This document shows, piece after piece, positions 1-64,000 of a stretch of 64,000 nt of DNA (its first letter is position 1; every line of letters begins with the position of its first letter). The stretch is taken from positions 62,001 to 126,000 of the forward strand of contig JAFGSY010000030.1 of the NCBI GenBank assembly GCA_016934315.1, written 5' to 3'. Made by a program: the position numbers and the translations under genes. This stretch comes from Candidatus Anaeroferrophillus wilburensis. Its GTDB lineage: Bacteria; Desulfobacterota; Anaeroferrophillalia; Anaeroferrophillales; Anaeroferrophillaceae. Below the pieces are notes generated by a model. The model was not told where the DNA came from. It saw only the letters and a list, made by a program, of their open reading frames with translations, and did no database searches.

Positions 1-1481
1 GAAAATGATTCTTTCATGTAGGCATGATTCAGGTTGTAGTGATAAATGCCGCTGGCCGGCTTGCAGGCGATGGCTTTTTTATAGGTGTTGATCGCCTTTT
101 CACTCTCATTATTGAGAAAGTAGAAGTTGGCCAGGTTATTGTATGCCGCGGCTTCCGGTTGCGGATCAATGGCAATAAGCTGTTCCAGAGCGGAGATTGC
201 GGCGGTGATATCGCCGGCATTGCCAGCGGCAACAGACTGGGAAAAAAGGGCCAGAACCTGTTCTGCATTATGCTGGCTGCCGGCTGCCAGCATATGCTGT
301 TCCTTGGAGCCATAGCTGTCAAAATTCACCTGCAAGGCCGGGCGTAAGATTGGTGAACTGAGACTTTTGATTGTTTGCAGTCCATTTTGATAGGCAAAAG
401 GGGAAAAGAACAGCATGACCAGGGTCAGCAGATAAGCCAGCCGCTCTTTGAGCGTCATGAGGTGAAAAAGGCAGATGAACAACAGGAAGAGTCCCGGAAG
501 GAGAAGGATAGAACGAAAAAACATCATGGCACTGGCAGCCAGCAGAGCACAAACAAGAAGCGATGGTGTCAGCCGATTAAACCGACGTTCCAGGGTTTCC
601 CGCAGTGCCTGGATATACCGCAGCAGCAGGGCAAGGGTCATAAAGGTCATCAGCCAGAGAGGCAGGTAAGCTGCGCTGAACCACAGAAGTGCAATGGCCT
701 GCAATCGTTGTCCCTGGTTGCTGAACAGCCGGCCAATGGCGGCAAAAAAGGAGGCAAGAGAAGAGAAAAAACGTTTTTTACTGAAGGCCAGACTACTCTG
801 GGACTGGTAAAATGCGGAAAAATCCGGCGAAAGGCGGAGGGCATAATCGGTCAGGGCCTGGGTGCCGGTTGCATCTTGCCGGGCGTTTGTTTCTTCAGCG
901 AGAGCCAGGAGAGCCAGCGAGTAGGGCCTGGTATTGGCAAAGCCCTCTTTGTCCCTGGCGGCCAGCAACAGATCCAGATTTTTGCTGACCAGATTCAAAT
1001 CACGGTGCCGGTATGCGCTGAGAAATTGCTGCCAGGCAGCCTCCATCAGACTTTCGTTTTCCGCCAGCAGCGCCTTCGGTGCAGCCTGTTCGTCCTTGGT
1101 GTAACTCTCCCGTTCAATTTCAGTTGGAGGGGCGGCAGGTAAAGGAAGACCATCTCCAGAAGCACGGGGCGGAACGATTCTGGTTGCTGGAATATCTGGC
1201 AGATGTTCTGTTTCTGCAGGAATGCTGTCATCTTCCCGGCGGGGATCAATGGCGGGAACAATGATGGTTCCGGGAAACTCATGCTGTCCATTACTGCCCG
1301 CCAATGCCGGTTCCTCATTCTGGGAAAGCGCAGTTGGCTGGTTTATTGTCTGCTGTTCGGTGGAGGGAAGCGTTGTATCAGGTGGAGGTTCGGCTGCCAC
1401 TGTTCCGGAAGCACCAATCCATAGGACGGCAACGGCAATAACGAAACCGCATCGTATCCGGGATGAGATACTGGTTTTCAT
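1..1481 (-). CDS. Membrane TPR protein, 3' end beyond the window
   Basis: The minus strand is open from an ATG at 1481 to the window edge, about 493 codons, so the protein is incomplete at its C-terminus. Residues 1-30 look like a signal peptide (hydrophobic core, then Ala-Ala-Glu). A Pro/Glu-rich low-complexity linker follows to about residue 120, then a soluble stretch, then hydrophobic segments at roughly 240-345 that should form two to four membrane helices. The last part visible reads as tetratricopeptide repeats (Asn-Asn-Leu-Ala, Tyr-Lys-Lys-Ala). The ATG overlaps the stop of the MglA-like gene as ATGA, so the two are translationally coupled. Its role is unknown; a periplasm-facing scaffold or receptor working with the GTPase is my inference. 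Confidence 0.8.
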   Translation of the reverse strand, partial: MKTSISSRIRCGFVIAVAVLWIGASGTVAAEPPPDTTLPSTEQQTINQPTALSQNEEPALAGSNGQHEFPGTIIVPAIDPRREDDSIPAETEHLPDIPATRIVPPRASGDGLPLPAAPPTEIERESYTKDEQAAPKALLAENESLMEAAWQQFLSAYRHRDLNLVSKNLDLLLAARDKEGFANTRPYSLALLALAEETNARQDATGTQALTDYALRLSPDFSAFYQSQSSLAFSKKRFFSSLASFFAAIGRLFSNQGQRLQAIALLWFSAAYLPLWLMTFMTLALLLRYIQALRETLERRFNRLTPSLLVCALLAASAMMFFRSILLLPGLFLLFICLFHLMTLKERLAYLLTLVMLFFSPFAYQNGLQTIKSLSSPILRPALQVNFDSYGSKEQHMLAAGSQHNAEQVLALFSQSVAAGNAGDITAAISALEQLIAIDPQPEAAAYNNLANFYFLNNESEKAINTYKKAIACKPASGIYHYNLNHAYMKESF

Positions 1482-2413
1482 TCTTCATTAAGAAGGTGGT
1501 TAATCGTTAATGAGATGTCAACCGATAACAGCTGGTTTCGATTCTCATTGACTGCAACTTGCAGGGGAACGGTAATCGTATACGGATCGTTAAGGATAAC
1601 CTTGCCGACCCGGACGACTTCAGGCTTGAATCCGCCAGCCGGTGACAGCCGGACGCCAGGTGGCTGCAAACCCATGTTGGGGAGCTGTGATGACATGGCC
1701 GCCTGCATCGGGGATTCCAGATGGGGGGGGGCGCTCATGCTGCTGAGAGTCGGTGTGGCTGCCTTCTGTTCTTGAACATCGATTGACGGTTTTGGCGGAA
1801 AATCCGGTGCTGTTTTTGCGGTCGCAGAACCCTTGGTTTTCAAGTTTTGCAAAACCATTTTGCAGCAGCTGGTCAGGGCGGGCAACACACCACTGCCTTT
1901 TACCGCCACCGATTCGAAGCAGGGTAGTCCTTTGGGATTAAGCTGGGCATTGAGTTCGGCAACACTGAGGATGTCAGGCATATCCCGCTTGTTATACTGG
2001 AAGATCAAGGGCAGGGAGTCAATGTCGCGATTGTAATAGGTCAGGTTATCCTTAAGGTTTTGCAGACTTTCAATATTTTCCTGGGCCATCGACCGTCGAG
2101 AGTCGGCAACAAAAATAATCCCATCGGCACCGGTCAGCACCGCTTTCCTAGTTGAATTGTAATACACCTGTCCGGGGACGGTATAGATATGGAATCGGGT
2201 TTTGAAACCGCCGATATTTTCCAGTTCAATAGGCAAAAAATCAAAAAACAGCGTCCGGTCGGCATCGGTTGCCAGGGAAACAAGATCGCCGCGCTGTTTC
2301 GGATTAAGCTTCACATGGATATATTGAACATTGGTGGTTTTACCACATAACGCCGGACCGTAATAAACGATTTTTGCCCCGATCTCCTTTTTCTGATAGT
2401 TGAAAATGGCCAT
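1478..2413 (-). CDS. mglA: MglA-like small Ras-family GTPase with C-terminal extension
   Basis: This is a bacterial Ras-like GTPase of the MglA family, the polarity switch for gliding and type IV pilus motility in Myxococcus. The P-loop GPALCGKTT lies at residues 19-27. The switch II motif TVPGQ at 78-82 has Thr where Ras has Asp, which is typical of MglA. NKRD at 141-144 is the guanine-specificity motif. The canonical domain ends near residue 195. About 115 further residues, rich in Pro, Ser and Ala and then a beta-like segment, are not part of standard MglA. The gene lies between two TPR-protein genes on the same strand, and overlaps the downstream one by four bases. The family call is firm; a motility role in this organism is inferred. 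Confidence 0.88.
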   Translation of the reverse strand: MAIFNYQKKEIGAKIVYYGPALCGKTTNVQYIHVKLNPKQRGDLVSLATDADRTLFFDFLPIELENIGGFKTRFHIYTVPGQVYYNSTRKAVLTGADGIIFVADSRRSMAQENIESLQNLKDNLTYYNRDIDSLPLIFQYNKRDMPDILSVAELNAQLNPKGLPCFESVAVKGSGVLPALTSCCKMVLQNLKTKGSATAKTAPDFPPKPSIDVQEQKAATPTLSSMSAPPHLESPMQAAMSSQLPNMGLQPPGVRLSPAGGFKPEVVRVGKVILNDPYTITVPLQVAVNENRNQLLSVDISLTINHLLNEE

Positions 2414-2461
2414 TAGATATCCTTGTCAGCAGGCGATGGAGCAGGTTGGGAAGGTTTAACC

Positions 2462-3595
2462 TTAAGCATGGTCAGCTTCCAGGGCGGCGATCTTTTGAGC
2501 CACCTGTTCATAATTTGGATCCACCGAAGCGGCTTCGCGAAATGCTTCCAAAGCCCGGGAGGAATCCTCCAGTTCTTTGAAAATCAGGCCCATCTCATAC
2601 TTGAAAACCATGAAATCCTTTCTGGTCAGTCCACGTTCCCGCAAACCCTGCTGAAACTGGGACAACGATTCCTGCATATTGCCCTGTTCATGGTAAAGCC
2701 GGCCACGCAACAGCAGAGTCGGAATCCTGAAAGCGGTGAAATTCAGTGCCACCTTGCTTTCTTCAAGGGCCTGCTCCGGCATCCCCAGCTCTTTGTAGGC
2801 GAGGGCCATATTATAATGAAATTTCTGCTGATCAACATCTTCACTGGCAGACTGCTCCCGTCCTTCTTTAAATGTTTCTTTCAAGATTTGGAAAATCTGT
2901 TCAACGCCGATATCGTCACGAACGTTCCCCCCAGGCTGATGGCTATCCAAACTATCGGACAACGTTGATACATCGTCCGACAGCTCTGCCCCAAGGTCAA
3001 AAAAATCACCATCCTGATCCGATACCGTTGCCGCGGCCCGGGATTTTCCCGTTTCATCGGCAACGATAATATCGGAATAGATGCTTTTTTCCGCCTCCTG
3101 GAACTCAGGAAAAAGATTATGCAGCATGCTGCGGAATTTTTCCTTGTCAGGGGCAATATCGATAATCTTTTCCAGAATGCCCAGAGCTTTTTCAGGCTGC
3201 CGTTTTTTCTGATAATATTCAAAGGCCTGCTGATAATAGGTTATTGCATCAGCATAGAGGTTTTCCCGTTGATAGATGCGGGCCAGACTGAGATTGGCAT
3301 CCAGATGGTCGGGGTCGATCTTGGTTATTTTTTTGTAGAGGGCGATGGCCATCGGGGCAAACCCGTGGTCGACGTAATGCTTGGCCGCAGTATTATACTC
3401 CGTCAGCGCCTCATCGGTCATCTTTCCAGAGAGCAGTTGATCAGCCAGTTTAATACGGATCCGGAAGTTCTTCGGGTTTCCCTGGATCTGCCGGCGGTAT
3501 TCTTCAACTGTCGGAGCAGCGCTCTGACGACTGCTTTTCTGCTGTTTTGAAAAAATATTTTTTACTTTGCTGAAAAAACCTGTTGATTGTGACAA
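2462..3595 (-). CDS. Cytoplasmic TPR-repeat protein upstream of mglA-like gene
   Basis: A 377-residue protein without a signal peptide, made mostly of tetratricopeptide repeats (helical units with Ala/Gly/Tyr/Pro spacing, for example around residues 35-165 and 245-370). An acidic linker rich in Asp and Ser (about 185-235) separates two TPR blocks. The N-terminus is basic and Ser/Gln-rich. Translation most likely starts at TTG 3595, preceded by AGGGA at a suitable distance. The stop is 48 bases before the MglA-like start, so the genes are probably cotranscribed. TPR proteins are common partners of MglA-type GTPases, so a scaffold or effector role is plausible but inferred. Confidence 0.8.
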   Translation of the reverse strand: MSQSTGFFSKVKNIFSKQQKSSRQSAAPTVEEYRRQIQGNPKNFRIRIKLADQLLSGKMTDEALTEYNTAAKHYVDHGFAPMAIALYKKITKIDPDHLDANLSLARIYQRENLYADAITYYQQAFEYYQKKRQPEKALGILEKIIDIAPDKEKFRSMLHNLFPEFQEAEKSIYSDIIVADETGKSRAAATVSDQDGDFFDLGAELSDDVSTLSDSLDSHQPGGNVRDDIGVEQIFQILKETFKEGREQSASEDVDQQKFHYNMALAYKELGMPEQALEESKVALNFTAFRIPTLLLRGRLYHEQGNMQESLSQFQQGLRERGLTRKDFMVFKYEMGLIFKELEDSSRALEAFREAASVDPNYEQVAQKIAALEADHA

Positions 3596-3660
3596 AATAG
3601 GTCCCTGTTCTGTGGCTGATGAAGACCACAGTGCATGTTCAAAAAAAGGCGCAAAACCCC

Positions 3661-3720
3661 TAAATGAGAGCGAAAGTTATTATAATTTTTGACATTTGTC
3701 AATTGATTTGCTAGGTTTCG
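3661..3720. promoter_or_regulatory. Probable divergent promoter with TTGACA/TGTCAA palindrome
   Basis: The 173-base gap between the divergent TPR and LD-carboxypeptidase genes contains TTGACA (3689-3694) facing TGTCAA (3697-3702). Each arm reads as a perfect -35 box, one for each strand. On the plus strand a weak -10 (TAGGTT) lies 17 bases downstream. On the minus strand TATAAT is present but only 12 bases away, and TAACTT sits at 17. The arms could also be an operator. The boxes are seen directly; promoter activity is inferred. Confidence 0.4.
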
Positions 3721-3768
3721 AAGCGCCATCCGGCTCTCTTTTCTATCATCGGCTGGGGGAAATATTTC

Positions 3769-4749
3769 TTGAGTGATGGAGAAAGAAAAAGTAGCTGCGA
3801 TAGCGGTGAACAGATGCACCGGCCGCCGCCGCTTCGTCCTGCGGCGGTCATTGGCATCATTGCGCCGTCAAGTCCGGTTAAGGATGATCTGCTGATTCGT
3901 GGTCGGCAGTATCTCTCGCAAGCTGGTTATCATACGGTGGTAGGTGACAGTATTGCCGAGCGTCAACACCATCTGGCCGGCACGGACGAACAACGCCTGG
4001 CGGATATTTACCGGATGTTCAACGATTCCGGCGTTGACGCTGTTTTTGCCGCCCGTGGCGGATTCGGTTGTGCAAAACTCCTTGACAGGCTTGATTATAC
4101 GGTTTTTTCCGGTCAGCCAAAGCTGCTGGTAGGCTATAGTGATATTACCGCCCTGCAGCTGGCGCTCTGGCAGCATAGCCGCCTGCCAACCATCTCCGGT
4201 CCCATGGTTGCCGTCGAGATGGCCCGTCCGGGGATGATCAACGAGCCCTTATTCTGGGGTCTGCTGGGCGGTGTGCCGCTGGCTGAGACCAGTGCCATGA
4301 TGAGCCGGTATCTCAATGAGTGGGTTGCCTTTGACCGGCCACAGCCAATCAAAGGTCGATTGTTGGGAGGAACACTCAGCGTCATCGCGTCACTGGCCGG
4401 CAGCCGATTTCTGCCGGATTTCAGCAATGCCGTACTCATTCTGGAAGAACATGGGGAGCGCCTGTATCGCCTGGACCGCTATCTGACCCAGCTGCGGCTG
4501 GCCGGGGTGTTCGCAAAGGTGTCCATGGTGATCCTGGGACAGATGCTGCTGCCTGACCAGGAGGAACAGCCGTTGTTGGCTCCGTTTTTGCGCAACTTTT
4601 TTGCCAATGATCACTTCCCGGTTGTTTATAATTTCCGCTATGGCCACTGTTCCAACAGCTTTATCTTCCCCCAGGGGGCGACGGCGAGCATTGATCTGCC
4701 GGCCTGCCGGATAACCTTGCTCGACCATTGTGTCAGTCTGGCGTCATAA
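3769..4749 (+). CDS. ldcA: LD-carboxypeptidase (peptidase S66, muramoyltetrapeptide type)
   Basis: The protein cleaves the terminal D-Ala from murein tetrapeptides during peptidoglycan recycling, if it acts like characterised S66 enzymes. Motifs include an N-terminal IAPSSPV segment, RGGFG near 96-100, and GYSD with the nucleophile Ser at about residue 124. A Glu pair at 226-227 and His 293 in YGHCSN fit the remaining Ser-Glu-His triad. Length (326 aa) is normal. The start chosen is TTG 3769, preceded by GGGGA at 8 bases; an internal ATG at 3814 is the alternative. No signal peptide is seen, so it is cytoplasmic. It stands first in a plus-strand run leading into bioA after a 95-base gap. Confidence 0.88.
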   Translation: MSDGERKSSCDSGEQMHRPPPLRPAAVIGIIAPSSPVKDDLLIRGRQYLSQAGYHTVVGDSIAERQHHLAGTDEQRLADIYRMFNDSGVDAVFAARGGFGCAKLLDRLDYTVFSGQPKLLVGYSDITALQLALWQHSRLPTISGPMVAVEMARPGMINEPLFWGLLGGVPLAETSAMMSRYLNEWVAFDRPQPIKGRLLGGTLSVIASLAGSRFLPDFSNAVLILEEHGERLYRLDRYLTQLRLAGVFAKVSMVILGQMLLPDQEEQPLLAPFLRNFFANDHFPVVYNFRYGHCSNSFIFPQGATASIDLPACRITLLDHCVSLAS

Positions 4750-4844
4750 TAAAAACGTAATCTTTGCAGCGGATAGGGGTCGGTCATCTGGACCATCAAG
4801 TGCCCGCCACCTGGCCTGCATCAAAAAACACTCGGGAACCGGTA

Positions 4845-6194
4845 ATGGACTCAACACTCAAAGAACTGGATCAGCACTATATCTGGAAACCCTTTACCCA
4901 GATGAAGGAACAGCAGCCGGCGATCATCATCGACCGGGGAGAAGGGATATATCTCTATGATCAGGAAAACAAGCGCTACATCGACGGCATCTCCTCGTGG
5001 TGGGTTAATATTCATGGCCATAACCACCCGGTATTGAATGAGGCGCTGCATCAGCAGGTTGATAAAATTGCCCACTGTGCTCTGGCTGGGCTTTCCCACG
5101 AACCGGCAATCCTCCTGGCAAAAGAGCTGGTTGACGTCCTGCCGGCAGGCCTGGAACATGTTTTTTATTCAGACAATGGTTCAACAGCGGTCGAAGTCGC
5201 GTTGAAAATGTCCTTTCAGTATTGGCAGAATCGGGGCTTTTCGCAAAAAACAACGTTTCTGGCACTGGAGCATGCCTACCATGGAGACACGCTGGGGGCG
5301 GTCAGCGTCGGTGGCATCGACATGTACCATCAGATTTTTCGCCCCCTGCTGTTTCCGGCTATGCATGCGCCGGCCCCCTGCTGTTATCGTTGCCCCGCCA
5401 ATAAAGAGGTCAGCACCTGCAGTCAGGAATGTCTATCCTTTCTTGAAACCGTACTTGCGGAACAGGCGGACAGGATATGCGGGATTATCATTGAGCCGAT
5501 GGTCATGGCGGTGGCCGGCATGTTTGTTTATCCGGCTGCCTACCTGAAAAAGTTGCGCCATTTGTGTGATATGTATGACGTCCACCTGATTGCTGATGAG
5601 GTGGCTGTAGCTTTCGGCCGGACGGCAGCCATGTTTGCTTGTGAACACGCCGGCATTACACCGGATCTCATCTGCATGGCCAAAGGTTTGACCGGCGGCT
5701 ATATGCCTCTGGCGGTGACCGGGGCAACAGATGCCATTTTTCAGGCTTTTTGGGGTGATTACGATCAGGGAAAAACGTTTTTTCATGGTCACAGCTATAC
5801 CGGCAACCCGCTGGCAGCGGCAGTCGGATTACGCAACCTGGAATATTTCCGGGAAGCCAAGATTGTCGACGGAGTACGTAAGAAAGCGGACTACTTTCAA
5901 CGGCAACTGCAGAAATTCCGGGAACTTGACCATGTGGGAGACGTGCGGGGCATAGGTCTTATCGGTGCCGTTGAACTGGTTGCCGACCGTCATGGCAAAA
6001 AGTCCTATCCGCCGGCGGAGAGGGTGGGTAAGCAGGTGACTGACCTGTGCGTCACAAACGGCGCCTATCTGCGGCCATTGGGCGATGTGGTCTACTTCAT
6101 TCCCCCGTTGTGTATTGAAAAGCACCAGATTGATGAGCTGTTTGCCATTGCCTATGATGCCATTAATCTGGTTACCAAAAAGATTGCGGGATGA
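4845..6194 (+). CDS. bioA: Adenosylmethionine-8-amino-7-oxononanoate aminotransferase
   Basis: BioA transfers an amino group from S-adenosylmethionine to KAPA to give DAPA in biotin synthesis; it is a PLP fold-type I class III aminotransferase. The N-terminal WKPFTQM is diagnostic of BioA. The PLP lysine is K280 in MAKGLTGGY, with Asp 251 in ADEV. A cysteine-rich insertion at about 179-196 (CYRCP...C...C) is also known from other anaerobe BioA proteins. ATG 4845 is preferred because homology begins there; longer readings start at TTG 4764. No other biotin gene is nearby. The stop overlaps the DUF523 start as ATGA, which couples the two genes. Identification is firm. Confidence 0.93.
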   Translation: MDSTLKELDQHYIWKPFTQMKEQQPAIIIDRGEGIYLYDQENKRYIDGISSWWVNIHGHNHPVLNEALHQQVDKIAHCALAGLSHEPAILLAKELVDVLPAGLEHVFYSDNGSTAVEVALKMSFQYWQNRGFSQKTTFLALEHAYHGDTLGAVSVGGIDMYHQIFRPLLFPAMHAPAPCCYRCPANKEVSTCSQECLSFLETVLAEQADRICGIIIEPMVMAVAGMFVYPAAYLKKLRHLCDMYDVHLIADEVAVAFGRTAAMFACEHAGITPDLICMAKGLTGGYMPLAVTGATDAIFQAFWGDYDQGKTFFHGHSYTGNPLAAAVGLRNLEYFREAKIVDGVRKKADYFQRQLQKFRELDHVGDVRGIGLIGAVELVADRHGKKSYPPAERVGKQVTDLCVTNGAYLRPLGDVVYFIPPLCIEKHQIDELFAIAYDAINLVTKKIAG

Positions 6195-6688
6195 GTTGCA
6201 TGAATTTTCCGCTGGTGGTCAGTGCCTGCATGATGGGCATCAGGTGCCGATACGACGGCACGGTTAAAACCAATGAGCGGCTGGTGCGGTTTTGCCGCGA
6301 GCACGCTGTGCCACTGGTTCCCCTCTGTCCGGAACAGCTTGGAGGTCTGCCAACCCCCAGGCCGGCGGCCTGTTTCAGCGGCGGTGACGGTAGCGCGGTA
6401 CTCAGGGGGAATGCCCGACTTTCCATCCCTTCCGGGGGTGATGTGAGTGATGCCTTCAGGCTTGGGGCTCAACAGGCGTTGCATGTTGCCCAGAGCGTCG
6501 GGGCAAGCGGGGCGATTTTAAAGGAAAAAAGTCCATCCTGCGGCGTTCATCTTATTTACTGCAGCGACACCCTGGTTGCCGGCTGCGGTGTAACCACGGC
6601 CCTGTTCAAAGAGAACGGTCTTTCCATCTGGACAGCGGATGAATTCATAGCTGCCGGCAGCCAACCAGCCGGTGCGGAGAACCCTTGA
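6191..6688 (+). CDS. DUF523 / TudS-family protein (2-thiouracil desulfurase-like)
   Basis: DUF523 includes TudS, an enzyme that removes sulfur from thiouracil using a [4Fe-4S] cluster held by three cysteines. Three conserved cysteines are visible at the expected sites: Cys 13 in SACMMG, Cys 46 in LCPEQ, and Cys 117 in SPSCG. CRYDG and LPTPR, also typical of the family, are present. Length (165 aa) is usual for the short form. It overlaps bioA by four bases and the next gene by one, in a tight four-gene unit. Desulfurase activity on free thiobases or another sulfur-related role is inferred from the family only. Confidence 0.8.
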   Translation: MSCMNFPLVVSACMMGIRCRYDGTVKTNERLVRFCREHAVPLVPLCPEQLGGLPTPRPAACFSGGDGSAVLRGNARLSIPSGGDVSDAFRLGAQQALHVAQSVGASGAILKEKSPSCGVHLIYCSDTLVAGCGVTTALFKENGLSIWTADEFIAAGSQPAGAENP

Positions 6689-7377
6689 TGCTCAGAATAA
6701 CGTTTCATGGCCATGCCTGCTTTCTTATTGAAACAGACCAGGTTGCCCTTTTGACTGATCCTTATCTCAGCGACAATCCCCTGGCCGTAATCGGTCCGGC
6801 ATCAGTTAAAGCCGATTATATCCTTTTGAGCCATGGACATCCCGACCATGTGGGCGATACGGTTGCCATAGCCAAACACTGCGGGGCTGCGGTTATTGCT
6901 CCTTTTGAACTGGTTCAGCTGTGCCAGCGTTTGGGGGTGGTCAAAACCCAGTCGATGAACATCGGCGGCCGGCTTGACGCCGGTAAGTTTGCCATCCAGA
7001 TGACCATCGCCCACCACAGTTCGGCCTATGTCCATGAAAGTGAACTTATCTATACCGGCAGCCCTTGCGGCTACCTGATGACAATCGGCGGCAAAACCAT
7101 CTATTTTGCCGGTGATACTGCAGTCTTTCAGGATATGGCGGCAATTGGCAGCAATGGTATTCATGTTGCCCTGCTGCCCATCGGTGATCTGTATACCATG
7201 GGTCCTGAGGCTGCCAGAGAAGCAGTGGAACTGCTGCAGCCGGATCTAGTGGTGCCGATGCATTATAATACCTGGGAGGTTATCAAGCAGAATCCCCATG
7301 AGTTTGTCGACTCGCTCGACCGCTATGGTTGCCGCGGAGTCGTTTTGCATCCCGGAGAAAGCATGGTGCTCCAGTGA
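6688..7377 (+). CDS. UPF0173-type metal-dependent hydrolase (MBL fold)
   Basis: A 229-residue metallo-beta-lactamase fold protein of the UPF0173 group. The motif SHGHPDHVGD (about residues 48-57) supplies metal ligands. FAGDTAVF and PMHYNTWE near the C-terminus are the later metal-binding motifs of this family. Substrates of UPF0173 proteins are not established. Start at ATG 6688 shares one base with the preceding stop (TGATG); TTG 6685 is in frame just before it. It is coupled to the DUF523 gene upstream and to the FAD protein downstream (GTGA overlap), so all four products are probably made together. Confidence 0.85.
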   Translation: MLRITFHGHACFLIETDQVALLTDPYLSDNPLAVIGPASVKADYILLSHGHPDHVGDTVAIAKHCGAAVIAPFELVQLCQRLGVVKTQSMNIGGRLDAGKFAIQMTIAHHSSAYVHESELIYTGSPCGYLMTIGGKTIYFAGDTAVFQDMAAIGSNGIHVALLPIGDLYTMGPEAAREAVELLQPDLVVPMHYNTWEVIKQNPHEFVDSLDRYGCRGVVLHPGESMVLQ

Positions 7378-8726
7378 AACTTCCGGTCAGTCACCAGTAT
7401 GATGTTATCTGCCGTGGCGGCAGCCTTGGCCCGTTGCTGGCCGCCCTGCTGCTGGCCAGAAAAGGGAAAAACGTGCTGCTGCTGCCGGCGGCCGAAGATG
7501 CGGGCGGTTTTTCTCCCTTTCTTCTGCCGGTTGCTGCCGGCGTTCCCTTGGACATCCTGACCTCTGAAAACCTCCTGGACGGTGCCGTGACAGAAACGCC
7601 CGGCAACTGGTTCAGCTGGACGGATGGTACCCATGATTTTTCCTGCCCGTCGGCCACGGATGATCGCCGCCGGGCCTTCGCCATGCTGATGGCGGATGAT
7701 TATCCTGCCCGGAAGCAGCACTGGGCGCTGTTTGAGGATATCTGGCAGGTCATTGACAGAATCATGGGTGATGGCCTGATGATCCCTCCCATGACCTTGA
7801 AAGATCATGGCAAAATACTCCAGCAGCTGGTTAAAAACCGGGTGCTCCTGGATAACCGGAGCCGGGGGATAGCTTCCCTGCTGACCGATTCAGGCATATC
7901 TCCCTGGCTGCATACGTTTGTTTCATCCTTTGTTTCCCTGATATCGTTATACTGTTATCAAAACCTGCCGCTGCTCAGTTTTGCCTATGGCTTTGCCACC
8001 TTGTTTCAGGAAGCCCGGTATGTCAATATTGACCGGTTGCAGGAGGCGGTGCATCATGCCATCCTTGATTGCGGGGGCGTACTTTCATCCACCGATTACC
8101 AGGTAGTTTTTGATGGAAAATGGTATATCGGTATTGGCAATGCCGGTAAAGCCCAGATCCGTAGTCGGTCGTTTATTGCTGACTCGGATGAAACGATGCT
8201 GGCCAGGGAAATCCCACCTGTTCACCAGCGCCGGGATTTTTTTCGCCAGTATGCTCACCGGCAGCCCGGCAGGGTTGTTAAACACTTGCAGTGCATGTTT
8301 CCTGAGCAGTCCGGGATGGTGGCCGGCCGGCAACGGCGATATGTTTTTGAACCGGGACGGGAAAATGAACTCTATCTCCTTACTGCCGGCCAAGAAGCCG
8401 CCGGCAAGAACAGTATGGATCTCTACTGGTGGGAAAGTGACGCTAAGAATAATGACAACCGGTGGGCACCGGCGCTGCTTCAGCGTCTGACCGGCGTAAA
8501 GCCGGGGAGGATGACTCTCTGTTCTTCGACCGGCAATCCAGTCAAGAGATGGGGGTATCAGCCGCGGCTTTCTCCGGTTATGGGGGCTGCCTTTGTGCCG
8601 ATCAACAGCGTCTATAAAAACTTCTATCAGGTTGGCTGGGAAACCCTGCCCGGATTTGGTCTGGGGGGGGTGGTGTACGGGGCAAAAATGACGGCTGAAA
8701 AAATAGCCACCAGTGAATATCTCTAG
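7374..8726 (+). CDS. FAD/NAD(P)-binding oxidoreductase-like protein
   Basis: About 450 residues. The N-terminus (YDVICRGGSLGPLLAA) has the beta-alpha-beta shape of an FAD-binding Rossmann motif, but Arg replaces the usual first small residue of GxGxxG and a Leu-Gly-Pro follows. The C-terminal part (LPGFGLGGVVYGAKMTAE) resembles the FAD-closing motif of amine oxidase or phytoene-desaturase-like flavoproteins. Start is GTG 7374, overlapping the previous stop. A longer in-frame reading into the previous gene is unlikely. Substrate unknown. Whether FAD is still bound, given the altered motif, is open. It ends the bioA-DUF523-UPF0173 unit. Confidence 0.7.
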   Translation: MKLPVSHQYDVICRGGSLGPLLAALLLARKGKNVLLLPAAEDAGGFSPFLLPVAAGVPLDILTSENLLDGAVTETPGNWFSWTDGTHDFSCPSATDDRRRAFAMLMADDYPARKQHWALFEDIWQVIDRIMGDGLMIPPMTLKDHGKILQQLVKNRVLLDNRSRGIASLLTDSGISPWLHTFVSSFVSLISLYCYQNLPLLSFAYGFATLFQEARYVNIDRLQEAVHHAILDCGGVLSSTDYQVVFDGKWYIGIGNAGKAQIRSRSFIADSDETMLAREIPPVHQRRDFFRQYAHRQPGRVVKHLQCMFPEQSGMVAGRQRRYVFEPGRENELYLLTAGQEAAGKNSMDLYWWESDAKNNDNRWAPALLQRLTGVKPGRMTLCSSTGNPVKRWGYQPRLSPVMGAAFVPINSVYKNFYQVGWETLPGFGLGGVVYGAKMTAEKIATSEYL

Positions 8727-8814
8727 AAGAGCATCCTGCAATATTTAACAGCTTTCTGGCTGAAATTATCTTTTGTTATTAATAGGTTAAGAGATTTATT
8801 TAAAGGGAAATATC

Positions 8815-9318
8815 ATGAATACGCTTGATTCATTTATCATTATTGTCATCCTTGTCTCCGTGCTGATGGGATTCTACAAGGGGTTTTTTGCCGAAATGGT
8901 TGCCCTCGTAGGACTGCTGGTCAGCATCGTTCTCGCCAGCCGCTACTATCAGGTGCTAGCGCCCCACCTGGAGGATTTTATCACCATTAAGCCACTGGCC
9001 AGTTTCATCTCGTTCATGCTTATCCTTTTTGCCACCATGCTTGCCTTTTCAGTGCTGCGCATGGCGATCAAGAAGGCCACCATTCAGATGGAGATGGGAT
9101 GGGCTGACCATCTGCTGGGATTGCTTTTAGGGTTGGTGAAAGGACTCTTTTTCTCCTCGATTGTCGTTCTAATGATCATCTCCGTCTGGGGCGGCGATAT
9201 ACGACTGATCAGAGGTTCCCAGGCGGTTCCCATTATTAGTAAATTTTCCCAGATAACAGCCGGTTTATTGCCGGATACCTTGAAAAAATCCATAATAAGG
9301 CAGTTTCAGGATAAATAG
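8815..9318 (+). CDS. cvpA: CvpA family membrane protein
   Basis: A 167-residue protein with four predicted membrane helices (about residues 5-25, 29-48, 65-85, 103-125). Its N-terminal pattern, DSFIIIVILVSVLMGFYKGF, matches CvpA, needed for colicin V production in E. coli and linked to envelope homeostasis. The start ATG follows AAAGGGAAATATC, a good ribosome binding site. It lies 88 bases after the flavoprotein gene and 45 bases before the next gene, so it may open a new transcription unit. The molecular function of CvpA is not settled. Confidence 0.85.
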   Translation: MNTLDSFIIIVILVSVLMGFYKGFFAEMVALVGLLVSIVLASRYYQVLAPHLEDFITIKPLASFISFMLILFATMLAFSVLRMAIKKATIQMEMGWADHLLGLLLGLVKGLFFSSIVVLMIISVWGGDIRLIRGSQAVPIISKFSQITAGLLPDTLKKSIIRQFQDK

Positions 9319-9363
9319 GCGGGCACGGCTGATTTGGCTGTGGCCATTGATGGATTGAGGTTG

Positions 9364-10584
9364 ATGAAGATGAAAAAGATACTATTGCTGGCTGTCTGTT
9401 GGCTGCTGGTCCTGCCAGGATCGATCGCTGCCCAGCAGCAGCTGTCCAACACCATGATTATTGCCCGTGGCAGTGCATTGCTTGCCGCAGATCAGACAGC
9501 TGCCCGCCGGGAAGCGATCAATGATGCCCTTGGCAATGCGCTGCATTCCTATGTCTATGACCAGCTGCTTGCCAATCACAGCGATGATGAACTGATCAAT
9601 GAGCATATTTTTAACCGTCAGGACCGCTATATTCTTTCCTATGAAATCATTTCCGACCGCCTGTTGGGCGACCTGTTCCAGATAGAGTTGGCAGTCCATG
9701 TCAATCAGGAACTGGTGCAGGAAGAGTTGGCAATGATCATGGAGCCGGAAAAAAGAGCTGTGCAGGATATCCGCCTGATCATTATACAGCGTTATGGTAC
9801 GGCACCACTTTCAACCGTGCCTCTTCTTGAGCAGTCCCTGCCACTGGAGCCATCTTCTCTGGCGGAAAACCTGCATGGCGAGTTGGCAGCCTATGGTTTT
9901 ATGCTGACCTATCATCCGAATATCTCTGATGAGCTGCAGCAGCTGTTCCTGCTGACCACAGAAAACCGGCGGACGCCAGATAATTCGCTGCCGGTTTCGG
10001 CCGGCCGGTTCAAGGAACTGCTGCCCGGTGACCTGGCAATTTTTATCGATTTGCAGCCAATGGAGGAAAAACACATCGGTACGGTCGACAAACTGCTGCT
10101 CTCGGTTGACTACGATATGACCTTTGTGGACATGAAAAACAACTCATTGGTCATCCTCCCCCCTGCGGCCACCCAGGTGCTGGCTGAGAGTCTTCCGGCC
10201 GGTATGCCGCTCCTGGCGGAAAAGCTCAATGCGCAACTGAAGAATCAGATCATGGACCGCATGCTGCGTGAATATGCTGTGTTCCCGGAGAATGAACAGG
10301 AGATTATGCTGGCCATCAATGGCTTTCGCCAGCACCGTGATTTCAAGCAGTTTACCGATGAACTGGAAACCCTGCGGACCGTTGGCGCCGTCCGTCTGCA
10401 TGCCCTTTCAGCAGGACACATTGAACTCAAAGTGAGCACCTATGCAACGATGGAACTGCTGATTGAATGGTTGAACCGTTTTTCACCGGCCGACGGTTCC
10501 TATGCCCTGCGCTCGCAACTGCTGCCAAGTTCTGTTGATACGGTGCTGGTCCAGGTTGATTATGCTGTGCACCCGGATCAGTGA
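9364..10584 (+). CDS. Secreted protein with FlgT-like N-terminal region
   Basis: A 406-residue exported protein: a signal peptide at residues 1-23 (KKILLLAVCWLLVLPG then Ala-Ala) and a mature start near QQQLSN. The following pattern ARGSALLAAD...ARREAINDALGNAL resembles the N-terminal domain of flagellar assembly protein T and related periplasmic proteins. The remainder is not recognised, but the final 90 residues (ELETLRTVGAVRLHALSAGH, then IELKVST) look like a compact alpha/beta module. ATG 9364 is chosen because it begins the signal peptide; the longer reading at 9334 adds ten residues with no homology. It sits between cvpA and tilS, and tilS starts inside its end. Function not known. Confidence 0.7.
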   Translation: MKMKKILLLAVCWLLVLPGSIAAQQQLSNTMIIARGSALLAADQTAARREAINDALGNALHSYVYDQLLANHSDDELINEHIFNRQDRYILSYEIISDRLLGDLFQIELAVHVNQELVQEELAMIMEPEKRAVQDIRLIIIQRYGTAPLSTVPLLEQSLPLEPSSLAENLHGELAAYGFMLTYHPNISDELQQLFLLTTENRRTPDNSLPVSAGRFKELLPGDLAIFIDLQPMEEKHIGTVDKLLLSVDYDMTFVDMKNNSLVILPPAATQVLAESLPAGMPLLAEKLNAQLKNQIMDRMLREYAVFPENEQEIMLAINGFRQHRDFKQFTDELETLRTVGAVRLHALSAGHIELKVSTYATMELLIEWLNRFSPADGSYALRSQLLPSSVDTVLVQVDYAVHPDQ

Positions 10585-11983
10585 ATCCTGCCGGCAGCAG
10601 ATTCCGGCGTTTCCCACCACCCCCCTTTTCCTGGCGGTATCCGGCGGCCTTGATTCAATGGTTCTGCTGCAGGTGATGAGGGAGCTTGGCCGGCGGATGC
10701 CGCTGGATTGCACGGTTGTTCATTTTAACCATCATCTGCGCGGCACCCAATCAGATGACGATGAACGGTTTGTAGCCCGCATGTGCCGGGTTCATAATCT
10801 CCCGCTGATTATGGGGCAGGGAAGGACCATTCGCCGAGACCGGCGGCAACTTGGCCTCTCGCTTGAAGATGCCGCCCGTCAGGCCCGTTATGCTTTTTTT
10901 TTCCGCTGTCTTGAGGCCCGTCCCGACAGCTGGCTGCTGACCGCCCATACTGCCAATGATCAGGCGGAGACTGTGATCATGAATCTTTTGCGGGGCAGCG
11001 GTTTGCGCGGGCTTAAAGGGATTCCGACAACTAGGCAGCATATTGCGCGGCCGATGCTCGGCATCACCAGGGAAGAGGTGGAACGATATGCCAGAGAGCA
11101 GCAGGTTGATTTTGTTGAGGATCGCAGCAATGCCTCCCTGGAGTTTACCCGCAACCGCATCAGGCATCAGGTGATGCCGGTTCTTCGGGCAGCGGCCGGC
11201 GGGAGCCATCTAGACCGGCAGCTGGCAACAATGGCTGCAGGTTTGGCTGATGATCTGGCGATCATCGATAGGTTGGTGCAAACGTTTTTTGACCGGTGGG
11301 TTGCCGCCGGGGGGAACTCTCTGACTATCGACCGTCAGCAATTGCAACAGCAGGACTGTGGTCTCATCCCTCACATCCTGGAACGGGTTATTTACCAGGC
11401 CGGTGGAAAAAAGCAGCTTCAGCAACGGACAATGGCAACGCTGGTCAACCTGATCATGAAAAAAAACCCCAAGACGGTAACCTTGTTCCATCTTGATAAA
11501 TCTTTGACCATGGAAATTCATCGACAGTCGCTGGTATTTGCCAGCAGCGTCAGGGAGGCAATGCCGACTGCCGGCTTTTCCCTGTCAATACCCGGTCCGG
11601 GAAGCTATGTGCTGCCCGGCAGCCGGGGCAGGTTAACCATCAAGTCCCTTGAGCGGAGGAGGGTTGATCTGCAGCAACTGGCGTCCCCGGCCACTGACCA
11701 TGAGTTCGCTGATGCCGCGGACATCCAATTCCCTCTGCTGGTCCGCTCATGGGAAGCGGGAGATTTTTTTTATCCCTTGGGAATGCAGGGCAAACGGAAA
11801 AAAGTGAAAATTTTTTTTACTGATGCTAAAATAGCTCTGGATAAGAAAAAGGATGTTCCTCTGTTATGTCAGCGTGACGCCATTATCTGGATTGTCGGCC
11901 ATCGGCTTGACAACCGTTTTGCCATCAGGCCGGCAACCGCCACCTGTCTGGAGATGATCTATGAAAAGGGTGCTTCCCACTGA
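10562..11983 (+). CDS. tilS: tRNA(Ile)-lysidine synthase TilS
   Basis: TilS uses ATP and lysine to convert C34 of the CAU anticodon of minor tRNA-Ile to lysidine, changing codon reading from AUG to AUA. The PP-loop signature SGGLDS lies near residue 27 and HFNHHLRG follows at about 55-62. HTANDQAET and the GLRGLKGIP segment are typical of the family. The C-terminal domain (AGDFFYPLGMQGKRKKVKIF) matches TilS_C. Start ATG 10562 overlaps the previous gene by 23 bases; reading from 10502 would extend further into that gene. Length about 473 aa is in the normal range. The next gene overlaps by 23 bases as well. Confidence 0.92.
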   Translation: MLCTRISESCRQQIPAFPTTPLFLAVSGGLDSMVLLQVMRELGRRMPLDCTVVHFNHHLRGTQSDDDERFVARMCRVHNLPLIMGQGRTIRRDRRQLGLSLEDAARQARYAFFFRCLEARPDSWLLTAHTANDQAETVIMNLLRGSGLRGLKGIPTTRQHIARPMLGITREEVERYAREQQVDFVEDRSNASLEFTRNRIRHQVMPVLRAAAGGSHLDRQLATMAAGLADDLAIIDRLVQTFFDRWVAAGGNSLTIDRQQLQQQDCGLIPHILERVIYQAGGKKQLQQRTMATLVNLIMKKNPKTVTLFHLDKSLTMEIHRQSLVFASSVREAMPTAGFSLSIPGPGSYVLPGSRGRLTIKSLERRRVDLQQLASPATDHEFADAADIQFPLLVRSWEAGDFFYPLGMQGKRKKVKIFFTDAKIALDKKKDVPLLCQRDAIIWIVGHRLDNRFAIRPATATCLEMIYEKGASH

Positions 11984-12713
11984 TCGGATTGCGGCGGCGG
12001 CAGCACAGCTGCGGAAAGCAAAACGGGTTGTAGCATTAACGGGGGCCGGTATCTCGGTTGACAGCGGCATCCCGGCTTTCAGGGGCAGCCAGGGACTTTG
12101 GGAACACTATGATCCGCAGGAATATGCCCATATTGACGCTTTCATCAGCAATCCCCGGAAGGTATGGCGCATGCTGGCGGAGATGCTCGCATTGGTCTAC
12201 GACGCCAGGCCGAACCCGGCCCATCTGGCGCTGTCAGCAATGGAGGCTAACGGCCTGCTGCAGGCTGTTGTTACCCAGAACGTCGATGGTCTGCATCAGG
12301 CTGCCGGCAGTAAACGGGTGGTTGAATTTCATGGCAACACCCGCAATTTGACCTGTTTGTCCTGCAACCATCGGGAAGCGATCGCCAGTTTTGCTGAGCT
12401 GAATATCCCTCCCCTTTGCCCTCGCTGCCAGATGGTCATGAAGCCGGATGTCGTCTTTTTCGGTGAGGCGATCCCGCCGGCAGCACAAAGCAGCGCCGTG
12501 CTGGCCGCCAGCCAGGCAGATCTGATGCTGGTTATCGGCACTTCGGCCGTGGTGTATCCAGTAGCCGATCTTCCCTGGGTAACAAAACGGAATGGCGGCA
12601 CCATCGTGGAAATCAACCTTGAGCCGTCACCACTGACAAAAACTGTCGCCGATGTTGTCTTATTGGGATCAGCAAGCGATATCATGCCGGCCCTGGTTGC
12701 CGGTCTGGCATGA
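11961..12713 (+). CDS. cobB: NAD-dependent protein deacylase, sirtuin
   Basis: A Sir2-family enzyme that removes acyl groups from lysine using NAD+. The NAD-binding motif TGAGIS (residues 27-32) and PAFRG follow the standard order. TQNVDGLHQAAGS and VEFHGN contain the catalytic His. A structural zinc site is complete: CLSC and CPRC. GTSAVVYPVADLP completes the fold. The length, 250 aa, is typical. It overlaps tilS by 23 bases, so is probably translated from the same message. Targets cannot be told from sequence. Confidence 0.92.
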   Translation: MKRVLPTDRIAAAAAQLRKAKRVVALTGAGISVDSGIPAFRGSQGLWEHYDPQEYAHIDAFISNPRKVWRMLAEMLALVYDARPNPAHLALSAMEANGLLQAVVTQNVDGLHQAAGSKRVVEFHGNTRNLTCLSCNHREAIASFAELNIPPLCPRCQMVMKPDVVFFGEAIPPAAQSSAVLAASQADLMLVIGTSAVVYPVADLPWVTKRNGGTIVEINLEPSPLTKTVADVVLLGSASDIMPALVAGLA

Positions 12714-12806
12714 TTGCCGCCATGAGGCAACCGCCGTTCCCGGATGAAAATCCGCTGAACACCAACGTCTGGAACCCAGAAAGATCTGTTTGAGAAAGGA
12801 AGGAAG

Positions 12807-13655
12807 ATGACTACCATCGGCATTATCGGTGGCAGCGGCCTCTATGAAATGGAGGGACTGTCAGGAATCAGGGAAGTTTCGGTGGATACCCCTTTTGGCT
12901 CGCCATCAGCATCATTGGTTACCGGCCAGCTGGGGGAAGCCCACCTGGTTTTTCTCCCTCGTCATGGCCGGGGGCATACCATTTTACCGGCAGAAATAAA
13001 TTTTCGCGCCAACATTTATGCCTTGAAACAGCTTGGTGTGCAGCAAATTCTTTCCATCAGTGCCGTTGGCAGCATGAAGGAGGAGATCAGGCCGGGAGAG
13101 ATGGTTATTGTCGATCAGTTTATCGACCGCACCAGCGGCCGGCCTTCCACTTTTTTCGGTGATGGCATTGTCGGTCATATCCCTTTTGCTGATCCCGTCT
13201 GTCCGGTTCTGCGACGGCAGTTTCAAGAGAGCTGCCGGGCATTGCAAATTCCCTTCCATGCCCGGGGAACCTATATCTGCATCAATGGTCCCCAGTTTTC
13301 CACCCGGGCGGAATCGCGTCTCTATCGCCAGTGGGGAGTTGATGTCATCGGCATGACCAACATGCCTGAAGCCCGTCTGGCCCGCGAGGCCCAGATCTGC
13401 TATGCAACGCTGGCTCTGGCAACCGATTATGACTGCTGGAAGGAAGATCATGACGATGTCAGTGTCGACGCGGTCTTGGAAATCATTCACCAGAATGTGG
13501 AAAATGCAAAAAAGATTATCCGGGAGATGGCAGGCAGGGCTACCCCTGAAAGTGATTGTTCCTGCCCCCGGGCCCTGGAGAATGCCGTGTTGACCAACCC
13601 CGACCACATAACTTCGGCGGCAAGGGAAAAGCTGCGGTTTATTCTCCCGGCATGA
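12807..13655 (+). CDS. mtnP: S-methyl-5'-thioadenosine phosphorylase
   Basis: Purine nucleoside phosphorylase family 2 (MTAP), which cleaves methylthioadenosine, or methylthioinosine in some bacteria, to the free base and methylthioribose-1-phosphate. Motifs: IGGSGLY at 6-12, LPRHGRGH around 50-57, NGPQFSTRAES, GMTNMPEA and ATDYDCW. These fit MTAP rather than plain PNP. The ribosome binding site GAAAGGAAG precedes the ATG. The gene overlaps larC by four bases. No other methionine-salvage gene is in the window, so the fate of methylthioribose-1-phosphate is unclear. Confidence 0.9.
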   Translation: MTTIGIIGGSGLYEMEGLSGIREVSVDTPFGSPSASLVTGQLGEAHLVFLPRHGRGHTILPAEINFRANIYALKQLGVQQILSISAVGSMKEEIRPGEMVIVDQFIDRTSGRPSTFFGDGIVGHIPFADPVCPVLRRQFQESCRALQIPFHARGTYICINGPQFSTRAESRLYRQWGVDVIGMTNMPEARLAREAQICYATLALATDYDCWKEDHDDVSVDAVLEIIHQNVENAKKIIREMAGRATPESDCSCPRALENAVLTNPDHITSAAREKLRFILPA

Positions 13656-14941
13656 TCACCACCATGATGACAGAGCGAATCCTCTTTATTGACTGTTTTT
13701 CCGGCGCCAGCGGCGATATGCTGCTTGGGGCGTTTCTGGATCTTGGTTTTCCGGCCGAGATGCTGCGCGCAACCTTGAAGCCTTTCGGCCTGGACACCAC
13801 TTTCCGGCTGCAGATTGAAAAGGCAGCTCGCCATGGCATCGGTGGCTGCCAGCTCAGCTTCCCACTGATCGCCGGTGAGCAGGCAGCCATTCCCCATCGC
13901 ACATTTGCTGACATCTGCCATCTCATAGAATCAGCGCCCATTGAGCCGGTTGTTAAAAGCCTGAGTATAAAGATCTTTGCCTTGCTGGCTGAAGCTGAAA
14001 GCAGGGTTCACCAGATTGCTCTTGAGAAGGTCCACTTTCATGAGGTTGGCAGTATTGATTCGCTGGCTGATATTCTTGGCATTGCCGCTGCCGTGGAATG
14101 GTGCGGTGCCGACCGGATTCTTGCTCCGGCCATTCCACTGGGAACCGGTTTGACGACCTGCCAGCATGGTCATCTGCCGGTGCCGGTGCCGGCGGTGGTT
14201 GCCCTGCTGCAAGGAGTGCCGGTCAGGCAGACTGCTATTCCTGCTGAACTGGTAACGCCGACGGGGGCGGCGGTGCTCAAATCCATCGTTGATGAATTTG
14301 AGCCGAGCGGCAGACTGACTTGGACTATAGACGCGGTGGGTTATGGCGTCGGTTCCAGGAATTTAGCCCAGCAGCCCAATCTTCTGCGGCTGATGCTCGG
14401 CAGCCGGACTATGGGCCACCAGGTCGAAGAGTCCTCCTACGCCAGCGAAACCGTTGTTGGTCTTGAAACATCCATTGACGATATGACCCCTGAGCAGATC
14501 AGCTATCTGCAGGGAAAGCTGTTTGCCGCCGGTGCCCTGGATGTGGTTGTTCAGCAGGTGATGATGAAAAAAAATCGTCCCGGAATCACTCTCCAGGTGC
14601 TGGCTATGCCCTCTGATGAATCACCTCTGATTGGCTGCCTGTTCCGTCATAGCTCGACCTTGGGAATCAAAAAAATGCCAATCACCCGCTATGTTCTGGA
14701 GCGCAGTCAGCAAACAGTCACTACCGCACTGGGACCGGTGCGGGTAAAAACCGGCTGTGACCAGACAGGAGCAATGTTCACCGTCAAACCGGAGTTCGAT
14801 GATCTGGCAGCCCTGGCAGACAAGCATGATCTTACCTTGTCTGCGGTTGAAGCACAGGTAATGAATTCATTGGCGGAAAGCTCGGCAGAGCAACAGCGTG
14901 CACAACCGGTAAACTGCAGCCAACCATCGGGGCAATCATGA
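13652..14941 (+). CDS. larC: LarC, nickel-pincer cofactor nickel insertase
   Basis: LarC inserts nickel into pyridinium-3,5-bisthiocarboxylate mononucleotide, the pincer cofactor of lactate racemase and related LarA enzymes. The N-terminus [16 protein letters not shown] is diagnostic, and [17 protein letters not shown] contains the His/Glu pair of the family. The later PTGAAVLKS and [11 protein letters not shown] segments are also LarC-like. It is one continuous frame of 429 aa; in some lactobacilli LarC is made by a ribosomal frameshift between two frames, which is not needed here. Start 13652 overlaps mtnP by ATGA; the stop overlaps EF-G likewise. larA, larB and larE are not in the window. 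Confidence 0.88.
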
Positions 14942-16980
14942 AAAAATCACTGCAGCATGTGAGAAATATCGGGATTGCCGCTCATATCGATGCCGGTAAA
15001 ACGACCATCACCGAACGCATCCTGTTCAGTACGGGAATGACCTATAAAATGGGAGAGGTCCATGAGGGAACCGCCCTGATGGACTGGATGGACCAGGAGC
15101 AGCAGCGCGGCATTACCATTACCTCGGCGGCGACCACCTGCAACTGGAAAAACCGTACGATCACCATTATTGATACGCCCGGCCACGTGGATTTCACGGT
15201 TGAGGTTGAAAGGAGCTTACGGGTTCTGGATGGTATGGTGGCGGTTTTTTGTGCCGTTGGCGGTGTGGAACCGCAGTCGGAAACCATCTGGCATCAGGCT
15301 GATCACTACCGGGTTCCACGGATTGCCTTTATTAACAAGATGGACCGGCTGGGCAGCAATTTTTTTGCGGTCATTGATCAGATGCGAGAAAAACTTGGGA
15401 CAAAACCGCTGGCCCTGCAGCTTCCGGTTGGCGCAGAGAGTGATTTCCACGGCATCATTGATCTTATATCGATGGAATACCTGCTCTGGGAGAGCAGCGA
15501 CAACCCCCTTGATTTTTCCCGCCGGCAGATTCCTGATGAACTGCTTGCCGAAGCAAACCAGTGGCGTCAGATGCTCTGGGAACAGGTCGCTGACTACGAT
15601 GACCAACTGCTGGAAGACTATCTTGAGGGGCGCGAGCTGCCAGCGGCACAGGTAATGCAGACCCTGCGGCGGATGACGATTGACCATGGCTTTGTTCCCG
15701 TGCTGTGTGGCAGCGGCCTGAAAAACAAAGGCATTCCGCCGCTTCTTGACGCGGTCATTGACTACCTGCCTGCTCCTGATGACGTTCCTCCCGTCAAGGG
15801 TATCGATCCGGCAAGCGATCAGGAGGCAGTACGCCGGCCGGCGGCCGATGAACCTTTCACCGCCCTCCTGTTTAAGGTCGCCATGATGGAAGGCAGACGC
15901 CTCTCCTACCTGCGAATTTATGCCGGTACCCTGATCCCGGGACAGAACGTTTATAATCCCCGCCTGCAGCAAACGGAAAAAGCCTCCAGATTATTTCAGA
16001 TGCAGGCGCATAAAAAAAATCGTCTCAGCACTGCCGGCCCCGGGGACATCATCGGAGTCATGGGTCTCAAACTGAGCATCACCGGAGACACCCTCTGCAG
16101 CCCTGAATCACCCCTTCTCCTTGAAGGGATGGAGTTTACCCGGCCGGTCATTTCCGCGGCTATTGAACCGCTCCGCAACAGCGATCAGGACAAACTTTGG
16201 GAAACCTTGCAAAAAATGAGCGATGAAGATCCGACATTCAACGTCAAGGCTGATGAAGAAACCGGCCAGTTGGTTATCTCCGGGATGGGCGAACTGCACC
16301 TGGAGGTGATCAGCGAGCGTCTTAAAGCGGAATATAATCTGGGGAGCAATCTGGGTAAACCCCAGGTTCTCTACCAGGAAACCATTGCCGCAGCAGCCAG
16401 TGCCACGGGTCAGTTTGAACGGGTGGATGAAGAGGAGAAAGAGCGCCAGTTTGCCCGTCTGACCGTTAGTGTTGCCCCCCGTAAGCGGGGCAGCGGCAAT
16501 GAAATCACCGCGACGGCATGCCTCGACGATCTGTCAGCGCCATTGCGGCAGGCAGTCGATGAGGGCATCGAAGAGTCCATCAGTGCCGGCGGTTCCCAGG
16601 GGTATCCACTGGTTGACGTCGCGCTGCACATTGATGCTCTTGAAGGAGAGTCGGGTGATTTTACCAAGGTTGCTTTGAAAGTTGCGGCAGCCAATGCTGT
16701 CCGCCAAGCGGTTCAGGAGGCTTCGCCGGTACTCCTGGAACCGATTATGGATGTGGATATTGTTGTGCCAGCGGAGCATGTCGGGGATGTGGTAGGTGAC
16801 ATCAACTCCCGTGGCGGCAAGGTGAACGCCATTGAACATCTTGGCCTGTTAACCACTATCAGCGCCCTGGTGCCTCTCAGACGGTTGTTTGGCTATACCA
16901 CGGCTCTACGTTCGGCAACCAAAGGAAAAGGAAACTTTACCATGAAATTTTATGCCTACGACAACACCGGCAGCAAGTGA
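14938..16980 (+). CDS. fusA: Elongation factor G-type GTPase
   Basis: A full EF-G of 680 aa: domain I with AHIDAGKTT near 15-23, DTPGHVDF and NKMDR; domain II to about 400; domains III-V with GMGELHLEV and a C-terminal [15 protein letters not shown] moves tRNA-mRNA through the ribosome and, with RRF, splits post-termination ribosomes. The gene lies far from any str operon genes (no rpsL, rpsG or tuf here) and overlaps larC by four bases. That context suggests a paralog beside a standard fusA elsewhere. Whether it serves elongation, recycling or neither cannot be told from this sequence. Confidence 0.88.
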
Positions 16981-16987
16981 GACGTCT

Positions 16988-17380
16988 ATGTTATTGAAAT
17001 TGTTTCTGGCATTTACCCTGGTTCCGGTGGTGGAAATTTATTTTCTCATCAAGGCCGGGCAGCTTATTGGCGCTTTCAACACCATTCTCCTAATTATCGG
17101 CACCGGCTTTGCCGGCGCCTGGCTTGCCAGGCAGCAGGGGGTCCAGGCCATGTTTCAGGTCCGGGCCAGCCTGCAGCAGGGCATCATGCCGGCCGAGGAG
17201 ATAATCGATGCCCTGCTTATCCTCATCGCCGGCATCGTCCTGTTGACTCCGGGACTGCTGACCGACTTTGCCGGCTTGCTGCTGCTGATTCCTGCAACCC
17301 GCTATCGTTTCAAACGCTATCTCCGGCAAAGATTTGATGAATGGATAGCCACGCACGAAGTACACATCACCCGTTTCTGA
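16988..17380 (+). CDS. fxsA: FxsA family membrane protein
   Basis: About 130 residues with the FxsA pattern: PVVEIYFLIKAG near the start, a glycine-rich second helix (GTGFAGAWLARQQG), and GIVLLTPGLLTDFAGLLLLIP in the third helical region. FxsA in E. coli relieves phage T7 exclusion by the F plasmid; its cellular role is unknown. Start ATG 16988 is chosen because the family begins there; the longer frame would run back into the EF-G gene. It is eight bases after the EF-G stop. Confidence 0.85.
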   Translation: MLLKLFLAFTLVPVVEIYFLIKAGQLIGAFNTILLIIGTGFAGAWLARQQGVQAMFQVRASLQQGIMPAEEIIDALLILIAGIVLLTPGLLTDFAGLLLLIPATRYRFKRYLRQRFDEWIATHEVHITRF

Positions 17381-17441
17381 TCTGGGCAATGATGATGACT
17401 TCCTCACAACTTCATCTTCTGCTATTTCCAGGATGATCTCC

Positions 17442-18578
17442 ATGACTTTTTCCGCCGTTGAGCAGAACCTGCAATATCTGCGTGAACAGATCGATGCCAT
17501 TGATGAACGGCTGGTTGCTTCGCTGACCCAGCGACGGCAGCTGGTGGAACAGGTAGTCCAGCTGAAAAAGAAACACCAGCTGCCGGTATATCATCCGGCA
17601 AGGGAAGAAGACCTCATCTCACGCCGACGCGAACAGGGGGCCAGGGAACAGTTGGATCCTGACTACATTGAAGAACTGTTTCGCCTGATTCTGCGTAACT
17701 CCAGGGTAAGTCAAAGCTCTCAGATGTCCCGTAAGGGAATTCGTCCTGGCGCGGTTGTCCTGCTGGTGGGCGGTGCCGGTGAAATGGGTCGCTACTTCCA
17801 TCGCTGGTTTGCAGCGTCCGGCTACGAGGTTCGCATTCTTGATCGCTCTGACTGGGGCAATGCCGCTGTTCTCTGTCAGGATGTTGATCTGGCGGTGGTC
17901 GGCGTTCCCATTGAAGCAACAGTTGACGTCATAAACAGCCTTGCGCCCCTGCTGCCGGCCAAAGCTGTTCTGGCAGATATTACCAGCGTTAAAGAATTGC
18001 CATTGCAGGCAATGCTGCAAGCCTACCAGGGACCGGTTGTGGGGCTGCATCCCCTTTTTGGCGCAACCACATCAACCATGGACAAGCAGATTGTGGTCGT
18101 CACGCAGGGAAGAATGGCGGCGCAATGCCAATGGGTTATCGAACAGTTCCATGTCTGGGGGGCAGTGACCGTCCAGGCATCGGCCAGGGAACACGATGAG
18201 ATGATGACCATTGTCCAGGCCCTGCGCCATTTCGCCACCTTTACGTTTGGCCGTTTTCTGCACCAGCAGCAGGTTGATATCCGCCGTACGCTGGAGTTCT
18301 CCAGCCCCATCTATCGGCTGGAGTTAGGCATGGTCGGCAGACTGTTCGCCCAGGATCCATCCCTGTATGCCGAGATTATTTTTGCCACCCCCGAACGCCT
18401 TGATCTGCTGAAATCGTATCTCAGATCGCTCAATGAACAGCTGGAACTGCTTGAAAAGGAAGACAAACAGGCTTTCTGTGATGAATTTCAAAAAATTTCT
18501 ACCTGGTTCGGGCCTTTCGGCGATCAGGCAATGCGGGAAAGCAGCTACCTGATTGATAAATTAATTGAACGCTTTTAG
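17442..18578 (+). CDS. tyrA: Fused chorismate mutase / prephenate dehydrogenase (T-protein)
   Basis: Makes 4-hydroxyphenylpyruvate for tyrosine from chorismate through prephenate. Residues 1-90 are an AroQ-type chorismate mutase (LREQIDAIDERLVASLTQR, then PVYHPAREE). From about 100, LLVGGAGEMGRYFHRWF is the NAD-binding motif of an arogenate/prephenate dehydrogenase, followed by GLHPLFGA and a helical dimer domain. Size and order match E. coli TyrA (373 aa). ATG 17442 with AGGA eight bases upstream is preferred over ATG 17433, which has no room for a ribosome binding site. It ends the long plus-strand run. Confidence 0.9.
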   Translation: MTFSAVEQNLQYLREQIDAIDERLVASLTQRRQLVEQVVQLKKKHQLPVYHPAREEDLISRRREQGAREQLDPDYIEELFRLILRNSRVSQSSQMSRKGIRPGAVVLLVGGAGEMGRYFHRWFAASGYEVRILDRSDWGNAAVLCQDVDLAVVGVPIEATVDVINSLAPLLPAKAVLADITSVKELPLQAMLQAYQGPVVGLHPLFGATTSTMDKQIVVVTQGRMAAQCQWVIEQFHVWGAVTVQASAREHDEMMTIVQALRHFATFTFGRFLHQQQVDIRRTLEFSSPIYRLELGMVGRLFAQDPSLYAEIIFATPERLDLLKSYLRSLNEQLELLEKEDKQAFCDEFQKISTWFGPFGDQAMRESSYLIDKLIERF

Positions 18579-18620
18579 GGTCTTGGTGCGCGCCGTCAGC
18601 GGCAGGGGAGGCGGGTCTTT

Positions 18621-18923
18621 TCAATCCTGCTGCCGGTCGGGCAGTTGGTCAAGGAGCATCTCCACCGGGGTCAGGTATTTTTTCTGATTGTTGCATGCTT
18701 TGCAGCAGGGAACGATATTGCCTTTCGTGCTTTTTCCACCTCGGGACAGGGGAACAACGTGATCCATGGTCAGTTCCTCGGGTGGGAAGTGCCGCCCACA
18801 GTAATGGCAGATACCGGCAGCCAGCTTATTCTGCCACCAGGCGGAGCGCCTCAGGTCCCGGGCCTTCTGTTTCTCGCGGGCGATATGCGCCTCATCTTTA
18901 TCGATCTCAATCCATTCGGTCAC
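18621..18923 (-). CDS. HNH endonuclease domain protein
   Basis: A 100-residue protein with one HNH domain: CHYCG and CKACN form the zinc ribs, and LTMDHVVPLSRGGKS contains the catalytic His. N-terminal residues are charged. Such small stand-alone HNH proteins are common in this group and their targets are unknown. It is convergent with tyrA (42-base gap). I see no intron or mobile element structure around it. Confidence 0.82.
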   Translation of the reverse strand: MTEWIEIDKDEAHIAREKQKARDLRRSAWWQNKLAAGICHYCGRHFPPEELTMDHVVPLSRGGKSTKGNIVPCCKACNNQKKYLTPVEMLLDQLPDRQQD

Positions 18924-19031
18924 AACAGATCACATCCATGCAGGTTGTTACATGACACCTTTTTGAAAAGGTTAGTCTGTATAGCATGAAATTGCTGGTT
19001 GAACAACCTGATGTAAAGCTGAAACCACCGG

Positions 19032-20132
19032 TCAGACAGCCAGATCAATCTCCTGAATGGTTCCGGCAGCACCTTGTTCACAAAGGTAGACGCTGGTGGC
19101 ACTAACTTTTCCCAGAAGTTCATTAGCACTGTTTTTCAATGCAAAGGGGGTATACTGACCGCCAAGGTAAATCGCCCCAATACCCTTCTTTCCCAAAGCA
19201 AAAAGTGAGGAATTTCCTTCCTCGTCATAGGTCCATATACGCAATCGGCTGAAAATAGCATCATTTTCATCGATCCACTGGTTATCATCCTCATCAAAAA
19301 CTGCAAGATCGGCAAAACCGCTGCCGCTCCTTGGACCAAATAATTCCCCACCATTGTTGATGATGCCGTCCCCATTCCGGTCCAGGGCCAGAAAGCCACT
19401 GCCTGGCTTGATGAGGGATATCTGCTCGTCATTGCCATCCAAATCGAGGTCAAAAGCAAATTTTTGTTCACTCAGGCTGACACCCTCATTGGTAAAATTA
19501 ATGATCAGGGGATCGGTCAGCTTGGCATCACCGGCCCTGATGGATAGATCAATAGTCTGGTGAAATTCCCGCGACATTCTCAGGTCAGCGGAAAAATTCA
19601 TTTCACGACCATCAGCCGTTTTGATTATTCCTTGAGAAGTAAAAAGCATCTGCTCCTGTTCATGGTGATGCTCATGGTAATCGTATTCCAATCCCCATCC
19701 CAGCCTTTCCTCTTCAGCGTTCCGGTCAGCGTTGGCAGACTGAACTGGAACACCGTGATTTTGAGGGAAAGCAACGAATGTTGTGGGAACCTGTAAGGAA
19801 ATTTTCCTGCCGGTCAGCTGCTCCCAGAGACGTTCAAGGATCATCAGTTTCTGCTGATCTTCAGGACTTATCTCTATACTGAGTTCCCCGCCGGCCGCCG
19901 GATACGTGATCTCTTCCGTGGCCCTGCCGGACTGCAGCTGGTGGAAAAGATGTTTTGCCAGGGTGGAAATGCGCAGCTGATCTTTGTTTGCTTTTTGTTC
20001 TTCTAGCTGTGGGAGTGGGGCGGCAGGATTGCTGTTGCCATCCTGCCAGAGGTTCAGCCGTTCACTGATATCGTGATTCTCACGCAGTTGGTGGCTGGTA
20101 GCTATCGCCACGGACGAGGATTCGATCTTCAT
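19032..20132 (-). CDS. EF-hand-like calcium-binding protein of unknown function
   Basis: About 366 residues without signal peptide. The N-terminal half is Gln/Ser/Glu-rich. The C-terminal half has Asp-rich loops resembling calcium-binding turns: DLDLDGNDEQ, ALDRNGDGIINNGGELFG, and FDEDDNQWIDENDAIFS. This arrangement is typical of secreted or surface proteins in deltaproteobacteria, but secretion is not obvious here. ATG 20132 is chosen because GGAGG precedes it by seven bases; the longer frame to 20252 lacks one. It is divergent from the lipoprotein gene. Function not known. Confidence 0.72.
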   Translation of the reverse strand: MKIESSSVAIATSHQLRENHDISERLNLWQDGNSNPAAPLPQLEEQKANKDQLRISTLAKHLFHQLQSGRATEEITYPAAGGELSIEISPEDQQKLMILERLWEQLTGRKISLQVPTTFVAFPQNHGVPVQSANADRNAEEERLGWGLEYDYHEHHHEQEQMLFTSQGIIKTADGREMNFSADLRMSREFHQTIDLSIRAGDAKLTDPLIINFTNEGVSLSEQKFAFDLDLDGNDEQISLIKPGSGFLALDRNGDGIINNGGELFGPRSGSGFADLAVFDEDDNQWIDENDAIFSRLRIWTYDEEGNSSLFALGKKGIGAIYLGGQYTPFALKNSANELLGKVSATSVYLCEQGAAGTIQEIDLAV

Positions 20133-20284
20133 CTGCTGCCTCCATGCAATACAACTCTGCCAATACCCTCCTGGATCGGCACATTCTCCTCTATTATCGG
20201 CGATCAGGCGGAAAACTTGAGTGCTATTACGGCTGGCATACATTGAAATCATTATCTAACTACCTGAAGATGCTAACTTTATTC

Positions 20285-20312
20285 TTGACATGAGCGAGAA
20301 TGGAGCTATACT
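20285..20312 (+). promoter_or_regulatory. Sigma-70-type promoter of the lipoprotein gene
   Basis: TTGACA (20285-20290), a 16-base spacer, and TATACT (20307-20312) give a near-consensus promoter. The start codon 20406 lies about 87 bases after the expected transcription start. The 273 bases between the divergent genes (20133-20405) show no other feature I recognise. Confidence 0.75.
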
Positions 20313-20405
20313 GACTTCTGGCGAATGAACAGGGAGTTCTTGTTTCATGCAAGATATTTCATGCAGCTCCAGCAGCGGAAAAACCATATCTTCGGAGGTC
20401 TCCAG

Positions 20406-21011
20406 ATGAAATTAACAGCCCTGGCCACAGTTTTTCTGGCAATATCCATTGTTTCATGTTGCCAACCAGGTCTGGTTGGTAAGCCACAAGTCTCTGCGGA
20501 ACAGGTACAATCGTTCAATTTCTATGAACAGGCCACCATGGCCATCTGGGTTTCCGGTGCCGGTACATTATCCTTTTCCGATTCTGAACATGATCAGAAC
20601 GGCTATGTAAGAAAAATTGACGCTGGCTCTCTTCAGTCCGGCGTTCGGGCCGTCTCAATGATTGAAACCCATCCCCAGATGAAGAACCAAGGTTGGATAG
20701 AGGGCCGCTATCCGGAAATAATCCTGGGGGAGGGGCTCTTTTTCCATACCTATGTTGGTTTCCGTCATGGTGCCGATGCCTCAGACGGAGTCTCTTTTCA
20801 GGTTTTTGTCCACACCGGCGAAGAGCTCAACCTTGTGGCCAGCCAACGGCTTTTTCCACGACAAGTTAAGAAGCTTGATGCAGATCTTTCACCCTGGGCT
20901 GGGAAAAAGGTCCAGATAATCCTGAAGGTTCTGGCGGGAAAGAGCAACAGTCAGGATCAGGCAGTCTGGGTAGACCCTCATTTGGACAATAAACCTTCTC
21001 GCGCCGACTGA
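20406..21011 (+). CDS. Putative lipoprotein
   Basis: A 201-residue protein with a lipoprotein signal peptide: KLTALATVFLAISIVSC, with lipid attachment predicted at Cys 18. The mature part has many Ser, Gly and His residues and a jelly-roll-like composition with alternating beta segments (IWVSGAGTLSF, GWIEGRYPEIILGEG). I do not recognise a family. ATG 20406 has GGAGG at the right distance, whereas a longer reading from 20325 lacks the signal peptide at its N-terminus. A strong promoter lies upstream. It is followed by a small gene 20 bases on. Confidence 0.72.
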   Translation: MKLTALATVFLAISIVSCCQPGLVGKPQVSAEQVQSFNFYEQATMAIWVSGAGTLSFSDSEHDQNGYVRKIDAGSLQSGVRAVSMIETHPQMKNQGWIEGRYPEIILGEGLFFHTYVGFRHGADASDGVSFQVFVHTGEELNLVASQRLFPRQVKKLDADLSPWAGKKVQIILKVLAGKSNSQDQAVWVDPHLDNKPSRAD

Positions 21012-21031
21012 AAAAGGAGCAGCGGTGGATC

Positions 21032-21295
21032 ATGAGCCGGATTATCATTACCTTTGCCGTTGGCACGCCCACCCGTTGGTTTCGGGAGAACCTGGATGAT
21101 TTCATCTGGATTCTGGATCGTAATCTGAAAAACAGCAGCCGGGGGGTGGCAGAAGGACGCTATGAAAACGGAATTCTGACGGTCACCGCTACGGGCATTC
21201 CGATGCCGGAGGTTCAAGCCTACGTTGATGTTTTTGCTGAAAGCATGCGCAGGCATGGTCAGAAACTGATAGTCAATATCAGTGATGCAGATTGA
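21032..21295 (+). CDS. Small protein of unknown function (87 aa)
   Basis: An 87-residue protein (SRIIITFAVGTPTRWFRENL at the start) without membrane segments or signal peptide. A Trp- and Arg-containing N-terminal helix and a short beta-alpha C-terminal part are visible. I do not recognise a family. It starts 20 bases after the lipoprotein stop, and a weak GGTGG lies before the ATG, so it is probably in the same message. Coding is supported mainly by position and amino acid composition. Confidence 0.6.
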   Translation: MSRIIITFAVGTPTRWFRENLDDFIWILDRNLKNSSRGVAEGRYENGILTVTATGIPMPEVQAYVDVFAESMRRHGQKLIVNISDAD

Positions 21296-21343
21296 TAACC
21301 TGGGAACCTCCGGCCAGCCAAAACCATTTTCGAGTTTTTACCA

Positions 21344-21372
21344 TTGACATGGCAGTCAGTTTGGGTTACTAG
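21344..21372 (+). promoter_or_regulatory. nikK: Probable promoter of the nickel transporter operon
   Basis: TTGACA (21344-21349), a 17-base spacer and TACTAG (21367-21372) give a perfect -35 box and a weaker -10. The expected start near 21379 would give a leader of about 135 bases. I looked for a NikR-type operator (GTATGA-like arms) around it and saw none. Confidence 0.6.
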
Positions 21373-21383
21373 TGCGAAAAATC

Positions 21384-21498
21384 ACGGGGAGAACCCCGTA
21401 ATCTGAAAAGATACTCTTTTCCAACATCATTTTTGCCGGAAAAATACCACGAAGGTACGGGGACCATACAGGTTCTTACCATTCGTGGTTTTTTTTTG
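21384..21498 (+). promoter_or_regulatory. Structured leader with terminator: candidate attenuator or riboswitch
   Basis: Four hairpins follow one another. P1: ACGGGG (21384-21389) with CCCCGT (21394-21399), loop AGAA. P2: GAAAAGA (21405-21411) with TCTTTTC (21415-21421). P3: ATTTTT (21429-21434) with AAAAAT (21440-21445). P4: 12 base pairs, 21446-21457 with 21477-21489 and one bulged A, followed by eight T (21490-21497), an intrinsic terminator. TACGGGG in the P4 region (21456-21462) can pair with CCCCGTA (21394-21400) of P1. P1 and this longer-range pair therefore exclude one another. The SD sequence AAAGGAGG lies after the T run, so control would be at transcription termination. The pairings are read from the sequence; regulation is inferred. 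Confidence 0.65.
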
Positions 21499-21513
21499 CC
21501 AAAGGAGGAACAG

Positions 21514-22293
21514 ATGAAAAAGATGACAACCATTCTTCTTTCGACCACCATTGTTTTGTTTACGGCCAGCATCTGCCTGGCCCATTTCGGCATGGTCATT
21601 CCCACAGATTCAATGGTTATGCAGGAAGACTTTCGGACAATTACGTTGACGCTCTCTTTTTCCCACCCATTTGAAGGCCAGGGGATGGAACTGGAGATGC
21701 CAAAAAAATTTACCCTTGCCACCCATGGCAAAACGTATGATCTTACCACCACGCTGACCAGTACCAAAGTATGGGATCATACCGCCTGGAAAACCGATTA
21801 CCAGATCAAGCGACCCGGCATCTATCAGTTCTGCCTTGAACCACAGCCCTATTGGGAGCCGGCTGAAGACTGCTTCATTATCCATTACACCAAAACCGTG
21901 GTCGCCGCCTTTGGCGATGATGAGGGCTGGGATGCGGAACTTGGCCTGAAAACAGAGATCGTCCCGTTGAGCAAACCGTTTGGCCTCTACACCGGCAATA
22001 TTTTTCAGGGAATTGTCAAAATGGACGGCAAACCGGTTCCCTACGCCGAAGTTGAAATCGAATTTTACAACCAGGATGGCAAAGCCCTTGCCCCCAGTGA
22101 CTATATGGTTACCCAGACCATCAAAGCTGACCAGAACGGCGTTTTCACCTATGCGGTTCCCCGGGCCGGCTGGTGGGGTTTTGCGGCATTGAATACGGCG
22201 GCCGAGACATTGGTGCATGATGGGCAGGAAAAAGCCATCGAACTGGGTGCCGTTATCTGGGTTGAATTCCATGACTGGCAGGAAAAGCCATGA
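21514..22293 (+). CDS. nikK: NikK-type periplasmic component of nickel ECF transporter (DUF4198)
   Basis: A 259-residue exported protein of the DUF4198 family that accompanies nickel ECF transporters of the nikKMLQO type in deltaproteobacteria. A signal peptide (KMTTILLSTTIVLFTASICL then Ala) should be cut before His-Phe-Gly-Met, placing His at the mature N-terminus. Such an amino-terminal His can bind metal; this is inference. The rest is beta-rich (FTLATHGKTYDL, YQIKRPGIYQF). ATG 21514 has an AAAGGAGG site; the in-frame reading from 21433 would begin inside the terminator and is rejected. It is the first gene of the operon. Confidence 0.8.
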   Translation: MKKMTTILLSTTIVLFTASICLAHFGMVIPTDSMVMQEDFRTITLTLSFSHPFEGQGMELEMPKKFTLATHGKTYDLTTTLTSTKVWDHTAWKTDYQIKRPGIYQFCLEPQPYWEPAEDCFIIHYTKTVVAAFGDDEGWDAELGLKTEIVPLSKPFGLYTGNIFQGIVKMDGKPVPYAEVEIEFYNQDGKALAPSDYMVTQTIKADQNGVFTYAVPRAGWWGFAALNTAAETLVHDGQEKAIELGAVIWVEFHDWQEKP

Positions 22294-22381
22294 CAAAGAA
22301 GCTATGATAAGGAAAGGAAGGCGCTTCCACAGGCAACTCCATGACGTTGGCCATATTCATTTCAGGGCGGGGAAAAATATT

Positions 22382-22999
22382 ATGCATATTTCCGAAGGTG
22401 TTCTCTCTGGACCGGTACTGATTTCCGGCATGGCCATAGCGGCCGCTGGAACGGCAATCGGCATCAAGAAGCTAGACCTCGAACATATTGCGCGGGCCGG
22501 CGTTTTGTCGGCAGCCTTCTTTGTTGCCTCCCTGATTCATGTGCCGGTTGGTCCGGCCAGCGTTCACCTGATTCTTAACGGCATCATCGGTCTGCTGCTG
22601 GGGTGGGGGGCATTTCCGACCATTATGGTGGCGCTACTGCTCCAGGTGGTTTTTTTCCAGTTCGGCGGCCTGACAACCCTTGGGGTTAATACGGTGATCA
22701 TGGCTCTGCCGGCGGTTGTCTGCTACTACCTCTTCACCCCCCTGATCATGAGAAGACCGGCAATTGCCCTGCCAGCTGCTTTTTTCTGCGGTTTTCTGGC
22801 AGTTTTTTTCAGTGCCCTGTTGCTGGGGATCAGTCTCATGTTTACCGAAGAAAACTTTTTCGAAGTGGCTGTCCTGGCAATCTCTGCTCATCTACCGGTG
22901 ATGGTCATTGAAGGAATCATCACTGTTTTCTGCCTCAATTTTTTGAAAAAAGTCAGCCCTGAACTGCTGTCGGTCAGCAGCTCGGGAGATCGGATGTAG
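22382..22999 (+). CDS. nikM: Nickel ECF transporter substrate-binding membrane protein NikM/CbiM
   Basis: The S component of the ECF transporter: it binds the metal in the membrane. The N-terminus MHISEG is the hallmark of CbiM/NikM, in which the amino group, His 2 and a further His bind nickel or cobalt. His 53 and His 62 in LIHVPVGPASVHL are candidates for the remaining ligands. The protein has six or so membrane helices. ATG 22382 must be the real start because His 2 is essential; reading from 22217 would add 55 residues of unrelated sequence. Nickel rather than cobalt is inferred from the presence of NikK and NikL. Confidence 0.87.
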   Translation: MHISEGVLSGPVLISGMAIAAAGTAIGIKKLDLEHIARAGVLSAAFFVASLIHVPVGPASVHLILNGIIGLLLGWGAFPTIMVALLLQVVFFQFGGLTTLGVNTVIMALPAVVCYYLFTPLIMRRPAIALPAAFFCGFLAVFFSALLLGISLMFTEENFFEVAVLAISAHLPVMVIEGIITVFCLNFLKKVSPELLSVSSSGDRM

Positions 23000-23001
23000 T
23001 C

Positions 23002-23634
23002 ATGGATAGCCGCTGCCTCAGAATGTTGGCAATACCGATCTTCGTCCTCCTTTTTTTCGGAACGGCCGAAGCCCATAAGGTGATGGTTTTTGCCTGGATT
23101 GAAGGCAACACCATCCATACGGAAAGTAAATTCAGCGGCGGTAAGCTGGTCAAGGAGGGCAAGGTGGAGGTATTTGATGCCGTTGGCTCTCTGCTCTTGA
23201 CCGGGACCACCGATGATCAGGGAGAGTTTTCCTTTCCCCTGAACAATCTCGGCCCGCTCTCCATTGTTCTGACCGCCGGCATGGGACACCAGGGAAGCTG
23301 GACAATCAGCCGGGAAGAGATCAGCGATGCCGGTTTTTCAGCGCCATCCCCGGCTGCCGCCGCTGCCAACCATCAGGAAAGACCGCAGCTTCAGACAGCA
23401 GACGTACGAAAATCACTGCCAAACCCGGCCGGGGAACCGATTTCCTGCAGCCAGGAGGAGGTTATTCGACAGGCGGTAGAAAAAGCACTGGATAAAAAGC
23501 TGCAGCCGATTCTCAAACAGCTGGCTGCAGCCCAGGAAAAGGGTCCGACGTTCACCGACATCGTCGGCGGAATCGGCTACATTGTCGGCCTCGTTGGCCT
23601 GGTCGCCTATCTCCAGGCGCGAAAAAAATCATGA
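23002..23634 (+). CDS. nikL: NikL-type accessory component of nickel transporter
   Basis: A 210-residue membrane-anchored extracytoplasmic protein. The signal-like N-terminus (LAIPIFVLLFFGTAEA) is followed by His-Lys-Val-Met, so cleavage would place His first, as in NikK. A beta-sandwich (VEVFDAVGSLLLTGTTDDQG) of the carboxypeptidase-regulatory type follows. A variable Ala/Pro linker and a helix lead to one C-terminal membrane helix (GGIGYIVGLVGLVAYLQ). This occupies the place of CbiN in cobalt systems. It begins two bases after nikM and overlaps nikQ by ATGA. NikL assignment rests on gene order and architecture. Confidence 0.75.
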   Translation: MDSRCLRMLAIPIFVLLFFGTAEAHKVMVFAWIEGNTIHTESKFSGGKLVKEGKVEVFDAVGSLLLTGTTDDQGEFSFPLNNLGPLSIVLTAGMGHQGSWTISREEISDAGFSAPSPAAAAANHQERPQLQTADVRKSLPNPAGEPISCSQEEVIRQAVEKALDKKLQPILKQLAAAQEKGPTFTDIVGGIGYIVGLVGLVAYLQARKKS

Positions 23635-24401
23635 TCCAAGAGCCCTTTGCCACCGGCAATTCTCTGATTCACCGCCTCGATCCGCGGGCAAGGGTCGTTG
23701 CAGCCAGCGCATTTTCTTTCACCCTGGCCCTGTCTGCCGGCCTCTATACGCTGCTTTCGGGATTACTGATTTCCCTGAGTCTGGTCCTGCTGGCCCGCCT
23801 CGATCTTTATAAAGTGTTCCAGCGGCTAACGGTGGTCATGGGTTTTCTGCTGCTACTCTGGTTCATTCTCCCCTGGAGTTATGGCGGACAAACGTTGATC
23901 ACTATCGGGCCGCTGGCCATCAGCCGACCTGGCGTGGCGTTAAGCATCCAGATCAGCCTCAAATCCACAGCTATCCTGCTGGCCCTCATTGCCTTGATCG
24001 GCACCATGACCACAGCCCACCTGGGACAAGCCTTGAACCGGCTGCGGCTGCCGGATAAAATTGTCTACCTTATCTTGCTGACCTATCGTTATATTTTTGT
24101 CATAGAACATGAGTATCAACGGCTGCTCAGGGCGGCCCGTATACGAAATTTCAAGCCGGGAACTAATCTGCAGACCTACCGGACCTATGCCTATCTCATG
24201 GGGATGTTGTTTGTCCGGGCGGCCGAACGGGCAACCCGGGTCCACCAGGCGATGGTATGCCGGGGCTTTGGGGGAAAATTCCACTCGCTGGAAGAGTTTA
24301 AGGGAACCCGCCGGGACTGGATTTTTACCGGGCTGATGGTTGTCATTGTGGGCTCACTGATTGTCATCGAATGGCGGGTTAAACGCTGTTTCACCGGGTA
24401 G
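23631..24401 (+). CDS. nikQ: ECF transporter transmembrane protein NikQ/CbiQ
   Basis: The T component that couples the ATPase to the substrate-binding protein. It has a CbiQ N-terminus (NSLIHRLDPRARVV), five or more membrane helices, and the two cytoplasmic coupling motifs: RAARIRNF at about residue 164 and AMVCRGFGG near 206. Length 256 aa is usual. The start overlaps nikL by four bases. Identification as CbiQ-family is firm, while the metal is inferred from the operon. Confidence 0.88.
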   Translation: MIQEPFATGNSLIHRLDPRARVVAASAFSFTLALSAGLYTLLSGLLISLSLVLLARLDLYKVFQRLTVVMGFLLLLWFILPWSYGGQTLITIGPLAISRPGVALSIQISLKSTAILLALIALIGTMTTAHLGQALNRLRLPDKIVYLILLTYRYIFVIEHEYQRLLRAARIRNFKPGTNLQTYRTYAYLMGMLFVRAAERATRVHQAMVCRGFGGKFHSLEEFKGTRRDWIFTGLMVVIVGSLIVIEWRVKRCFTG

Positions 24402-24420
24402 GGGAGCAAAGGGAAGTTGC

Positions 24421-25146
24421 ATGGTCCAGATACCACTCATTAATCTTAAGCAGATTGCTTTCAGCTATCCCGGCCAGCCGCCAATCTTCAAGGATCTGGA
24501 ACTGCTGCTTGGTCCGGGAGAGCGGATTGGTCTGTCCGCCCCCAACGGCAGCGGCAAAACCACCTTGTTCCACCTGATTATGGGCTTGCTGCAGCCGACC
24601 TCCGGCACCATTGAAATTTTCGGCAAGCACATTGTCACGGGAGACGATTTTTTCACCGTCCGGCGAAAAATCGGCCTGCTGTTTCAGGATGCCGATGATC
24701 AGCTGTTCAGCCCTACGGTGATCGAAGATGTGGCCTTTGGTCCATTGAATCTTGGCCATTCTCCGGAAGCCGCCCGGGAGATATCTTTGCGTACCCTGAA
24801 ATTTCTTGGCTTGGAAAAATTAGCTGACCGGGTAACTTTTAAGCTCTCAGGCGGCGAAAAAAAATTGGTTTCACTGGCCACTGTACTGGCTATGGAGCCG
24901 GAGGTCCTGCTCCTTGATGAGCCCACATCCGGTCTTGACAGGGATACCAAAAGCAGACTGATTGACATCTTAAACGATCTGGCTCTCCCGTCGATCATCA
25001 TTTCCCATGAGTTTGACTTCCTCAGTTCCACCGTCGAACATATCTATACGATGGATGGCGGCAGAATTCTTTTTGATGAAGAGCTCCACATCCACCATCA
25101 TGAGCATGCACATCGCCTGGGGAAACAACCCCACAAACATATTTGA
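24421..25146 (+). CDS. nikO: ECF transporter ATPase NikO/CbiO with His-rich tail
   Basis: The ATP-hydrolysing subunit. Walker A NGSGKTT at 42-48, Q-loop LLFQDADDQLFSPT, signature LSGGEKK, Walker B VLLLDEPTSGLD, switch His in IISHEFDF are all present. The last 20 residues (HIHHHEHAHRLGKQPHKHI) contain nine His and are not needed for the ATPase fold; they could bind nickel. ATG 24421 has GGGAAG upstream; the longer frame from 24361 runs into nikQ. The operon ends here; a short GGCGG/CCGCC hairpin follows but lacks a T run. Confidence 0.9.
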   Translation: MVQIPLINLKQIAFSYPGQPPIFKDLELLLGPGERIGLSAPNGSGKTTLFHLIMGLLQPTSGTIEIFGKHIVTGDDFFTVRRKIGLLFQDADDQLFSPTVIEDVAFGPLNLGHSPEAAREISLRTLKFLGLEKLADRVTFKLSGGEKKLVSLATVLAMEPEVLLLDEPTSGLDRDTKSRLIDILNDLALPSIIISHEFDFLSSTVEHIYTMDGGRILFDEELHIHHHEHAHRLGKQPHKHI

Positions 25147-25213
25147 GTACCCCAAAAAGCCAGGCGGTTTACCGCCCAGTCCTGATTGCCGTCGCCCGAC
25201 AAATCATCACCAA

Positions 25214-26425
25214 TCAACCAGTGCAGTCAGCGTCGGCTGGACCGTGTAATTCTGCCTTTATGCGGGTTAAAGCAGTCTCGGCATCCTTGTCCGCAATCAC
25301 CAGAATTTCAGTGTCGGCATTACCCAGCACAAACCCCGGTCCTTTGCCGGCCAGATCATGGCGTACAAGAATGATTTCCAGCCCCTGCTCCAGCAGCCAG
25401 TTGGCCACTTTGATGCCTTTGCCTTTTTCTTCGAGAATATAAGGATTCTGCAGGATGGTATCGGCGACCACCGAACCATCCAGGGGAAGGAAGGTAGTAA
25501 GCCGGAAAAATGGGGCCTCACCAAAATGTTCCGAAATCAGCTGGCGGTTCTCTTCAAGAGGAACACCAAGGATGAGATAATCTTTGTGCCAGGGCTGATA
25601 ATGAATAATGACATGATCCACATGTGCCAGTTCCATCATTATCCGCTGTTTGATCTCTTCTGAGACCCTGTACCCACGTTCCAGTTCCTTAACACGCAAA
25701 ACCAGATCCAGCTCGACAAACTTATAGCGGCCGGCGTTGCGGGCTCGAAGTTCGTTAACCTTTATGACCCTTGGGTCAGCGATGGCAATCTCGCGGACCC
25801 GATTCATGCTGTCGTGGTCGAGGGAGGCATCAAGCAAAACCCTTATGGCATCAAGGAGGATCAGAAATGCCGCCCGGGCAATGAAGGCAACGACAATGAG
25901 GGCGGCATAGCGATCGACGGCAAAGCCGGCGATACTGCCAAGCAGAGAGGTCAGAATGACCATTGACGAGAGCATATCGCTCCAGATGTGCCGGGCATCG
26001 GCGACCAGACTGGGGGATCCAGTTTCCAGACCTTTTTTCAGTTCATAACGGGAAAAAAGCCAGGTAATCAGAATGGTAGCGGTAATACCGGCGGCGGCAA
26101 GGGGGATATTGGCTGCCAGCAAGCGGGGAGGAGCGGTGAAGACTTCCAAGACTATTTCATAACCGGCAAAAAATATCAAAAAAGAGGTTGCCAGGGCAAC
26201 CAGGTTTTCCACCTTGTATAAACCATAGGGAAAGCTGCGGCTGGAGCGCTTGGAAATCTTGATGCCGAGCAGAATGATGCTGGATGATGCCACATCGGCA
26301 AGTGAATGGATGGCGTCAGCCTTGATCGCCAGGCTGCCTGAAGCATAAACCAGCAAAATCTTGATGCCCACCAGCAGAACGTTGGTCAGAATTGAATAAA
26401 CGGCGGTTTTTTCTGAACTTTCCAT
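25214..26425 (-). CDS. CDF-family metal exporter fused to NifX-like domain
   Basis: Residues 1-200 form a cation diffusion facilitator with six membrane helices. The metal-site motifs are His 40 and Asp 44 in DAIHSLAD (second helix) and HIWSD in the fifth. A CDF cytoplasmic domain reaches about residue 290. The last 115 residues (PLEENRQLISEHFGEAPFFR, later FVLGNADTEILVI) match the NifX/NafY-type dinitrogenase cofactor-binding fold. CDF-NifX fusions exist in databases but are poorly described. ATG 26425 is five bases after the exporter gene stop. The exported metal (Fe, Mn or Zn) cannot be told. Confidence 0.82.
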   Translation of the reverse strand: MESSEKTAVYSILTNVLLVGIKILLVYASGSLAIKADAIHSLADVASSSIILLGIKISKRSSRSFPYGLYKVENLVALATSFLIFFAGYEIVLEVFTAPPRLLAANIPLAAAGITATILITWLFSRYELKKGLETGSPSLVADARHIWSDMLSSMVILTSLLGSIAGFAVDRYAALIVVAFIARAAFLILLDAIRVLLDASLDHDSMNRVREIAIADPRVIKVNELRARNAGRYKFVELDLVLRVKELERGYRVSEEIKQRIMMELAHVDHVIIHYQPWHKDYLILGVPLEENRQLISEHFGEAPFFRLTTFLPLDGSVVADTILQNPYILEEKGKGIKVANWLLEQGLEIILVRHDLAGKGPGFVLGNADTEILVIADKDAETALTRIKAELHGPADADCTG

Positions 26426-26430
26426 AGGGA

Positions 26431-27462
26431 TTACCAGCCAATGGCATAACCGATCAGACCGACAAGGAAACCGATAAGGCAATTAATGCCCTTAATTCGA
26501 AAAAAATCTAGGCGGGAATGGGCCAGCAACGGCAGCATGCCGTGACCATCCTGGACGATTGAGTTGGCAAGAAGAATACTGAAAGGGATTGCCCCCTGAC
26601 TGTAGAGGGTGAGAAAAATCAGGTGGGGTCCCGATTCGGGGACCAGTCCCACAAGGCAGGCGGCAAGCACCAGGAGAAGCTGATTTTCCTGCATCCAGCC
26701 GGCAAGATGAAGGTGATCAATCAGCAGATGCATGCCCAGCAGGGCGCCGAAAGTCCACAGGAACACCCGTGGCACATGGACTATTGCCACATGCTGCCAC
26801 AGATGTTCTTCAAGGAAATGATCAGGAACGGTGGCGACAATAAACAGTCCGAGATTTGCGGTAATCAGCAGGGTTGTTTTAATCCAGTTCCAGACCGGCG
26901 GGCCCAGCTGCCCACTGAGCAGTCCGAAATCAAAGAGAAGCAGAGTCAAAATCAGGACGCCGCGGGCGAGAGTACAATGCCGCCACTGATTCAGTATCTG
27001 GCCGGAAGGAAAACAGTGACAGGCATCCTCTTCATGGAGGGGGAACTGATGACCTGCGACATGCTCACCGGTAGTCCTGGCGCTGACCAGCCAATCGGTC
27101 AGAATACCGGCGGCAGCACCGATCAACATCAACAGAAGGAAAATACGAATGGCTGTCCGGGGAATCATCGACAGCATGACAAAGGACTCATCACCGCTGG
27201 TGGCAACCATTGCCGCCACCACCGCCCCCAGGGAAACCACTTGGTGAGAATAGAGCGAAACAACCGCGAAGGCCCCCAGACATCCCGGAGTCGCTCCCAG
27301 ACATGATGCCAGCAGATACTGCTTCCACCGGCTGCCCCGCAGGCCCTGCTGCCATACTCCGGAGGTCAGGACGTTGAGATATTCAATTACCAGCATCATG
27401 ACAAAGACAAAGCCGGTAATCATCAAGGCATGGGTCAGGCTTTCACGAACGAGAGCAATCAT
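26431..27462 (-). CDS. Putative manganese / heavy-metal exporter (10-TM, ArsP_2-like)
   Basis: A 343-residue membrane protein with about ten helices in two repeats (CLGATPGCLGAFAVV and LVGLVPESGPHLIFL repeat the same Gly-Pro pattern). This arrangement matches the putative manganese transporter or ArsP_2 family. A central cytoplasmic loop has many His, Glu and Cys (GEHVAGHQFPLHEEDACHCF), which could sense or bind metal. It is followed by the CDF-NifX gene. A perfect sigma-70 promoter lies upstream. Substrate is inferred only from the family name and context. Confidence 0.72.
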   Translation of the reverse strand: MIALVRESLTHALMITGFVFVMMLVIEYLNVLTSGVWQQGLRGSRWKQYLLASCLGATPGCLGAFAVVSLYSHQVVSLGAVVAAMVATSGDESFVMLSMIPRTAIRIFLLLMLIGAAAGILTDWLVSARTTGEHVAGHQFPLHEEDACHCFPSGQILNQWRHCTLARGVLILTLLLFDFGLLSGQLGPPVWNWIKTTLLITANLGLFIVATVPDHFLEEHLWQHVAIVHVPRVFLWTFGALLGMHLLIDHLHLAGWMQENQLLLVLAACLVGLVPESGPHLIFLTLYSQGAIPFSILLANSIVQDGHGMLPLLAHSRLDFFRIKGINCLIGFLVGLIGYAIGW

Positions 27463-27543
27463 AGGCTCATCATAAGGTACACACGTTATTCAGCAGCAAC
27501 AGGTTAGTTTACTCCGACGGCTATCATGCTGTGTCCTAGAGGG

Positions 27544-27572
27544 ATTATAATAAAGGGAAGGGGGGATGTCAA
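27544..27572 (-). promoter_or_regulatory. Consensus sigma-70 promoter of the metal exporter operon
   Basis: On the minus strand TTGACA (27567-27572) and TATAAT (27544-27549) both match consensus exactly with a 17-base spacer. The expected start near 27537 gives a leader of about 75 bases before ATG 27462. I see no terminator in that leader. Confidence 0.85.
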
Positions 27573-27661
27573 AATACAGTGTGACAAATGAAACGATCAA
27601 CGGGGGGAAACTACCCATTTCAGCCAGAAAAAGCACACGATCAAGAAGTATTGTTGAAATG

Positions 27662-27694
27662 AAAAAGGCCTCCAGCAAATCGTTGCCGGAAGCC
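27662..27694 (-). terminator. Intrinsic terminator after tRNA-Leu
   Basis: A 12-pair stem (27667-27678 with 27683-27694, two of the pairs G-U) and a four-base loop is followed on the minus strand by five T (27662-27666). It begins 11 bases after the 3' end of tRNA-Leu and closes the tRNA unit. Confidence 0.8.
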
Positions 27695-27704
27695 ATATTT
27701 TTCT

Positions 27705-27793
27705 TGGTGCCTGGAGCCGGAATCGAACCGGCACGGTGTATAACACCGAGGGATTTTAAGTCCCTTGCGTCTACCTATTCCGCCATCCAGGCA
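27705..27793 (-). tRNA. tRNA-Leu (anticodon UAA)
   Basis: Full cloverleaf on the minus strand, with a seven-pair acceptor stem TGCCTGG / CCAGGCA and CCA encoded. The anticodon stem AGGGA / TCCCT closes a loop CTTAAAA with anticodon TAA. A long variable arm (CGGTGTTATACACCG) marks a class II tRNA, and GGTTCGATTCC is the T arm. It is downstream of tRNA-Cys on the same strand. Confidence 0.95.
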
Positions 27794-27830
27794 TTGTTAC
27801 TCTGCCGGAAACTATGGTGGGAAAGGAAGC

Positions 27831-27904
<74 letters not shown>

Positions 27905-27909
27905 ACCAT

Positions 27910-27935
27910 AAAAAAATCAGCACCAAGATGCTGAT
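27910..27935 (-). terminator. Intrinsic terminator between tRNA-Gly and tRNA-Cys
   Basis: On the minus strand ATCAGCA (27929-27935) pairs with TGCTGAT (27916-27922) around a six-base loop, followed by a run of T (27910-27916). It lies 13 bases beyond the 3' end of tRNA-Gly and six bases before tRNA-Cys. Either it ends the tRNA-Gly transcript or it sets unequal amounts of the three tRNAs. Confidence 0.7.
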
Positions 27936-27948
27936 CAGTCTCTGATAC

Positions 27949-28023
<75 letters not shown>

Positions 28024-28046
28024 CCATGACTGTTAAATTCCCGACG

Positions 28047-28075
28047 TTTCTAAAATACTTTTGCTCAAAAGTCAA
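28047..28075 (-). promoter_or_regulatory. Probable tRNA-Gly promoter
   Basis: On the minus strand TTGACT (28070-28075) and TAGAAA (28047-28052) lie 17 bases apart, directly upstream of tRNA-Gly and downstream of the pgsA stop. Both boxes deviate from consensus by one or two bases. Confidence 0.6.
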
Positions 28076-28099
28076 CAGAAAAAAGACCGGGAAGGGAAT

Positions 28100-28684
28100 T
28101 TATTCTCCTGTGATACTGAGGTAAGGAAGGGCGGCCTTGAAGTAGGCATAACCGGTCCATAAGGTCAGCCCGAGAGCCAGCCAGATAAATACCATCCCGA
28201 CACTATGGGCGTTAATGGCAAAGAGGGGATAGTGGATGGTCAGGGCGACAATGGCAACAATCTGAAAAACGGTCTTATATTTGGCCGACGGACTGGCAGC
28301 TATAACCACCCCCTGCTCGGCGACCACCGCCCGCAGACCGGTAACGGCAAATTCCCGGCACAGGATAAGGCAGACCATCCAGGCCGGTGCTCTTCCAAGG
28401 AAGACCAGCATAACCATGGTGGTAACAATTAAAACCTTATCGGCCACCGGATCGAGCAGTTTGCCAAAAGCGGTAATCACCTGATATTTGCGGGCCAGAT
28501 ATCCGTCCAGGCCATCGGTGATGGCGGCGGCGACAATCAGCAAGGCGGTAAAAAAATTGATGAATCGACCATCGAAGGAAAGCAGGATAATCAGCAGGGG
28601 AACAACCGCAATCCGAGAAAACGTCAAAACATTAGGAAGGTTTTCCTTCTTTTGCAGAAATTGGCGTATCGTATTTGCGGCCAT
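28100..28684 (-). CDS. pgsA: CDP-diacylglycerol-glycerol-3-phosphate 3-phosphatidyltransferase
   Basis: Makes phosphatidylglycerophosphate, the first step to phosphatidylglycerol and cardiolipin. The CDP-alcohol phosphotransferase motif is complete: DGLDGYLARKYQVITAFG, then LLDPVADK. The protein has several membrane helices and 194 aa, normal for PgsA. The start shares one base with the stop of the IHF/HU-type gene, and the tRNA promoter follows its stop. Closely related enzymes (PS synthase) differ in their flanking motifs, so PgsA is most likely. Confidence 0.9.
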   Translation of the reverse strand: MAANTIRQFLQKKENLPNVLTFSRIAVVPLLIILLSFDGRFINFFTALLIVAAAITDGLDGYLARKYQVITAFGKLLDPVADKVLIVTTMVMLVFLGRAPAWMVCLILCREFAVTGLRAVVAEQGVVIAASPSAKYKTVFQIVAIVALTIHYPLFAINAHSVGMVFIWLALGLTLWTGYAYFKAALPYLSITGE

Positions 28685-28977
28685 CAGGGTTTCGCTAGAA
28701 ACTTTTTGTTGATCTTTTCTTTCAGCTCTTTGCCGACTTTAAAGAAGGGGAGTTTTTTAGGAGGAACCTCAATGGAATCGCCGGTTTTTGGGTTGCGTCC
28801 GGTATAGGCCTGATAGTGCTCAATATGAAAACTGCCAAAGCCGCGCAACTCAATCCGTTCGTCTTCAATGAGGGCTGTCTTCATTGAATCAACGACCAAA
28901 TTGACAATGGTTTCTGCGACATTGTAATTCAAATTTGCCTGGACAGCAAGTTCCTCAATCATCTCTGATTTATTCAT
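28684..28977 (-). CDS. IHF/HU-family DNA-bending protein
   Basis: A 97-residue histone-like protein. NKSEMIEELA at the start, RGFGSFHIEHY in the beta sheet, and the arm GRNPKTGDSIEVPPKKLPFFK follow the HU/IHF fold. The extended start and VPPKKLP resemble the IHF beta type more than HU. DNA bending in transcription and recombination is the known role. It is cotranscribed with pgsA. A single family member here cannot tell IHF from HU. Confidence 0.88.
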   Translation of the reverse strand: MNKSEMIEELAVQANLNYNVAETIVNLVVDSMKTALIEDERIELRGFGSFHIEHYQAYTGRNPKTGDSIEVPPKKLPFFKVGKELKEKINKKFLAKP

Positions 28978-29083
28978 GCCAACACCTGAAGATATTTAAC
29001 TAATTATCCTGACCAGTTAAAGAATGACACCTATGGATGTTCCATTGTTATAGAACATGATTTTATTAAACCAAACAGAGAAT

Positions 29084-29112
29084 CTAATATCGATTTTGTT
29101 CCCGGGTGTCAA
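29084..29112 (-). promoter_or_regulatory. Sigma-70-type promoter of the IHF/HU gene
   Basis: On the minus strand TTGACA (29107-29112), a 17-base spacer and TATTAG (29084-29089). The leader of about 100 bases contains a weak TTTAACT / AGTTAAA stem and nothing else I recognise. Confidence 0.7.
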
Positions 29113-29179
29113 GAAAAAAAAGAAGGAATTTGCATATTTATTGTGCAAAGATAATTTTTTTACTGCACCACAAAGAATA

Positions 29180-30493
29180 TCAGCGTTTCCTGAAGTATAT
29201 TCTTAAGGGTATTCCTTCAAATTCCAAATAATCAACGAGTTTTTTCTTGAGATAACGGATATAACTGGGTTCAATCCCTTTAATGGTATTACAGAAAACA
29301 ACAAACGCCGGTGGAATGCTTGCCAGTTGGGTAATATAATAAAACTTTAGGGGATGCCGGTAGATCAGGGGATGCTGGTGCTCTTCAGTTATCCTTTTCA
29401 GCGTCCGGTTCAGGATGCCGGTGGTTATCCGTTTATGCAATTGATGATCAAGCGCTTCGATCAGGGGAAAAATCTTGTTTATTCCCTGTTTCTTCAGTAC
29501 TGAAATTCTGATGGCGTGAGGACGGTAAATAAACGAGAAACGGTCAGTAAGAAGGTCGAACATTTTTTTCTGGTTAAACTCCGCACCGGAAATCAGGTCA
29601 ATCTTGTTGAACAGGAAAATAATCACTTTCCCCTTTTCATGGGCCAGTGAGGCAATCTTGAGATCCTGGTCGGTAATCCCGGCCGTAGCATCGATCATCA
29701 ACAGGACAATCTGGGCATAATCAACACTGCGCATGGTGGCAACGGTGGCAAAGCTTTCCACCTGATCATGAACCCTGGCTTTCCGCCGCAAGCCGGCTGT
29801 ATCAAAAAAGAGATAATGCCGGCCATGAAAATCCAGCGGAACTTCAATGGAATCCATGGTGGTACCGGGCTGATCATTGGTAACCAGCCGCTTTTCACCG
29901 ATCAGTTGATTCAGTAGTGAGGATTTACCTACATTCGGCTTGCCGATCACCGCAATCCTCAGTGGCTGACCTTCGGCCTCTGCCACCTCCGGTTCACTTT
30001 CGGGCAGAACTGCCGTAACTGCTTCCAGCAGGTCATTAATGCCTAGGCCATGGGCCGCTGACACCTCGTAGAGAGTTTCCATGCCCAGGCGGTAAAAATC
30101 AACACTGGCGGCCTGGTCACGGTGGGATTCAACTTTATTAACGACCCAGAAAACCTTTTTTCTGCTCTTGCGAAGATACAGCGCCAGCCGTTCATCATCG
30201 GCGGTAACCCCATCCTTGCCGTCCAGCAGAAAAATAATCGCATCAGCCTCATCTACCGCCAGCATGCTTTGCCGGGTAATGTCAGTCTGCATGCCGGTAT
30301 CATAATCCAGCACCATGCCGCCAGTATCGACAAGCAGAAACTCCCTGCCATCCCAGCTGGCATCGGCAAAAATGCGATCCCGGGTAACTCCGGGGGTATC
30401 CGCAGCAATTGCTTTTTTCTTTTTCACCAGCCGATTGAAGAGGGTCGATTTGCCGACGTTAGGCCGGCCAATAATGGCAATACATGGTTTCAT
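29180..30493 (-). CDS. der: Ribosome-associated GTPase Der (EngA)
   Basis: Essential double GTPase for 50S subunit assembly. Two G domains are visible: GRPNVGKSTLFN at residues 8-19 with DTGGM and a NKVE-type motif, then GKPNVGKSSLLN near 180 with DTAGLRRK and NKID. A KH-like domain forms the last 90 residues. Length 437 aa is usual. It overlaps rnr by ATGA. Confidence 0.95.
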   Translation of the reverse strand: MKPCIAIIGRPNVGKSTLFNRLVKKKKAIAADTPGVTRDRIFADASWDGREFLLVDTGGMVLDYDTGMQTDITRQSMLAVDEADAIIFLLDGKDGVTADDERLALYLRKSRKKVFWVVNKVESHRDQAASVDFYRLGMETLYEVSAAHGLGINDLLEAVTAVLPESEPEVAEAEGQPLRIAVIGKPNVGKSSLLNQLIGEKRLVTNDQPGTTMDSIEVPLDFHGRHYLFFDTAGLRRKARVHDQVESFATVATMRSVDYAQIVLLMIDATAGITDQDLKIASLAHEKGKVIIFLFNKIDLISGAEFNQKKMFDLLTDRFSFIYRPHAIRISVLKKQGINKIFPLIEALDHQLHKRITTGILNRTLKRITEEHQHPLIYRHPLKFYYITQLASIPPAFVVFCNTIKGIEPSYIRYLKKKLVDYLEFEGIPLRIYFRKR

Positions 30494-32499
30494 CTCTTGC
30501 GTCCAGTGGGGGTGGAAAAAGGTTTATGCCGGCGTTTTCGCTGGCGGCCGGCAGGACGCTGAACTCCATTCGGCCTGCAACCAGGCAACTGCAGATCAAG
30601 GCGACAGGCAATCGGATCAATCCGGTCAACAGCAACCGGCAAAAGATCGCCGAGGGTGTAGGTTTTACCGCTCTGTTCGCCAACCACCTGCATGCGGTTA
30701 TCGTGACGCTGGTAATAATCATCCATCAATCGGAAAGGCAGCAGACCATCCACCAAAATATCTGACAGGGTTATAAACAGTCCGGCATCACTGATGCCGG
30801 AAATAATGCCAGTCAACGGCTCAGCATGATGGGTTTCAAGATAGAAGAGCTTTTTCAATTTTAGTGCAGTTCGTTCCGCCTCGACTGCCAAACGCTCACG
30901 GTCAGAAAGATAATCACCCGCCTGGGCCAGATCAGCAACCTCAGCGGCGGCACCTTCAAGTTTTGGCCATAGCCGTGCTTTCAGCACCCGGTGAACCATC
31001 AGGTCAGGATAACGCCTGATGGGGGAGGTGAAATGGGTATAACAGGACAGCGCCAGACCGAAATGGCCGCTGTTAACGGGGCTGTATCGTGCCCTCTGCA
31101 TAACCTGCAGCAATAAGGTGTTGATGACCGGGGCAGCCGACCGCTGCTCCGCCTGCACCAGGAGTTCCTGAAATGCCCGCGGGTGCGCAGAACGCCAGCC
31201 TTTAACAGATAATCCAAAACATTTCAAGGTTTCTGTCAACTGGGTAATCCTTTTGGGGTCGGGCACCTCATGAATACGGTAAAGCAGGGGACAATCAAGC
31301 CAGGCAAGGTGGGTGGCAACCGCGTTATTGGCAGCCAGCATGAATTCTTCAATAATCCGGTGAGCAATGGTCCGGCTGGCAGGCTCGATAGTATCGACAT
31401 TTCCCTCTTGATCAAAGAGTATTGCCGCCTCCGGCAGGTCGAAATCGATGCTTCCCCTTTGCATGCGACGTGCCTGCAAAAGCTGGCTCAATTGTTTCAT
31501 CTGCTGCAGATCCGGCAATATCTGCCGTAGTCTGGTGGGCAATTTCCCGGTCTTTTGATCTCCTTCCAACAGGCCGGTAACCAGGTTATAGGTCAAACGG
31601 GCCTTGCTGTTAATTACCGAGGGACAAAAATGTTCATTGAGCTGCCTGCCGGCAGCATCAAATTCCATAATCGCCGTGACCGTCAGTCTGTCCTGTCCAG
31701 GTTTCAGGCTGCAGATGCCATTTGACAGTTCCTCCGGCAGCATGGGAATGCAGTAACCGGGGAAATAGATGCTGGTTCCCCGGCGGTATGCCTCCTGGTC
31801 GAGAATCGATTCCGGCCTGACATAGTGACTTACGTCGGCTATGCTGACATAGAGACGGAAACCGCCGGCGGCCAGCCGGTCAATTGCCACTGCATCATCA
31901 AAATCCCTGGCCTGGGCACCATCAATGGTAAAAAAATGTTTCTGCCGCAGATCGGTTCTATTCTTCAGCTCCTTCCTGCCCACCGGCACCGCAAGAGCTT
32001 TGGCCAGCTGCCGTGCACCACGGGGAAAGCGGCTCGGAAGCCGGTAATGGTAACTGACAACTTTACCATCTACTCCCGGCGCCCGAAACATTCCCAATGA
32101 ACGAATCACCTTTGCTGTACCGGGGGTCGTATAGGACGGATAGCAATCGATGCGGGCGATAACCGCTTCACCCTCGGCAACCAGCCCCTTATCACCCTCG
32201 GCAATCATGAAGTGGTCAACTTCAGGCCGGGCAAAAGGAACCAGCAGCAAATTTCCCCGGGAGAGAACAACAATCCCGACAAAAGAACTTAAAGACCGAC
32301 TCAATACCTTCACCGGCAGCACCTGCAGCCGGCCCCGGCGATCGGCACGGATGTGGGCAGTTAGTCGATCTCCATCCATGAATCGGTATTTCAACTGGGT
32401 GTGATAGGAGAGGGCAAGGGGCAGCGCCTCAGAAGAATCTCTAATAAATGATGCCCTGCCATGCCTAACGCTGATGGTTCCTGCTATAGTTTGTTGCAT
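30490..32499 (-). CDS. rnr: Ribonuclease R (RNB exoribonuclease)
   Basis: A 3'-5' exoribonuclease of the RNase II family that degrades structured RNA. The RNB domain has ARDFDDAVAI (metal-binding Asp residues), YFPGYCIPMLPEELS and HFTSPIRRYPDLMVHR. Cold-shock-like beta domains precede it and an S1 domain follows (GIISGISDAGLFITL). At 669 aa it is shorter than E. coli RNase R (813 aa). A promoter-like pair (TTGCAA, TATTAT at 32507-32534) ends about eight bases before ATG 32499, so the message may be leaderless. An alternative start is possible further in. Confidence 0.9.
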   Translation of the reverse strand: MQQTIAGTISVRHGRASFIRDSSEALPLALSYHTQLKYRFMDGDRLTAHIRADRRGRLQVLPVKVLSRSLSSFVGIVVLSRGNLLLVPFARPEVDHFMIAEGDKGLVAEGEAVIARIDCYPSYTTPGTAKVIRSLGMFRAPGVDGKVVSYHYRLPSRFPRGARQLAKALAVPVGRKELKNRTDLRQKHFFTIDGAQARDFDDAVAIDRLAAGGFRLYVSIADVSHYVRPESILDQEAYRRGTSIYFPGYCIPMLPEELSNGICSLKPGQDRLTVTAIMEFDAAGRQLNEHFCPSVINSKARLTYNLVTGLLEGDQKTGKLPTRLRQILPDLQQMKQLSQLLQARRMQRGSIDFDLPEAAILFDQEGNVDTIEPASRTIAHRIIEEFMLAANNAVATHLAWLDCPLLYRIHEVPDPKRITQLTETLKCFGLSVKGWRSAHPRAFQELLVQAEQRSAAPVINTLLLQVMQRARYSPVNSGHFGLALSCYTHFTSPIRRYPDLMVHRVLKARLWPKLEGAAAEVADLAQAGDYLSDRERLAVEAERTALKLKKLFYLETHHAEPLTGIISGISDAGLFITLSDILVDGLLPFRLMDDYYQRHDNRMQVVGEQSGKTYTLGDLLPVAVDRIDPIACRLDLQLPGCRPNGVQRPAGRQRKRRHKPFSTPTGRKR

Positions 32500-32836
32500 G
32501 GGACTGATAATAACAAATTATCGTTTTTTTGCAATCACTTGCAGTAAAATAATGGGTATGGTAGAAAAAATATCTGATAAAGCCATGGCAGCGAATGGAC
32601 GTTGACTCACCTGAGCCAATCCTTCCTTACAACATCCTGTTTTCCCTTGAAAAATAAGGATTAAATATGGTAGTAACATTATCCGTTTGGTAGCTGGCGG
32701 CCACCTTAGGTTTCGCGCAGATGGCTGGCAATAAACGGTAATGATGACAACCCTGACTGTTAGTTGTTGGTTGGCAGTCAAAACAACCCGGATGCTTTTT
32801 AACATCATCAAACTCTGGAGAAAGATAGTATCAGCG
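32500..32836. other. Intergenic region between rnr and ftsH
   Basis: A 337-base stretch without a convincing gene. The rnr side has TTGCAA (32529-32534) and TATTAT (32507-32512) on the minus strand. On the ftsH side TTGAAA (32647-32652) with TAGTAA (32671-32676), 18 bases apart, is a weak promoter candidate. GGAGA near 32817 is the only ribosome-binding-like sequence before the ftsH ATG at 32837. No terminator or structured RNA was recognised. Confidence 0.5.
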
Positions 32837-34747
32837 ATGAAAGGTAATAAAGAACTGAAGCCGTTCTATAAAAATCTGGCTCTCTGGCTGGTGATCAGTT
32901 TAATCATGATCATGGTGTTCAATGTTTTCAACAACCCGAAGGTTGGCCAGCATGAAATTATTTTCAGCGACTTTATTGAACTGGTCAACAACGGACAGAT
33001 CAGCGAAGTGACAATTCAAGGTCATGATATCAGCGGCAGTTATGGCACCACCGCTTTCAAGACCTATGCCCCTGACGATCCTGCCCTGATTGAGCTGCTG
33101 CGCAGCAAAGGGGTTAAAATATCGGCAAAGCCTGAAGCTCAGCCACCGCTATGGCAGTCGATTCTCATCTCCTGGTTTCCCATGCTGCTTCTGATCGGTG
33201 TCTGGGTCTTTTTCATGCGCCAGATGCAGGGGGGCGGTGGCAAGGCCATGTCCTTTGGCAAAAGCCGGGCCAAACTCCTCACTGAAAGCCAGAAAAAAGT
33301 TACGTTCAAGGATGTTGCCGGCACTGAAGAGGCCAAGGAGGAGCTGGAAGAAATCATCAGCTTTCTCAGGGATCCGAAAAAGTTCACCCGGCTTGGCGGA
33401 AAAATCCCGAAAGGCGTGCTGCTGGTTGGCCCGCCGGGGACCGGAAAAACCCTGCTGGCCAAGGCCATAGCCGGCGAAGCTGAGGTGCCTTTTTTCAGCA
33501 TCAGCGGTTCCGACTTCGTGGAAATGTTCGTCGGAGTCGGTGCGTCAAGAGTCCGTGACCTTTTCAACCAGGGGAAGAAAAATGCTCCCTGCCTGATTTT
33601 TATTGACGAGATTGATGCCGTCGGCCGTCACCGCGGTGCCGGCCTGGGGGGCGGTCATGATGAGCGGGAACAGACCCTCAATCAACTGTTGGTGGAAATG
33701 GATGGTTTTGAGTCCAATGAAGGAGTCATCCTGATTGCCGCCACCAACCGTCCGGATGTGCTGGATCCAGCGCTGCTGCGGCCCGGCCGCTTCGACCGGC
33801 AGGTGGTGGTACCCAACCCCGATGTCAAGGGTCGGGAGGGAATCCTGAAAGTGCATGCCAGGAACGTTCCTTTGGCACCGAATGTTGATTTTAAGATCGT
33901 TGCCCGAGGGACCCCCGGGTTTACCGGCGCCGACCTGGCCAACCTCATCAATGAAGCAAGTCTGTTGGCCGCCCGGAAGAATAAAAACCAGGTTGAGATG
34001 GAAGATATGGAGGAGGCCAAAGATAAGGTCCTCATGGGTGCTGAACGACGCAGTCTGGTTATCAGCCCGGAGGAAAAGAAGAACACTGCCTATCATGAAG
34101 CCGGTCATACCCTGGTAGCCCGTTTTCTTCCCGGCACCGATCCCATTCACAAGGTGACGATCATCCCTCGTGGACGGGCACTGGGTCTTACGCAGCAGCT
34201 GCCCATCGATGAACGCCATTCCTATGACAAGGAATATCTGCTCAATAACATTTCCGTCCTGATGGGTGGTAGAGCGGCAGAGGAGGTTGTCTTTCAAAAA
34301 TTCAGCACCGGAGCCGGCAATGACATTGAACGAGCCACCCATCTGGCACGAAAAATGATCTGTGAGTGGGGCATGGGCAAAATGGGCCCGGTAAGCTTCG
34401 GCAAGAAGGAAGAGCATATCTTTCTCGGCCGGGAAATGGCCCACGCAAAGGACTACAGTGAAAAAATCGCCGTCGAAATTGACGAAGAGATTAAGGAAAT
34501 CGTTCATGGCGCTTATGATAAAGCCCATGCAATCCTGGCGGATAAACGACAGGAACTGGATGACCTGGCCGTCGCACTCCTGGAAAAAGAATCCCTGAAT
34601 GGTGAAGAAATAGACCAGATCATCGGTTTGTCGGTGGCGGCTATGGCCGAACAACAATCCGAGGATGCCATTGATGAGGAACATGACCCCGGCCGGGAAG
34701 AGGCTGCTCCGGCGGTGGATGAACCAACATCTACAGGCAGCGATTGA
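32837..34747 (+). CDS. ftsH: ATP-dependent zinc metalloprotease FtsH
   Basis: A membrane-anchored AAA+ protease that degrades misfolded membrane proteins and regulators. Two N-terminal membrane helices (about 15-35 and 105-125), the Walker A GPPGTGKT, Walker B FIDEID, the SRH ([20 protein letters not shown]), and the zinc motif HEAGH are all in order. The C-terminal end is acidic. ATG 32837 is preferred to the long reading from 32741, which adds 32 residues without homology. folP starts within its stop codon. Confidence 0.95.
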
Positions 34748-35976
34748 TGCGAAAATTCTTTGTCCATTTTCAGGATATTGCCGGCCCCGATGACGCGGCG
34801 GCCATCATGAAGCAGATTGGCACCGACACCCACGGCGTCACCCTGATGAAAAACAAGATGGTTCACTACACCTTGCGCGTTGGACCGTTGCCGGCCAGGG
34901 CGGCCAATATCGTCAAGCAGGAGATGCTGTCTGTGGGTGGTGATGCGGCAGTAGCCCGCGGCGTGATCGACTGCAGTGCTCCTGATGGACCGGTACTGCT
35001 CAGCGCTACCCGCAAGCAGTTTCGCCGTTTTTTGCAGAAGATGCGCGCCCAGCCTTTCTCCCTGCCAAAATTGGCTGATCAAATCCAGGCGGCAATCTCC
35101 TGTTATGAACGTCCTGCCCCCTACCTGTTCACTTGTCGGGGGATCACGGTTGATCTCCAGCAGCAGCCACTGATCATGGGCATCCTCAACGTGACCCCTG
35201 ATTCATTTTCAGATGGTTCCCGCTACCAGGCAAAAGAACAGGCTCTGGAACATGCCCGGCAGATGATTGCAGACGGAGCGGCAATCATCGATATCGGCGG
35301 CGAATCAACCAGGCCAGGAGCAGCAAAGGTAACCTTGGAGCAGGAACTTGAACGGGTGATCCCGGTCATTGAAGCTTTGAGGGCAGAGCGGGATGATATT
35401 CCATTATCCATCGATACTTACAAAAGTGACGTCGCCAGAGAGGCTTTGGCGTCCGGAGCTGACATGGTCAATGATATCAGTGCCGGCCGCTATGATTCCG
35501 GTATGGCCGGCGTGGTGGCTGCTACCGAGGCTTATCTGTGCCTGATGCACATTCAGGGAACACCGGACAATATGCAGGAGCATCCTGAATACCGCGAGGT
35601 TATCGAAGAAATAATCAGCTCTTTGGAAGAGAGCGTTGACCTTGCCGTCCAGAATGGGGTAGCCCGGGAGAAGCTGTTCATTGACCCGGGAATCGGTTTC
35701 GGCAAAACACTCGCCCATAACTTGACGATCCTCAAACACCTCCGAGAATTCAGGGTATTGGGGCTGCCGATTCTGATTGGTACTTCGCGAAAATCTTTTA
35801 TCGGCCGGCTGACTGGAAAAGATGTTGATGACCGGTTGGCAGGCACCATTGCCAGCATCGCCCATGCCGTTTGGAGTGGCGGAAACATCATCAGAGTCCA
35901 TGATGTTGGTGCCGCCCGTGATGCCATTCAGATCATTAATGCCATCCGGCAGGCTGATCGCTATGGAGAATGCTGA
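34747..35976 (+). CDS. folP: Dihydropteroate synthase with N-terminal extension
   Basis: DHPS joins the pterin diphosphate and p-aminobenzoate in folate synthesis. The catalytic TIM-barrel occupies about residues 135-405: NVTPDSFSDG, GGESTRPGA, DPGIGFGKT and GTSRKSFIG are the conserved loops. The first 125 residues form an extra domain (for example FFVHFQDIAGPDD and LLSATRKQFRRFLQK), as I recall for other deltaproteobacteria, of unknown role. ATG 34747 overlaps the ftsH stop by one base; TTG 34744 is an alternative. Confidence 0.92.
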   Translation: MRKFFVHFQDIAGPDDAAAIMKQIGTDTHGVTLMKNKMVHYTLRVGPLPARAANIVKQEMLSVGGDAAVARGVIDCSAPDGPVLLSATRKQFRRFLQKMRAQPFSLPKLADQIQAAISCYERPAPYLFTCRGITVDLQQQPLIMGILNVTPDSFSDGSRYQAKEQALEHARQMIADGAAIIDIGGESTRPGAAKVTLEQELERVIPVIEALRAERDDIPLSIDTYKSDVAREALASGADMVNDISAGRYDSGMAGVVAATEAYLCLMHIQGTPDNMQEHPEYREVIEEIISSLEESVDLAVQNGVAREKLFIDPGIGFGKTLAHNLTILKHLREFRVLGLPILIGTSRKSFIGRLTGKDVDDRLAGTIASIAHAVWSGGNIIRVHDVGAARDAIQIINAIRQADRYGEC

Positions 35977-36028
35977 TTGCCCGTCATATCAACAATAGTT
36001 ATGATCTAACCTCTTCGAGTGCTATTTG

Positions 36029-36835
36029 ATGGTAGATATCATTTATAATCTGCGCTGGCAGGATATTCTCGACATTGTCATCGTTGCCTTTCTTATCTAC
36101 CATGTGCTGCTTATTATTCGCGGGACCCGGGCATTTCAGATTCTTCTGGGCCTCTTCCTGATTTTCATCATCTATGAAATTTCCCTCTATTTGGGGTTTT
36201 ATACCCTACACTGGATAATCAACGGTTTTCTCAGTTCAATTATTCTCATCATTATCGTCCTCTTTCAGAACGAAATTCGCCGGGCCTTGGCAAAATTCGG
36301 CAAAACTTCTTTTTCCATTAATCCGTCAGAAGAGCATCATTATCTTGAGGAAACGGTAAAGGCATGCCTGGCCATGTCGTTGAAGCGGGTCGGTGCCTTG
36401 ATCGTCTTTGCCCGTGAAAACAAGATGCCCAACATCATTGAGGGGGGAGTACAGATCAACGCCGAGATCAGCGATGCGCTGCTGCTCAGCATTTTCAACC
36501 CATCCTCTCCTCTCCACGACGGGGCGGTTATTATTATTGATGGCCAGATCGTCGCGGCCGGCTGTTTTCTGCCCCTGACCACCAACCCCCTCATTGATAA
36601 GAATTATGGCACCCGCCATCGGGCGGCAATCGGGATTACCGAAGATTCGGATGCAGTTGTTATTGTTGTTTCAGAAGAAACGGGCACCATTTCCCTGGCC
36701 ATGGGTGGTAAAATCACCAGGGGACAGGACGCCGAGTCGCTGCACAAAGTATTGACCAAAATCTTTATGCCCAGCAAGAGAAACAAGGGGAATTTAAGTT
36801 TGCAGGGGCTGCGGGATCTGCTGCGGATAAAATAA
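36029..36835 (+). CDS. cdaA: Diadenylate cyclase CdaA
   Basis: Makes cyclic di-AMP from two ATP. The N-terminus has three membrane helices (about 10-30, 38-55, 60-78). The DAC domain contains HDGAVIIIDG and GTRHRAAIG, the two signature motifs (DGA and RHR). Length 268 aa is normal. The next gene encodes a YbbR-domain protein, the usual CdaA regulator CdaR, and then glmM, the standard cdaA-cdaR-glmM arrangement. ATG 36029 follows a TTG at 36026. Confidence 0.93.
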   Translation: MVDIIYNLRWQDILDIVIVAFLIYHVLLIIRGTRAFQILLGLFLIFIIYEISLYLGFYTLHWIINGFLSSIILIIIVLFQNEIRRALAKFGKTSFSINPSEEHHYLEETVKACLAMSLKRVGALIVFARENKMPNIIEGGVQINAEISDALLLSIFNPSSPLHDGAVIIIDGQIVAAGCFLPLTTNPLIDKNYGTRHRAAIGITEDSDAVVIVVSEETGTISLAMGGKITRGQDAESLHKVLTKIFMPSKRNKGNLSLQGLRDLLRIK

Positions 36836-36891
36836 CCATGCTCCCCGGATGGGGGAGGGTGAATAGCCAGGATTGCTGCCCGAGGTGTACC

Positions 36892-37845
36892 ATGTTTCGC
36901 CTGCACAATATTTTCTTCAATAATTTCAATCTCAAGATACTGTCGGTGATCTTGGCTGTTCTCCTGTGGTTTGTTGTCATTGGCGAAAGCAAGAATGAGC
37001 TGGGGATGGATGTCCCCATAGAATTTCAAGGTATTGCCCAAGATGTGACGATCGCCGGAGATATACCCAGCACCATCCACATCCGCCTGAAAGGCTCTGC
37101 CACCCTGTTGCGGCCGCTGACCAAGAAACCCCCCTTTTTCAGTATTGACCTCGCAGGAGCAAAAGTCGGTGATAACGTAATTCTTTTAGGGGAACACCAG
37201 CTGAAAAACCTTTCACTGGGAATAAATGTCGTCGACATTACCCCGCCAACCATAACCCTGACGCTTGATACAATCATTGAAAAACGTTTGCCGGTCGTTA
37301 TTGAAACCAGCGGCTCCTTGCCCCGTGGCTACCAGATTGCCAACATGTCAACGATGCCTGAATTTGCCGTGGTGCGTGGCACCAAACGATACCTGCAGAA
37401 AATCGACAAGATAACCACTAAACCCATTGACCTTTCGACCATTGAACAGCAGCTTTCCCGTGAAGTGGCGCTTTCCTATCTGCCGGAAAAAATTAAATCC
37501 ATTGACCCTCTGACGGTAAAGGTTTTTATTGCCATCAGTGAGGAGCGAACCCAACGCAGCATCAAGGGGGTTCGCATTGATTTCATTAATAAGCCACCAT
37601 CTCTGGAGCGTCTCAGCTACAGCAACTATTTTGTCGATCTGCTGGTCAATTCACCCCAGACACTCCTGCTGGATGAAATACGCCATAACACGAACGTTTT
37701 CGTTGACTTGGCGGAACTGGAAGGCTCCGGTGTCGAGGATCATTATGTAACCCTGCCGGTTACCATTGAACTGCCGGACAAGGTTAATCTCATTTCTGCC
37801 AACCCAAAACAGGTCGAAGTCATCTTCAACCAGAAAAAGAAGTAA
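36892..37845 (+). CDS. cdaR: YbbR-domain protein (CdaR-like regulator of CdaA)
   Basis: A 317-residue protein with one N-terminal membrane helix ([18 protein letters not shown], residues 15-32) and three or four YbbR repeats facing outward ([33 protein letters not shown], and so on). CdaR modulates cyclic di-AMP synthesis in Gram-positive bacteria; the same role is inferred from its position. ATG 36892 has GAGGTG upstream; a start at ATG 36838 would add 18 odd residues with three Cys. Confidence 0.86.
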
Positions 37846-37847
37846 CC

Positions 37848-39203
37848 ATGTATAAAAGAAAACTCTTTGGCACCGATGGTGTGCGGGGCATTGCCAATAT
37901 CGATCCGATGACCGCGGAAATGGCCCTGCACATCGGACGGGCAACGGCCTTTATCTGCAAAGAGAAAGAGCATCGGCATCGGATAGTCATCGGCAAGGAT
38001 ACCAGGCTGTCGGGTTATATGCTGGAAAGCGCCTTGGTTTCGGGAATTTGTTCCATGGGCGTCGATGTGCTGCAGATCGGCCCCATGCCGACTCCCGGAA
38101 TTGCCTTTTTAACCCGCAGTATGCGGGCTGATGCCGGCATGGTTATATCCGCCTCCCATAATCCTTTTCAAGATAATGGCATCAAAATTTTTTCCCGTGA
38201 TGGCTTCAAACTGCCTGATCAGCTTGAGGAGACCATCGAAAAAATGATTTTTAATGATACCATCAAGGGACTGCGTCCGACAGCGGACGCCGTGGGTAAG
38301 GCGTTCCGCATAGACGACGCCAACGGCCGCTATATCGTCTTCCTGAAAAACACTTTCCCCGATGAACTTGACCTGGAAGGATTACGGCTCGTTATTGACT
38401 GCGGCAATGGCGCTGCCTATAAGATTGCCCCGGCTGTTTTTGCCGAACTCGGGGCTTCGATCACCACTATCGGAGTCTCGCCGGATGGCAAAAATATTAA
38501 TGATGGCTGCGGATCACTGCATCCGGAGCGGCTCCAGCAGGAGGTGATAAAACAACAAGCCCACCTCGGCATTGCCTTTGATGGTGATGCAGACCGGGTG
38601 GTGTTTGTCGATGAACGGGGAACAGAGGTTCATGGTGACCAGGTTATGGCTATCTGCGCACTGGAAATGGCCCGCAAAAATCAGTTGAAGAACAATACCC
38701 TGGTGGCTACCGTCATGAGCAATATGGGCTTGGAGAAGGCCCTGGAACCTGCAGGCATCTCTGTTGTCCGGACCCAGGTTGGAGATCGCTACGTGGTTGA
38801 GGAGATGCGCCAGCATGGCTACAATTTTGGTGGCGAACAATCCGGCCACCTGATTTTTATGGACCACAACACAACCGGAGATGGAATTTTATCCGCACTC
38901 CAGGTGCTGTCGGTGCTGGTCCGCTCAGGAAAATCCCTGTCCGAGCTGGCACAGGTTATGGATATCTATCCTCAGGTTTTGAAAAATGTGCCGGTGGCAA
39001 GTAAAGTTCCCCTCGATCAGGTCCCTGCCCTGTATGCCAGGATTAAGGACGTGGAACAGGAAATACAAGGTCGGGGACGCCTGCTGGTACGTTATTCAGG
39101 CACGGAGAACAAGCTTCGGGTCATGATGGAAGGGGACAATGCCGCCCAGATTAACGGCTATGTTGACGAACTGGCAGCCCTGGTGCAGCAGACCCTTGGC
39201 TGA
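37848..39203 (+). CDS. glmM: Phosphoglucosamine mutase
   Basis: Interconverts glucosamine-6- and 1-phosphate for UDP-GlcNAc synthesis. Motifs in order: [11 protein letters not shown] at the N-terminus, the active-site Ser in [12 protein letters not shown] (around residue 103), the metal site [10 protein letters not shown], the sugar loop GGEQSGHLI, and the phosphate loop [12 protein letters not shown] at the end. Length 451 aa is usual. It starts two bases after the YbbR gene. Confidence 0.95.
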
Positions 39204-39250
39204 GATCTGGCCGATGCAACCGACCGAAGAACATGCTGGAGACAAAAACC

Positions 39251-39967
39251 ATGATTAAACTTGGTGTCAATATAGATCATGTGGCAACCATACGACAGGC
39301 CAGGGGAATCAGCGAACCGGACCCCGTTGCTGCCGCCGTGCTGGCGGAGATGGGTGGCGCAGACGGGATCACTGTTCATCTGCGGGAAGATCGGCGTCAT
39401 ATCCAGGATCGTGATGTGATGCTTCTGCGACAGGTAATCAAAACAAAATTAAATCTTGAAATGGCTCTCGCACCCGAAATCATTGCCATTGCTGAAGAGA
39501 TTAAACCCGATACGGTGACGCTGGTGCCGGAAAAGCGGCAGGAACTGACTACGGAGGGCGGTCTTGATGTCATTGGCCAACAGGTGGCAGTAACTGAGGT
39601 GGTGCGCCGCTTTCAGTCCCAGGGAATAATCGTCAGCCTGTTTATTGATCCGGATGCTGATCAGATTGCAGCCGCTCATAAAACCGGGGCAGAGTATATT
39701 GAGATTCACACCGGTCGCTACTGTGATGCCCATTCGGCAGCAGAGCAGCAACATGAATACAAGCTCATAGAAGAGGCCTGTGTTATCGCCCGTAATCTCA
39801 ATCTTGGGGTCAACGCCGGCCACGGTCTCAATTATCGCAATATCCAACCTATTGTCCGCATTCCGGGCATCGAAGAAATGAATATCGGTCACAGCATTAT
39901 CGGCTACGCCGTCCTGGTGGGATTGGAACGGGCAGTGCGAGAGATGAAAAACCTGCTCATGCCATAA
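39251..39967 (+). CDS. pdxJ: Pyridoxine 5'-phosphate synthase
   Basis: Forms pyridoxine phosphate from 1-deoxyxylulose-5-phosphate and 3-amino-2-oxopropyl phosphate in the DXP-dependent B6 pathway. The N-terminal [15 protein letters not shown] is highly conserved, as is [14 protein letters not shown] and VNAGHGLNY. Length 238 aa is standard. ATG 39251 has GGAGAC upstream; ATG 39233 would add six residues. Confidence 0.94.
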
Positions 39968-39981
39968 AAGGTTCATCTCCT

Positions 39982-40377
39982 ATGATAACGACATCAATCA
40001 AAGGCATCGGCACTGATATCGTTAAAATCAGTCGTATTGACGAGCTGATAAGCCGCTATGGCAGCCGTTTCCTCGGACGCATTTTTACGCCCGGGGAGAT
40101 ATCCTATTGCCAGGCAAAAAAAGCTCCTGCACTTCATTTTGCAGCCCGTTTTGCCGCCAAAGAGGCGCTACTTAAATCCTTGGGAACGGGGTTGAGTGGC
40201 GGCATCAGCTGGCAGGATGTGGAAGTTTCCAGGGCCTCGGGTGAAGCACCGGCATTTATCCTCACCGGCAAGGCAGCCGGTGTGTGCCAGGAACGCAGGA
40301 TAACCGAAACCTGGCTGAGCTTGAGCCATGAGCATGAGTTTGCCCTGGCTTTTGTGATCATCGGTGGAGCTGAATGA
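39982..40377 (+). CDS. acpS: Holo-[acyl-carrier-protein] synthase
   Basis: Transfers 4'-phosphopantetheine from CoA to acyl carrier protein. GIGTDIVKI (residues 8-16) holds the metal-binding Asp, and FAAKEALLKSLGTGL holds the catalytic Glu-Lys pair. The C-terminal LSLSHEHEFALAFVI completes the fold. Length 131 aa is normal. It overlaps the next gene by four bases, which fits the common acpS-nnr pair. Confidence 0.93.
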   Translation: MITTSIKGIGTDIVKISRIDELISRYGSRFLGRIFTPGEISYCQAKKAPALHFAARFAAKEALLKSLGTGLSGGISWQDVEVSRASGEAPAFILTGKAAGVCQERRITETWLSLSHEHEFALAFVIIGGAE

Positions 40378-41960
40378 TGCAACTGGTCACGGCACAGCAG
40401 ATGCGGGAGTTGGACGCCAGAACCATTAATGAAGCGGGTATACCGGGGATAGTCCTCATGGAGCTGGCCGGCCGCGGTGCTTTTGACTTTATTGTCAAAC
40501 AGGGATGGCTGCAATCGACTGCCGATCCAGTCCTCATTCTTGCCGGCAAAGGCAATAACGGCGGTGATGCTCTGGTGGTGGCCCGCTGCCTGCTGCTCGC
40601 TGGCTACAGCAATGTTGACGTACTCCTGCTGGCAGATTCAGATGTGATCCGGGGCGACGCCAGGACTAATTTAGCATGCTACCGGCAGCTGGGCGGTATA
40701 ATCACCGAAGTAACCACCGCTGAAGAGTGGGAACAGGTGTGCCCAAGGCATCGCGCCTATCGGCTGGTTGTTGACGGAATCCTGGGCACCGGCCTCAACA
40801 GTCCGGTGCGAGGGTTTTATGGCGATGTTATCGACCGGGTTTCGCGCCTGGACGGCGCTGTTGTGGCACTTGACATTCCCTCCGGTCTGCATGCTGACCG
40901 GGGAGTTCCTTTGGGAAACTCCGTCAAGGCGAATGCCACGGTAACCTTCGGACTAGGCAAAACCGGGCTTTTTGGTTATCCTGGAAGGGAATATGCGGGG
41001 GAAATCAAGGTCATTGACATAGGCATTCCGCCATCATTCCTTGCCTCCATGCAATCTGTCGAACTCCTTACCGTTGCCGGGTGCCAAGCTCTGATGCCAC
41101 CGACACGTGGGAAAAACTCCCACAAGGGAACCCATGGCCATCTCCTGACCGTTGCCGGCTCCCGGGGACGATCCGGCGCCGCCCTTATGGCCGCTTTTGC
41201 GGCCATGAAAGCCGGCTGCGGATTGTCGACCCTGGCTACACCATCACCGGTAGCCGCCAGTATCGAAGGGCGGGTCCCCGAGCTGATGATGGCCCCCCTC
41301 GCCGACGACGGCCAGGGCAGGGTTGGGACAATCAACCTCGCTGATATGACACTCCTTTGGCAGGGAAAACAGGCCATTGCAGTGGGCCCGGGATTGGGCG
41401 TTCATGAACAGGTTAGAGAGCTGGTCGCCGGAATGGTTAAACACTCACCGGTTCCCCTTGTTCTTGATGCTGATGCCCTGACGGTTCTGGCAACCGATAC
41501 GGCATGTTTGGCAGAAAAAAACTCACCGGTTATTCTTACACCGCATCCAGGTGAGATGGCCCGGCTGTTGGCCGTCACCACCAGCAAGGTTCAGGAAAAC
41601 CGGCTGCAACTGGCAAAGGATTTTGCCTGCCGGCATGGCGTGTATCTTGTCCTCAAGGGGGCGGGAACAGTTGTCGCCGCCCCGGACGGTACGGCGGCAA
41701 TCAACAGCAGCGGCAATCCCCTACTGGCAACTGCCGGCTCAGGTGATGTCTTAACCGGCACCATCGCCGGCCTCCTGGCTCGGGGACTTTCACCCTTTTC
41801 ATCCTGCCGTCTGGGTGTTTATCTCCACGGTCTTGCCGCTGATCTGCTGGCAGAACAAAAGATCAGCCAGGGAATAACTGCCGGTGACCTGCTCAATGCC
41901 CTGCCGGCAGCAAGTCAGCTGCTGACAGAGCAGTCTGCGTCTCCAGGAAGGCCTACCTAA
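40374..41960 (+). CDS. nnr: Bifunctional NAD(P)HX epimerase / dehydratase
   Basis: Repairs hydrated NADH and NADPH. The N-terminal YjeF_N epimerase domain (about 1-215) has AGKGNNGGDALV and LDIPSGLHAD. The C-terminal ADP-dependent dehydratase domain (about 230-520) has KNSHKGTHGHLLTVAGS, LTPHPGEMARL and AGSGDVLTGTIAGL. The ATG 40374 overlaps the acpS stop; ATG 40377 immediately follows. Length 528 aa is typical. Confidence 0.93.
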   Translation: MMQLVTAQQMRELDARTINEAGIPGIVLMELAGRGAFDFIVKQGWLQSTADPVLILAGKGNNGGDALVVARCLLLAGYSNVDVLLLADSDVIRGDARTNLACYRQLGGIITEVTTAEEWEQVCPRHRAYRLVVDGILGTGLNSPVRGFYGDVIDRVSRLDGAVVALDIPSGLHADRGVPLGNSVKANATVTFGLGKTGLFGYPGREYAGEIKVIDIGIPPSFLASMQSVELLTVAGCQALMPPTRGKNSHKGTHGHLLTVAGSRGRSGAALMAAFAAMKAGCGLSTLATPSPVAASIEGRVPELMMAPLADDGQGRVGTINLADMTLLWQGKQAIAVGPGLGVHEQVRELVAGMVKHSPVPLVLDADALTVLATDTACLAEKNSPVILTPHPGEMARLLAVTTSKVQENRLQLAKDFACRHGVYLVLKGAGTVVAAPDGTAAINSSGNPLLATAGSGDVLTGTIAGLLARGLSPFSSCRLGVYLHGLAADLLAEQKISQGITAGDLLNALPAASQLLTEQSASPGRPT

Positions 41961-42057
41961 TCGTTCAACAGCCTCAGGGAGCAGACCATAACAGCCCGTA
42001 TTTTTTTGCAGCGATCATAGAAAACTGTGTGAGCTTGCCTACCATAAGGAGAAGAAT

Positions 42058-42507
42058 GTGAAACTGGCTAACGATATCATGACCACCCCGGTGATCACGG
42101 TTACCCCTGAAACCGGCATTAAGGAATTGGCAACCCTTTTGACCAGCAGGAGAATCAGCGGCGCACCGGTGGTTGACGGTGAGGGCAGACTGCTGGGAAT
42201 CGTCACCGAGACAGATCTACTGTTTACTGAAAAACCGCTGCATATCCCGACGTTCTTTACCATCCTGGATTCGTTGCTGTACTTTGAAAACCCTTTCAAG
42301 ATGGATAAGGAGATGAAAAAGCTCACCGCCAGTACCGTGGCGGACATCTATACGGCAGATTGTCTCACCATAACAGCTGCAACACCGGTGGATGAAATTG
42401 CCGCTCTGATGATCGATGAACAGAAGAACCTGCTGCCGGTTGTTGACGAGGACCGCAAGGTGGTTGGCATCATCAGTCGGACAAACATGTTGTCTTTGAT
42501 CGGTTAG
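42058..42507 (+). CDS. CBS-domain protein
   Basis: A 149-residue protein with two CBS motifs in tandem (DIMTTPVITVTPETGIKE and, at 95 onward, VADIYTADCLTITAATP). CBS pairs bind adenosine nucleotides and often sense energy status. No other domain is present. The start is GTG 42058 with AAGGAGAAG upstream. It stands between nnr and tsaE; its target is unknown. Confidence 0.85.
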   Translation: MKLANDIMTTPVITVTPETGIKELATLLTSRRISGAPVVDGEGRLLGIVTETDLLFTEKPLHIPTFFTILDSLLYFENPFKMDKEMKKLTASTVADIYTADCLTITAATPVDEIAALMIDEQKNLLPVVDEDRKVVGIISRTNMLSLIG

Positions 42508-42641
42508 ACCTGCAGCCACTGACCTGATTTCCCGTGCCAGGCCAGGTTGTATTGTTCAAGGCAGAATTGCCCTGCGCTTTCGACCAGTCGGAAGGGATGA
42601 GGTACCCGGAGCGGATGGTTGAGCTTGAACGTACGTGATTG

Positions 42642-42676
42642 TTTTCAGCCGGCAGTGTGCAACTACCGGCTGAAAA
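42642..42676 (+). terminator. 11-bp hairpin before tsaE, possible bidirectional terminator
   Basis: TTTTCAGCCGG (42642-42652) pairs perfectly with CCGGCTGAAAA (42666-42676) around a 13-base loop, 134 bases after the CBS gene stop. Runs of T and A flank both arms, so it could terminate on either strand, but the T run on the plus strand is short. It lies just before tsaE and also bears on which start codon is used there. Confidence 0.45.
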
Positions 42677-42730
42677 TTATTGCCTTCCTCCGGTCAAACA
42701 GCAAATCTCAATTTGATTATTTTGGCAAAA

Positions 42731-43198
42731 TTGTCTAATAAAGAGCAAATCATCTCCTCATCGCCGGATGAGACGATCAGGATTGGCGAGCAGCTGAGTT
42801 GCAGTCTGACGAAAGGCTTGCATATCTTCACTCTCCATGGAACCCTGGGCGCCGGCAAAACCTTGCTGACCAAGGGTATTGCCCGGGGTTTGAATGTTGG
42901 CGACTGGTACTACGTCAACAGCCCGACGTTTACGCTGATCAATGAGTATGAAGGACGTTTACCTCTGTACCATTTTGACCTTTACCGCCTGGGAGATTCT
43001 TCAGAGCTGTTGGAGATTGGTTTCGAGGAATATCTCCAACAAAGCGGGGTGATGGTCATCGAGTGGCCGGAAAAAATTGGTGGGTGGCTGCCTGCGGATC
43101 GCGTCGTCAGGATTTACCTGCAGATAACCGGCGAGCAGCAGAGAGAGATTATCATTGTCCGCGACCCATCAACTGTTAACGCTATCCGTAAAGAGTAA
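42731..43198 (+). CDS. tsaE: tRNA threonylcarbamoyladenosine biosynthesis ATPase TsaE
   Basis: TsaE is the ATPase that helps the TsaB-TsaD complex make t6A37 of tRNA. The P-loop is [14 protein letters not shown], followed by [23 protein letters not shown] and [13 protein letters not shown]. No ATG or GTG precedes the conserved domain. The candidates are TTG codons at 42680, 42713, 42722 and 42731, none with a clear ribosome binding site. I prefer 42731 because the upstream hairpin ends at 42676 and homology starts soon after. Confidence 0.85.
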
Positions 43199-43203
43199 CA
43201 ACT

Positions 43204-44448
43204 ATGGCTCTGGTAGTACAAAAATATGGTGGCACCTCAGTCGGCTCCATTGAGAGAATCAAACATGTTGCCCAACGGGTGATCGATACAAAAAACCAAG
43301 GGAATCAGGTTGTTGTCGTTCTATCGGCCATGTCCGGAGAAACGGACCGCCTTTTGAGCCTGGCTGGCCAGATCAGCCCGAACGGCAGCGAATTGAATGA
43401 GCGGGAGTTGGATGTGCTGGTTTCAACCGGCGAACAGGTCTCTATTGCTCTGTTGGCGATAACCGTTGAAACAATGGGCGAGAAGGCCTGCTCATTTCTG
43501 GGACACCAGATACACATTCTCACCGACAGTGCGTTCACCAAGGCCCGCATTAAAAACATCGATTCAAAAAGGATCAGTCAAGCCCTGGATGAAGGAAATA
43601 TCGTTGTCGTTGCCGGCTTCCAGGGCATTGATGAACACGGCAATATCACCACCTTGGGGCGGGGAGGATCCGACACCAGCGCGGTTGCCGTTGCAACCGC
43701 CCTGAAGGCGGATGTCTGTGAGATCTACACCGATGTAGACGGCATCTACACCACTGACCCGAATGTCTGTCGCCAAGCCCGCAAACTTGCCAAGATATCC
43801 TATGACGAAATGCTGGAGTTGGCCAGCCAGGGGGCCAAGGTATTGCAAATACGATCGGTGGAGTTTGCCAAAAAATACGGCATTCCACTGCATGTACGAT
43901 CTAGTTTTTCTGAGGTGGAAGGCACTATTGTATGCCAGGAGGATAAATCGATGGAAAAAGCTGTTGTTTCAGGCGTTGCCTATAATAAAAATGAAGCAAA
44001 AATAACCATTATCGGCGTTCCTGATCGGCCGGGAATTGCTGCCTCGGTGTTTTCCGCCATCTCTGCCAAGGGCATTGTGGTGGACATGATTATTCAGAAC
44101 ATTTCGGAAGAAGGACTCACAGACCTGACCTTTACCGTCCCGAAAGGTGACTACCATCGATCACTGGCAATCATTACCGATATCTGTCAGGAAATTGGTG
44201 CCAAAACGGTTTTAGGAGATGAAAAAATTGCCAAAGTATCCATTGTCGGCATTGGCATGCGAACCCATGCTAATGTCGCCTCAAGGATGTTCGCGGCTCT
44301 GGCACGGGAAAACATTAACATTATGATGATCAGTACGTCAGAAATAAAGGTCTCTTGTGTCATTGCGGAAAAATATGCCGAGTTGGCAGTCAGGGTACTC
44401 CATGATGAATTTGAACTGGAAAAGGATCCCGCCCATGAGGAGCAGTAG
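43204..44448 (+). CDS. lysC: Aspartate kinase
   Basis: Phosphorylates aspartate at the head of the lysine, threonine and methionine pathways. The catalytic domain begins with [15 protein letters not shown] and has [13 protein letters not shown] and [15 protein letters not shown]. Two ACT domains follow (from about 265, [20 protein letters not shown], and from about 345), which usually give feedback inhibition by lysine or threonine. Length 414 aa is standard. It starts five bases after the tsaE stop. Confidence 0.94.
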
Positions 44449-44451
44449 CTG

Positions 44452-46041
44452 ATGGCCAAGATAAAAATTTATGATACCACCTTGCGGGACGGCACTCAGG
44501 CGGAAGAGATCTCCCTGCTGGCCGGCGACAAAGTGAGGATTGCTCGGAAACTGGATGAATTTGGCATCCATTATATTGAAGGTGGTTGGCCGGGTTCTAA
44601 TCCAAAGGATATAAGTTTCTTTAAAAAAATCAAAAATGTTTCTTTGAAAACATCGAAGATTACGGCTTTTGGCAGCACGAGAAAATTCGAAAATCAGGCT
44701 GAACATGACCAGAATCTGCAAGCCATCCTTGATTCCGGGGTGAGGGTTGCGACCATCTTCGGTAAATCATGGGATTTTCATGTTACCAATGCACTGAACA
44801 TCGGCCTGCATGATAACCTGGCCGTTATTGAAGATACCCTGGCTTATCTCAAGGGGAAAATGGCAGAAGTCATCTACGATGCGGAACATTTTTTTGATGG
44901 CTACAAACACAACAGCGACTACGCGCTCGAAACCCTCAAAGCGGCGATGCGCGGTGGCGCTGACTGCCTGGTTCTCTGCGACACCAATGGCGGCACCTTG
45001 CCATGCGAGCTGACAGACATTATCAAGGCGGTACAAAAGGAGCTGCAACCGACGTTGGAGCTGGGAATCCATGTCCATAACGATTCAGGGGTAGCGGTGG
45101 CCAACTCGCTGGCAGCCGTGAGCTGCGGCATTACCCATGTCCAGGGAACCATCAATGGCTTTGGTGAACGTTGTGGCAACGCCAACCTGATCTCCATTAT
45201 CCCTAATCTGCAGTTAAAATTGGGCCATAAGGTTTTGCCTCGCCAAAATCTGCAGAAACTGTCGTCAGTATCGCGCTTTGTGGATGAAATAGCCAACAAA
45301 AGGCATAATAACCATCAGCCGTTTGTCGGTATGAGCGCCTTTGCCCACAAGGGCGGTATTCATGTCAGCGCGGTGCAGAAAGATCCTTTAACCTATGAAC
45401 ACATTTCTCCCGACTGGGTTGGCAATCAGCGTCGTGTGCTGGTTTCCGATCTTTCTGGACGCAGTAACATTCTCTACAAAGCCCAGGAATATAATCTTGA
45501 TGTGGGCAATGAGGAGCAGACCAGGGCGATTCTCAAACGAATCAAGGATCTGGAAGATAGCGGCTTTCAGTTTGAAGGGGCTGAAGCCTCTTTTGAACTG
45601 CTGGTCAAAAAAACCATGGGAACCTATAAACCTTTTTTTGATCTCAAGGGTTTTCGGGTGATCGTCGAAAAATTTCCCCGGACGAAGACGCCGGTTTCTG
45701 AAGCTACCATCATGCTGCGGGTCAACAAAAAGATCGAGCATACTGCCGCTATTGGCGATGGCCCAGTGGATGCCCTGGACAAAGCCCTGCGCAAGGCGTT
45801 GGATGCATTTTTTCCGATTGTAAAAGAGATTAAACTGACCGATTATAAAGTTAGAATACTGTCTTCCGATCGGGGAACCAAGGCCGTTACCCGGGTACTC
45901 ATTGAAACCCAGGATTCCTCCGGCAACAAATGGGGAACCGTGGGAGTTTCCGATAACATTATCGAAGCCAGCTGGCAGGCCCTGGTGGACAGCATTGAAT
46001 ACAAGTTGATGCAGGAAGGTGGTGAACCGAACCATGTATAA
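44452..46041 (+). CDS. cimA: (R)-citramalate synthase
   Basis: Condenses pyruvate and acetyl-CoA to citramalate, the route to isoleucine that avoids threonine. The DRE-TIM barrel starts with [13 protein letters not shown], which separates CimA from 2-isopropylmalate synthase of the LeuA type, and includes [16 protein letters not shown] and [12 protein letters not shown]. The C-terminal LeuA-like regulatory domain (from about 380) is present. Length 529 aa fits the family. It follows lysC by three bases. Confidence 0.93.
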
Positions 46042-46528
46042 CGTCGCAATTCTAACAGCCAGCGATCGGGGGTTTTCCGGTGAACGGGAAGATCTCAGCG
46101 GGCTTGCCATTCATCAACTGCTGGCTTCGTCAGGCAGCAACTTTCAAGTTGTTGCCGAAGCCATAGTGCCGGATGAAATAGATGAAATTATCGAGGTTCT
46201 TAACTCATGGTGTGCTGATAAGATTCCCCTTATCCTGACGACCGGCGGCACTGGATTTTCGCCTCGTGACATAACCCCGGACGCCACCTTGAAAGTTATT
46301 GAACGTCATGCTCCGGGCTTTGCCGAAGCAATGCGTTATGAAAGCCTGAAAATTACCCCCCATGCCATGATCTCCAGGGCGGTGGCCGGCATTTGTGGAG
46401 CAAGCCTGATTGTCAATCTGCCAGGCAGTGTCAAGGGAGTACAGGAATGTCTGGGTGTCATTCTGCCGGCCCTTCCCCATGCCCTGGACAAACTGATGGG
46501 AGACACGTCAGACTGTGGCCGTAGCTGA
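46034..46528 (+). CDS. moaB: Molybdenum cofactor biosynthesis protein MoaB/Mog type
   Basis: A single MPT-binding domain protein (about 164 aa). [18 protein letters not shown] and [17 protein letters not shown] are the family motifs, with [11 protein letters not shown] at the end. The family adenylylates molybdopterin for metal insertion; MoaB and Mog cannot be told apart by length alone. ATG 46034 overlaps the cimA stop by eight bases and has AGGTGGTG upstream. Confidence 0.88.
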
Positions 46529-47033
46529 GCAGGAAATTTTACCTTTTTCACTGCTGCCGGCAACCGGGGATCATCTGTCGTCAATCATGGCCATCGACCA
46601 GCAATCGTTCCCCGACCCATGGGGCAGACGGTTGTTTCTGGATGAACTGACGGCGCCCCATTCCCGCCTTTACTGTGCGTTGCAAAAGCAATGGAACGGT
46701 TCTATTGCGGTTTGCGGTTATATCTGTTTCCACTGCTGTCTGGATGAAGCAAGCCTGTTGAAAATTGCCGTTCACCCTGAAAAACGACGTCAGGGCTTCG
46801 CTTCTGCTCTGCTGCAAAAAATGATGGCCAGCGCGGCCGGCGAAGGGGTCAGGACGATCCACTTGGAGGTGCGGCCATCGAATACCGCAGCGGTACGCCT
46901 CTATCAGTCCTTCGGTTTCAGCTGCCAGGGAAAACGGCGCCATTATTTTGCTGATACCGGGGAAGATGCCCTAATCATGAGTTTTTATACTCGATTGCAG
47001 AACGGGGAACCAGGGGAGGAGGTGCCCCTGTGA
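46515..47033 (+). CDS. rimI: Ribosomal-protein-alanine N-acetyltransferase RimI-type
   Basis: A GNAT acetyltransferase of 172 aa. LLKIAVHPEKRRQGFASALL is the acetyl-CoA binding motif and LEVRPSNTAAVRLYQSFGF is the RimI signature. RimI acetylates the N-terminus of ribosomal protein S18. The GTG at 46515 overlaps moaB by 14 bases. The run with tsaE nearby echoes the common tsaB-rimI pairing, but tsaB is not here. Confidence 0.87.
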   Translation: MAVAEQEILPFSLLPATGDHLSSIMAIDQQSFPDPWGRRLFLDELTAPHSRLYCALQKQWNGSIAVCGYICFHCCLDEASLLKIAVHPEKRRQGFASALLQKMMASAAGEGVRTIHLEVRPSNTAAVRLYQSFGFSCQGKRRHYFADTGEDALIMSFYTRLQNGEPGEEVPL

Positions 47034-47124
47034 GAATGCATGCAGTCCCTTGGTTTCGTTTTTTCCCGGACCGCGGACATTGTTCCCTCTTGTAACATTC
47101 ACATACGGAAACGGCACCCTCTTC

Positions 47125-47940
47125 ATGACACTTTTCTCCAGCACTGTTCTTGCGCTCACCCAGCTCAGCAGCGATACCTTTCTTCTGACCCTTTCCAGCA
47201 CAGAAAGCTTTGCCCGGCACTTCATTCCCGGCCAATTTGTCATGGTTGGCATTCCTGAATCAACTCGTTATGATCCGTTGCTGAAGAGGCCCTTCAGTGT
47301 CTGCCGGGTATCTCCCGAACAGATGGAACTGGCCATCAAGGTTGTCGGACGGGGCACCGCCATTCTTAGCAACCTGTCTGTTGGCAGCAGGGTCTCCATG
47401 CATGGCCCCCTTGGCAACGGCTATCCTCTTGACACCATCAGAACAACCGAAAAACTGTTGCTGGCAGCCGGGGGAATCGGCATTGCATCCCTGATGAGCC
47501 TGGTGGAATTCTGTCGCTCACACGATGGTTCTCTGGCCAACGTAGAGATCATAGTGGGAGCCCAGACAGCATCGCAGCTCACCTTTGTTGATCGCCTGGT
47601 CAATCTGGCTGAACAGGGCTTGCAGATCTCTTTAGTAACTGATGATGGCAGCAAAGGTGAAAAAGGTCTGGTGACGGATGCTATTGCCAGGCAACTGAAT
47701 AAAAACAGCAAACGGCCGACCATCGTTTCCTGTGGACCTTTGCCGATGCTCAAGGCCGTCGGGGCGCTGGCCAAAAAATTTTCCTGCCCCTGTTATCTCA
47801 GCCTCGAAAGCCGGATGGCCTGTGGTTTTGGGGTATGCCTTGGCTGTGTAACCAGGAGAAAGCCCCCCGTCAAGGGAAGTCCCTGGCTCAAGGTGTGCAG
47901 CAATGGACCGGTTTTTTCCGCCGATATGCTGGACCTGTAA
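47125..47940 (+). CDS. pyrK: Dihydroorotate dehydrogenase electron transfer subunit
   Basis: Carries electrons from dihydroorotate to NAD through FAD and a [2Fe-2S] cluster. The FAD domain has RPFSVCRV and GPLGNGYPL; the NAD domain has LLLAAGGIGIASLMSL; the cluster motif CGFGVCLGC plus a later Cys is at the C-terminus. ATG 47125 is preferred; the long reading from 47050 lacks homology at its start. It is the partner of pyrD directly downstream. Confidence 0.9.
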   Translation: MTLFSSTVLALTQLSSDTFLLTLSSTESFARHFIPGQFVMVGIPESTRYDPLLKRPFSVCRVSPEQMELAIKVVGRGTAILSNLSVGSRVSMHGPLGNGYPLDTIRTTEKLLLAAGGIGIASLMSLVEFCRSHDGSLANVEIIVGAQTASQLTFVDRLVNLAEQGLQISLVTDDGSKGEKGLVTDAIARQLNKNSKRPTIVSCGPLPMLKAVGALAKKFSCPCYLSLESRMACGFGVCLGCVTRRKPPVKGSPWLKVCSNGPVFSADMLDL

Positions 47941-48029
47941 TTTCCCCATTGGGCAGAGGTACTTTGTCAAGAACTGAGTATGTACAGCATAAATAATTGA
48001 GGTATTAGTATTCCTGCTGGTGGACGATT

Positions 48030-48950
48030 ATGGTTGATCTTTCTGTTACCCTTGCCCCTGGTTTACGATTAAAAAATCCGATCATGACCGCCTCCGGAAC
48101 GTTTGGCTATGGTCGTGAATACCAGCCATATCTGCAGCTGGATAATCTGGGGGCGATGATCACCAAGGGACTGTCTCTCAGACCCAAAGCTGGTAATGAC
48201 TGCCCCCGGATTGTGGAAACTCCCTGCGGCATGCTTAATGCCATCGGTCTGGAAAATATTGGCGCCGATGCTTTTCTGCGGGATGAGCTGCCGACCCTGC
48301 GGGCGGCCCGGGCAACCGTGGTAGTCAATATTTTTGGTGAAACAAGGGATGATTATCTTCGTCTGGCAACGATGTTGAACCGGGAGGAGGGTATTGCAGC
48401 GCTCGAGATCAATATCTCCTGCCCCAATGTCAAGGCAGGAGGGATCCAGTTTGGCACCGATTCACGGATGGCCGCTGAACTGGTAGGAGCAATAAGGGAA
48501 GCAACATCTCTGCCGCTGATTACCAAGCTATCTCCCAACGTCACAGACATTGTTGCCATTGCCCGGGAAGTGGCCGCCGCTGGCTCCGACTGCATCTCTC
48601 TGATCAATACCATCACCGGCATGGCGGTTGACCTGAAAACCAAAAAACCCTCGCTCGCCAATGTGACCGGCGGCCTTTCAGGACCGGCCATCAAGCCGGT
48701 TGCCCTGCGGATGGTGTACCAGGTGGCCAAGGAAGTGGAAATTCCGGTTATCGGTATTGGCGGCATAGCCACGGCTAACGATGCGCTGGAGTTTTTGCTG
48801 GTTGGTGCTTCAGCTATCCAGGTGGGAACCTATAATTTCATTAATCCCGGCATAGCGACAGAAATTGTTGCAGGCCTGGAGGCATACCTGACTGCGCATG
48901 GCGTTGCCAGCATTAGTGATTTTATCGGCTCTCTGGAGGTTCCGGAATAG
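48030..48950 (+). CDS. pyrD: Dihydroorotate dehydrogenase B, catalytic subunit
   Basis: Class 1B enzyme that oxidises dihydroorotate in pyrimidine synthesis. The FMN barrel has NPIMTASGTFGYGREY, a NISCPNVKAGG segment, the catalytic Cys of that motif, and IPVIGIGGIATANDALEF. Length 306 aa is standard for the PyrDB type, which works as a complex with PyrK. It starts 89 bases after pyrK. Confidence 0.94.
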   Translation: MVDLSVTLAPGLRLKNPIMTASGTFGYGREYQPYLQLDNLGAMITKGLSLRPKAGNDCPRIVETPCGMLNAIGLENIGADAFLRDELPTLRAARATVVVNIFGETRDDYLRLATMLNREEGIAALEINISCPNVKAGGIQFGTDSRMAAELVGAIREATSLPLITKLSPNVTDIVAIAREVAAAGSDCISLINTITGMAVDLKTKKPSLANVTGGLSGPAIKPVALRMVYQVAKEVEIPVIGIGGIATANDALEFLLVGASAIQVGTYNFINPGIATEIVAGLEAYLTAHGVASISDFIGSLEVPE

Positions 48951-48976
48951 ATCTGCGGATTAAAAAAAAACCATCG

Positions 48977-49344
48977 TTAACCCAGGCTACGGCGGTTCAG
49001 ATAGGCAAGAATGGTAGAGCGTCTGGATTCCTTGATAAATTTGAAGGTTGCAGCAACCAGGTAAAGTGGCTGCCGCTGCCCCCTCCCCATCTCCTTTTCG
49101 GTTGTCCTGACCACGCGGGCCAAGTATTCACCGGGGATATCGGTACCGTTTTCACCGCTGAAATCAACCATCATCAGGGTCCCTTTGCGCAAAAGCGGGC
49201 AGGCGGTGGAAAACTGAAGGCCACCACCGCTCAGATCAACGGTGTGGGCCCTATAGGGACCGATCAGCTGGCCTTTGTCACTGATGACACTGAAATTAAA
49301 GGTCAGGGCAGAGAGAAGCGACGAAACCCTCGGCGATTATCCAT
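48977..49344 (-). pseudogene. PilZ-domain gene with a frameshift
   Basis: From ATG 49344 (minus) the first frame reads MDNRRGFRRFSLP and then meets TGA. One frame away it continues with LTFNFSVISDKGQLIGPYRA, then DLSGGGLQFS and on to a normal stop at 48977. Joined, this is a PilZ domain (RRxxRR near the start, then D/NxSxxG), which usually binds cyclic di-GMP. One missing C in the CCC run at 49306-49308 explains the break. It could be a sequencing error, a real mutation, or a programmed shift. It starts seven bases after the lapB stop. Confidence 0.72.
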
Positions 49345-49351
49345 GGCAGCT

Positions 49352-50551
49352 CTAATAGGGCCCAATGGTATCCCAATGGGCACACTTGGGACATTTCCAG
49401 ACAATTTTATTAAGAAGATAGCCGCAGTTGCGACATTGATAAGGCTTGCTGTCAGGTCGATAGCTGGCGAAAAAAGCCTGCAGTATTTCATGATGCTCGG
49501 CACAGTTTTCCCGGCTGCTGACCAGCTTGCTGATCTGTTCAACCATCCTGATGCACCCAGGCTCCTTGTCCAGGATCTTTTTCATCCAAGGAATTGCCTT
49601 ATCAATACTACCATGATCCATCAGGAAACTGATATAGCAGAGAACAAAAGGAATGTTTTCCCCGTAAGCGGCTAAGTGGGTAGCAAAAAAAGCCTCTTTG
49701 GCCTGCATCGCCGGTTCCGGAGACAATTGGCTGAAACGACTGACAGCAAGAGAAACCAGATCGGGATTCAAGACAAAGCCTTTTTCCCATGCTTTGATGG
49801 CTTCCCGCTCTTTGCCATTCTTCAAGTGCAGATCACCGAGATGAAGCCAGGCATCAATGCAGGCTTCATGGATGCCGATTGCCCGTTGGTATAAGGTTGC
49901 TGCTTTTCCCACCTCTCCTTGCTGCTCCGCCTCTTTGGCCATCTCAGTTGTCAGGTGAGCAATAATATGATTATTTTCTTCGCCGCCCCGCAAGTCGGTC
50001 AATTTCTTTTGCGTGCCAATAGCTTTATCCCATTCTTGTCCCATCTCATAAATCGATTCAAGCTGCACCAGCGCATCCACATAGGTTGGCGCTTTTTCAT
50101 GCAGCTCTTCAAACGTCTTTCTTGCCCGATCAATGAGCCCGGCTTTTTTATAGTCGAGACCAATCTCAAAAAAAGTCTGCAATTCGACCTCAGCCGGCAA
50201 AGAGGAGCGCAACAGCAGGTTGCTATGCACCCTGATGGCCCGATCTACCTCACCAGTATTGCGAAACAGCTGACCCAACGCCAGATAAATTTCACTGGTT
50301 GCCGAGCTAACTTGGGCAACCTTGACAAATTCAGCAACCGCACGGTCCGTTTCATTGGAAAGGACATAGGATAATCCTCTGAAATAGGACCTGATCAGGG
50401 TGTCATGATCTTCAGCCAGCTGGCTGGCAGAGGGAGTTGCAGATCGGGATGGAGATTGGGAAGAGCTGGACTGCCGGCTTTTTTTTAGCCGGAACCAAAA
50501 AAGTCCGAGAAGAAAAACCAGCAGGATGATCGCTGCGAGGATAAAACTCAT
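49352..50551 (-). CDS. lapB: LapB-like TPR protein with rubredoxin-type metal site
   Basis: LapB (YciM) controls LPS synthesis with FtsH in E. coli by regulating LpxC. One N-terminal membrane helix (residues 3-20) is followed by TPR repeats to about 350 and a C-terminal CRNCG ... CPKC zinc/iron ribbon, all typical. Length 399 aa matches E. coli LapB (389). The lapA-like gene is directly upstream, as in many bacteria. Confidence 0.88.
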   Translation of the reverse strand: MSFILAAIILLVFLLGLFWFRLKKSRQSSSSQSPSRSATPSASQLAEDHDTLIRSYFRGLSYVLSNETDRAVAEFVKVAQVSSATSEIYLALGQLFRNTGEVDRAIRVHSNLLLRSSLPAEVELQTFFEIGLDYKKAGLIDRARKTFEELHEKAPTYVDALVQLESIYEMGQEWDKAIGTQKKLTDLRGGEENNHIIAHLTTEMAKEAEQQGEVGKAATLYQRAIGIHEACIDAWLHLGDLHLKNGKEREAIKAWEKGFVLNPDLVSLAVSRFSQLSPEPAMQAKEAFFATHLAAYGENIPFVLCYISFLMDHGSIDKAIPWMKKILDKEPGCIRMVEQISKLVSSRENCAEHHEILQAFFASYRPDSKPYQCRNCGYLLNKIVWKCPKCAHWDTIGPY

Positions 50552-50558
50552 ATGGCGA

Positions 50559-50927
50559 TCAGCTCCCCGGCTGGGCTTCCAAATGAGATGATGCTCCCTC
50601 CGGGGCCAATTCAGCCGTTTCCGTCAGCGGTAGATTGCGGAATTTTGCCAATTCTGATTCCAGCTCCCTGATCTGCTGTTCCTTTTTTTTCAATGCCCGT
50701 CGCTGACGGAAGAGCAGGAGCATATCAACCGCCGCCACCGAAAAGGCACCGGTGAAAAGGGAGAGAAAAAGCAGGGCATACAAAGGAATATCCAGAGGGC
50801 CGAGACTGGTTACCAAAAGGTCGTAGTGCAAGTTTACCGCGGCGGAAAGGGCGGTGACGTTCTGAAATATAAAAACCAGCAACAGAGTCAGAAACACCAG
50901 CAGAAAAGCAATTTTTACATATCTCAT
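50559..50927 (-). CDS. LapA-domain membrane protein
   Basis: A 122-residue protein with two membrane helices (about 5-24 and 50-72) and a C-terminal coiled coil (RALKKKEQQIRELESELAKF). The first helix region with FIFQNVTAL fits LapA (YciS), the partner of LapB. It is seven bases before lapB. In E. coli the pair sits behind pgpB; here a HIT gene precedes it. Confidence 0.83.
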   Translation of the reverse strand: MRYVKIAFLLVFLTLLLVFIFQNVTALSAAVNLHYDLLVTSLGPLDIPLYALLFLSLFTGAFSVAAVDMLLLFRQRRALKKKEQQIRELESELAKFRNLPLTETAELAPEGASSHLEAQPGS

Positions 50928-51439
50928 GAGGACGCCATCCTTTCAGCTGAAAAATAGGGAAGTAAATGGTTGTAGGTTTCTTCCAGATGCTGGGGCATGA
51001 CTTTCGTTTCCCCGATAACCGGCATAAAATTATAATCACCATGCCAGCGGGGAACAATATGGAAATGCAGATGATCAGCGATCCCGGCACCAGCTGTTTT
51101 GCCAAGATTGATGCCGCCATTAAAACCATCTGCCTGCAGTGCATCATGCAGACAATCGATGGAGCGGCGGAAAAGCTCCATAAGTTCCAGGTAGGCATCC
51201 TGAGAAAGTTTCCCAAGGTTATTGAGATGGGAGTAGGGAACGACCATCAGGTGGCCATTATTATACGGGTAGCGATTCAGCAGAACAAACGCGTGGGTGC
51301 CCCGGAACAGAATCAGATTATCACCGTCATTGTTCTCCGCGGCAATGCGGCAGAAAAGACATCCATCACGGCAGTTTTTCCTGTTGTCGTCAAGAATATA
51401 CGACATGCGCCATGGCGCCCAGATAACGTGATGACTCAT
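50924..51439 (-). CDS. HIT-family nucleotide hydrolase
   Basis: A 171-residue HIT protein. HLHFHIVPRW near residues 109-118 is the histidine triad. Four cysteines and histidines at the N-terminal side (CRDGCLFCRIA) resemble the zinc site of the GalT-like branch. Such proteins hydrolyse or transfer nucleotides, for example AP4A-type substrates. The stop overlaps the LapA-domain gene by four bases. Confidence 0.88.
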   Translation of the reverse strand: MSHHVIWAPWRMSYILDDNRKNCRDGCLFCRIAAENNDGDNLILFRGTHAFVLLNRYPYNNGHLMVVPYSHLNNLGKLSQDAYLELMELFRRSIDCLHDALQADGFNGGINLGKTAGAGIADHLHFHIVPRWHGDYNFMPVIGETKVMPQHLEETYNHLLPYFSAERMASS

Positions 51440-51587
51440 GGTTAACCTGCCTTTATCCGCCGTTCTGAATGCCTTTGATGTACCATGTTTTACCTGCCTT
51501 TGCCACCATTTTTCTCAGGCCAGCTGACCCGTTTTACCGACATACTTTAGGTTAGACTTTCATCCATCGCAATGGTACAAGAAAATG

Positions 51588-51770
51588 ATGAAAAAAAGTG
51601 ACCACCTTCAGCGTGCAGAGATCATCCAGCTGCTGGAAGAGCAACTGCGATTAAAGCAAGCCGCCCTGCCGCGGCATTCTGTCCGCCCCCACCAATTGCT
51701 GGAGATTGAAGCTCTGGAGGAGGAACTGGCAACACTGAAACATGAGCAGGAGGGTGATAATGATCTATGA
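51588..51770 (+). CDS. Small coiled-coil protein upstream of DUF2148 gene
   Basis: About 60 residues, rich in Leu, Glu and Gln (HLQRAEIIQLLEEQLRLKQA and IEALEEELATLKHEQEG), predicted as two helices that could form a coiled coil. No family is recognised. It overlaps the DUF2148 start by 11 bases. ATG 51585 precedes ATG 51588. Position and helical composition support coding, but a ribosome binding site is not clear. Confidence 0.5.
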   Translation: MKKSDHLQRAEIIQLLEEQLRLKQAALPRHSVRPHQLLEIEALEEELATLKHEQEGDNDL

Positions 51771-52287
51771 TGCTCCCACCACCGAATTGGACGCGATCAT
51801 GACAGTGGCCCGTCTGATGATGGCAGCTGCCCGGACGGCACCCAAGGGAAAGGGCGCCGACAATCTGACAACCATGCTTTTTACCGGCGGGGATAAGGAT
51901 AGGGTGGCTGATCAGATGGAACAGATTGCCCGGGAGGAGGATATCCCCTTCTTCCAGCGTGATGCCAAAAATATCCGTTTCTCTCCCGTGGTTATGGTAC
52001 TGGGAAGCAGACTTGCCCCGCTGGGGATTCCCCATTGCGGCTATTGCGGCTATCAAAACTGTGGCGCCTGCAAGGAGGCTGATGGCCGCTGCAACTTCAA
52101 TATTATTGATCTTGGCATTGCCCTTGGCTCAGCGGTATCTGTTGCCGCCTTGCACCATATTGACAACCGGATCATGTTTTCTTTTGGCAAAACAGTCCTG
52201 GAGATGGGTCTGCTGCCGGAAGAAACCAGAATCGCCTATGGCATTCCCCTGTCAATCTCCAGTAAAAGCCCGTTTTTTGACCGCTGA
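51760..52287 (+). CDS. DUF2148 ferredoxin-like protein
   Basis: A 175-residue protein with a cysteine cluster CGYCGYQNCGACKEADGRC near the middle, as in the DUF2148 family, and a helix-rich N-terminal part (TVARLMMAAARTAPKGKGAD). It probably binds an iron-sulfur cluster, with redox role unknown. ATG 51760 has AGGAGGGTG upstream; the frame from 51742 adds only six residues. It is convergent with recJ (12-base gap). Confidence 0.8.
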   Translation: MIYDAPTTELDAIMTVARLMMAAARTAPKGKGADNLTTMLFTGGDKDRVADQMEQIAREEDIPFFQRDAKNIRFSPVVMVLGSRLAPLGIPHCGYCGYQNCGACKEADGRCNFNIIDLGIALGSAVSVAALHHIDNRIMFSFGKTVLEMGLLPEETRIAYGIPLSISSKSPFFDR

Positions 52288-52299
52288 AAATGCCAGCTG

Positions 52300-54018
52300 T
52301 CAGCGGATATCTTTAAGGTTGAGCTGGATGGAACGGCTGCCATTCCAGACATTGATCTGAGGGGTAAAGGCGAGGTCAACCACGTCGTCAGACTTGACAT
52401 TCCGATCTCCCATGGAGAAGCCGATGGCATTGACACTTGCGGTACGGTCGTTTACTGCAAGACGCAGATGATTTTTACCGACAATTGTTGCCCGACCGAC
52501 CGTCACCCCTTGGGCCGCAAAAACCGGCACCGGATTGCCATAACCAAAGGGTGCCAGCATCTCCAAGTCCTGTAAAAGTTTGAATGATAGATCCTGCAAA
52601 CGCACCTGGCCGTCAATCTCCAGCTGGGGCTGCAGTTCCCGCTGCTGCATTGCAGCCCCGACCCTGGCATCAAGATGATCACGGAAATCAGCCAGATTAT
52701 GTTCCTCAATGGAAAACCCCACGGCCATTTGATGGCCGCCGAATTGCTGCAGATAGGCGCTGCTGCCGGTGATCAGCTCAAGGAGATTGATTCCGGGAAT
52801 ACTGCGTCCTGATGCCTTCCCCATCCCCTCGTCATTAAGACTGATCAGCATGGTCGGTTGGAAATAGCGCTCAGCTATTTTAGAGGCAACAATACCAATA
52901 ACACCTTCATGCCAATCGGCTGAAGCAAGAATGGTAACATGCGTACCTCCATGCTGGGGATCAAGGAACAGCTGACTGTCGATCTCAGTATAGATCTTAC
53001 TCTCGATCTGTCGCCGCTGGAGGTTGAGCTGCTGCAACCGGTCAGCCAGCTCAGCCGCCAGCAGGGGATCACTGGTGAGCAGCAGCTCCAGCGCATCCTC
53101 AACAGAATCGAGCCGGCCGGCGGCATTCAGACGGGGAGCAAGCTTGAACGCAATATCATGGGCAGATATCGTGGTTTCCTTTTTTACCTGACTGACCTCC
53201 AGCAGGGCATTAATGCCAACCCGGTGGCCAGCAGCCAGTTCCTCAAGCCCAAAGCTGACAAAAATACGATTGACGCCGACAAGGGGCACCACATCCGCCA
53301 CCGTACCCAAAGCAACCAGATCAAGATAGCGACGCAGATTAATTTCAACGTGAAGCCGGCCGGCATCTCGTAATGCTCGCCGGCAGGCAATCAGCAGGTT
53401 GAATGCAACGCCAACCCCAGCAAGGTTTTTTTCCGGATAGCTACATCCTGGCTGTTTGGGATTAATGATCGCGCAGGCATCGGGAAGCAGAGCAGGCGGT
53501 TCATGGTGGTCGGTGACTATCGTATCCATATGGCGGCTGCGGGCAAAAGCCACCTCATCACAGTTGGAGATGCCGCAGTCAACGGTAATCAGCAGGGTAA
53601 TCCCCTGATCGGCATAGTTCTGCAGCGCCGCCAAGTTCAAGCCATATCCCTCCCGTAGCCGGGAAGGAATGTGGCAGGTTATCTGCATGCCTATCTGACG
53701 GAAAAACTGCACCAGCAGAGTGGTTGATGAAATGCCATCAACATCATAGTCGCCGTAAACAAGAACTTTTTCCTGGCGCTCCAAGGCCTGCATCAGGCGG
53801 GCAACAGCCTTTTCCATCCCCTTCATCAGGTTGGGATCGGGAAGGTGAGTCAGCGAGGGGAAAAGAAACTTTTCAATCTCCTCCGCCTGATGCAAGCCAC
53901 GATGCAGCATAACTCCGGCGACGACTGGTGAAATCCCCCATTGTGCGCCGATACTTTCCGCCTGTTTACTGGAGACAACAGCACAGTTCCAGAATGGCTG
54001 GTAATTTTTTTTACTCAT
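52300..54018 (-). CDS. recJ: Single-stranded-DNA exonuclease RecJ
   Basis: A 5'-3' ssDNA exonuclease for recombination and repair. DHH motifs appear in order: YGDYDVDGISSTTLL, VDCGISNCDEV, and TDHHEPP. The C-terminal DHHA1 region (GMGKASGRSIPGINL, FGGHQMAVGFS) and an OB-like end follow. ATG 54018 with AAGGG upstream is chosen; ATG 54045 is in frame and also possible. Length about 572 aa is normal. Confidence 0.93.
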   Translation of the reverse strand: MSKKNYQPFWNCAVVSSKQAESIGAQWGISPVVAGVMLHRGLHQAEEIEKFLFPSLTHLPDPNLMKGMEKAVARLMQALERQEKVLVYGDYDVDGISSTTLLVQFFRQIGMQITCHIPSRLREGYGLNLAALQNYADQGITLLITVDCGISNCDEVAFARSRHMDTIVTDHHEPPALLPDACAIINPKQPGCSYPEKNLAGVGVAFNLLIACRRALRDAGRLHVEINLRRYLDLVALGTVADVVPLVGVNRIFVSFGLEELAAGHRVGINALLEVSQVKKETTISAHDIAFKLAPRLNAAGRLDSVEDALELLLTSDPLLAAELADRLQQLNLQRRQIESKIYTEIDSQLFLDPQHGGTHVTILASADWHEGVIGIVASKIAERYFQPTMLISLNDEGMGKASGRSIPGINLLELITGSSAYLQQFGGHQMAVGFSIEEHNLADFRDHLDARVGAAMQQRELQPQLEIDGQVRLQDLSFKLLQDLEMLAPFGYGNPVPVFAAQGVTVGRATIVGKNHLRLAVNDRTASVNAIGFSMGDRNVKSDDVVDLAFTPQINVWNGSRSIQLNLKDIR

Positions 54019-54049
54019 GCAGTTACCCTTGCGCAAAGTATCCATTCTC

Positions 54050-54886
54050 TTACCTCCGGTATCCTTTCCAAATGACCAGAAAACCGGCGGCAAAAATCAG
54101 CAAGCCGCCAATACTGCTCCCAGCCTGGGGAATCTCTTGTAAAACCAGAGCTCCCAGAACAATCGTACTTACCGGTTCGAGATAGCCAACGACAGCGACG
54201 TGCTGGGCTTTGATAACCGACAGTCCGGAAACATACATGAGAGGGGCCAGGGAGCAGTGAATTATGCCCAGCAACAAGACAATGATCCAGTCCACAGGTG
54301 GAGTATGAGAAGGCTGCCCGAGAACCACCAGAGGCGCGGTAATCAGAACAATAAAAAAAGCCTGCCAGAAAGCAATGGACACCGGTGACAGCCCCCTGGT
54401 AAGTTTTTTGGCCACCAATAACGTGGCGGCATAGGCAATGCCGGAAACAACACCGCAACCGATCCCCAGCGCAGAAGAGTGGTCGGAAAAGAATTTCATG
54501 CCCGGGGCAAGAATCAGAAACAATCCCGCTAAGGAAAGGGGTAGGGATATGGCAGTCCAGCGATCCAAAGATTCGTTGAGAAAGAAGGGGGCAAACATGG
54601 CAACAAAGACCGGAGCCGTGTAATGACTGAACACTGCATTAGCAATGGTGGTATAACGTATGGCGGAAAAATAGAAAAATAGATTGAGCAGCAGAAAGAA
54701 AGCCAACAGCAGTATGGCGCGATAGCTTTCTTGGAGATCGGGCATCAGCTTGGCAATGGCCGGGGGATGAAGACGGGCAAAAACAAGCAGGAACGGCAGA
54801 GAAAAAAGTGAGGAAAAAAAGATCACCTGTTGCAGCGGCATCACCATTATTTTAATGATTATGCCCCAAGAGCTCCACAACAGCAA
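54050..54886 (-). CDS. EamA-family (DMT) transporter with unclear start
   Basis: A ten-helix drug/metabolite transporter with two EamA repeats. SAIRYTTIANAVFSHYTAPV in the first repeat and SGLSVIKAQHVAVVGYLEPV in the second are typical EamA segments. The earliest possible standard start in this frame is TTG 54886, which would cut the first helix. In-frame residues just upstream (KAYLKVILA) look like its continuation, so translation may begin at a rare codon overlapping the coaD stop. Substrate unknown. Confidence 0.8.
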   Translation of the reverse strand: MLLWSSWGIIIKIMVMPLQQVIFFSSLFSLPFLLVFARLHPPAIAKLMPDLQESYRAILLLAFFLLLNLFFYFSAIRYTTIANAVFSHYTAPVFVAMFAPFFLNESLDRWTAISLPLSLAGLFLILAPGMKFFSDHSSALGIGCGVVSGIAYAATLLVAKKLTRGLSPVSIAFWQAFFIVLITAPLVVLGQPSHTPPVDWIIVLLLGIIHCSLAPLMYVSGLSVIKAQHVAVVGYLEPVSTIVLGALVLQEIPQAGSSIGGLLIFAAGFLVIWKGYRR

Positions 54887-54923
54887 AGCAAGAATTACCT
54901 TGAGATATGCCTTACCAACACGC

Positions 54924-55415
54924 TTATTTAACAGAATGTTTTTCCTTTATCTTCTTTTCAACCAGGGGATGAACCAGATCGGTAACCGTTCCCCCCAAAG
55001 AGGCGAGCTCCTTAACGATGCGCGAACTGACATACATATAGGTATCTTTGGACATCATGAAAAACGTTTCCACGCTGGGCGCCAGCTTACGGTTCATTAA
55101 GGCCATCTGGAATTCGTATTCAAAGTCGGAAACCGCCCGCAAGCCGCGAATGATGGCATGGGCATTCATTTTCTGCACGTAATTAATCAGCAGCCCGTCA
55201 AAGGTTGCCACTTTAATTTTAGGATTATCGGCAAATATCTCACCGATCATCCACATGCGTTCTTTAATCGTAAAGAGACTTTTCTTGTCCTGGTTGCAGG
55301 CGACTGCCACCACCACTTCGTCAAACACCTTGGCGCCACGACTGATAATATCGATATGGCCATTGGTTACCGGATCAAACGAGCCAGGGTAGACAGCGAT
55401 TTTGGTGCAGGACAT
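54924..55415 (-). CDS. coaD: Phosphopantetheine adenylyltransferase
   Basis: Fourth step of coenzyme A synthesis. PGSFDPVTNGHIDII at residues 10-24 has the HxGH-type site, and YMYVSSRIVKELASLGG corresponds to the ISSTxVRE region. Length 163 aa is standard. It follows rsmD by four bases, the common rsmD-coaD pair. Confidence 0.94.
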   Translation of the reverse strand: MSCTKIAVYPGSFDPVTNGHIDIISRGAKVFDEVVVAVACNQDKKSLFTIKERMWMIGEIFADNPKIKVATFDGLLINYVQKMNAHAIIRGLRAVSDFEYEFQMALMNRKLAPSVETFFMMSKDTYMYVSSRIVKELASLGGTVTDLVHPLVEKKIKEKHSVK

Positions 55416-55419
55416 GATA

Positions 55420-55977
55420 TTACTCCTCTTGGCAGATCATGAAGGTCACTGAGCTATGGCCATAGCGTTTCACTTTCCAGACCATCAACGGGGGGCAGGG
55501 ACTAACGGAATATCGGTAATCATGCTCCACAACCAAAACCCCATGGGGAGAAAGGATCTTTTCTTTCGCGATTAAATACAAACAACGATCCTGCAAACCG
55601 GACTGATAGGGAGGATCCATGAAAATCAGATCAAAGCGTCGGTTAACGGCCCCCTGGGCGGTGATAAATGTACTTGCCGGCGCATGAACAACATGCGCCA
55701 GGTCACTGAATCCAGCCCTTTCAAGATGTTGTCGGATCATCGTGCAGCATCGGGCTTCACGGTCGACACACCATACTTCGGCAGCTCCCCGGCTCAATGC
55801 TTCAAGAGTCATGATCCCGGTTCCGGCAAACAGATCGGCCACCACAGCTTCCGTTAACCGTTCCAGCCCCAGGACATTAAAAACAGCTTCACGAACCATT
55901 GATTTAGTAGGCCGGACGCCGGCAATGGTCACTTCTTTGAGATACAAACCCCGTCTTTTTCCACCGGTAATCCGCAT
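55420..55977 (-). CDS. rsmD: 16S rRNA (guanine966-N2)-methyltransferase RsmD
   Basis: Methylates G966 of 16S rRNA. RITGGKRRGLYL is the N-terminal RNA-binding strand, DLFAGTGIMTLEALSRGA the AdoMet site, and FMDPPYQSG the catalytic (D/N)PPY motif. Length 185 aa is usual. Confidence 0.92.
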   Translation of the reverse strand: MRITGGKRRGLYLKEVTIAGVRPTKSMVREAVFNVLGLERLTEAVVADLFAGTGIMTLEALSRGAAEVWCVDREARCCTMIRQHLERAGFSDLAHVVHAPASTFITAQGAVNRRFDLIFMDPPYQSGLQDRCLYLIAKEKILSPHGVLVVEHDYRYSVSPCPPLMVWKVKRYGHSSVTFMICQEE

Positions 55978-56002
55978 GGTTCCAGCTTAACATCCACCCG
56001 TC

Positions 56003-56038
56003 AAAAAAAAAGGCAGAGGCTTGCGCAGACTCTGCCTT
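56003..56038 (-). terminator. Intrinsic terminator after the PxxKW gene
   Basis: On the minus strand AAGGCAGAG (56030-56038) pairs with CTCTGCCTT (56010-56018), loop 11 bases, followed by about seven further T (56003-56009). It lies 31 bases after the PxxKW stop and separates it from rsmD. Confidence 0.82.
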
Positions 56039-56069
56039 ATGAACATCATTCAGCCAGGGGCGCTAGAAA

Positions 56070-56348
56070 CTATCTACCACCACGCTTGGAAGCTTTTAAA
56101 GGGTTGATCTTCTTCTTAATCTCTTCAACATTACGTTTGACATGGGTAGCCATGACACAGATACCGCTCTTCCACTTGGCAGCCGGATTGGGAAAGGTTA
56201 GGCAATAGGTGGTGTCTTCAACGGTAACCACCTTCGCACATCCCTCGCACTGCTCAACGACCGGATGGCATTCACCATCTTTATAGGAACAACCCGCAGG
56301 CTTCATCAAAAAGCACTCATGCCCTTTACGCACAGACTGGCAAATCAT
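56070..56348 (-). CDS. PxxKW-family cysteine-rich protein
   Basis: A 92-residue protein with eight Cys (for example CHPVVEQCEGC) and the name-giving NPAAKWKSGIC. It is found mainly in sulfate- and metal-reducing deltaproteobacteria; its function is unknown, and metal or cluster binding is inferred. ATG 56348 has GGAGG seven bases upstream; TTG 56351 is in frame just before it. It has its own promoter and terminator, so is monocistronic. Confidence 0.85.
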   Translation of the reverse strand: MICQSVRKGHECFLMKPAGCSYKDGECHPVVEQCEGCAKVVTVEDTTYCLTFPNPAAKWKSGICVMATHVKRNVEEIKKKINPLKASKRGGR

Positions 56349-56398
56349 CAATATACCTCCAACTTCTGGTTCCCGATAAGTAATTTATTAGGCTGAAC

Positions 56399-56427
56399 TA
56401 TTTACTGGATTCTCCCGTCATTGTCAA
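56399..56427 (-). promoter_or_regulatory. Promoter of the PxxKW gene
   Basis: On the minus strand TTGACA (56422-56427), a 17-base spacer and TAAATA (56399-56404). The start codon is about 45 bases downstream of the expected transcription start. Confidence 0.72.
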
Positions 56428-56441
56428 GAATCTTTTGCATT

Positions 56442-57050
56442 TCAGATGTATTTTTCAATAACCTGACGCACATCAAGCATATCGACCAGATTATGCACAT
56501 AGTCAAGCTCATCGGTGTTGATAACCACCACTTCTGACAGGTTGTAATCGGCTATCCACTCATCGTAAAGCTGCATCAGCCGCTTCAGGTAGCGCGGCTT
56601 GACCTGCTGCTCAAAAGGACGTCCACGGAGCTTGATTCTTTTCCTTATCGTCCGGTAGGGACACGTAAGATAGACCAGCAGGTCGGGAGGAGCAAGGGTT
56701 TCGAGCAAAGAAGAATAGAGGTCGTAGTAGGTGTCAAAATCCTTTTTTTTCAGCAAGCGTGACCGATAAAGATTGCGCGCGAAAATTTCAGCATCTTCAT
56801 AAATTGTCCGATCCTGAACCACTGAGCTGGTAACATCTGCCAGCGCGAGATGACTTTTAAACTTCTGGGTCAGGAAATAAACCTGTGACTTGAAGGCCCA
56901 GGTCTTCATGTCCTGATAAAAATCTTTCAGATAAGGATTGGTGCCATACTGCTCATAGTAGGGCGTCAGGGGATAGTGTGAGCACAGGAATTCAACCATG
57001 CTTGATTTTCCCGCGCCCATAGTCCCGGCGACAGCGATAAATTTTTTCAT
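56442..57050 (-). CDS. Deoxynucleoside kinase-like protein
   Basis: A 202-residue dNK-family kinase: P-loop AGTMGAGKS at residues 8-16, the DRT-type motif QDRTIYEDAEIFA near 79, and a lid rich in Arg (RTIRKRIKLRGRPFE). It probably phosphorylates deoxyadenosine, deoxyguanosine or deoxycytidine for salvage. The 168 bases upstream to rluB show nothing I recognise. Confidence 0.87.
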   Translation of the reverse strand: MKKFIAVAGTMGAGKSSMVEFLCSHYPLTPYYEQYGTNPYLKDFYQDMKTWAFKSQVYFLTQKFKSHLALADVTSSVVQDRTIYEDAEIFARNLYRSRLLKKKDFDTYYDLYSSLLETLAPPDLLVYLTCPYRTIRKRIKLRGRPFEQQVKPRYLKRLMQLYDEWIADYNLSEVVVINTDELDYVHNLVDMLDVRQVIEKYI

Positions 57051-57218
57051 GGCAACTACAATCCTTTACCGGTACCGGCGGCTAGGATAAACACCGCACC
57101 TAGATGGAATTTTCCTAAAGTTAACATAATATATCTTATCAGACTCTAGCGAAACAGGTGAAACTGCAAAAACATCACATCATAGCCTTAATCAAAGACG
57201 TCACAAGCAAAAAAAGTA

Positions 57219-57944
57219 TTAAAGCCCTACTGACTGCCGGACCCTTTGAACCTCGTGAAGCGTGAGCTGACGGTACCGGCCCGGAACAAGGCCGGTCAAC
57301 GATAAAAATCCGATCCTGGTCCGCACCAGTTTGACCACCCTGAAACCCATGGCCGCCAGCGTCCGCCGGATTTGCCGGTTTCGTCCTTCACGCAGAACCA
57401 TCTCGAGAATGCTGCGGCGCCTGCCGGCTTCCAGCAGCTTTGTCCGATCCGGTTTCGATATGCCATCTTCAAGCATAATCCCCCGAGCCAGCCGATCCAT
57501 ATCCTGGGAAGAAAAATAGCCGGCAACAGTCACCAGATAGGTTTTTTCCAGCTTATAGCGTGGGTGCATCATCCGATGTGCCAGCTCTCCATCGTTGGTA
57601 CACAGCAACAGCCCGGACGATTGATAGTCAAGGCGGCCGACCGGATACACCCGGTCACCAATTCCGGTCAATAAATCGGTAACAATTTTCCTGCCCTGGG
57701 GATCATCAAGGGTAGTAAGATAACCAGCCGGTTTATGAAGGATGAGATACCGGCGCTGCTGGCCGGTGACTTCCAATTGCTGGCCAGCAACAAGAATCGT
57801 GTCTACGGCAGGATCAGCCCTGGTTCCCAGCTCGCGCACCACCTGCCCGTTGACCGTGACGAGACCCTGGACAATCAATTTTTCAGCCTGGCGCCGGGAT
57901 GCCAGGCCATAAGCCGCAATAATTTTTTGCAAGCGATCCGCCAT
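57219..57944 (-). CDS. rluB: Pseudouridine synthase RluB-type
   Basis: Modifies a uridine in 23S rRNA (position 2605 in E. coli RluB). An N-terminal S4 domain (LQKIIAAYGLASRRQAEKLI) precedes the catalytic domain with the Asp in VGRLDYQSSGLLL. The motif VLREGRNRQIRR follows. Length 241 aa is usual. It lies downstream of scpB, a conserved scpA-scpB-rluB arrangement. Confidence 0.9.
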   Translation of the reverse strand: MADRLQKIIAAYGLASRRQAEKLIVQGLVTVNGQVVRELGTRADPAVDTILVAGQQLEVTGQQRRYLILHKPAGYLTTLDDPQGRKIVTDLLTGIGDRVYPVGRLDYQSSGLLLCTNDGELAHRMMHPRYKLEKTYLVTVAGYFSSQDMDRLARGIMLEDGISKPDRTKLLEAGRRRSILEMVLREGRNRQIRRTLAAMGFRVVKLVRTRIGFLSLTGLVPGRYRQLTLHEVQRVRQSVGL

Positions 57945-57955
57945 CCGGCTCCCTT

Positions 57956-58528
57956 TTACTGGCCGTCGAGCAAGGGCAGTTCTTCGTGGGGATACAAGTC
58001 ACCAAAGGAATTGATATCAGGCAGGCTTGACAAGCTGGCAAGATTGAAAATCTGCAGAAATTTATCGGTGGTGACATAGAGGAGCGGTGAACCTGGAACG
58101 TCTTTTTTGCCACGGATGGCAATGAGCTCTTTGACCAGCAGCAGGCGGATGACCCCGGAGGCATCAACCCCGCGGATGGCTTCAATTTCTGGTCTGGTGA
58201 TCGGCTGCCGATAAGCAATGATCGCCAGGGTCTCCAGTGCCGCCCTACTGAAGCGAACAGGTTTGCCGGCATTGAACTTGCGAATCCAGGAAGCGTTGTC
58301 CAGCTTGGTCACAAAGCGAATTCCACCATCAACACGCTGAATAAGAAACCCCCGGCTACGAAGGCGATATTCCTCCTCCAGCTGACTGACAGCCTCGTCC
58401 AACAATTCGCCATTATCATCGATCTCAAGCAATTCATGCAGGTCACCAACAGCAACGGGCTCACTGGAAACCAGCAACAGGCTTTCAACAATATCTTTTA
58501 TCTGCCGCAGCTCTAACGTGCTGCCCAT
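57956..58528 (-). CDS. scpB: Segregation and condensation protein B
   Basis: ScpB is the winged-helix partner of ScpA in the SMC condensin. Two winged helices are visible ([17 protein letters not shown] and [20 protein letters not shown]). ATG 58528 overlaps GGAGGGG correctly; a GTG at 58543 would lie within that site. It is 96 bases downstream of scpA. Confidence 0.9.
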
Positions 58529-58624
58529 AGGGCCCCTCCGCACATGACATTACGTTCCGTTCCGCCACCCAAAACCGTCCGCACAGGAAGCTCCAAACCC
58601 GCGGAGTTTAACAACCGAAGCAGC

Positions 58625-59461
58625 TTACGTGCCGGCATGAATGGTCAGCGGCTGCAACGGCGATTCCTGAGCCAGTACTACTCGCTTCTGGCGGCTCATC
58701 TCCAGCAAAGCAAAAAAGAGGCTGACTAAAAATGGCCGGTCGGCATGCAGCAGCTCAACCAATTGGGCAAAAGGAATGGATGACTGTTCACCTAAAACCT
58801 GGCTGACCTGCTGAAAAATATCATCAAGATCAACAAGTTCCTGGGTAATTTCAAGCTTCTCCTGCCGCTCCTTCTGCCGCTCACAAAGCTGCAGAAAAGC
58901 AGCCAGCAAATCACTCAAACTGACAGCATAACGTTCTTCGGCCACCGTCCCGCCTTCGCCCCCCTCCCCAATAGCCTCCTGAACGGCTGATTCAGCCGGC
59001 GGCGAAAAGGTATCCCAGCCTGATAGTGGCTGTCCAGCGAGATATTCAGCACCTTTCTTGTAGAGTTCATAGGATTTCAGCCGGGCAATGATCTCTCCCC
59101 GGGGGTCCTCTCCCTCTTCAGCACCATCATCCTCATCGACGATCTGCTGCTGCAGCAAAACCCGTGACTTAATCTGAATCAGAGTTGCGGCCATAACCAG
59201 ATATTCCGAAGCCACCGTCAGGTTTAGCTCACCCATCAGCTCCAGATAGGCCAGATACTGCCTGGTAATAATAACAATGGGAAGATCTTCAATGGCTACC
59301 CGGTTTTTTCGTACCAGAAAGAGGAGCAGGTCAAGGGGACCTTCAAAACTGTCCAGCAAAACATAAAACTGCTCCTCCAAGGCATACAAGGCCCGCTGAT
59401 GGGCAGGAGGGAAGAAAGGTAAATGGGTGGTATCCGTAGAATCGGAAGACAAGGTGGTCAT
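58625..59461 (-). CDS. scpA: Segregation and condensation protein A
   Basis: The kleisin subunit that closes the SMC ring. FEGPLDLLLFLVRKNRVAIE is the diagnostic N-terminal motif, followed by YLVMAATLIQIKSRVLL. The middle is acidic and the C-terminal helix (PFLVSLFFALLEMSRQ) contacts SMC. It overlaps trpS by four bases. Confidence 0.92.
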   Translation of the reverse strand: MTTLSSDSTDTTHLPFFPPAHQRALYALEEQFYVLLDSFEGPLDLLLFLVRKNRVAIEDLPIVIITRQYLAYLELMGELNLTVASEYLVMAATLIQIKSRVLLQQQIVDEDDGAEEGEDPRGEIIARLKSYELYKKGAEYLAGQPLSGWDTFSPPAESAVQEAIGEGGEGGTVAEERYAVSLSDLLAAFLQLCERQKERQEKLEITQELVDLDDIFQQVSQVLGEQSSIPFAQLVELLHADRPFLVSLFFALLEMSRQKRVVLAQESPLQPLTIHAGT

Positions 59462-60447
59462 ATTTTCATGCCGTCGCGCACCTTCTCCATGGTTGCCACG
59501 GCAATGCTGCGGGATCGGGCAATACCGTCGGCAACAATCTCATCCACCAGTTGCGGGCGGACCTCATAATAGCGCCTTTTTTCCTGAACCGGCTCAAGGT
59601 GACGCATCAGATTCTGCATAAGGATTTTCTTGCATTCGACGCAGCCAATGGCAGCCCTGGGGCATTCCCGACGAATCCTATCAACCTCTTCACCACTGGA
59701 ATAAAGCGGGTGCAAAGGAAACATGTTGCATACATCCGGGTCGCCGGGGTCTTTGCGACGGGCCCGCTGGATATCAGTCACCATCTGGCTGACCTTGTTA
59801 CGAACCGCCTCTTCATCGTCAGCCAGGAAGATGGCGTTCTGATAGCTTTTACTCATCTTCCTGCCGTCCAACCCCATCAGCTTCGGCACCTCGGTCAGGA
59901 TCGGCTCAGGAATGGGAAAAATTTCACCGTACAGGTAGTTGAAGCGGCGGGTTATTTCCCGGGTTAATTCCACATGGGGCAGCTGATCGACACCGATGGG
60001 AACCAAATTAGCCATATAGATAATAATATCAGCAGCCTGGAGAACCGGATAGCCTAAAAACCCATAGGTGGCCGTTTCATCACTCTTCTGTTCATCCTGG
60101 CTGTCCTTGAAAGTAGGATTGCGCAGCAGCCATGACAGCGGAGTTATCATCGACAGCAAAAGATGCAGCTCGGCATGCTCCTTGATCTGCGACTGGATAA
60201 AAAGGGTTGCTTTTTGTGGGTCAATGCCCACACTCAGCCAGTCAATAAACATATCCCGGGTACTTTCCCTGATAATCTCAGGATGCTGAAATTCACTGGT
60301 CAGCGCGTGCCAGTCGGCAGCAAAAAAGAAACAATCATATTTCTCCTGAAAATCAAGCCAGTTGGTGAGCACGCCGTGAAAGTGACCCAGATGGAGTTTG
60401 CCGGTGGTCCGCATACCCGAAAGAACCCGTTTTTTTTCAATCGCCAT
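59458..60447 (-). CDS. trpS: Tryptophanyl-tRNA synthetase with probable [4Fe-4S] motif
   Basis: Charges tRNA-Trp. The class I signatures are KLHLGHFHG (17-25) and KMSKS (198-202). Cys 240, 262, 269 and 272 are spaced C-x21-C-x6-C-x2-C, close to the C-x22-C-x6-C-x2-C of Thermotoga TrpRS, which binds a [4Fe-4S] cluster near the anticodon site. ATG 60447 is chosen with GAGG upstream; ATG 60456 is too near that site. The gene sits in front of scpA. Confidence 0.93.
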   Translation of the reverse strand: MAIEKKRVLSGMRTTGKLHLGHFHGVLTNWLDFQEKYDCFFFAADWHALTSEFQHPEIIRESTRDMFIDWLSVGIDPQKATLFIQSQIKEHAELHLLLSMITPLSWLLRNPTFKDSQDEQKSDETATYGFLGYPVLQAADIIIYMANLVPIGVDQLPHVELTREITRRFNYLYGEIFPIPEPILTEVPKLMGLDGRKMSKSYQNAIFLADDEEAVRNKVSQMVTDIQRARRKDPGDPDVCNMFPLHPLYSSGEEVDRIRRECPRAAIGCVECKKILMQNLMRHLEPVQEKRRYYEVRPQLVDEIVADGIARSRSIAVATMEKVRDGMKI

Positions 60448-60499
60448 AAACCGCATACCTCAACCATGATATCACTTATTACTATATAAATAAATAGAA

Positions 60500-61153
60500 T
60501 TAAAGGAGTTTTACGCCGATCATCATCTGGGCGGAAAAAGAAATAAGCGGCACAATAACCAGTTCGATGACATTGCTGAACAGGAGAAGCATGACAATCA
60601 GGAACCCGTAAGGCTCAAGACGGATGAAGATGGCTTCGGAGCTGGCTGGCAGCAGATTTGAGAGGATTCGGCCACCATCAAGGGGAGGAATCGGAATCAG
60701 ATTGAAGAAACCCAGCGCCAGATTAATGACCACACTGGCCTGAGCCATCATAATCATCGGCATTATTACCATCTCCCCCACCCGTGCCCCCACCACGGTC
60801 AGCGGGATGCTGGTCAGTACATGGTAGAAAAACGCACTGAAGGCTGCCAGCAGCAGGTTGGCTGCCGGCCCGGCAACGGCAATCCACAGCATATTGCGCC
60901 GCGGATCTGCCAGATTTCCCGGGTTGATGGGAATCGGCTTGGCCCAACCAATCATGCGGGTAATGAAAAAAACCGCCGTTCCCAATAAATCAAGATGGCG
61001 CAGGGGGTTAAGGGTCAATCGACCAGCCCGACGGGCCGTATGATCACCAAAATAATCAGCAACATATCCATGGGCTACCTCATGGATGGTAACAGCCATT
61101 AAAACCGGCACCGCCATAATGGCAATCTGCTGCATTATTCCTTGCATATCCAT
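60500..61153 (-). CDS. Site-2 protease family membrane metalloprotease
   Basis: An M50-family intramembrane protease of about 217 aa. HEVAHGY in the first part holds zinc ligands and NLIPIPPLDGGRI contains the catalytic Asp-Gly. Four to six helices are visible. The short form lacking PDZ or CBS domains is common next to trpS and scpAB. ATG 61153 has GGAGAGC upstream. Substrate unknown. Confidence 0.88.
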   Translation of the reverse strand: MDMQGIMQQIAIMAVPVLMAVTIHEVAHGYVADYFGDHTARRAGRLTLNPLRHLDLLGTAVFFITRMIGWAKPIPINPGNLADPRRNMLWIAVAGPAANLLLAAFSAFFYHVLTSIPLTVVGARVGEMVIMPMIMMAQASVVINLALGFFNLIPIPPLDGGRILSNLLPASSEAIFIRLEPYGFLIVMLLLFSNVIELVIVPLISFSAQMMIGVKLL

Positions 61154-61288
61154 CTCATGCTCTCCTGCTGAAGTCGCTGCATACCTATCAAAAAAGGAGA
61201 TTTCCGTCAATGAGCATCTTGCGGCCGGCAGCGATAGTCAAGCAGATTATAATGAGTCCTGGATATCTTGGTTCATCTGCAATATGTG

Positions 61289-62590
61289 TTACAATTCCTG
61301 ATCATCATAGCGGTGATCGATGACCCGTTCACTTTTGCGCTCGGTGCGAGGAAGGCTCTGATAAGCAACCACTTCCACCCGGCAGGTAACCATAATTTTC
61401 CGTCTGATCTCATTGACGATGGCGGTTGCCGTACGGCTGCAGTCAACCTCACCGGCACTGGGATTTGCTTCCACTTTGATCAGCATCTCATCACGGCCGT
61501 CCGGCCGTCGATCAAGGAAAATCTGGTACTCACTGGAAACTTGTGGAAACAGGGAAAGCAGTTCATCAATCTGCCCCGGGTAGACATTGACCGCTCGATA
61601 TTTAAAAACCATGTCTGTCCGGCCAAGAATCCGGTCGTGGCGGGGAAAGGGAGAACCACAAGGACATTGCCCTGGCAGCAGACGGCTGACATCCCGGGTC
61701 CGGTAGCGAATCAGGGGCGCTGCCTCTTTTCTCAGGGTGGTAACCACCATCTCCCCCATGGTTCCACTCGGAACCGGCTCCAGGGTATGGGGGTCAATAA
61801 TTTCAACCAGATAATAATCGGACCAGTAATGGATTCCCTGGTGACAGGAACAATCAAGACCGGTACCAGGTCCGTAGAGTTCAGTCATTCCGGGGATATC
61901 AAAGACATCGTCAACGCCGAGCAGCTCCTTGATGCGCTGCAGCATGGCACGACTGCTGCGTTCCGATCCCAGGATAACTTTGCGCAAATTCAGTCGATCA
62001 CGGATTCCCCGTCGATGGACCTCTTCTGCCATGAGCAGACCCATGGACGCCGTACAGCAGAGAACTGTTGACTGAAAATCAATGGCCAGCTCACATTGCA
62101 TATCCACATTGCCCGGCCCGGTGGGAATAGCCATCGCCCCAAACAGCTCACAGCCTCTTTGGAAACCGGCACCGGCAGTCCATAAGCCGTAACCAACTGC
62201 AATCTGGACCCGATCGCTCACCGTTAAACCGGCCATTTCATAGCAGCGGGCAAAAAAGTGTCCCCAGTCCGCAAGATCTTTCTCGGTATAGGCCATAACC
62301 TTCTTTTTGCCGGTTGTTCCCGATGAAGCATGAATCCTAACCACTTTCTCATAAGGAACCGACAGCAGCGGGAAGGGATAACCCGCACGCAAATCATCCG
62401 CTGCCGTAAAAGGCAATTTGGCCAAGTCCCCTACTCCCTGAATATCACTTGGCTCGATCCCGGCACTCTTAAAACGTTGCCGGTAAAAGGGCGAATGCTC
62501 ATACACATGGGCTATCGTCCACCGCAGACCCCGTTCCTGCAGTTTTAGCAAGTCATCGGCAGAATAATTGTTCATAAAACGTTGATGCAC
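61289..62590 (-). CDS. paaK: Phenylacetate-CoA ligase-type AMP-forming enzyme
   Basis: Activates an aryl or aromatic acid with ATP and CoA. HASSGTTGKKKVMAYT is the AMP-binding motif, GMTELYGPGTG and YRTRDVSRLLPGQCPCG the later ones. The deduced 433 aa equals the usual PaaK length when translation starts at GTG 62590, which has GGAGG eight bases upstream. Longer frames from 62656 or 62635 begin inside terminator-like hairpins and are unlikely. In anaerobes of this group PaaK-like enzymes often accompany ferredoxin oxidoreductases, but none are seen here. Confidence 0.88.
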   Translation of the reverse strand: MHQRFMNNYSADDLLKLQERGLRWTIAHVYEHSPFYRQRFKSAGIEPSDIQGVGDLAKLPFTAADDLRAGYPFPLLSVPYEKVVRIHASSGTTGKKKVMAYTEKDLADWGHFFARCYEMAGLTVSDRVQIAVGYGLWTAGAGFQRGCELFGAMAIPTGPGNVDMQCELAIDFQSTVLCCTASMGLLMAEEVHRRGIRDRLNLRKVILGSERSSRAMLQRIKELLGVDDVFDIPGMTELYGPGTGLDCSCHQGIHYWSDYYLVEIIDPHTLEPVPSGTMGEMVVTTLRKEAAPLIRYRTRDVSRLLPGQCPCGSPFPRHDRILGRTDMVFKYRAVNVYPGQIDELLSLFPQVSSEYQIFLDRRPDGRDEMLIKVEANPSAGEVDCSRTATAIVNEIRRKIMVTCRVEVVAYQSLPRTERKSERVIDHRYDDQEL

Positions 62591-62611
62591 GCTCTCAACC
62601 TCCGGATACAA

Positions 62612-62648
62612 TAACAAAAAGCTGTGGATCATCATGCGTCCACAGCTT
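62612..62648 (-). terminator. Second of two tandem terminator-like hairpins before paaK
   Basis: On the minus strand AAGCTGTGGA (62639-62648) pairs perfectly with TCCACAGCTT (62619-62628) around a 10-base loop. A short T-rich stretch (five T, then G and TT) follows. The paaK ribosome binding site (62599-62603) begins only nine bases later, so any transcript of paaK must read through this hairpin. Confidence 0.65.
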
Positions 62649-62658
62649 ACAGGCATAT

Positions 62659-62702
62659 AAAAAAGCCATGGACACCACTCCCTTAAGAGGATTGTCCATG
62701 GC
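62659..62702 (-). terminator. First of two tandem terminator-like hairpins before paaK
   Basis: On the minus strand GCCATGGACA (62693-62702) pairs perfectly with TGTCCATGGC (62665-62674), loop 18 bases, followed by six T (62659-62664). It is a textbook intrinsic terminator. It lies between the promoter (about 62843-62871) and the paaK start, and the stretch from 62591 to 62945 holds no gene. Confidence 0.75.
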
Positions 62703-62719
62703 CTAACTGACTATTTCCA

Positions 62720-62755
62720 GGTGGCGGACAACCCTTCAGGAATTGTAACGCCACC
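62720..62755 (-). promoter_or_regulatory. Long hairpin in the paaK leader
   Basis: On the minus strand GGTGGCG (62749-62755) pairs with CGCCACC (62720-62726). Inside it ACAA pairs with TTGT (62743-62746 with 62728-62731), and CCT with AGG. It lies 17 bases before the first terminator-like hairpin. Together these form the visible structure of the leader, a candidate sensing domain by inference. Confidence 0.55.
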
Positions 62756-62842
62756 ACCAATTATCGTTGATCACTTTCCCCCACCATCCCCTCGGCTACT
62801 GAAAGAATGCCCCCTCCCCAAGCACCCGGCAAGGAACATCAT

Positions 62843-62871
62843 CCCATAACCAAATTCACCGGTCATGTCAA
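62843..62871 (-). promoter_or_regulatory. Probable promoter of the paaK leader
   Basis: On the minus strand TTGACA (62866-62871), 17-base spacer, TATGGG (62843-62848). The -35 is perfect and the -10 weak. The expected start near 62836 gives a leader of about 246 bases before GTG 62590. Confidence 0.55.
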
Positions 62872-62945
62872 GGGGATTTCCCCGGCCGGACATTAATCAG
62901 CGCTTACCAGAAAAATGCCCGCAACGAACGACGGCCGAGGAAAAA

Positions 62946-63386
62946 CTAATAATACAATATCTTATCTGCGCTGGCCAGCGCTTCCCAGGCATTCGGCAGC
63001 TGTACAGGAACAATGAAGTCTTCAATATTTGCGGTATCATCCACGGAGGTGGCAAAGCCGCCAATAACATGGAATGTTGCGCACAAGGCAATGGTAACCC
63101 CCAGCTGCTCCTTCTGAAAACGGGCCATCTGCTCCAGGTTGTCAGGCAGATCAGCAGCTGAAAGGCCTTCCAACTGTGACGCAATCAACTCTTTTACTTC
63201 GGCCGGAATAGCCAGCTTGGCCAGCTCGCCTTTCTTTGCCATGGCAACCGCAGATGGACCATAAAAAATGGTAACATTGGGGACATTCCCCAGCTTTTTA
63301 GCCAGAAAGGCAACGACATAGCTGGCATATTGATTGGCGGCTTCGGTGGTGTTGACAATGAGCAACAAATTTTTCGTTTCCAACAT
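62946..63386 (-). CDS. DsrE-like protein
   Basis: A 146-residue protein with the Rossmann-like DsrE/F pattern: LLLIVNTTEAANQYASYVVA at the start, VTIFYGPSAVAMAKKGE in the middle, and a C-terminal VPVQLPNAWEALASADKILY. DsrE-type proteins carry sulfur on a conserved Cys; here the only Cys visible is in IALCATFHVIGG. Sulfur transfer is therefore possible but not shown. The start has GGAGG upstream. Confidence 0.72.
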   Translation of the reverse strand: MLETKNLLLIVNTTEAANQYASYVVAFLAKKLGNVPNVTIFYGPSAVAMAKKGELAKLAIPAEVKELIASQLEGLSAADLPDNLEQMARFQKEQLGVTIALCATFHVIGGFATSVDDTANIEDFIVPVQLPNAWEALASADKILYY

Positions 63387-63646
63387 GTTACCATCCTCCT
63401 TTTTTCAGTTACAGATTGATAAAAACCCTATTAGCCGAATGGGTTTCACCATACGCCCATTTTCGACCAAAGTCCATGGTAAAAAGCCCTATCTCAGCCG
63501 ATATTATTCCTGCTCTCCCCTCTAACACCCTAAAAAGGCGCCATGATGTCATCCGACATTTGTCTCAAAAAGCTGGCTTGGAAAATGGCTATACCACCTG
63601 CGGACCTTATCTCCCTAGCATGGCAACTGACGGCGGCACCCACTGC

Positions 63647-64000
63647 TCACCAGACAAGGCTTTGGTAAATCCAGCCTAGATCCCCGTCGGGGTGCTGTAC
63701 TTTGATCCAGGTATCTTTTTTAGCGATAATTTTAAAGGCAACACCACGATCGGCGGTAAAAACGACCTGATTGCCGGTTCCCGGGCCGGAGCGGATATTG
63801 CACTTATCCTTGACGGTAATAACCGTTGGGGTCGAACTGATAAGCTGTCTGTTGATCCAGCCGGTATCTCCCTCATAATCGCTGAACTGGCACCAGGAGC
63901 CAGATTTCTTGACAACCTGGAGAGGATAATAATAGCCTACCTGCCAGATAATGTCGTATTCGCTTCCCGGACCTGAGCGGATATTGGCCTTGGGAACCGT
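63647..64000 (-). CDS. Protein with bacterial SH3 repeats, 5' end beyond the window
   Basis: The minus strand is open from the window edge to TGA at 63647-63649, about 117 residues. Two SH3b repeats are visible, each beginning with NIRSGPG and ending with a Trp-Ile pattern (GWINRQL and GWIYQSL). Such domains bind cell wall or peptides in periplasmic proteins. The N-terminus and any signal peptide are outside the window. The 260 bases between this stop and the DsrE-like start show no other feature I can name. Confidence 0.8.
   Translation of the reverse strand, partial: TVPKANIRSGPGSEYDIIWQVGYYYPLQVVKKSGSWCQFSDYEGDTGWINRQLISSTPTVITVKDKCNIRSGPGTGNQVVFTADRGVAFKIIAKKDTWIKVQHPDGDLGWIYQSLVW

Follow-up and report, generated by a model that had tools for sequence, protein, structure and literature searches.

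A predicted transcription attenuator in the leader of a nickel-uptake operon, with DUF3842 as its candidate reader

The nikKMLQO operon of Candidatus Anaeroferrophillus wilburensis raises the question of how nickel uptake is controlled in a genome in which no NikR (PF08753) was found. In delta-proteobacteria, the NikR regulon is governed by a DNA operator, GTGTTAC-N13/14-GTAACAC (PMC545781). A search for exact copies of this operator found none in the window, the whole 64,000-nucleotide stretch of DNA that was analysed. A sequence-only reading of the window had singled out the leader of nikK (Table 1) as a metal-sensing RNA or a protein-controlled attenuator for nickel uptake. The observation was correct, and larger than reported. 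The interpretation was partly supported: attenuation was borne out by comparison with other leaders and, of the two options, control by a protein is the better.

Competing hairpins in the nikK leader

The promoter pair and the hairpins described in the sequence-only reading were all recovered. TTGACA and TACTAG are separated by a 17-nt spacer; a consensus scan missed this promoter because its -10 element does not have the T that the scan demands. The ATTGACAT of the promoter region was retained in all three close homologous leaders, and the RNA probably starts at about position 21379. The strong terminator has 12 pairs followed by eight T (21490-21497) and lies 16 bases 5' of the nikK ATG at 21514. 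The predicted folding energy of the whole leader was -54.1 kcal/mol, compared with -39.1 kcal/mol in shuffled sequences (z=-4.2, 0/200). An ATTTTT...AAAAAT pairing (21429-21446) was also seen 5' of P2, and comparable U-rich and A-rich stretches occur in related nikK leaders.

Table 1. Features of the nikK leader and the nik operon (window positions; the name nikK follows PMC545781)
Feature	Position	Strand	Details
Leader of nikK	21344-21514	+	171 nt
Sigma-70-type promoter, TTGACA-N17-TACTAG	21344..21372	+	TTGACA 21344-21349, TACTAG 21367-21372
P1, small hairpin ACGGGG-AGAA-CCCCGT, NGAA-type loop	21384..21399	+	-9.5 kcal/mol
P2, small hairpin TACC-ACGAA-GGTA, proposed antiterminator	21445..21457	+	-2.7 kcal/mol; flanking-pair covariation
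Intrinsic terminator	21446..21497	+	-23.0 kcal/mol, z=-6.9; R1 model match 48.2 bits
Terminator 5' arm, ACCACGAA and GGTA	21446-21453 and 21454-21457	+	
Terminator 3' arm, TACC and TTCGTGGT	21477-21480 and 21482-21489	+	T run to 21497
P3, hairpin within the terminator loop	21461..21475	+	own loop ATACA
Ribosome-binding site, AAGGAGGA	21502..21509	+	
nikK, DUF4198, predicted periplasmic component of nickel ECF transporter	21514..22293	+	PF10670 E=8e-61
nikM (CbiM family)	22382..22999	+	PF01891, NF004905
nikL	23002..23634	+	NF058648 NikL family
nikQ (CbiQ family)	23631..24401	+	PF02361, TIGR02454
nikO (CbiO-type ATPase)	24421..25146, start uncertain	+	PF00005, TIGR01166

The switch proposed in the sequence-only reading, in which the 3' arm CCCCGT pairs with either of two copies of ACGGGG, was not upheld. 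ACGGGGA does occur twice, at 21384-21390 and 21457-21463. The heptamer is unremarkable, with nine copies in the window where 7.6 are expected, and pairing with the second copy was absent from the three closest leaders. The longest complementarity between the P1 3' arm and the terminator loop was 7 nucleotides in the window, 3, 5 and 4 in those leaders and 4.3 on average in random sequence. The folding can switch, but through CC-ACGAA-GG, the core of P2, which overlaps the terminator 5' arm.

This second hairpin, with the consensus xCC-ANGAA-GGx, is conserved and mutually exclusive with the terminator. Related nikK leaders carry the same terminator hairpin, CCACGAAGG...TCGTGG[C/T]TTTTT. The motif pattern fixes CCACGAAGG, so that the conservation of these nine letters carries no weight on its own, and the CC and GG of P2, likewise set by the search pattern, were excluded from the covariation evidence. 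The pairs that flank P2, which are not terminator pairs, covaried in 62 double-changed cells compared with 20.2 in shuffles (0/500). Moreover, copies gathered without the fixed CCACGAAGG restriction had the variant loops ATGAA, AAGAA, AGGAA, ACGCA, ACGTA and ACGGA, each accompanied by a matching change in the terminator 3' arm. Both structures are therefore maintained. Since P1 and the terminator are predicted to be far more stable than P2 (Table 1), termination would be the default and P2 would need help to form. Thus a 5' leader was found to combine an intrinsic terminator with a conserved structure that excludes it, the general mark of transcription attenuators, and comparison of the sequences identifies the leader as one.

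The remaining hairpins share their loops. A P1-type hairpin, with the loop C-NGAA-G or C-ANGAA-G also seen in P2, was located upstream of the switch in 67 of 145 leaders (46%) among the matches listed, compared with 19 of 496 control regions (3.8%, p=8e-33), the controls being regions 5' of other genes at the same loci; shuffled sequences gave about two. The stem sequences were unrelated from one leader to the next. Again among the matches listed, 48 of the 145 leaders had P3, with the same loop type, within the terminator loop, compared with 1.1 in shuffles; its loop is often NGAA in the homologues and ATACA in the window. At the thresholds used, 54 of these 145 listed leaders had neither P1 nor P3. 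The linkers between the hairpins were very variable in length, and no junction and no long conserved aptamer were seen. Common loops on arbitrary stems suggest the mark of a protein-binding site.

A covariance search of the leader against Rfam, which the sequence-only reading had proposed together with a conservation check, produced no match at the gathering score, and what it listed at E<=10 was at the level of chance. In line with that reading, neither the NiCo riboswitch model nor the cobalamin riboswitch model (RF00174) matched the leader; the same search detected RF00174 in L076. The conservation check showed that the terminator hairpin and the P1 loop are kept in other leaders, and that the ACGGGG copy is not.

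Distribution of the motif and the genes behind it

The earliest clue that the element was not confined to nikK came from a search with the leader, which found a second site in the same genome, 79% identical, restricted to the terminator hairpin and located before a gene for an LbtU-type porin (G000:C13:125001-125056). A third copy (G000:C7:62966-63026) precedes a TonB-dependent receptor gene, and both genes are likely to serve nickel acquisition. Of 148 relatives, 27 carried the strict pattern, with 36 sites between them; a reversed control pattern gave none. A covariance model, R1, extended the matches to 48 of the 148 relatives; the E-values of this home-made model are rough, and almost all of the weaker matches that were inspected lay 5' of nickel-type genes, encoding TonB receptors, CbiM, NikL, DUF3842, a methyltransferase and a CooC-like ATPase. 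In other genomes, from Desulfobacterota, Nitrospirota and Bacillota, the motif was present on at least 120 contigs, some of these pattern matches (L079, L129, L152 and L153) probably being due to chance. Cultured carriers of the motif include Desulfatibacillum alkenivorans, Desulfotruncus arcticus and a Sporomusa.

Among the matches listed, the nearest downstream gene was on the strand of the motif in 102 of 110 cases, so the motif sites are 5' leaders. The 124 downstream proteins, among the matches listed, included DUF4198/NikK (25), TonB plug (16), CbiM/NikM (13), methyltransferase (5), FmdE (5), periplasmic binding (5), ExbB (3), TonB (3), FecCD (2) and DUF3842 (2) proteins, and further types in the same list were ECF components and nickel/peptide-type binding proteins. 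A search for recurrent regulators by clustering the open reading frames near the motif, with a 70-residue cut-off that left out CooT, returned transporters, TonB/ExbB parts and DUF3842. Many of the TonB receptors under the motif matched NCBIfam models whose names refer to U-containing, possibly selenocysteine, motif types, among them FCYXU, PCPU, CU and PUIUD. At L088, L162 and L165 the motif is legible on both strands (CCACGAAGG...CCTTCGTGG) and could therefore form a two-way terminator there. In the window, the nik operon is followed on the minus strand by convergent genes (25217-27462), whose products are a cation efflux protein of the CDF type, carrying a Nitro_FeMo-Co domain at its C terminus, and a 10-TM exporter of the ArsP_2 type.

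A literature search, which left subscription journals and preprints largely outside, found no published description of this element. On the evidence of its sequences, the attenuator is a class unrecorded so far that many anaerobic bacteria have 5' of nickel-related genes.

Candidate proteins that might read the leader

Five families were profiled across the genomes, namely DUF3842, CooT, NikR, ANTAR and acetyl-CoA synthase (ACS); with only a handful covered, a family outside this set could match the motif equally well. Many of the genomes counted are metagenome bins, and the Fisher tests take genomes as independent, an effect of kinship that the family-level counts lessen and do not remove.

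NikR and the motif exclude each other. NikR was encoded in none of the 27 strict-pattern genomes, compared with 62 of 121 others (p=6e-8), and with one vote per family it was found in 1 of 16 motif families and 26 of 45 others. Being absent from this genome and anticorrelated with the motif, NikR was rejected as the regulator here. The NikR regulon and the motif have nikKMLQO as a common target, and presumably a common signal, but NikR works on DNA and the element described here is an RNA leader.

ANTAR proteins such as EutV, NasR and AmiR read leaders with two hairpins whose hexanucleotide loops have A at position 1 and G at position 4 (PMC3369931). The likeness lies in two small hairpins, of which the second overlaps the terminator 5' arm, as it does here, in recognition through the loops, and in antitermination. 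However, the loops of the present motif have 4-5 nucleotides, NGAA or ANGAA, no hexaloops are present and the linker is usually much longer. Moreover, no ANTAR protein (PF03861) was found in this genome, which is 98% complete, nor in 19 of 25 motif genomes. With both the loops and the protein failing, ANTAR antitermination was excluded; by analogy, the leader would work like an ANTAR system without being a member.

DUF3842 (PF12953) was encoded in 43 of the 48 motif genomes and 17 of the 100 others (p=7e-18), and by family in 15 of 16 and 5 of 45 (p=3e-9). No motif was found in the 17 other genomes having DUF3842. Of the plausible motif genomes reached by the genome scan, mostly outside the phylum, 33 of the 36 among the matches listed encoded DUF3842, compared with none of the four genomes whose motif matches look like chance. 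In Bacillota, 19 of 20 motif genomes encoded it, against a Clostridia background of 52 of 147. ACS was considered as a confounder and rejected, since it was not associated with the motif (36/48 vs 64/100, p=0.2) and within the ACS genomes the tie to DUF3842 held (34/36 vs 14/64, p=3e-13). The association also survived control for CooT.

CooT was tested as a small protein that binds nickel. It was encoded in 47 of the 48 motif genomes and 47 of the 100 others, so that DUF3842 tracks the motif better, and none was found in about nine Bacillota motif genomes, about eight of which have DUF3842. CooT alone was accordingly rejected as the reader, and its gaps in Bacillota led us to prefer DUF3842.

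The two genes usually lie together, cooT directly 3' of that for DUF3842. In this genome the pair is at G000:C38:73918-74494, with no motif recognised upstream, and a second, lone cooT is at C45:43740-43922. Several other genomes have the motif 5' of DUF3842-cooT or of cooT, in orders such as motif-DUF3842-cooT-motif-nikM and motif-cooT. Among the matches listed for motif genomes in the genome scan, the motif preceded 2 of the 28 DUF3842 genes checked. Since most of these genes are without a motif of their own, the co-occurrence is not mere regulon membership. In a Peptococcaceae genome (L076:3043-4970), two cobalamin riboswitches lie 5' of a motif-DUF3842-cooT operon. A further link between CooT and nickel control was seen in a genome with NikR (L268, G046:C91), where cooT adjoins nikR.

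The CooT-like proteins belong to the PF10133 family and keep Cys2 in the homologues. In a fold search, a representative model matched 6FAN and 5N76, the next match being a weak one to RimM (E=0.033). Rhodospirillum rubrum CooT is dimeric, with a single Ni(II) bound through Cys2 at a Kd of about 9 nM, and its function was called unclear (PMC6006190). The papers found on this family (PDB 5N76, 6FAN; PMC6006190) give it an accessory role for CO dehydrogenase only and no RNA role. DUF3842 was named in no paper found by the literature search, from which subscription journals and preprints were largely absent, and no solved structure was present among its sequence relatives. Structure prediction gave DUF3842 a Rossmann-like fold at moderate confidence (pLDDT 78), and the stretches GGGIG, LGTNA, GENAI and PLPHL are conserved in the alignment. 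The fold search returned generic Rossmann and FtsZ folds, and no RNA-binding relative stood out; because the model matched FtsZ first (E=2e-4), DUF3842 may be a nucleotide-binding FtsZ/Rossmann-like protein.

Proposed mechanism and alternatives

From these comparisons we infer a protein reader, which would be DUF3842, alone or together with CooT; a signal, which would be nickel; and the direction in which the leader would respond. Left to itself, the leader RNA would form the strong terminator and transcription would end before nikK. A trans-acting protein would recognise hairpins with C-ANGAA-G or C-NGAA-G loops, P1 upstream and P2 formed from the terminator 5' arm, and with P2 held by the protein the terminator would be blocked and the nickel-uptake genes transcribed. 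As cells should take up nickel when it is in short supply, binding would be expected of the nickel-free protein, with nickel causing its release. DUF3842, encoded directly before CooT in most genomes, is the best candidate for this protein. On balance, we lean towards the view that the leader represents an unrecorded class of attenuators controlling a nickel regulon in the place of NikR through protein-dependent antitermination, with DUF3842 as the best candidate reader.

The same attenuator might be read by another protein, DUF3842 and CooT being merely co-inherited nickel proteins or targets. The motif stands before DUF3842-cooT in some genomes, so both can be targets, and the profile test was limited to the five families named above. 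However, DUF3842 nearly always accompanies the motif even though so few of its genes carry it, and the association withstands control for ACS and CooT, so we regard this explanation as unlikely. A metal riboswitch, with Ni(II), or Co(II), bound directly by the RNA and no need for a protein, would suit the nickel gene set, the mutually exclusive structures and the wide spread across phyla. NiCo (czcD) and cobalamin riboswitches are also metal- or cobalt-linked cis-regulatory RNAs, but the nikK leader is without a junction aptamer, and NiCo riboswitches control efflux genes, in contrast to the uptake genes found here. The loops of only 4-5 nucleotides, the arbitrary stems and the variable linkers also speak against a riboswitch; a ligand holding P2 would activate uptake, the wrong sign for the metal being taken up, and the tie to DUF3842 would be unexplained. 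We judge a metal riboswitch improbable.

The strength of the terminator and the conservation of its arm would be expected of an unregulated terminator kept before nickel genes as an insulator or copy-number damper. This is very improbable, given that the P2 flanks covary outside the terminator, that the P1 loops are conserved with no role in termination and that the motif and NikR are mutually exclusive. Inverted repeats 5' of nickel genes call to mind NikR operators (PMC545781), and the hairpins might be DNA sites for a transcription factor; with P1 stems that differ between leaders and have only the loop in common, a T run after P2 and the terminator, and an orientation fixed towards the gene, we give this hardly any credence.

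The preferred mechanism, antitermination by a protein, has a counterpart in PyrR attenuation, where termination is set by a protein of Rossmann-like nucleotide-binding fold that binds a conserved-loop hairpin in the RNA. PyrR differs from the system proposed here in its loop and its protein family, and its binding promotes termination. More tentatively, DUF3842, with CooT as a nickel-binding partner where present, could constitute a new class of nickel-responsive RNA-binding antiterminators that recognise tandem C-(A)NGAA-G loops and replace NikR in large parts of Desulfobacterota, Nitrospirota and Bacillota. If true, this would explain the control of nickel uptake in many anaerobes without NikR, and would provide a first testable role for DUF3842, a widespread companion protein, and for CooT. 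The regulon defined by the motif further predicts TonB receptors, porins, binding proteins and methyltransferases that would serve nickel acquisition.
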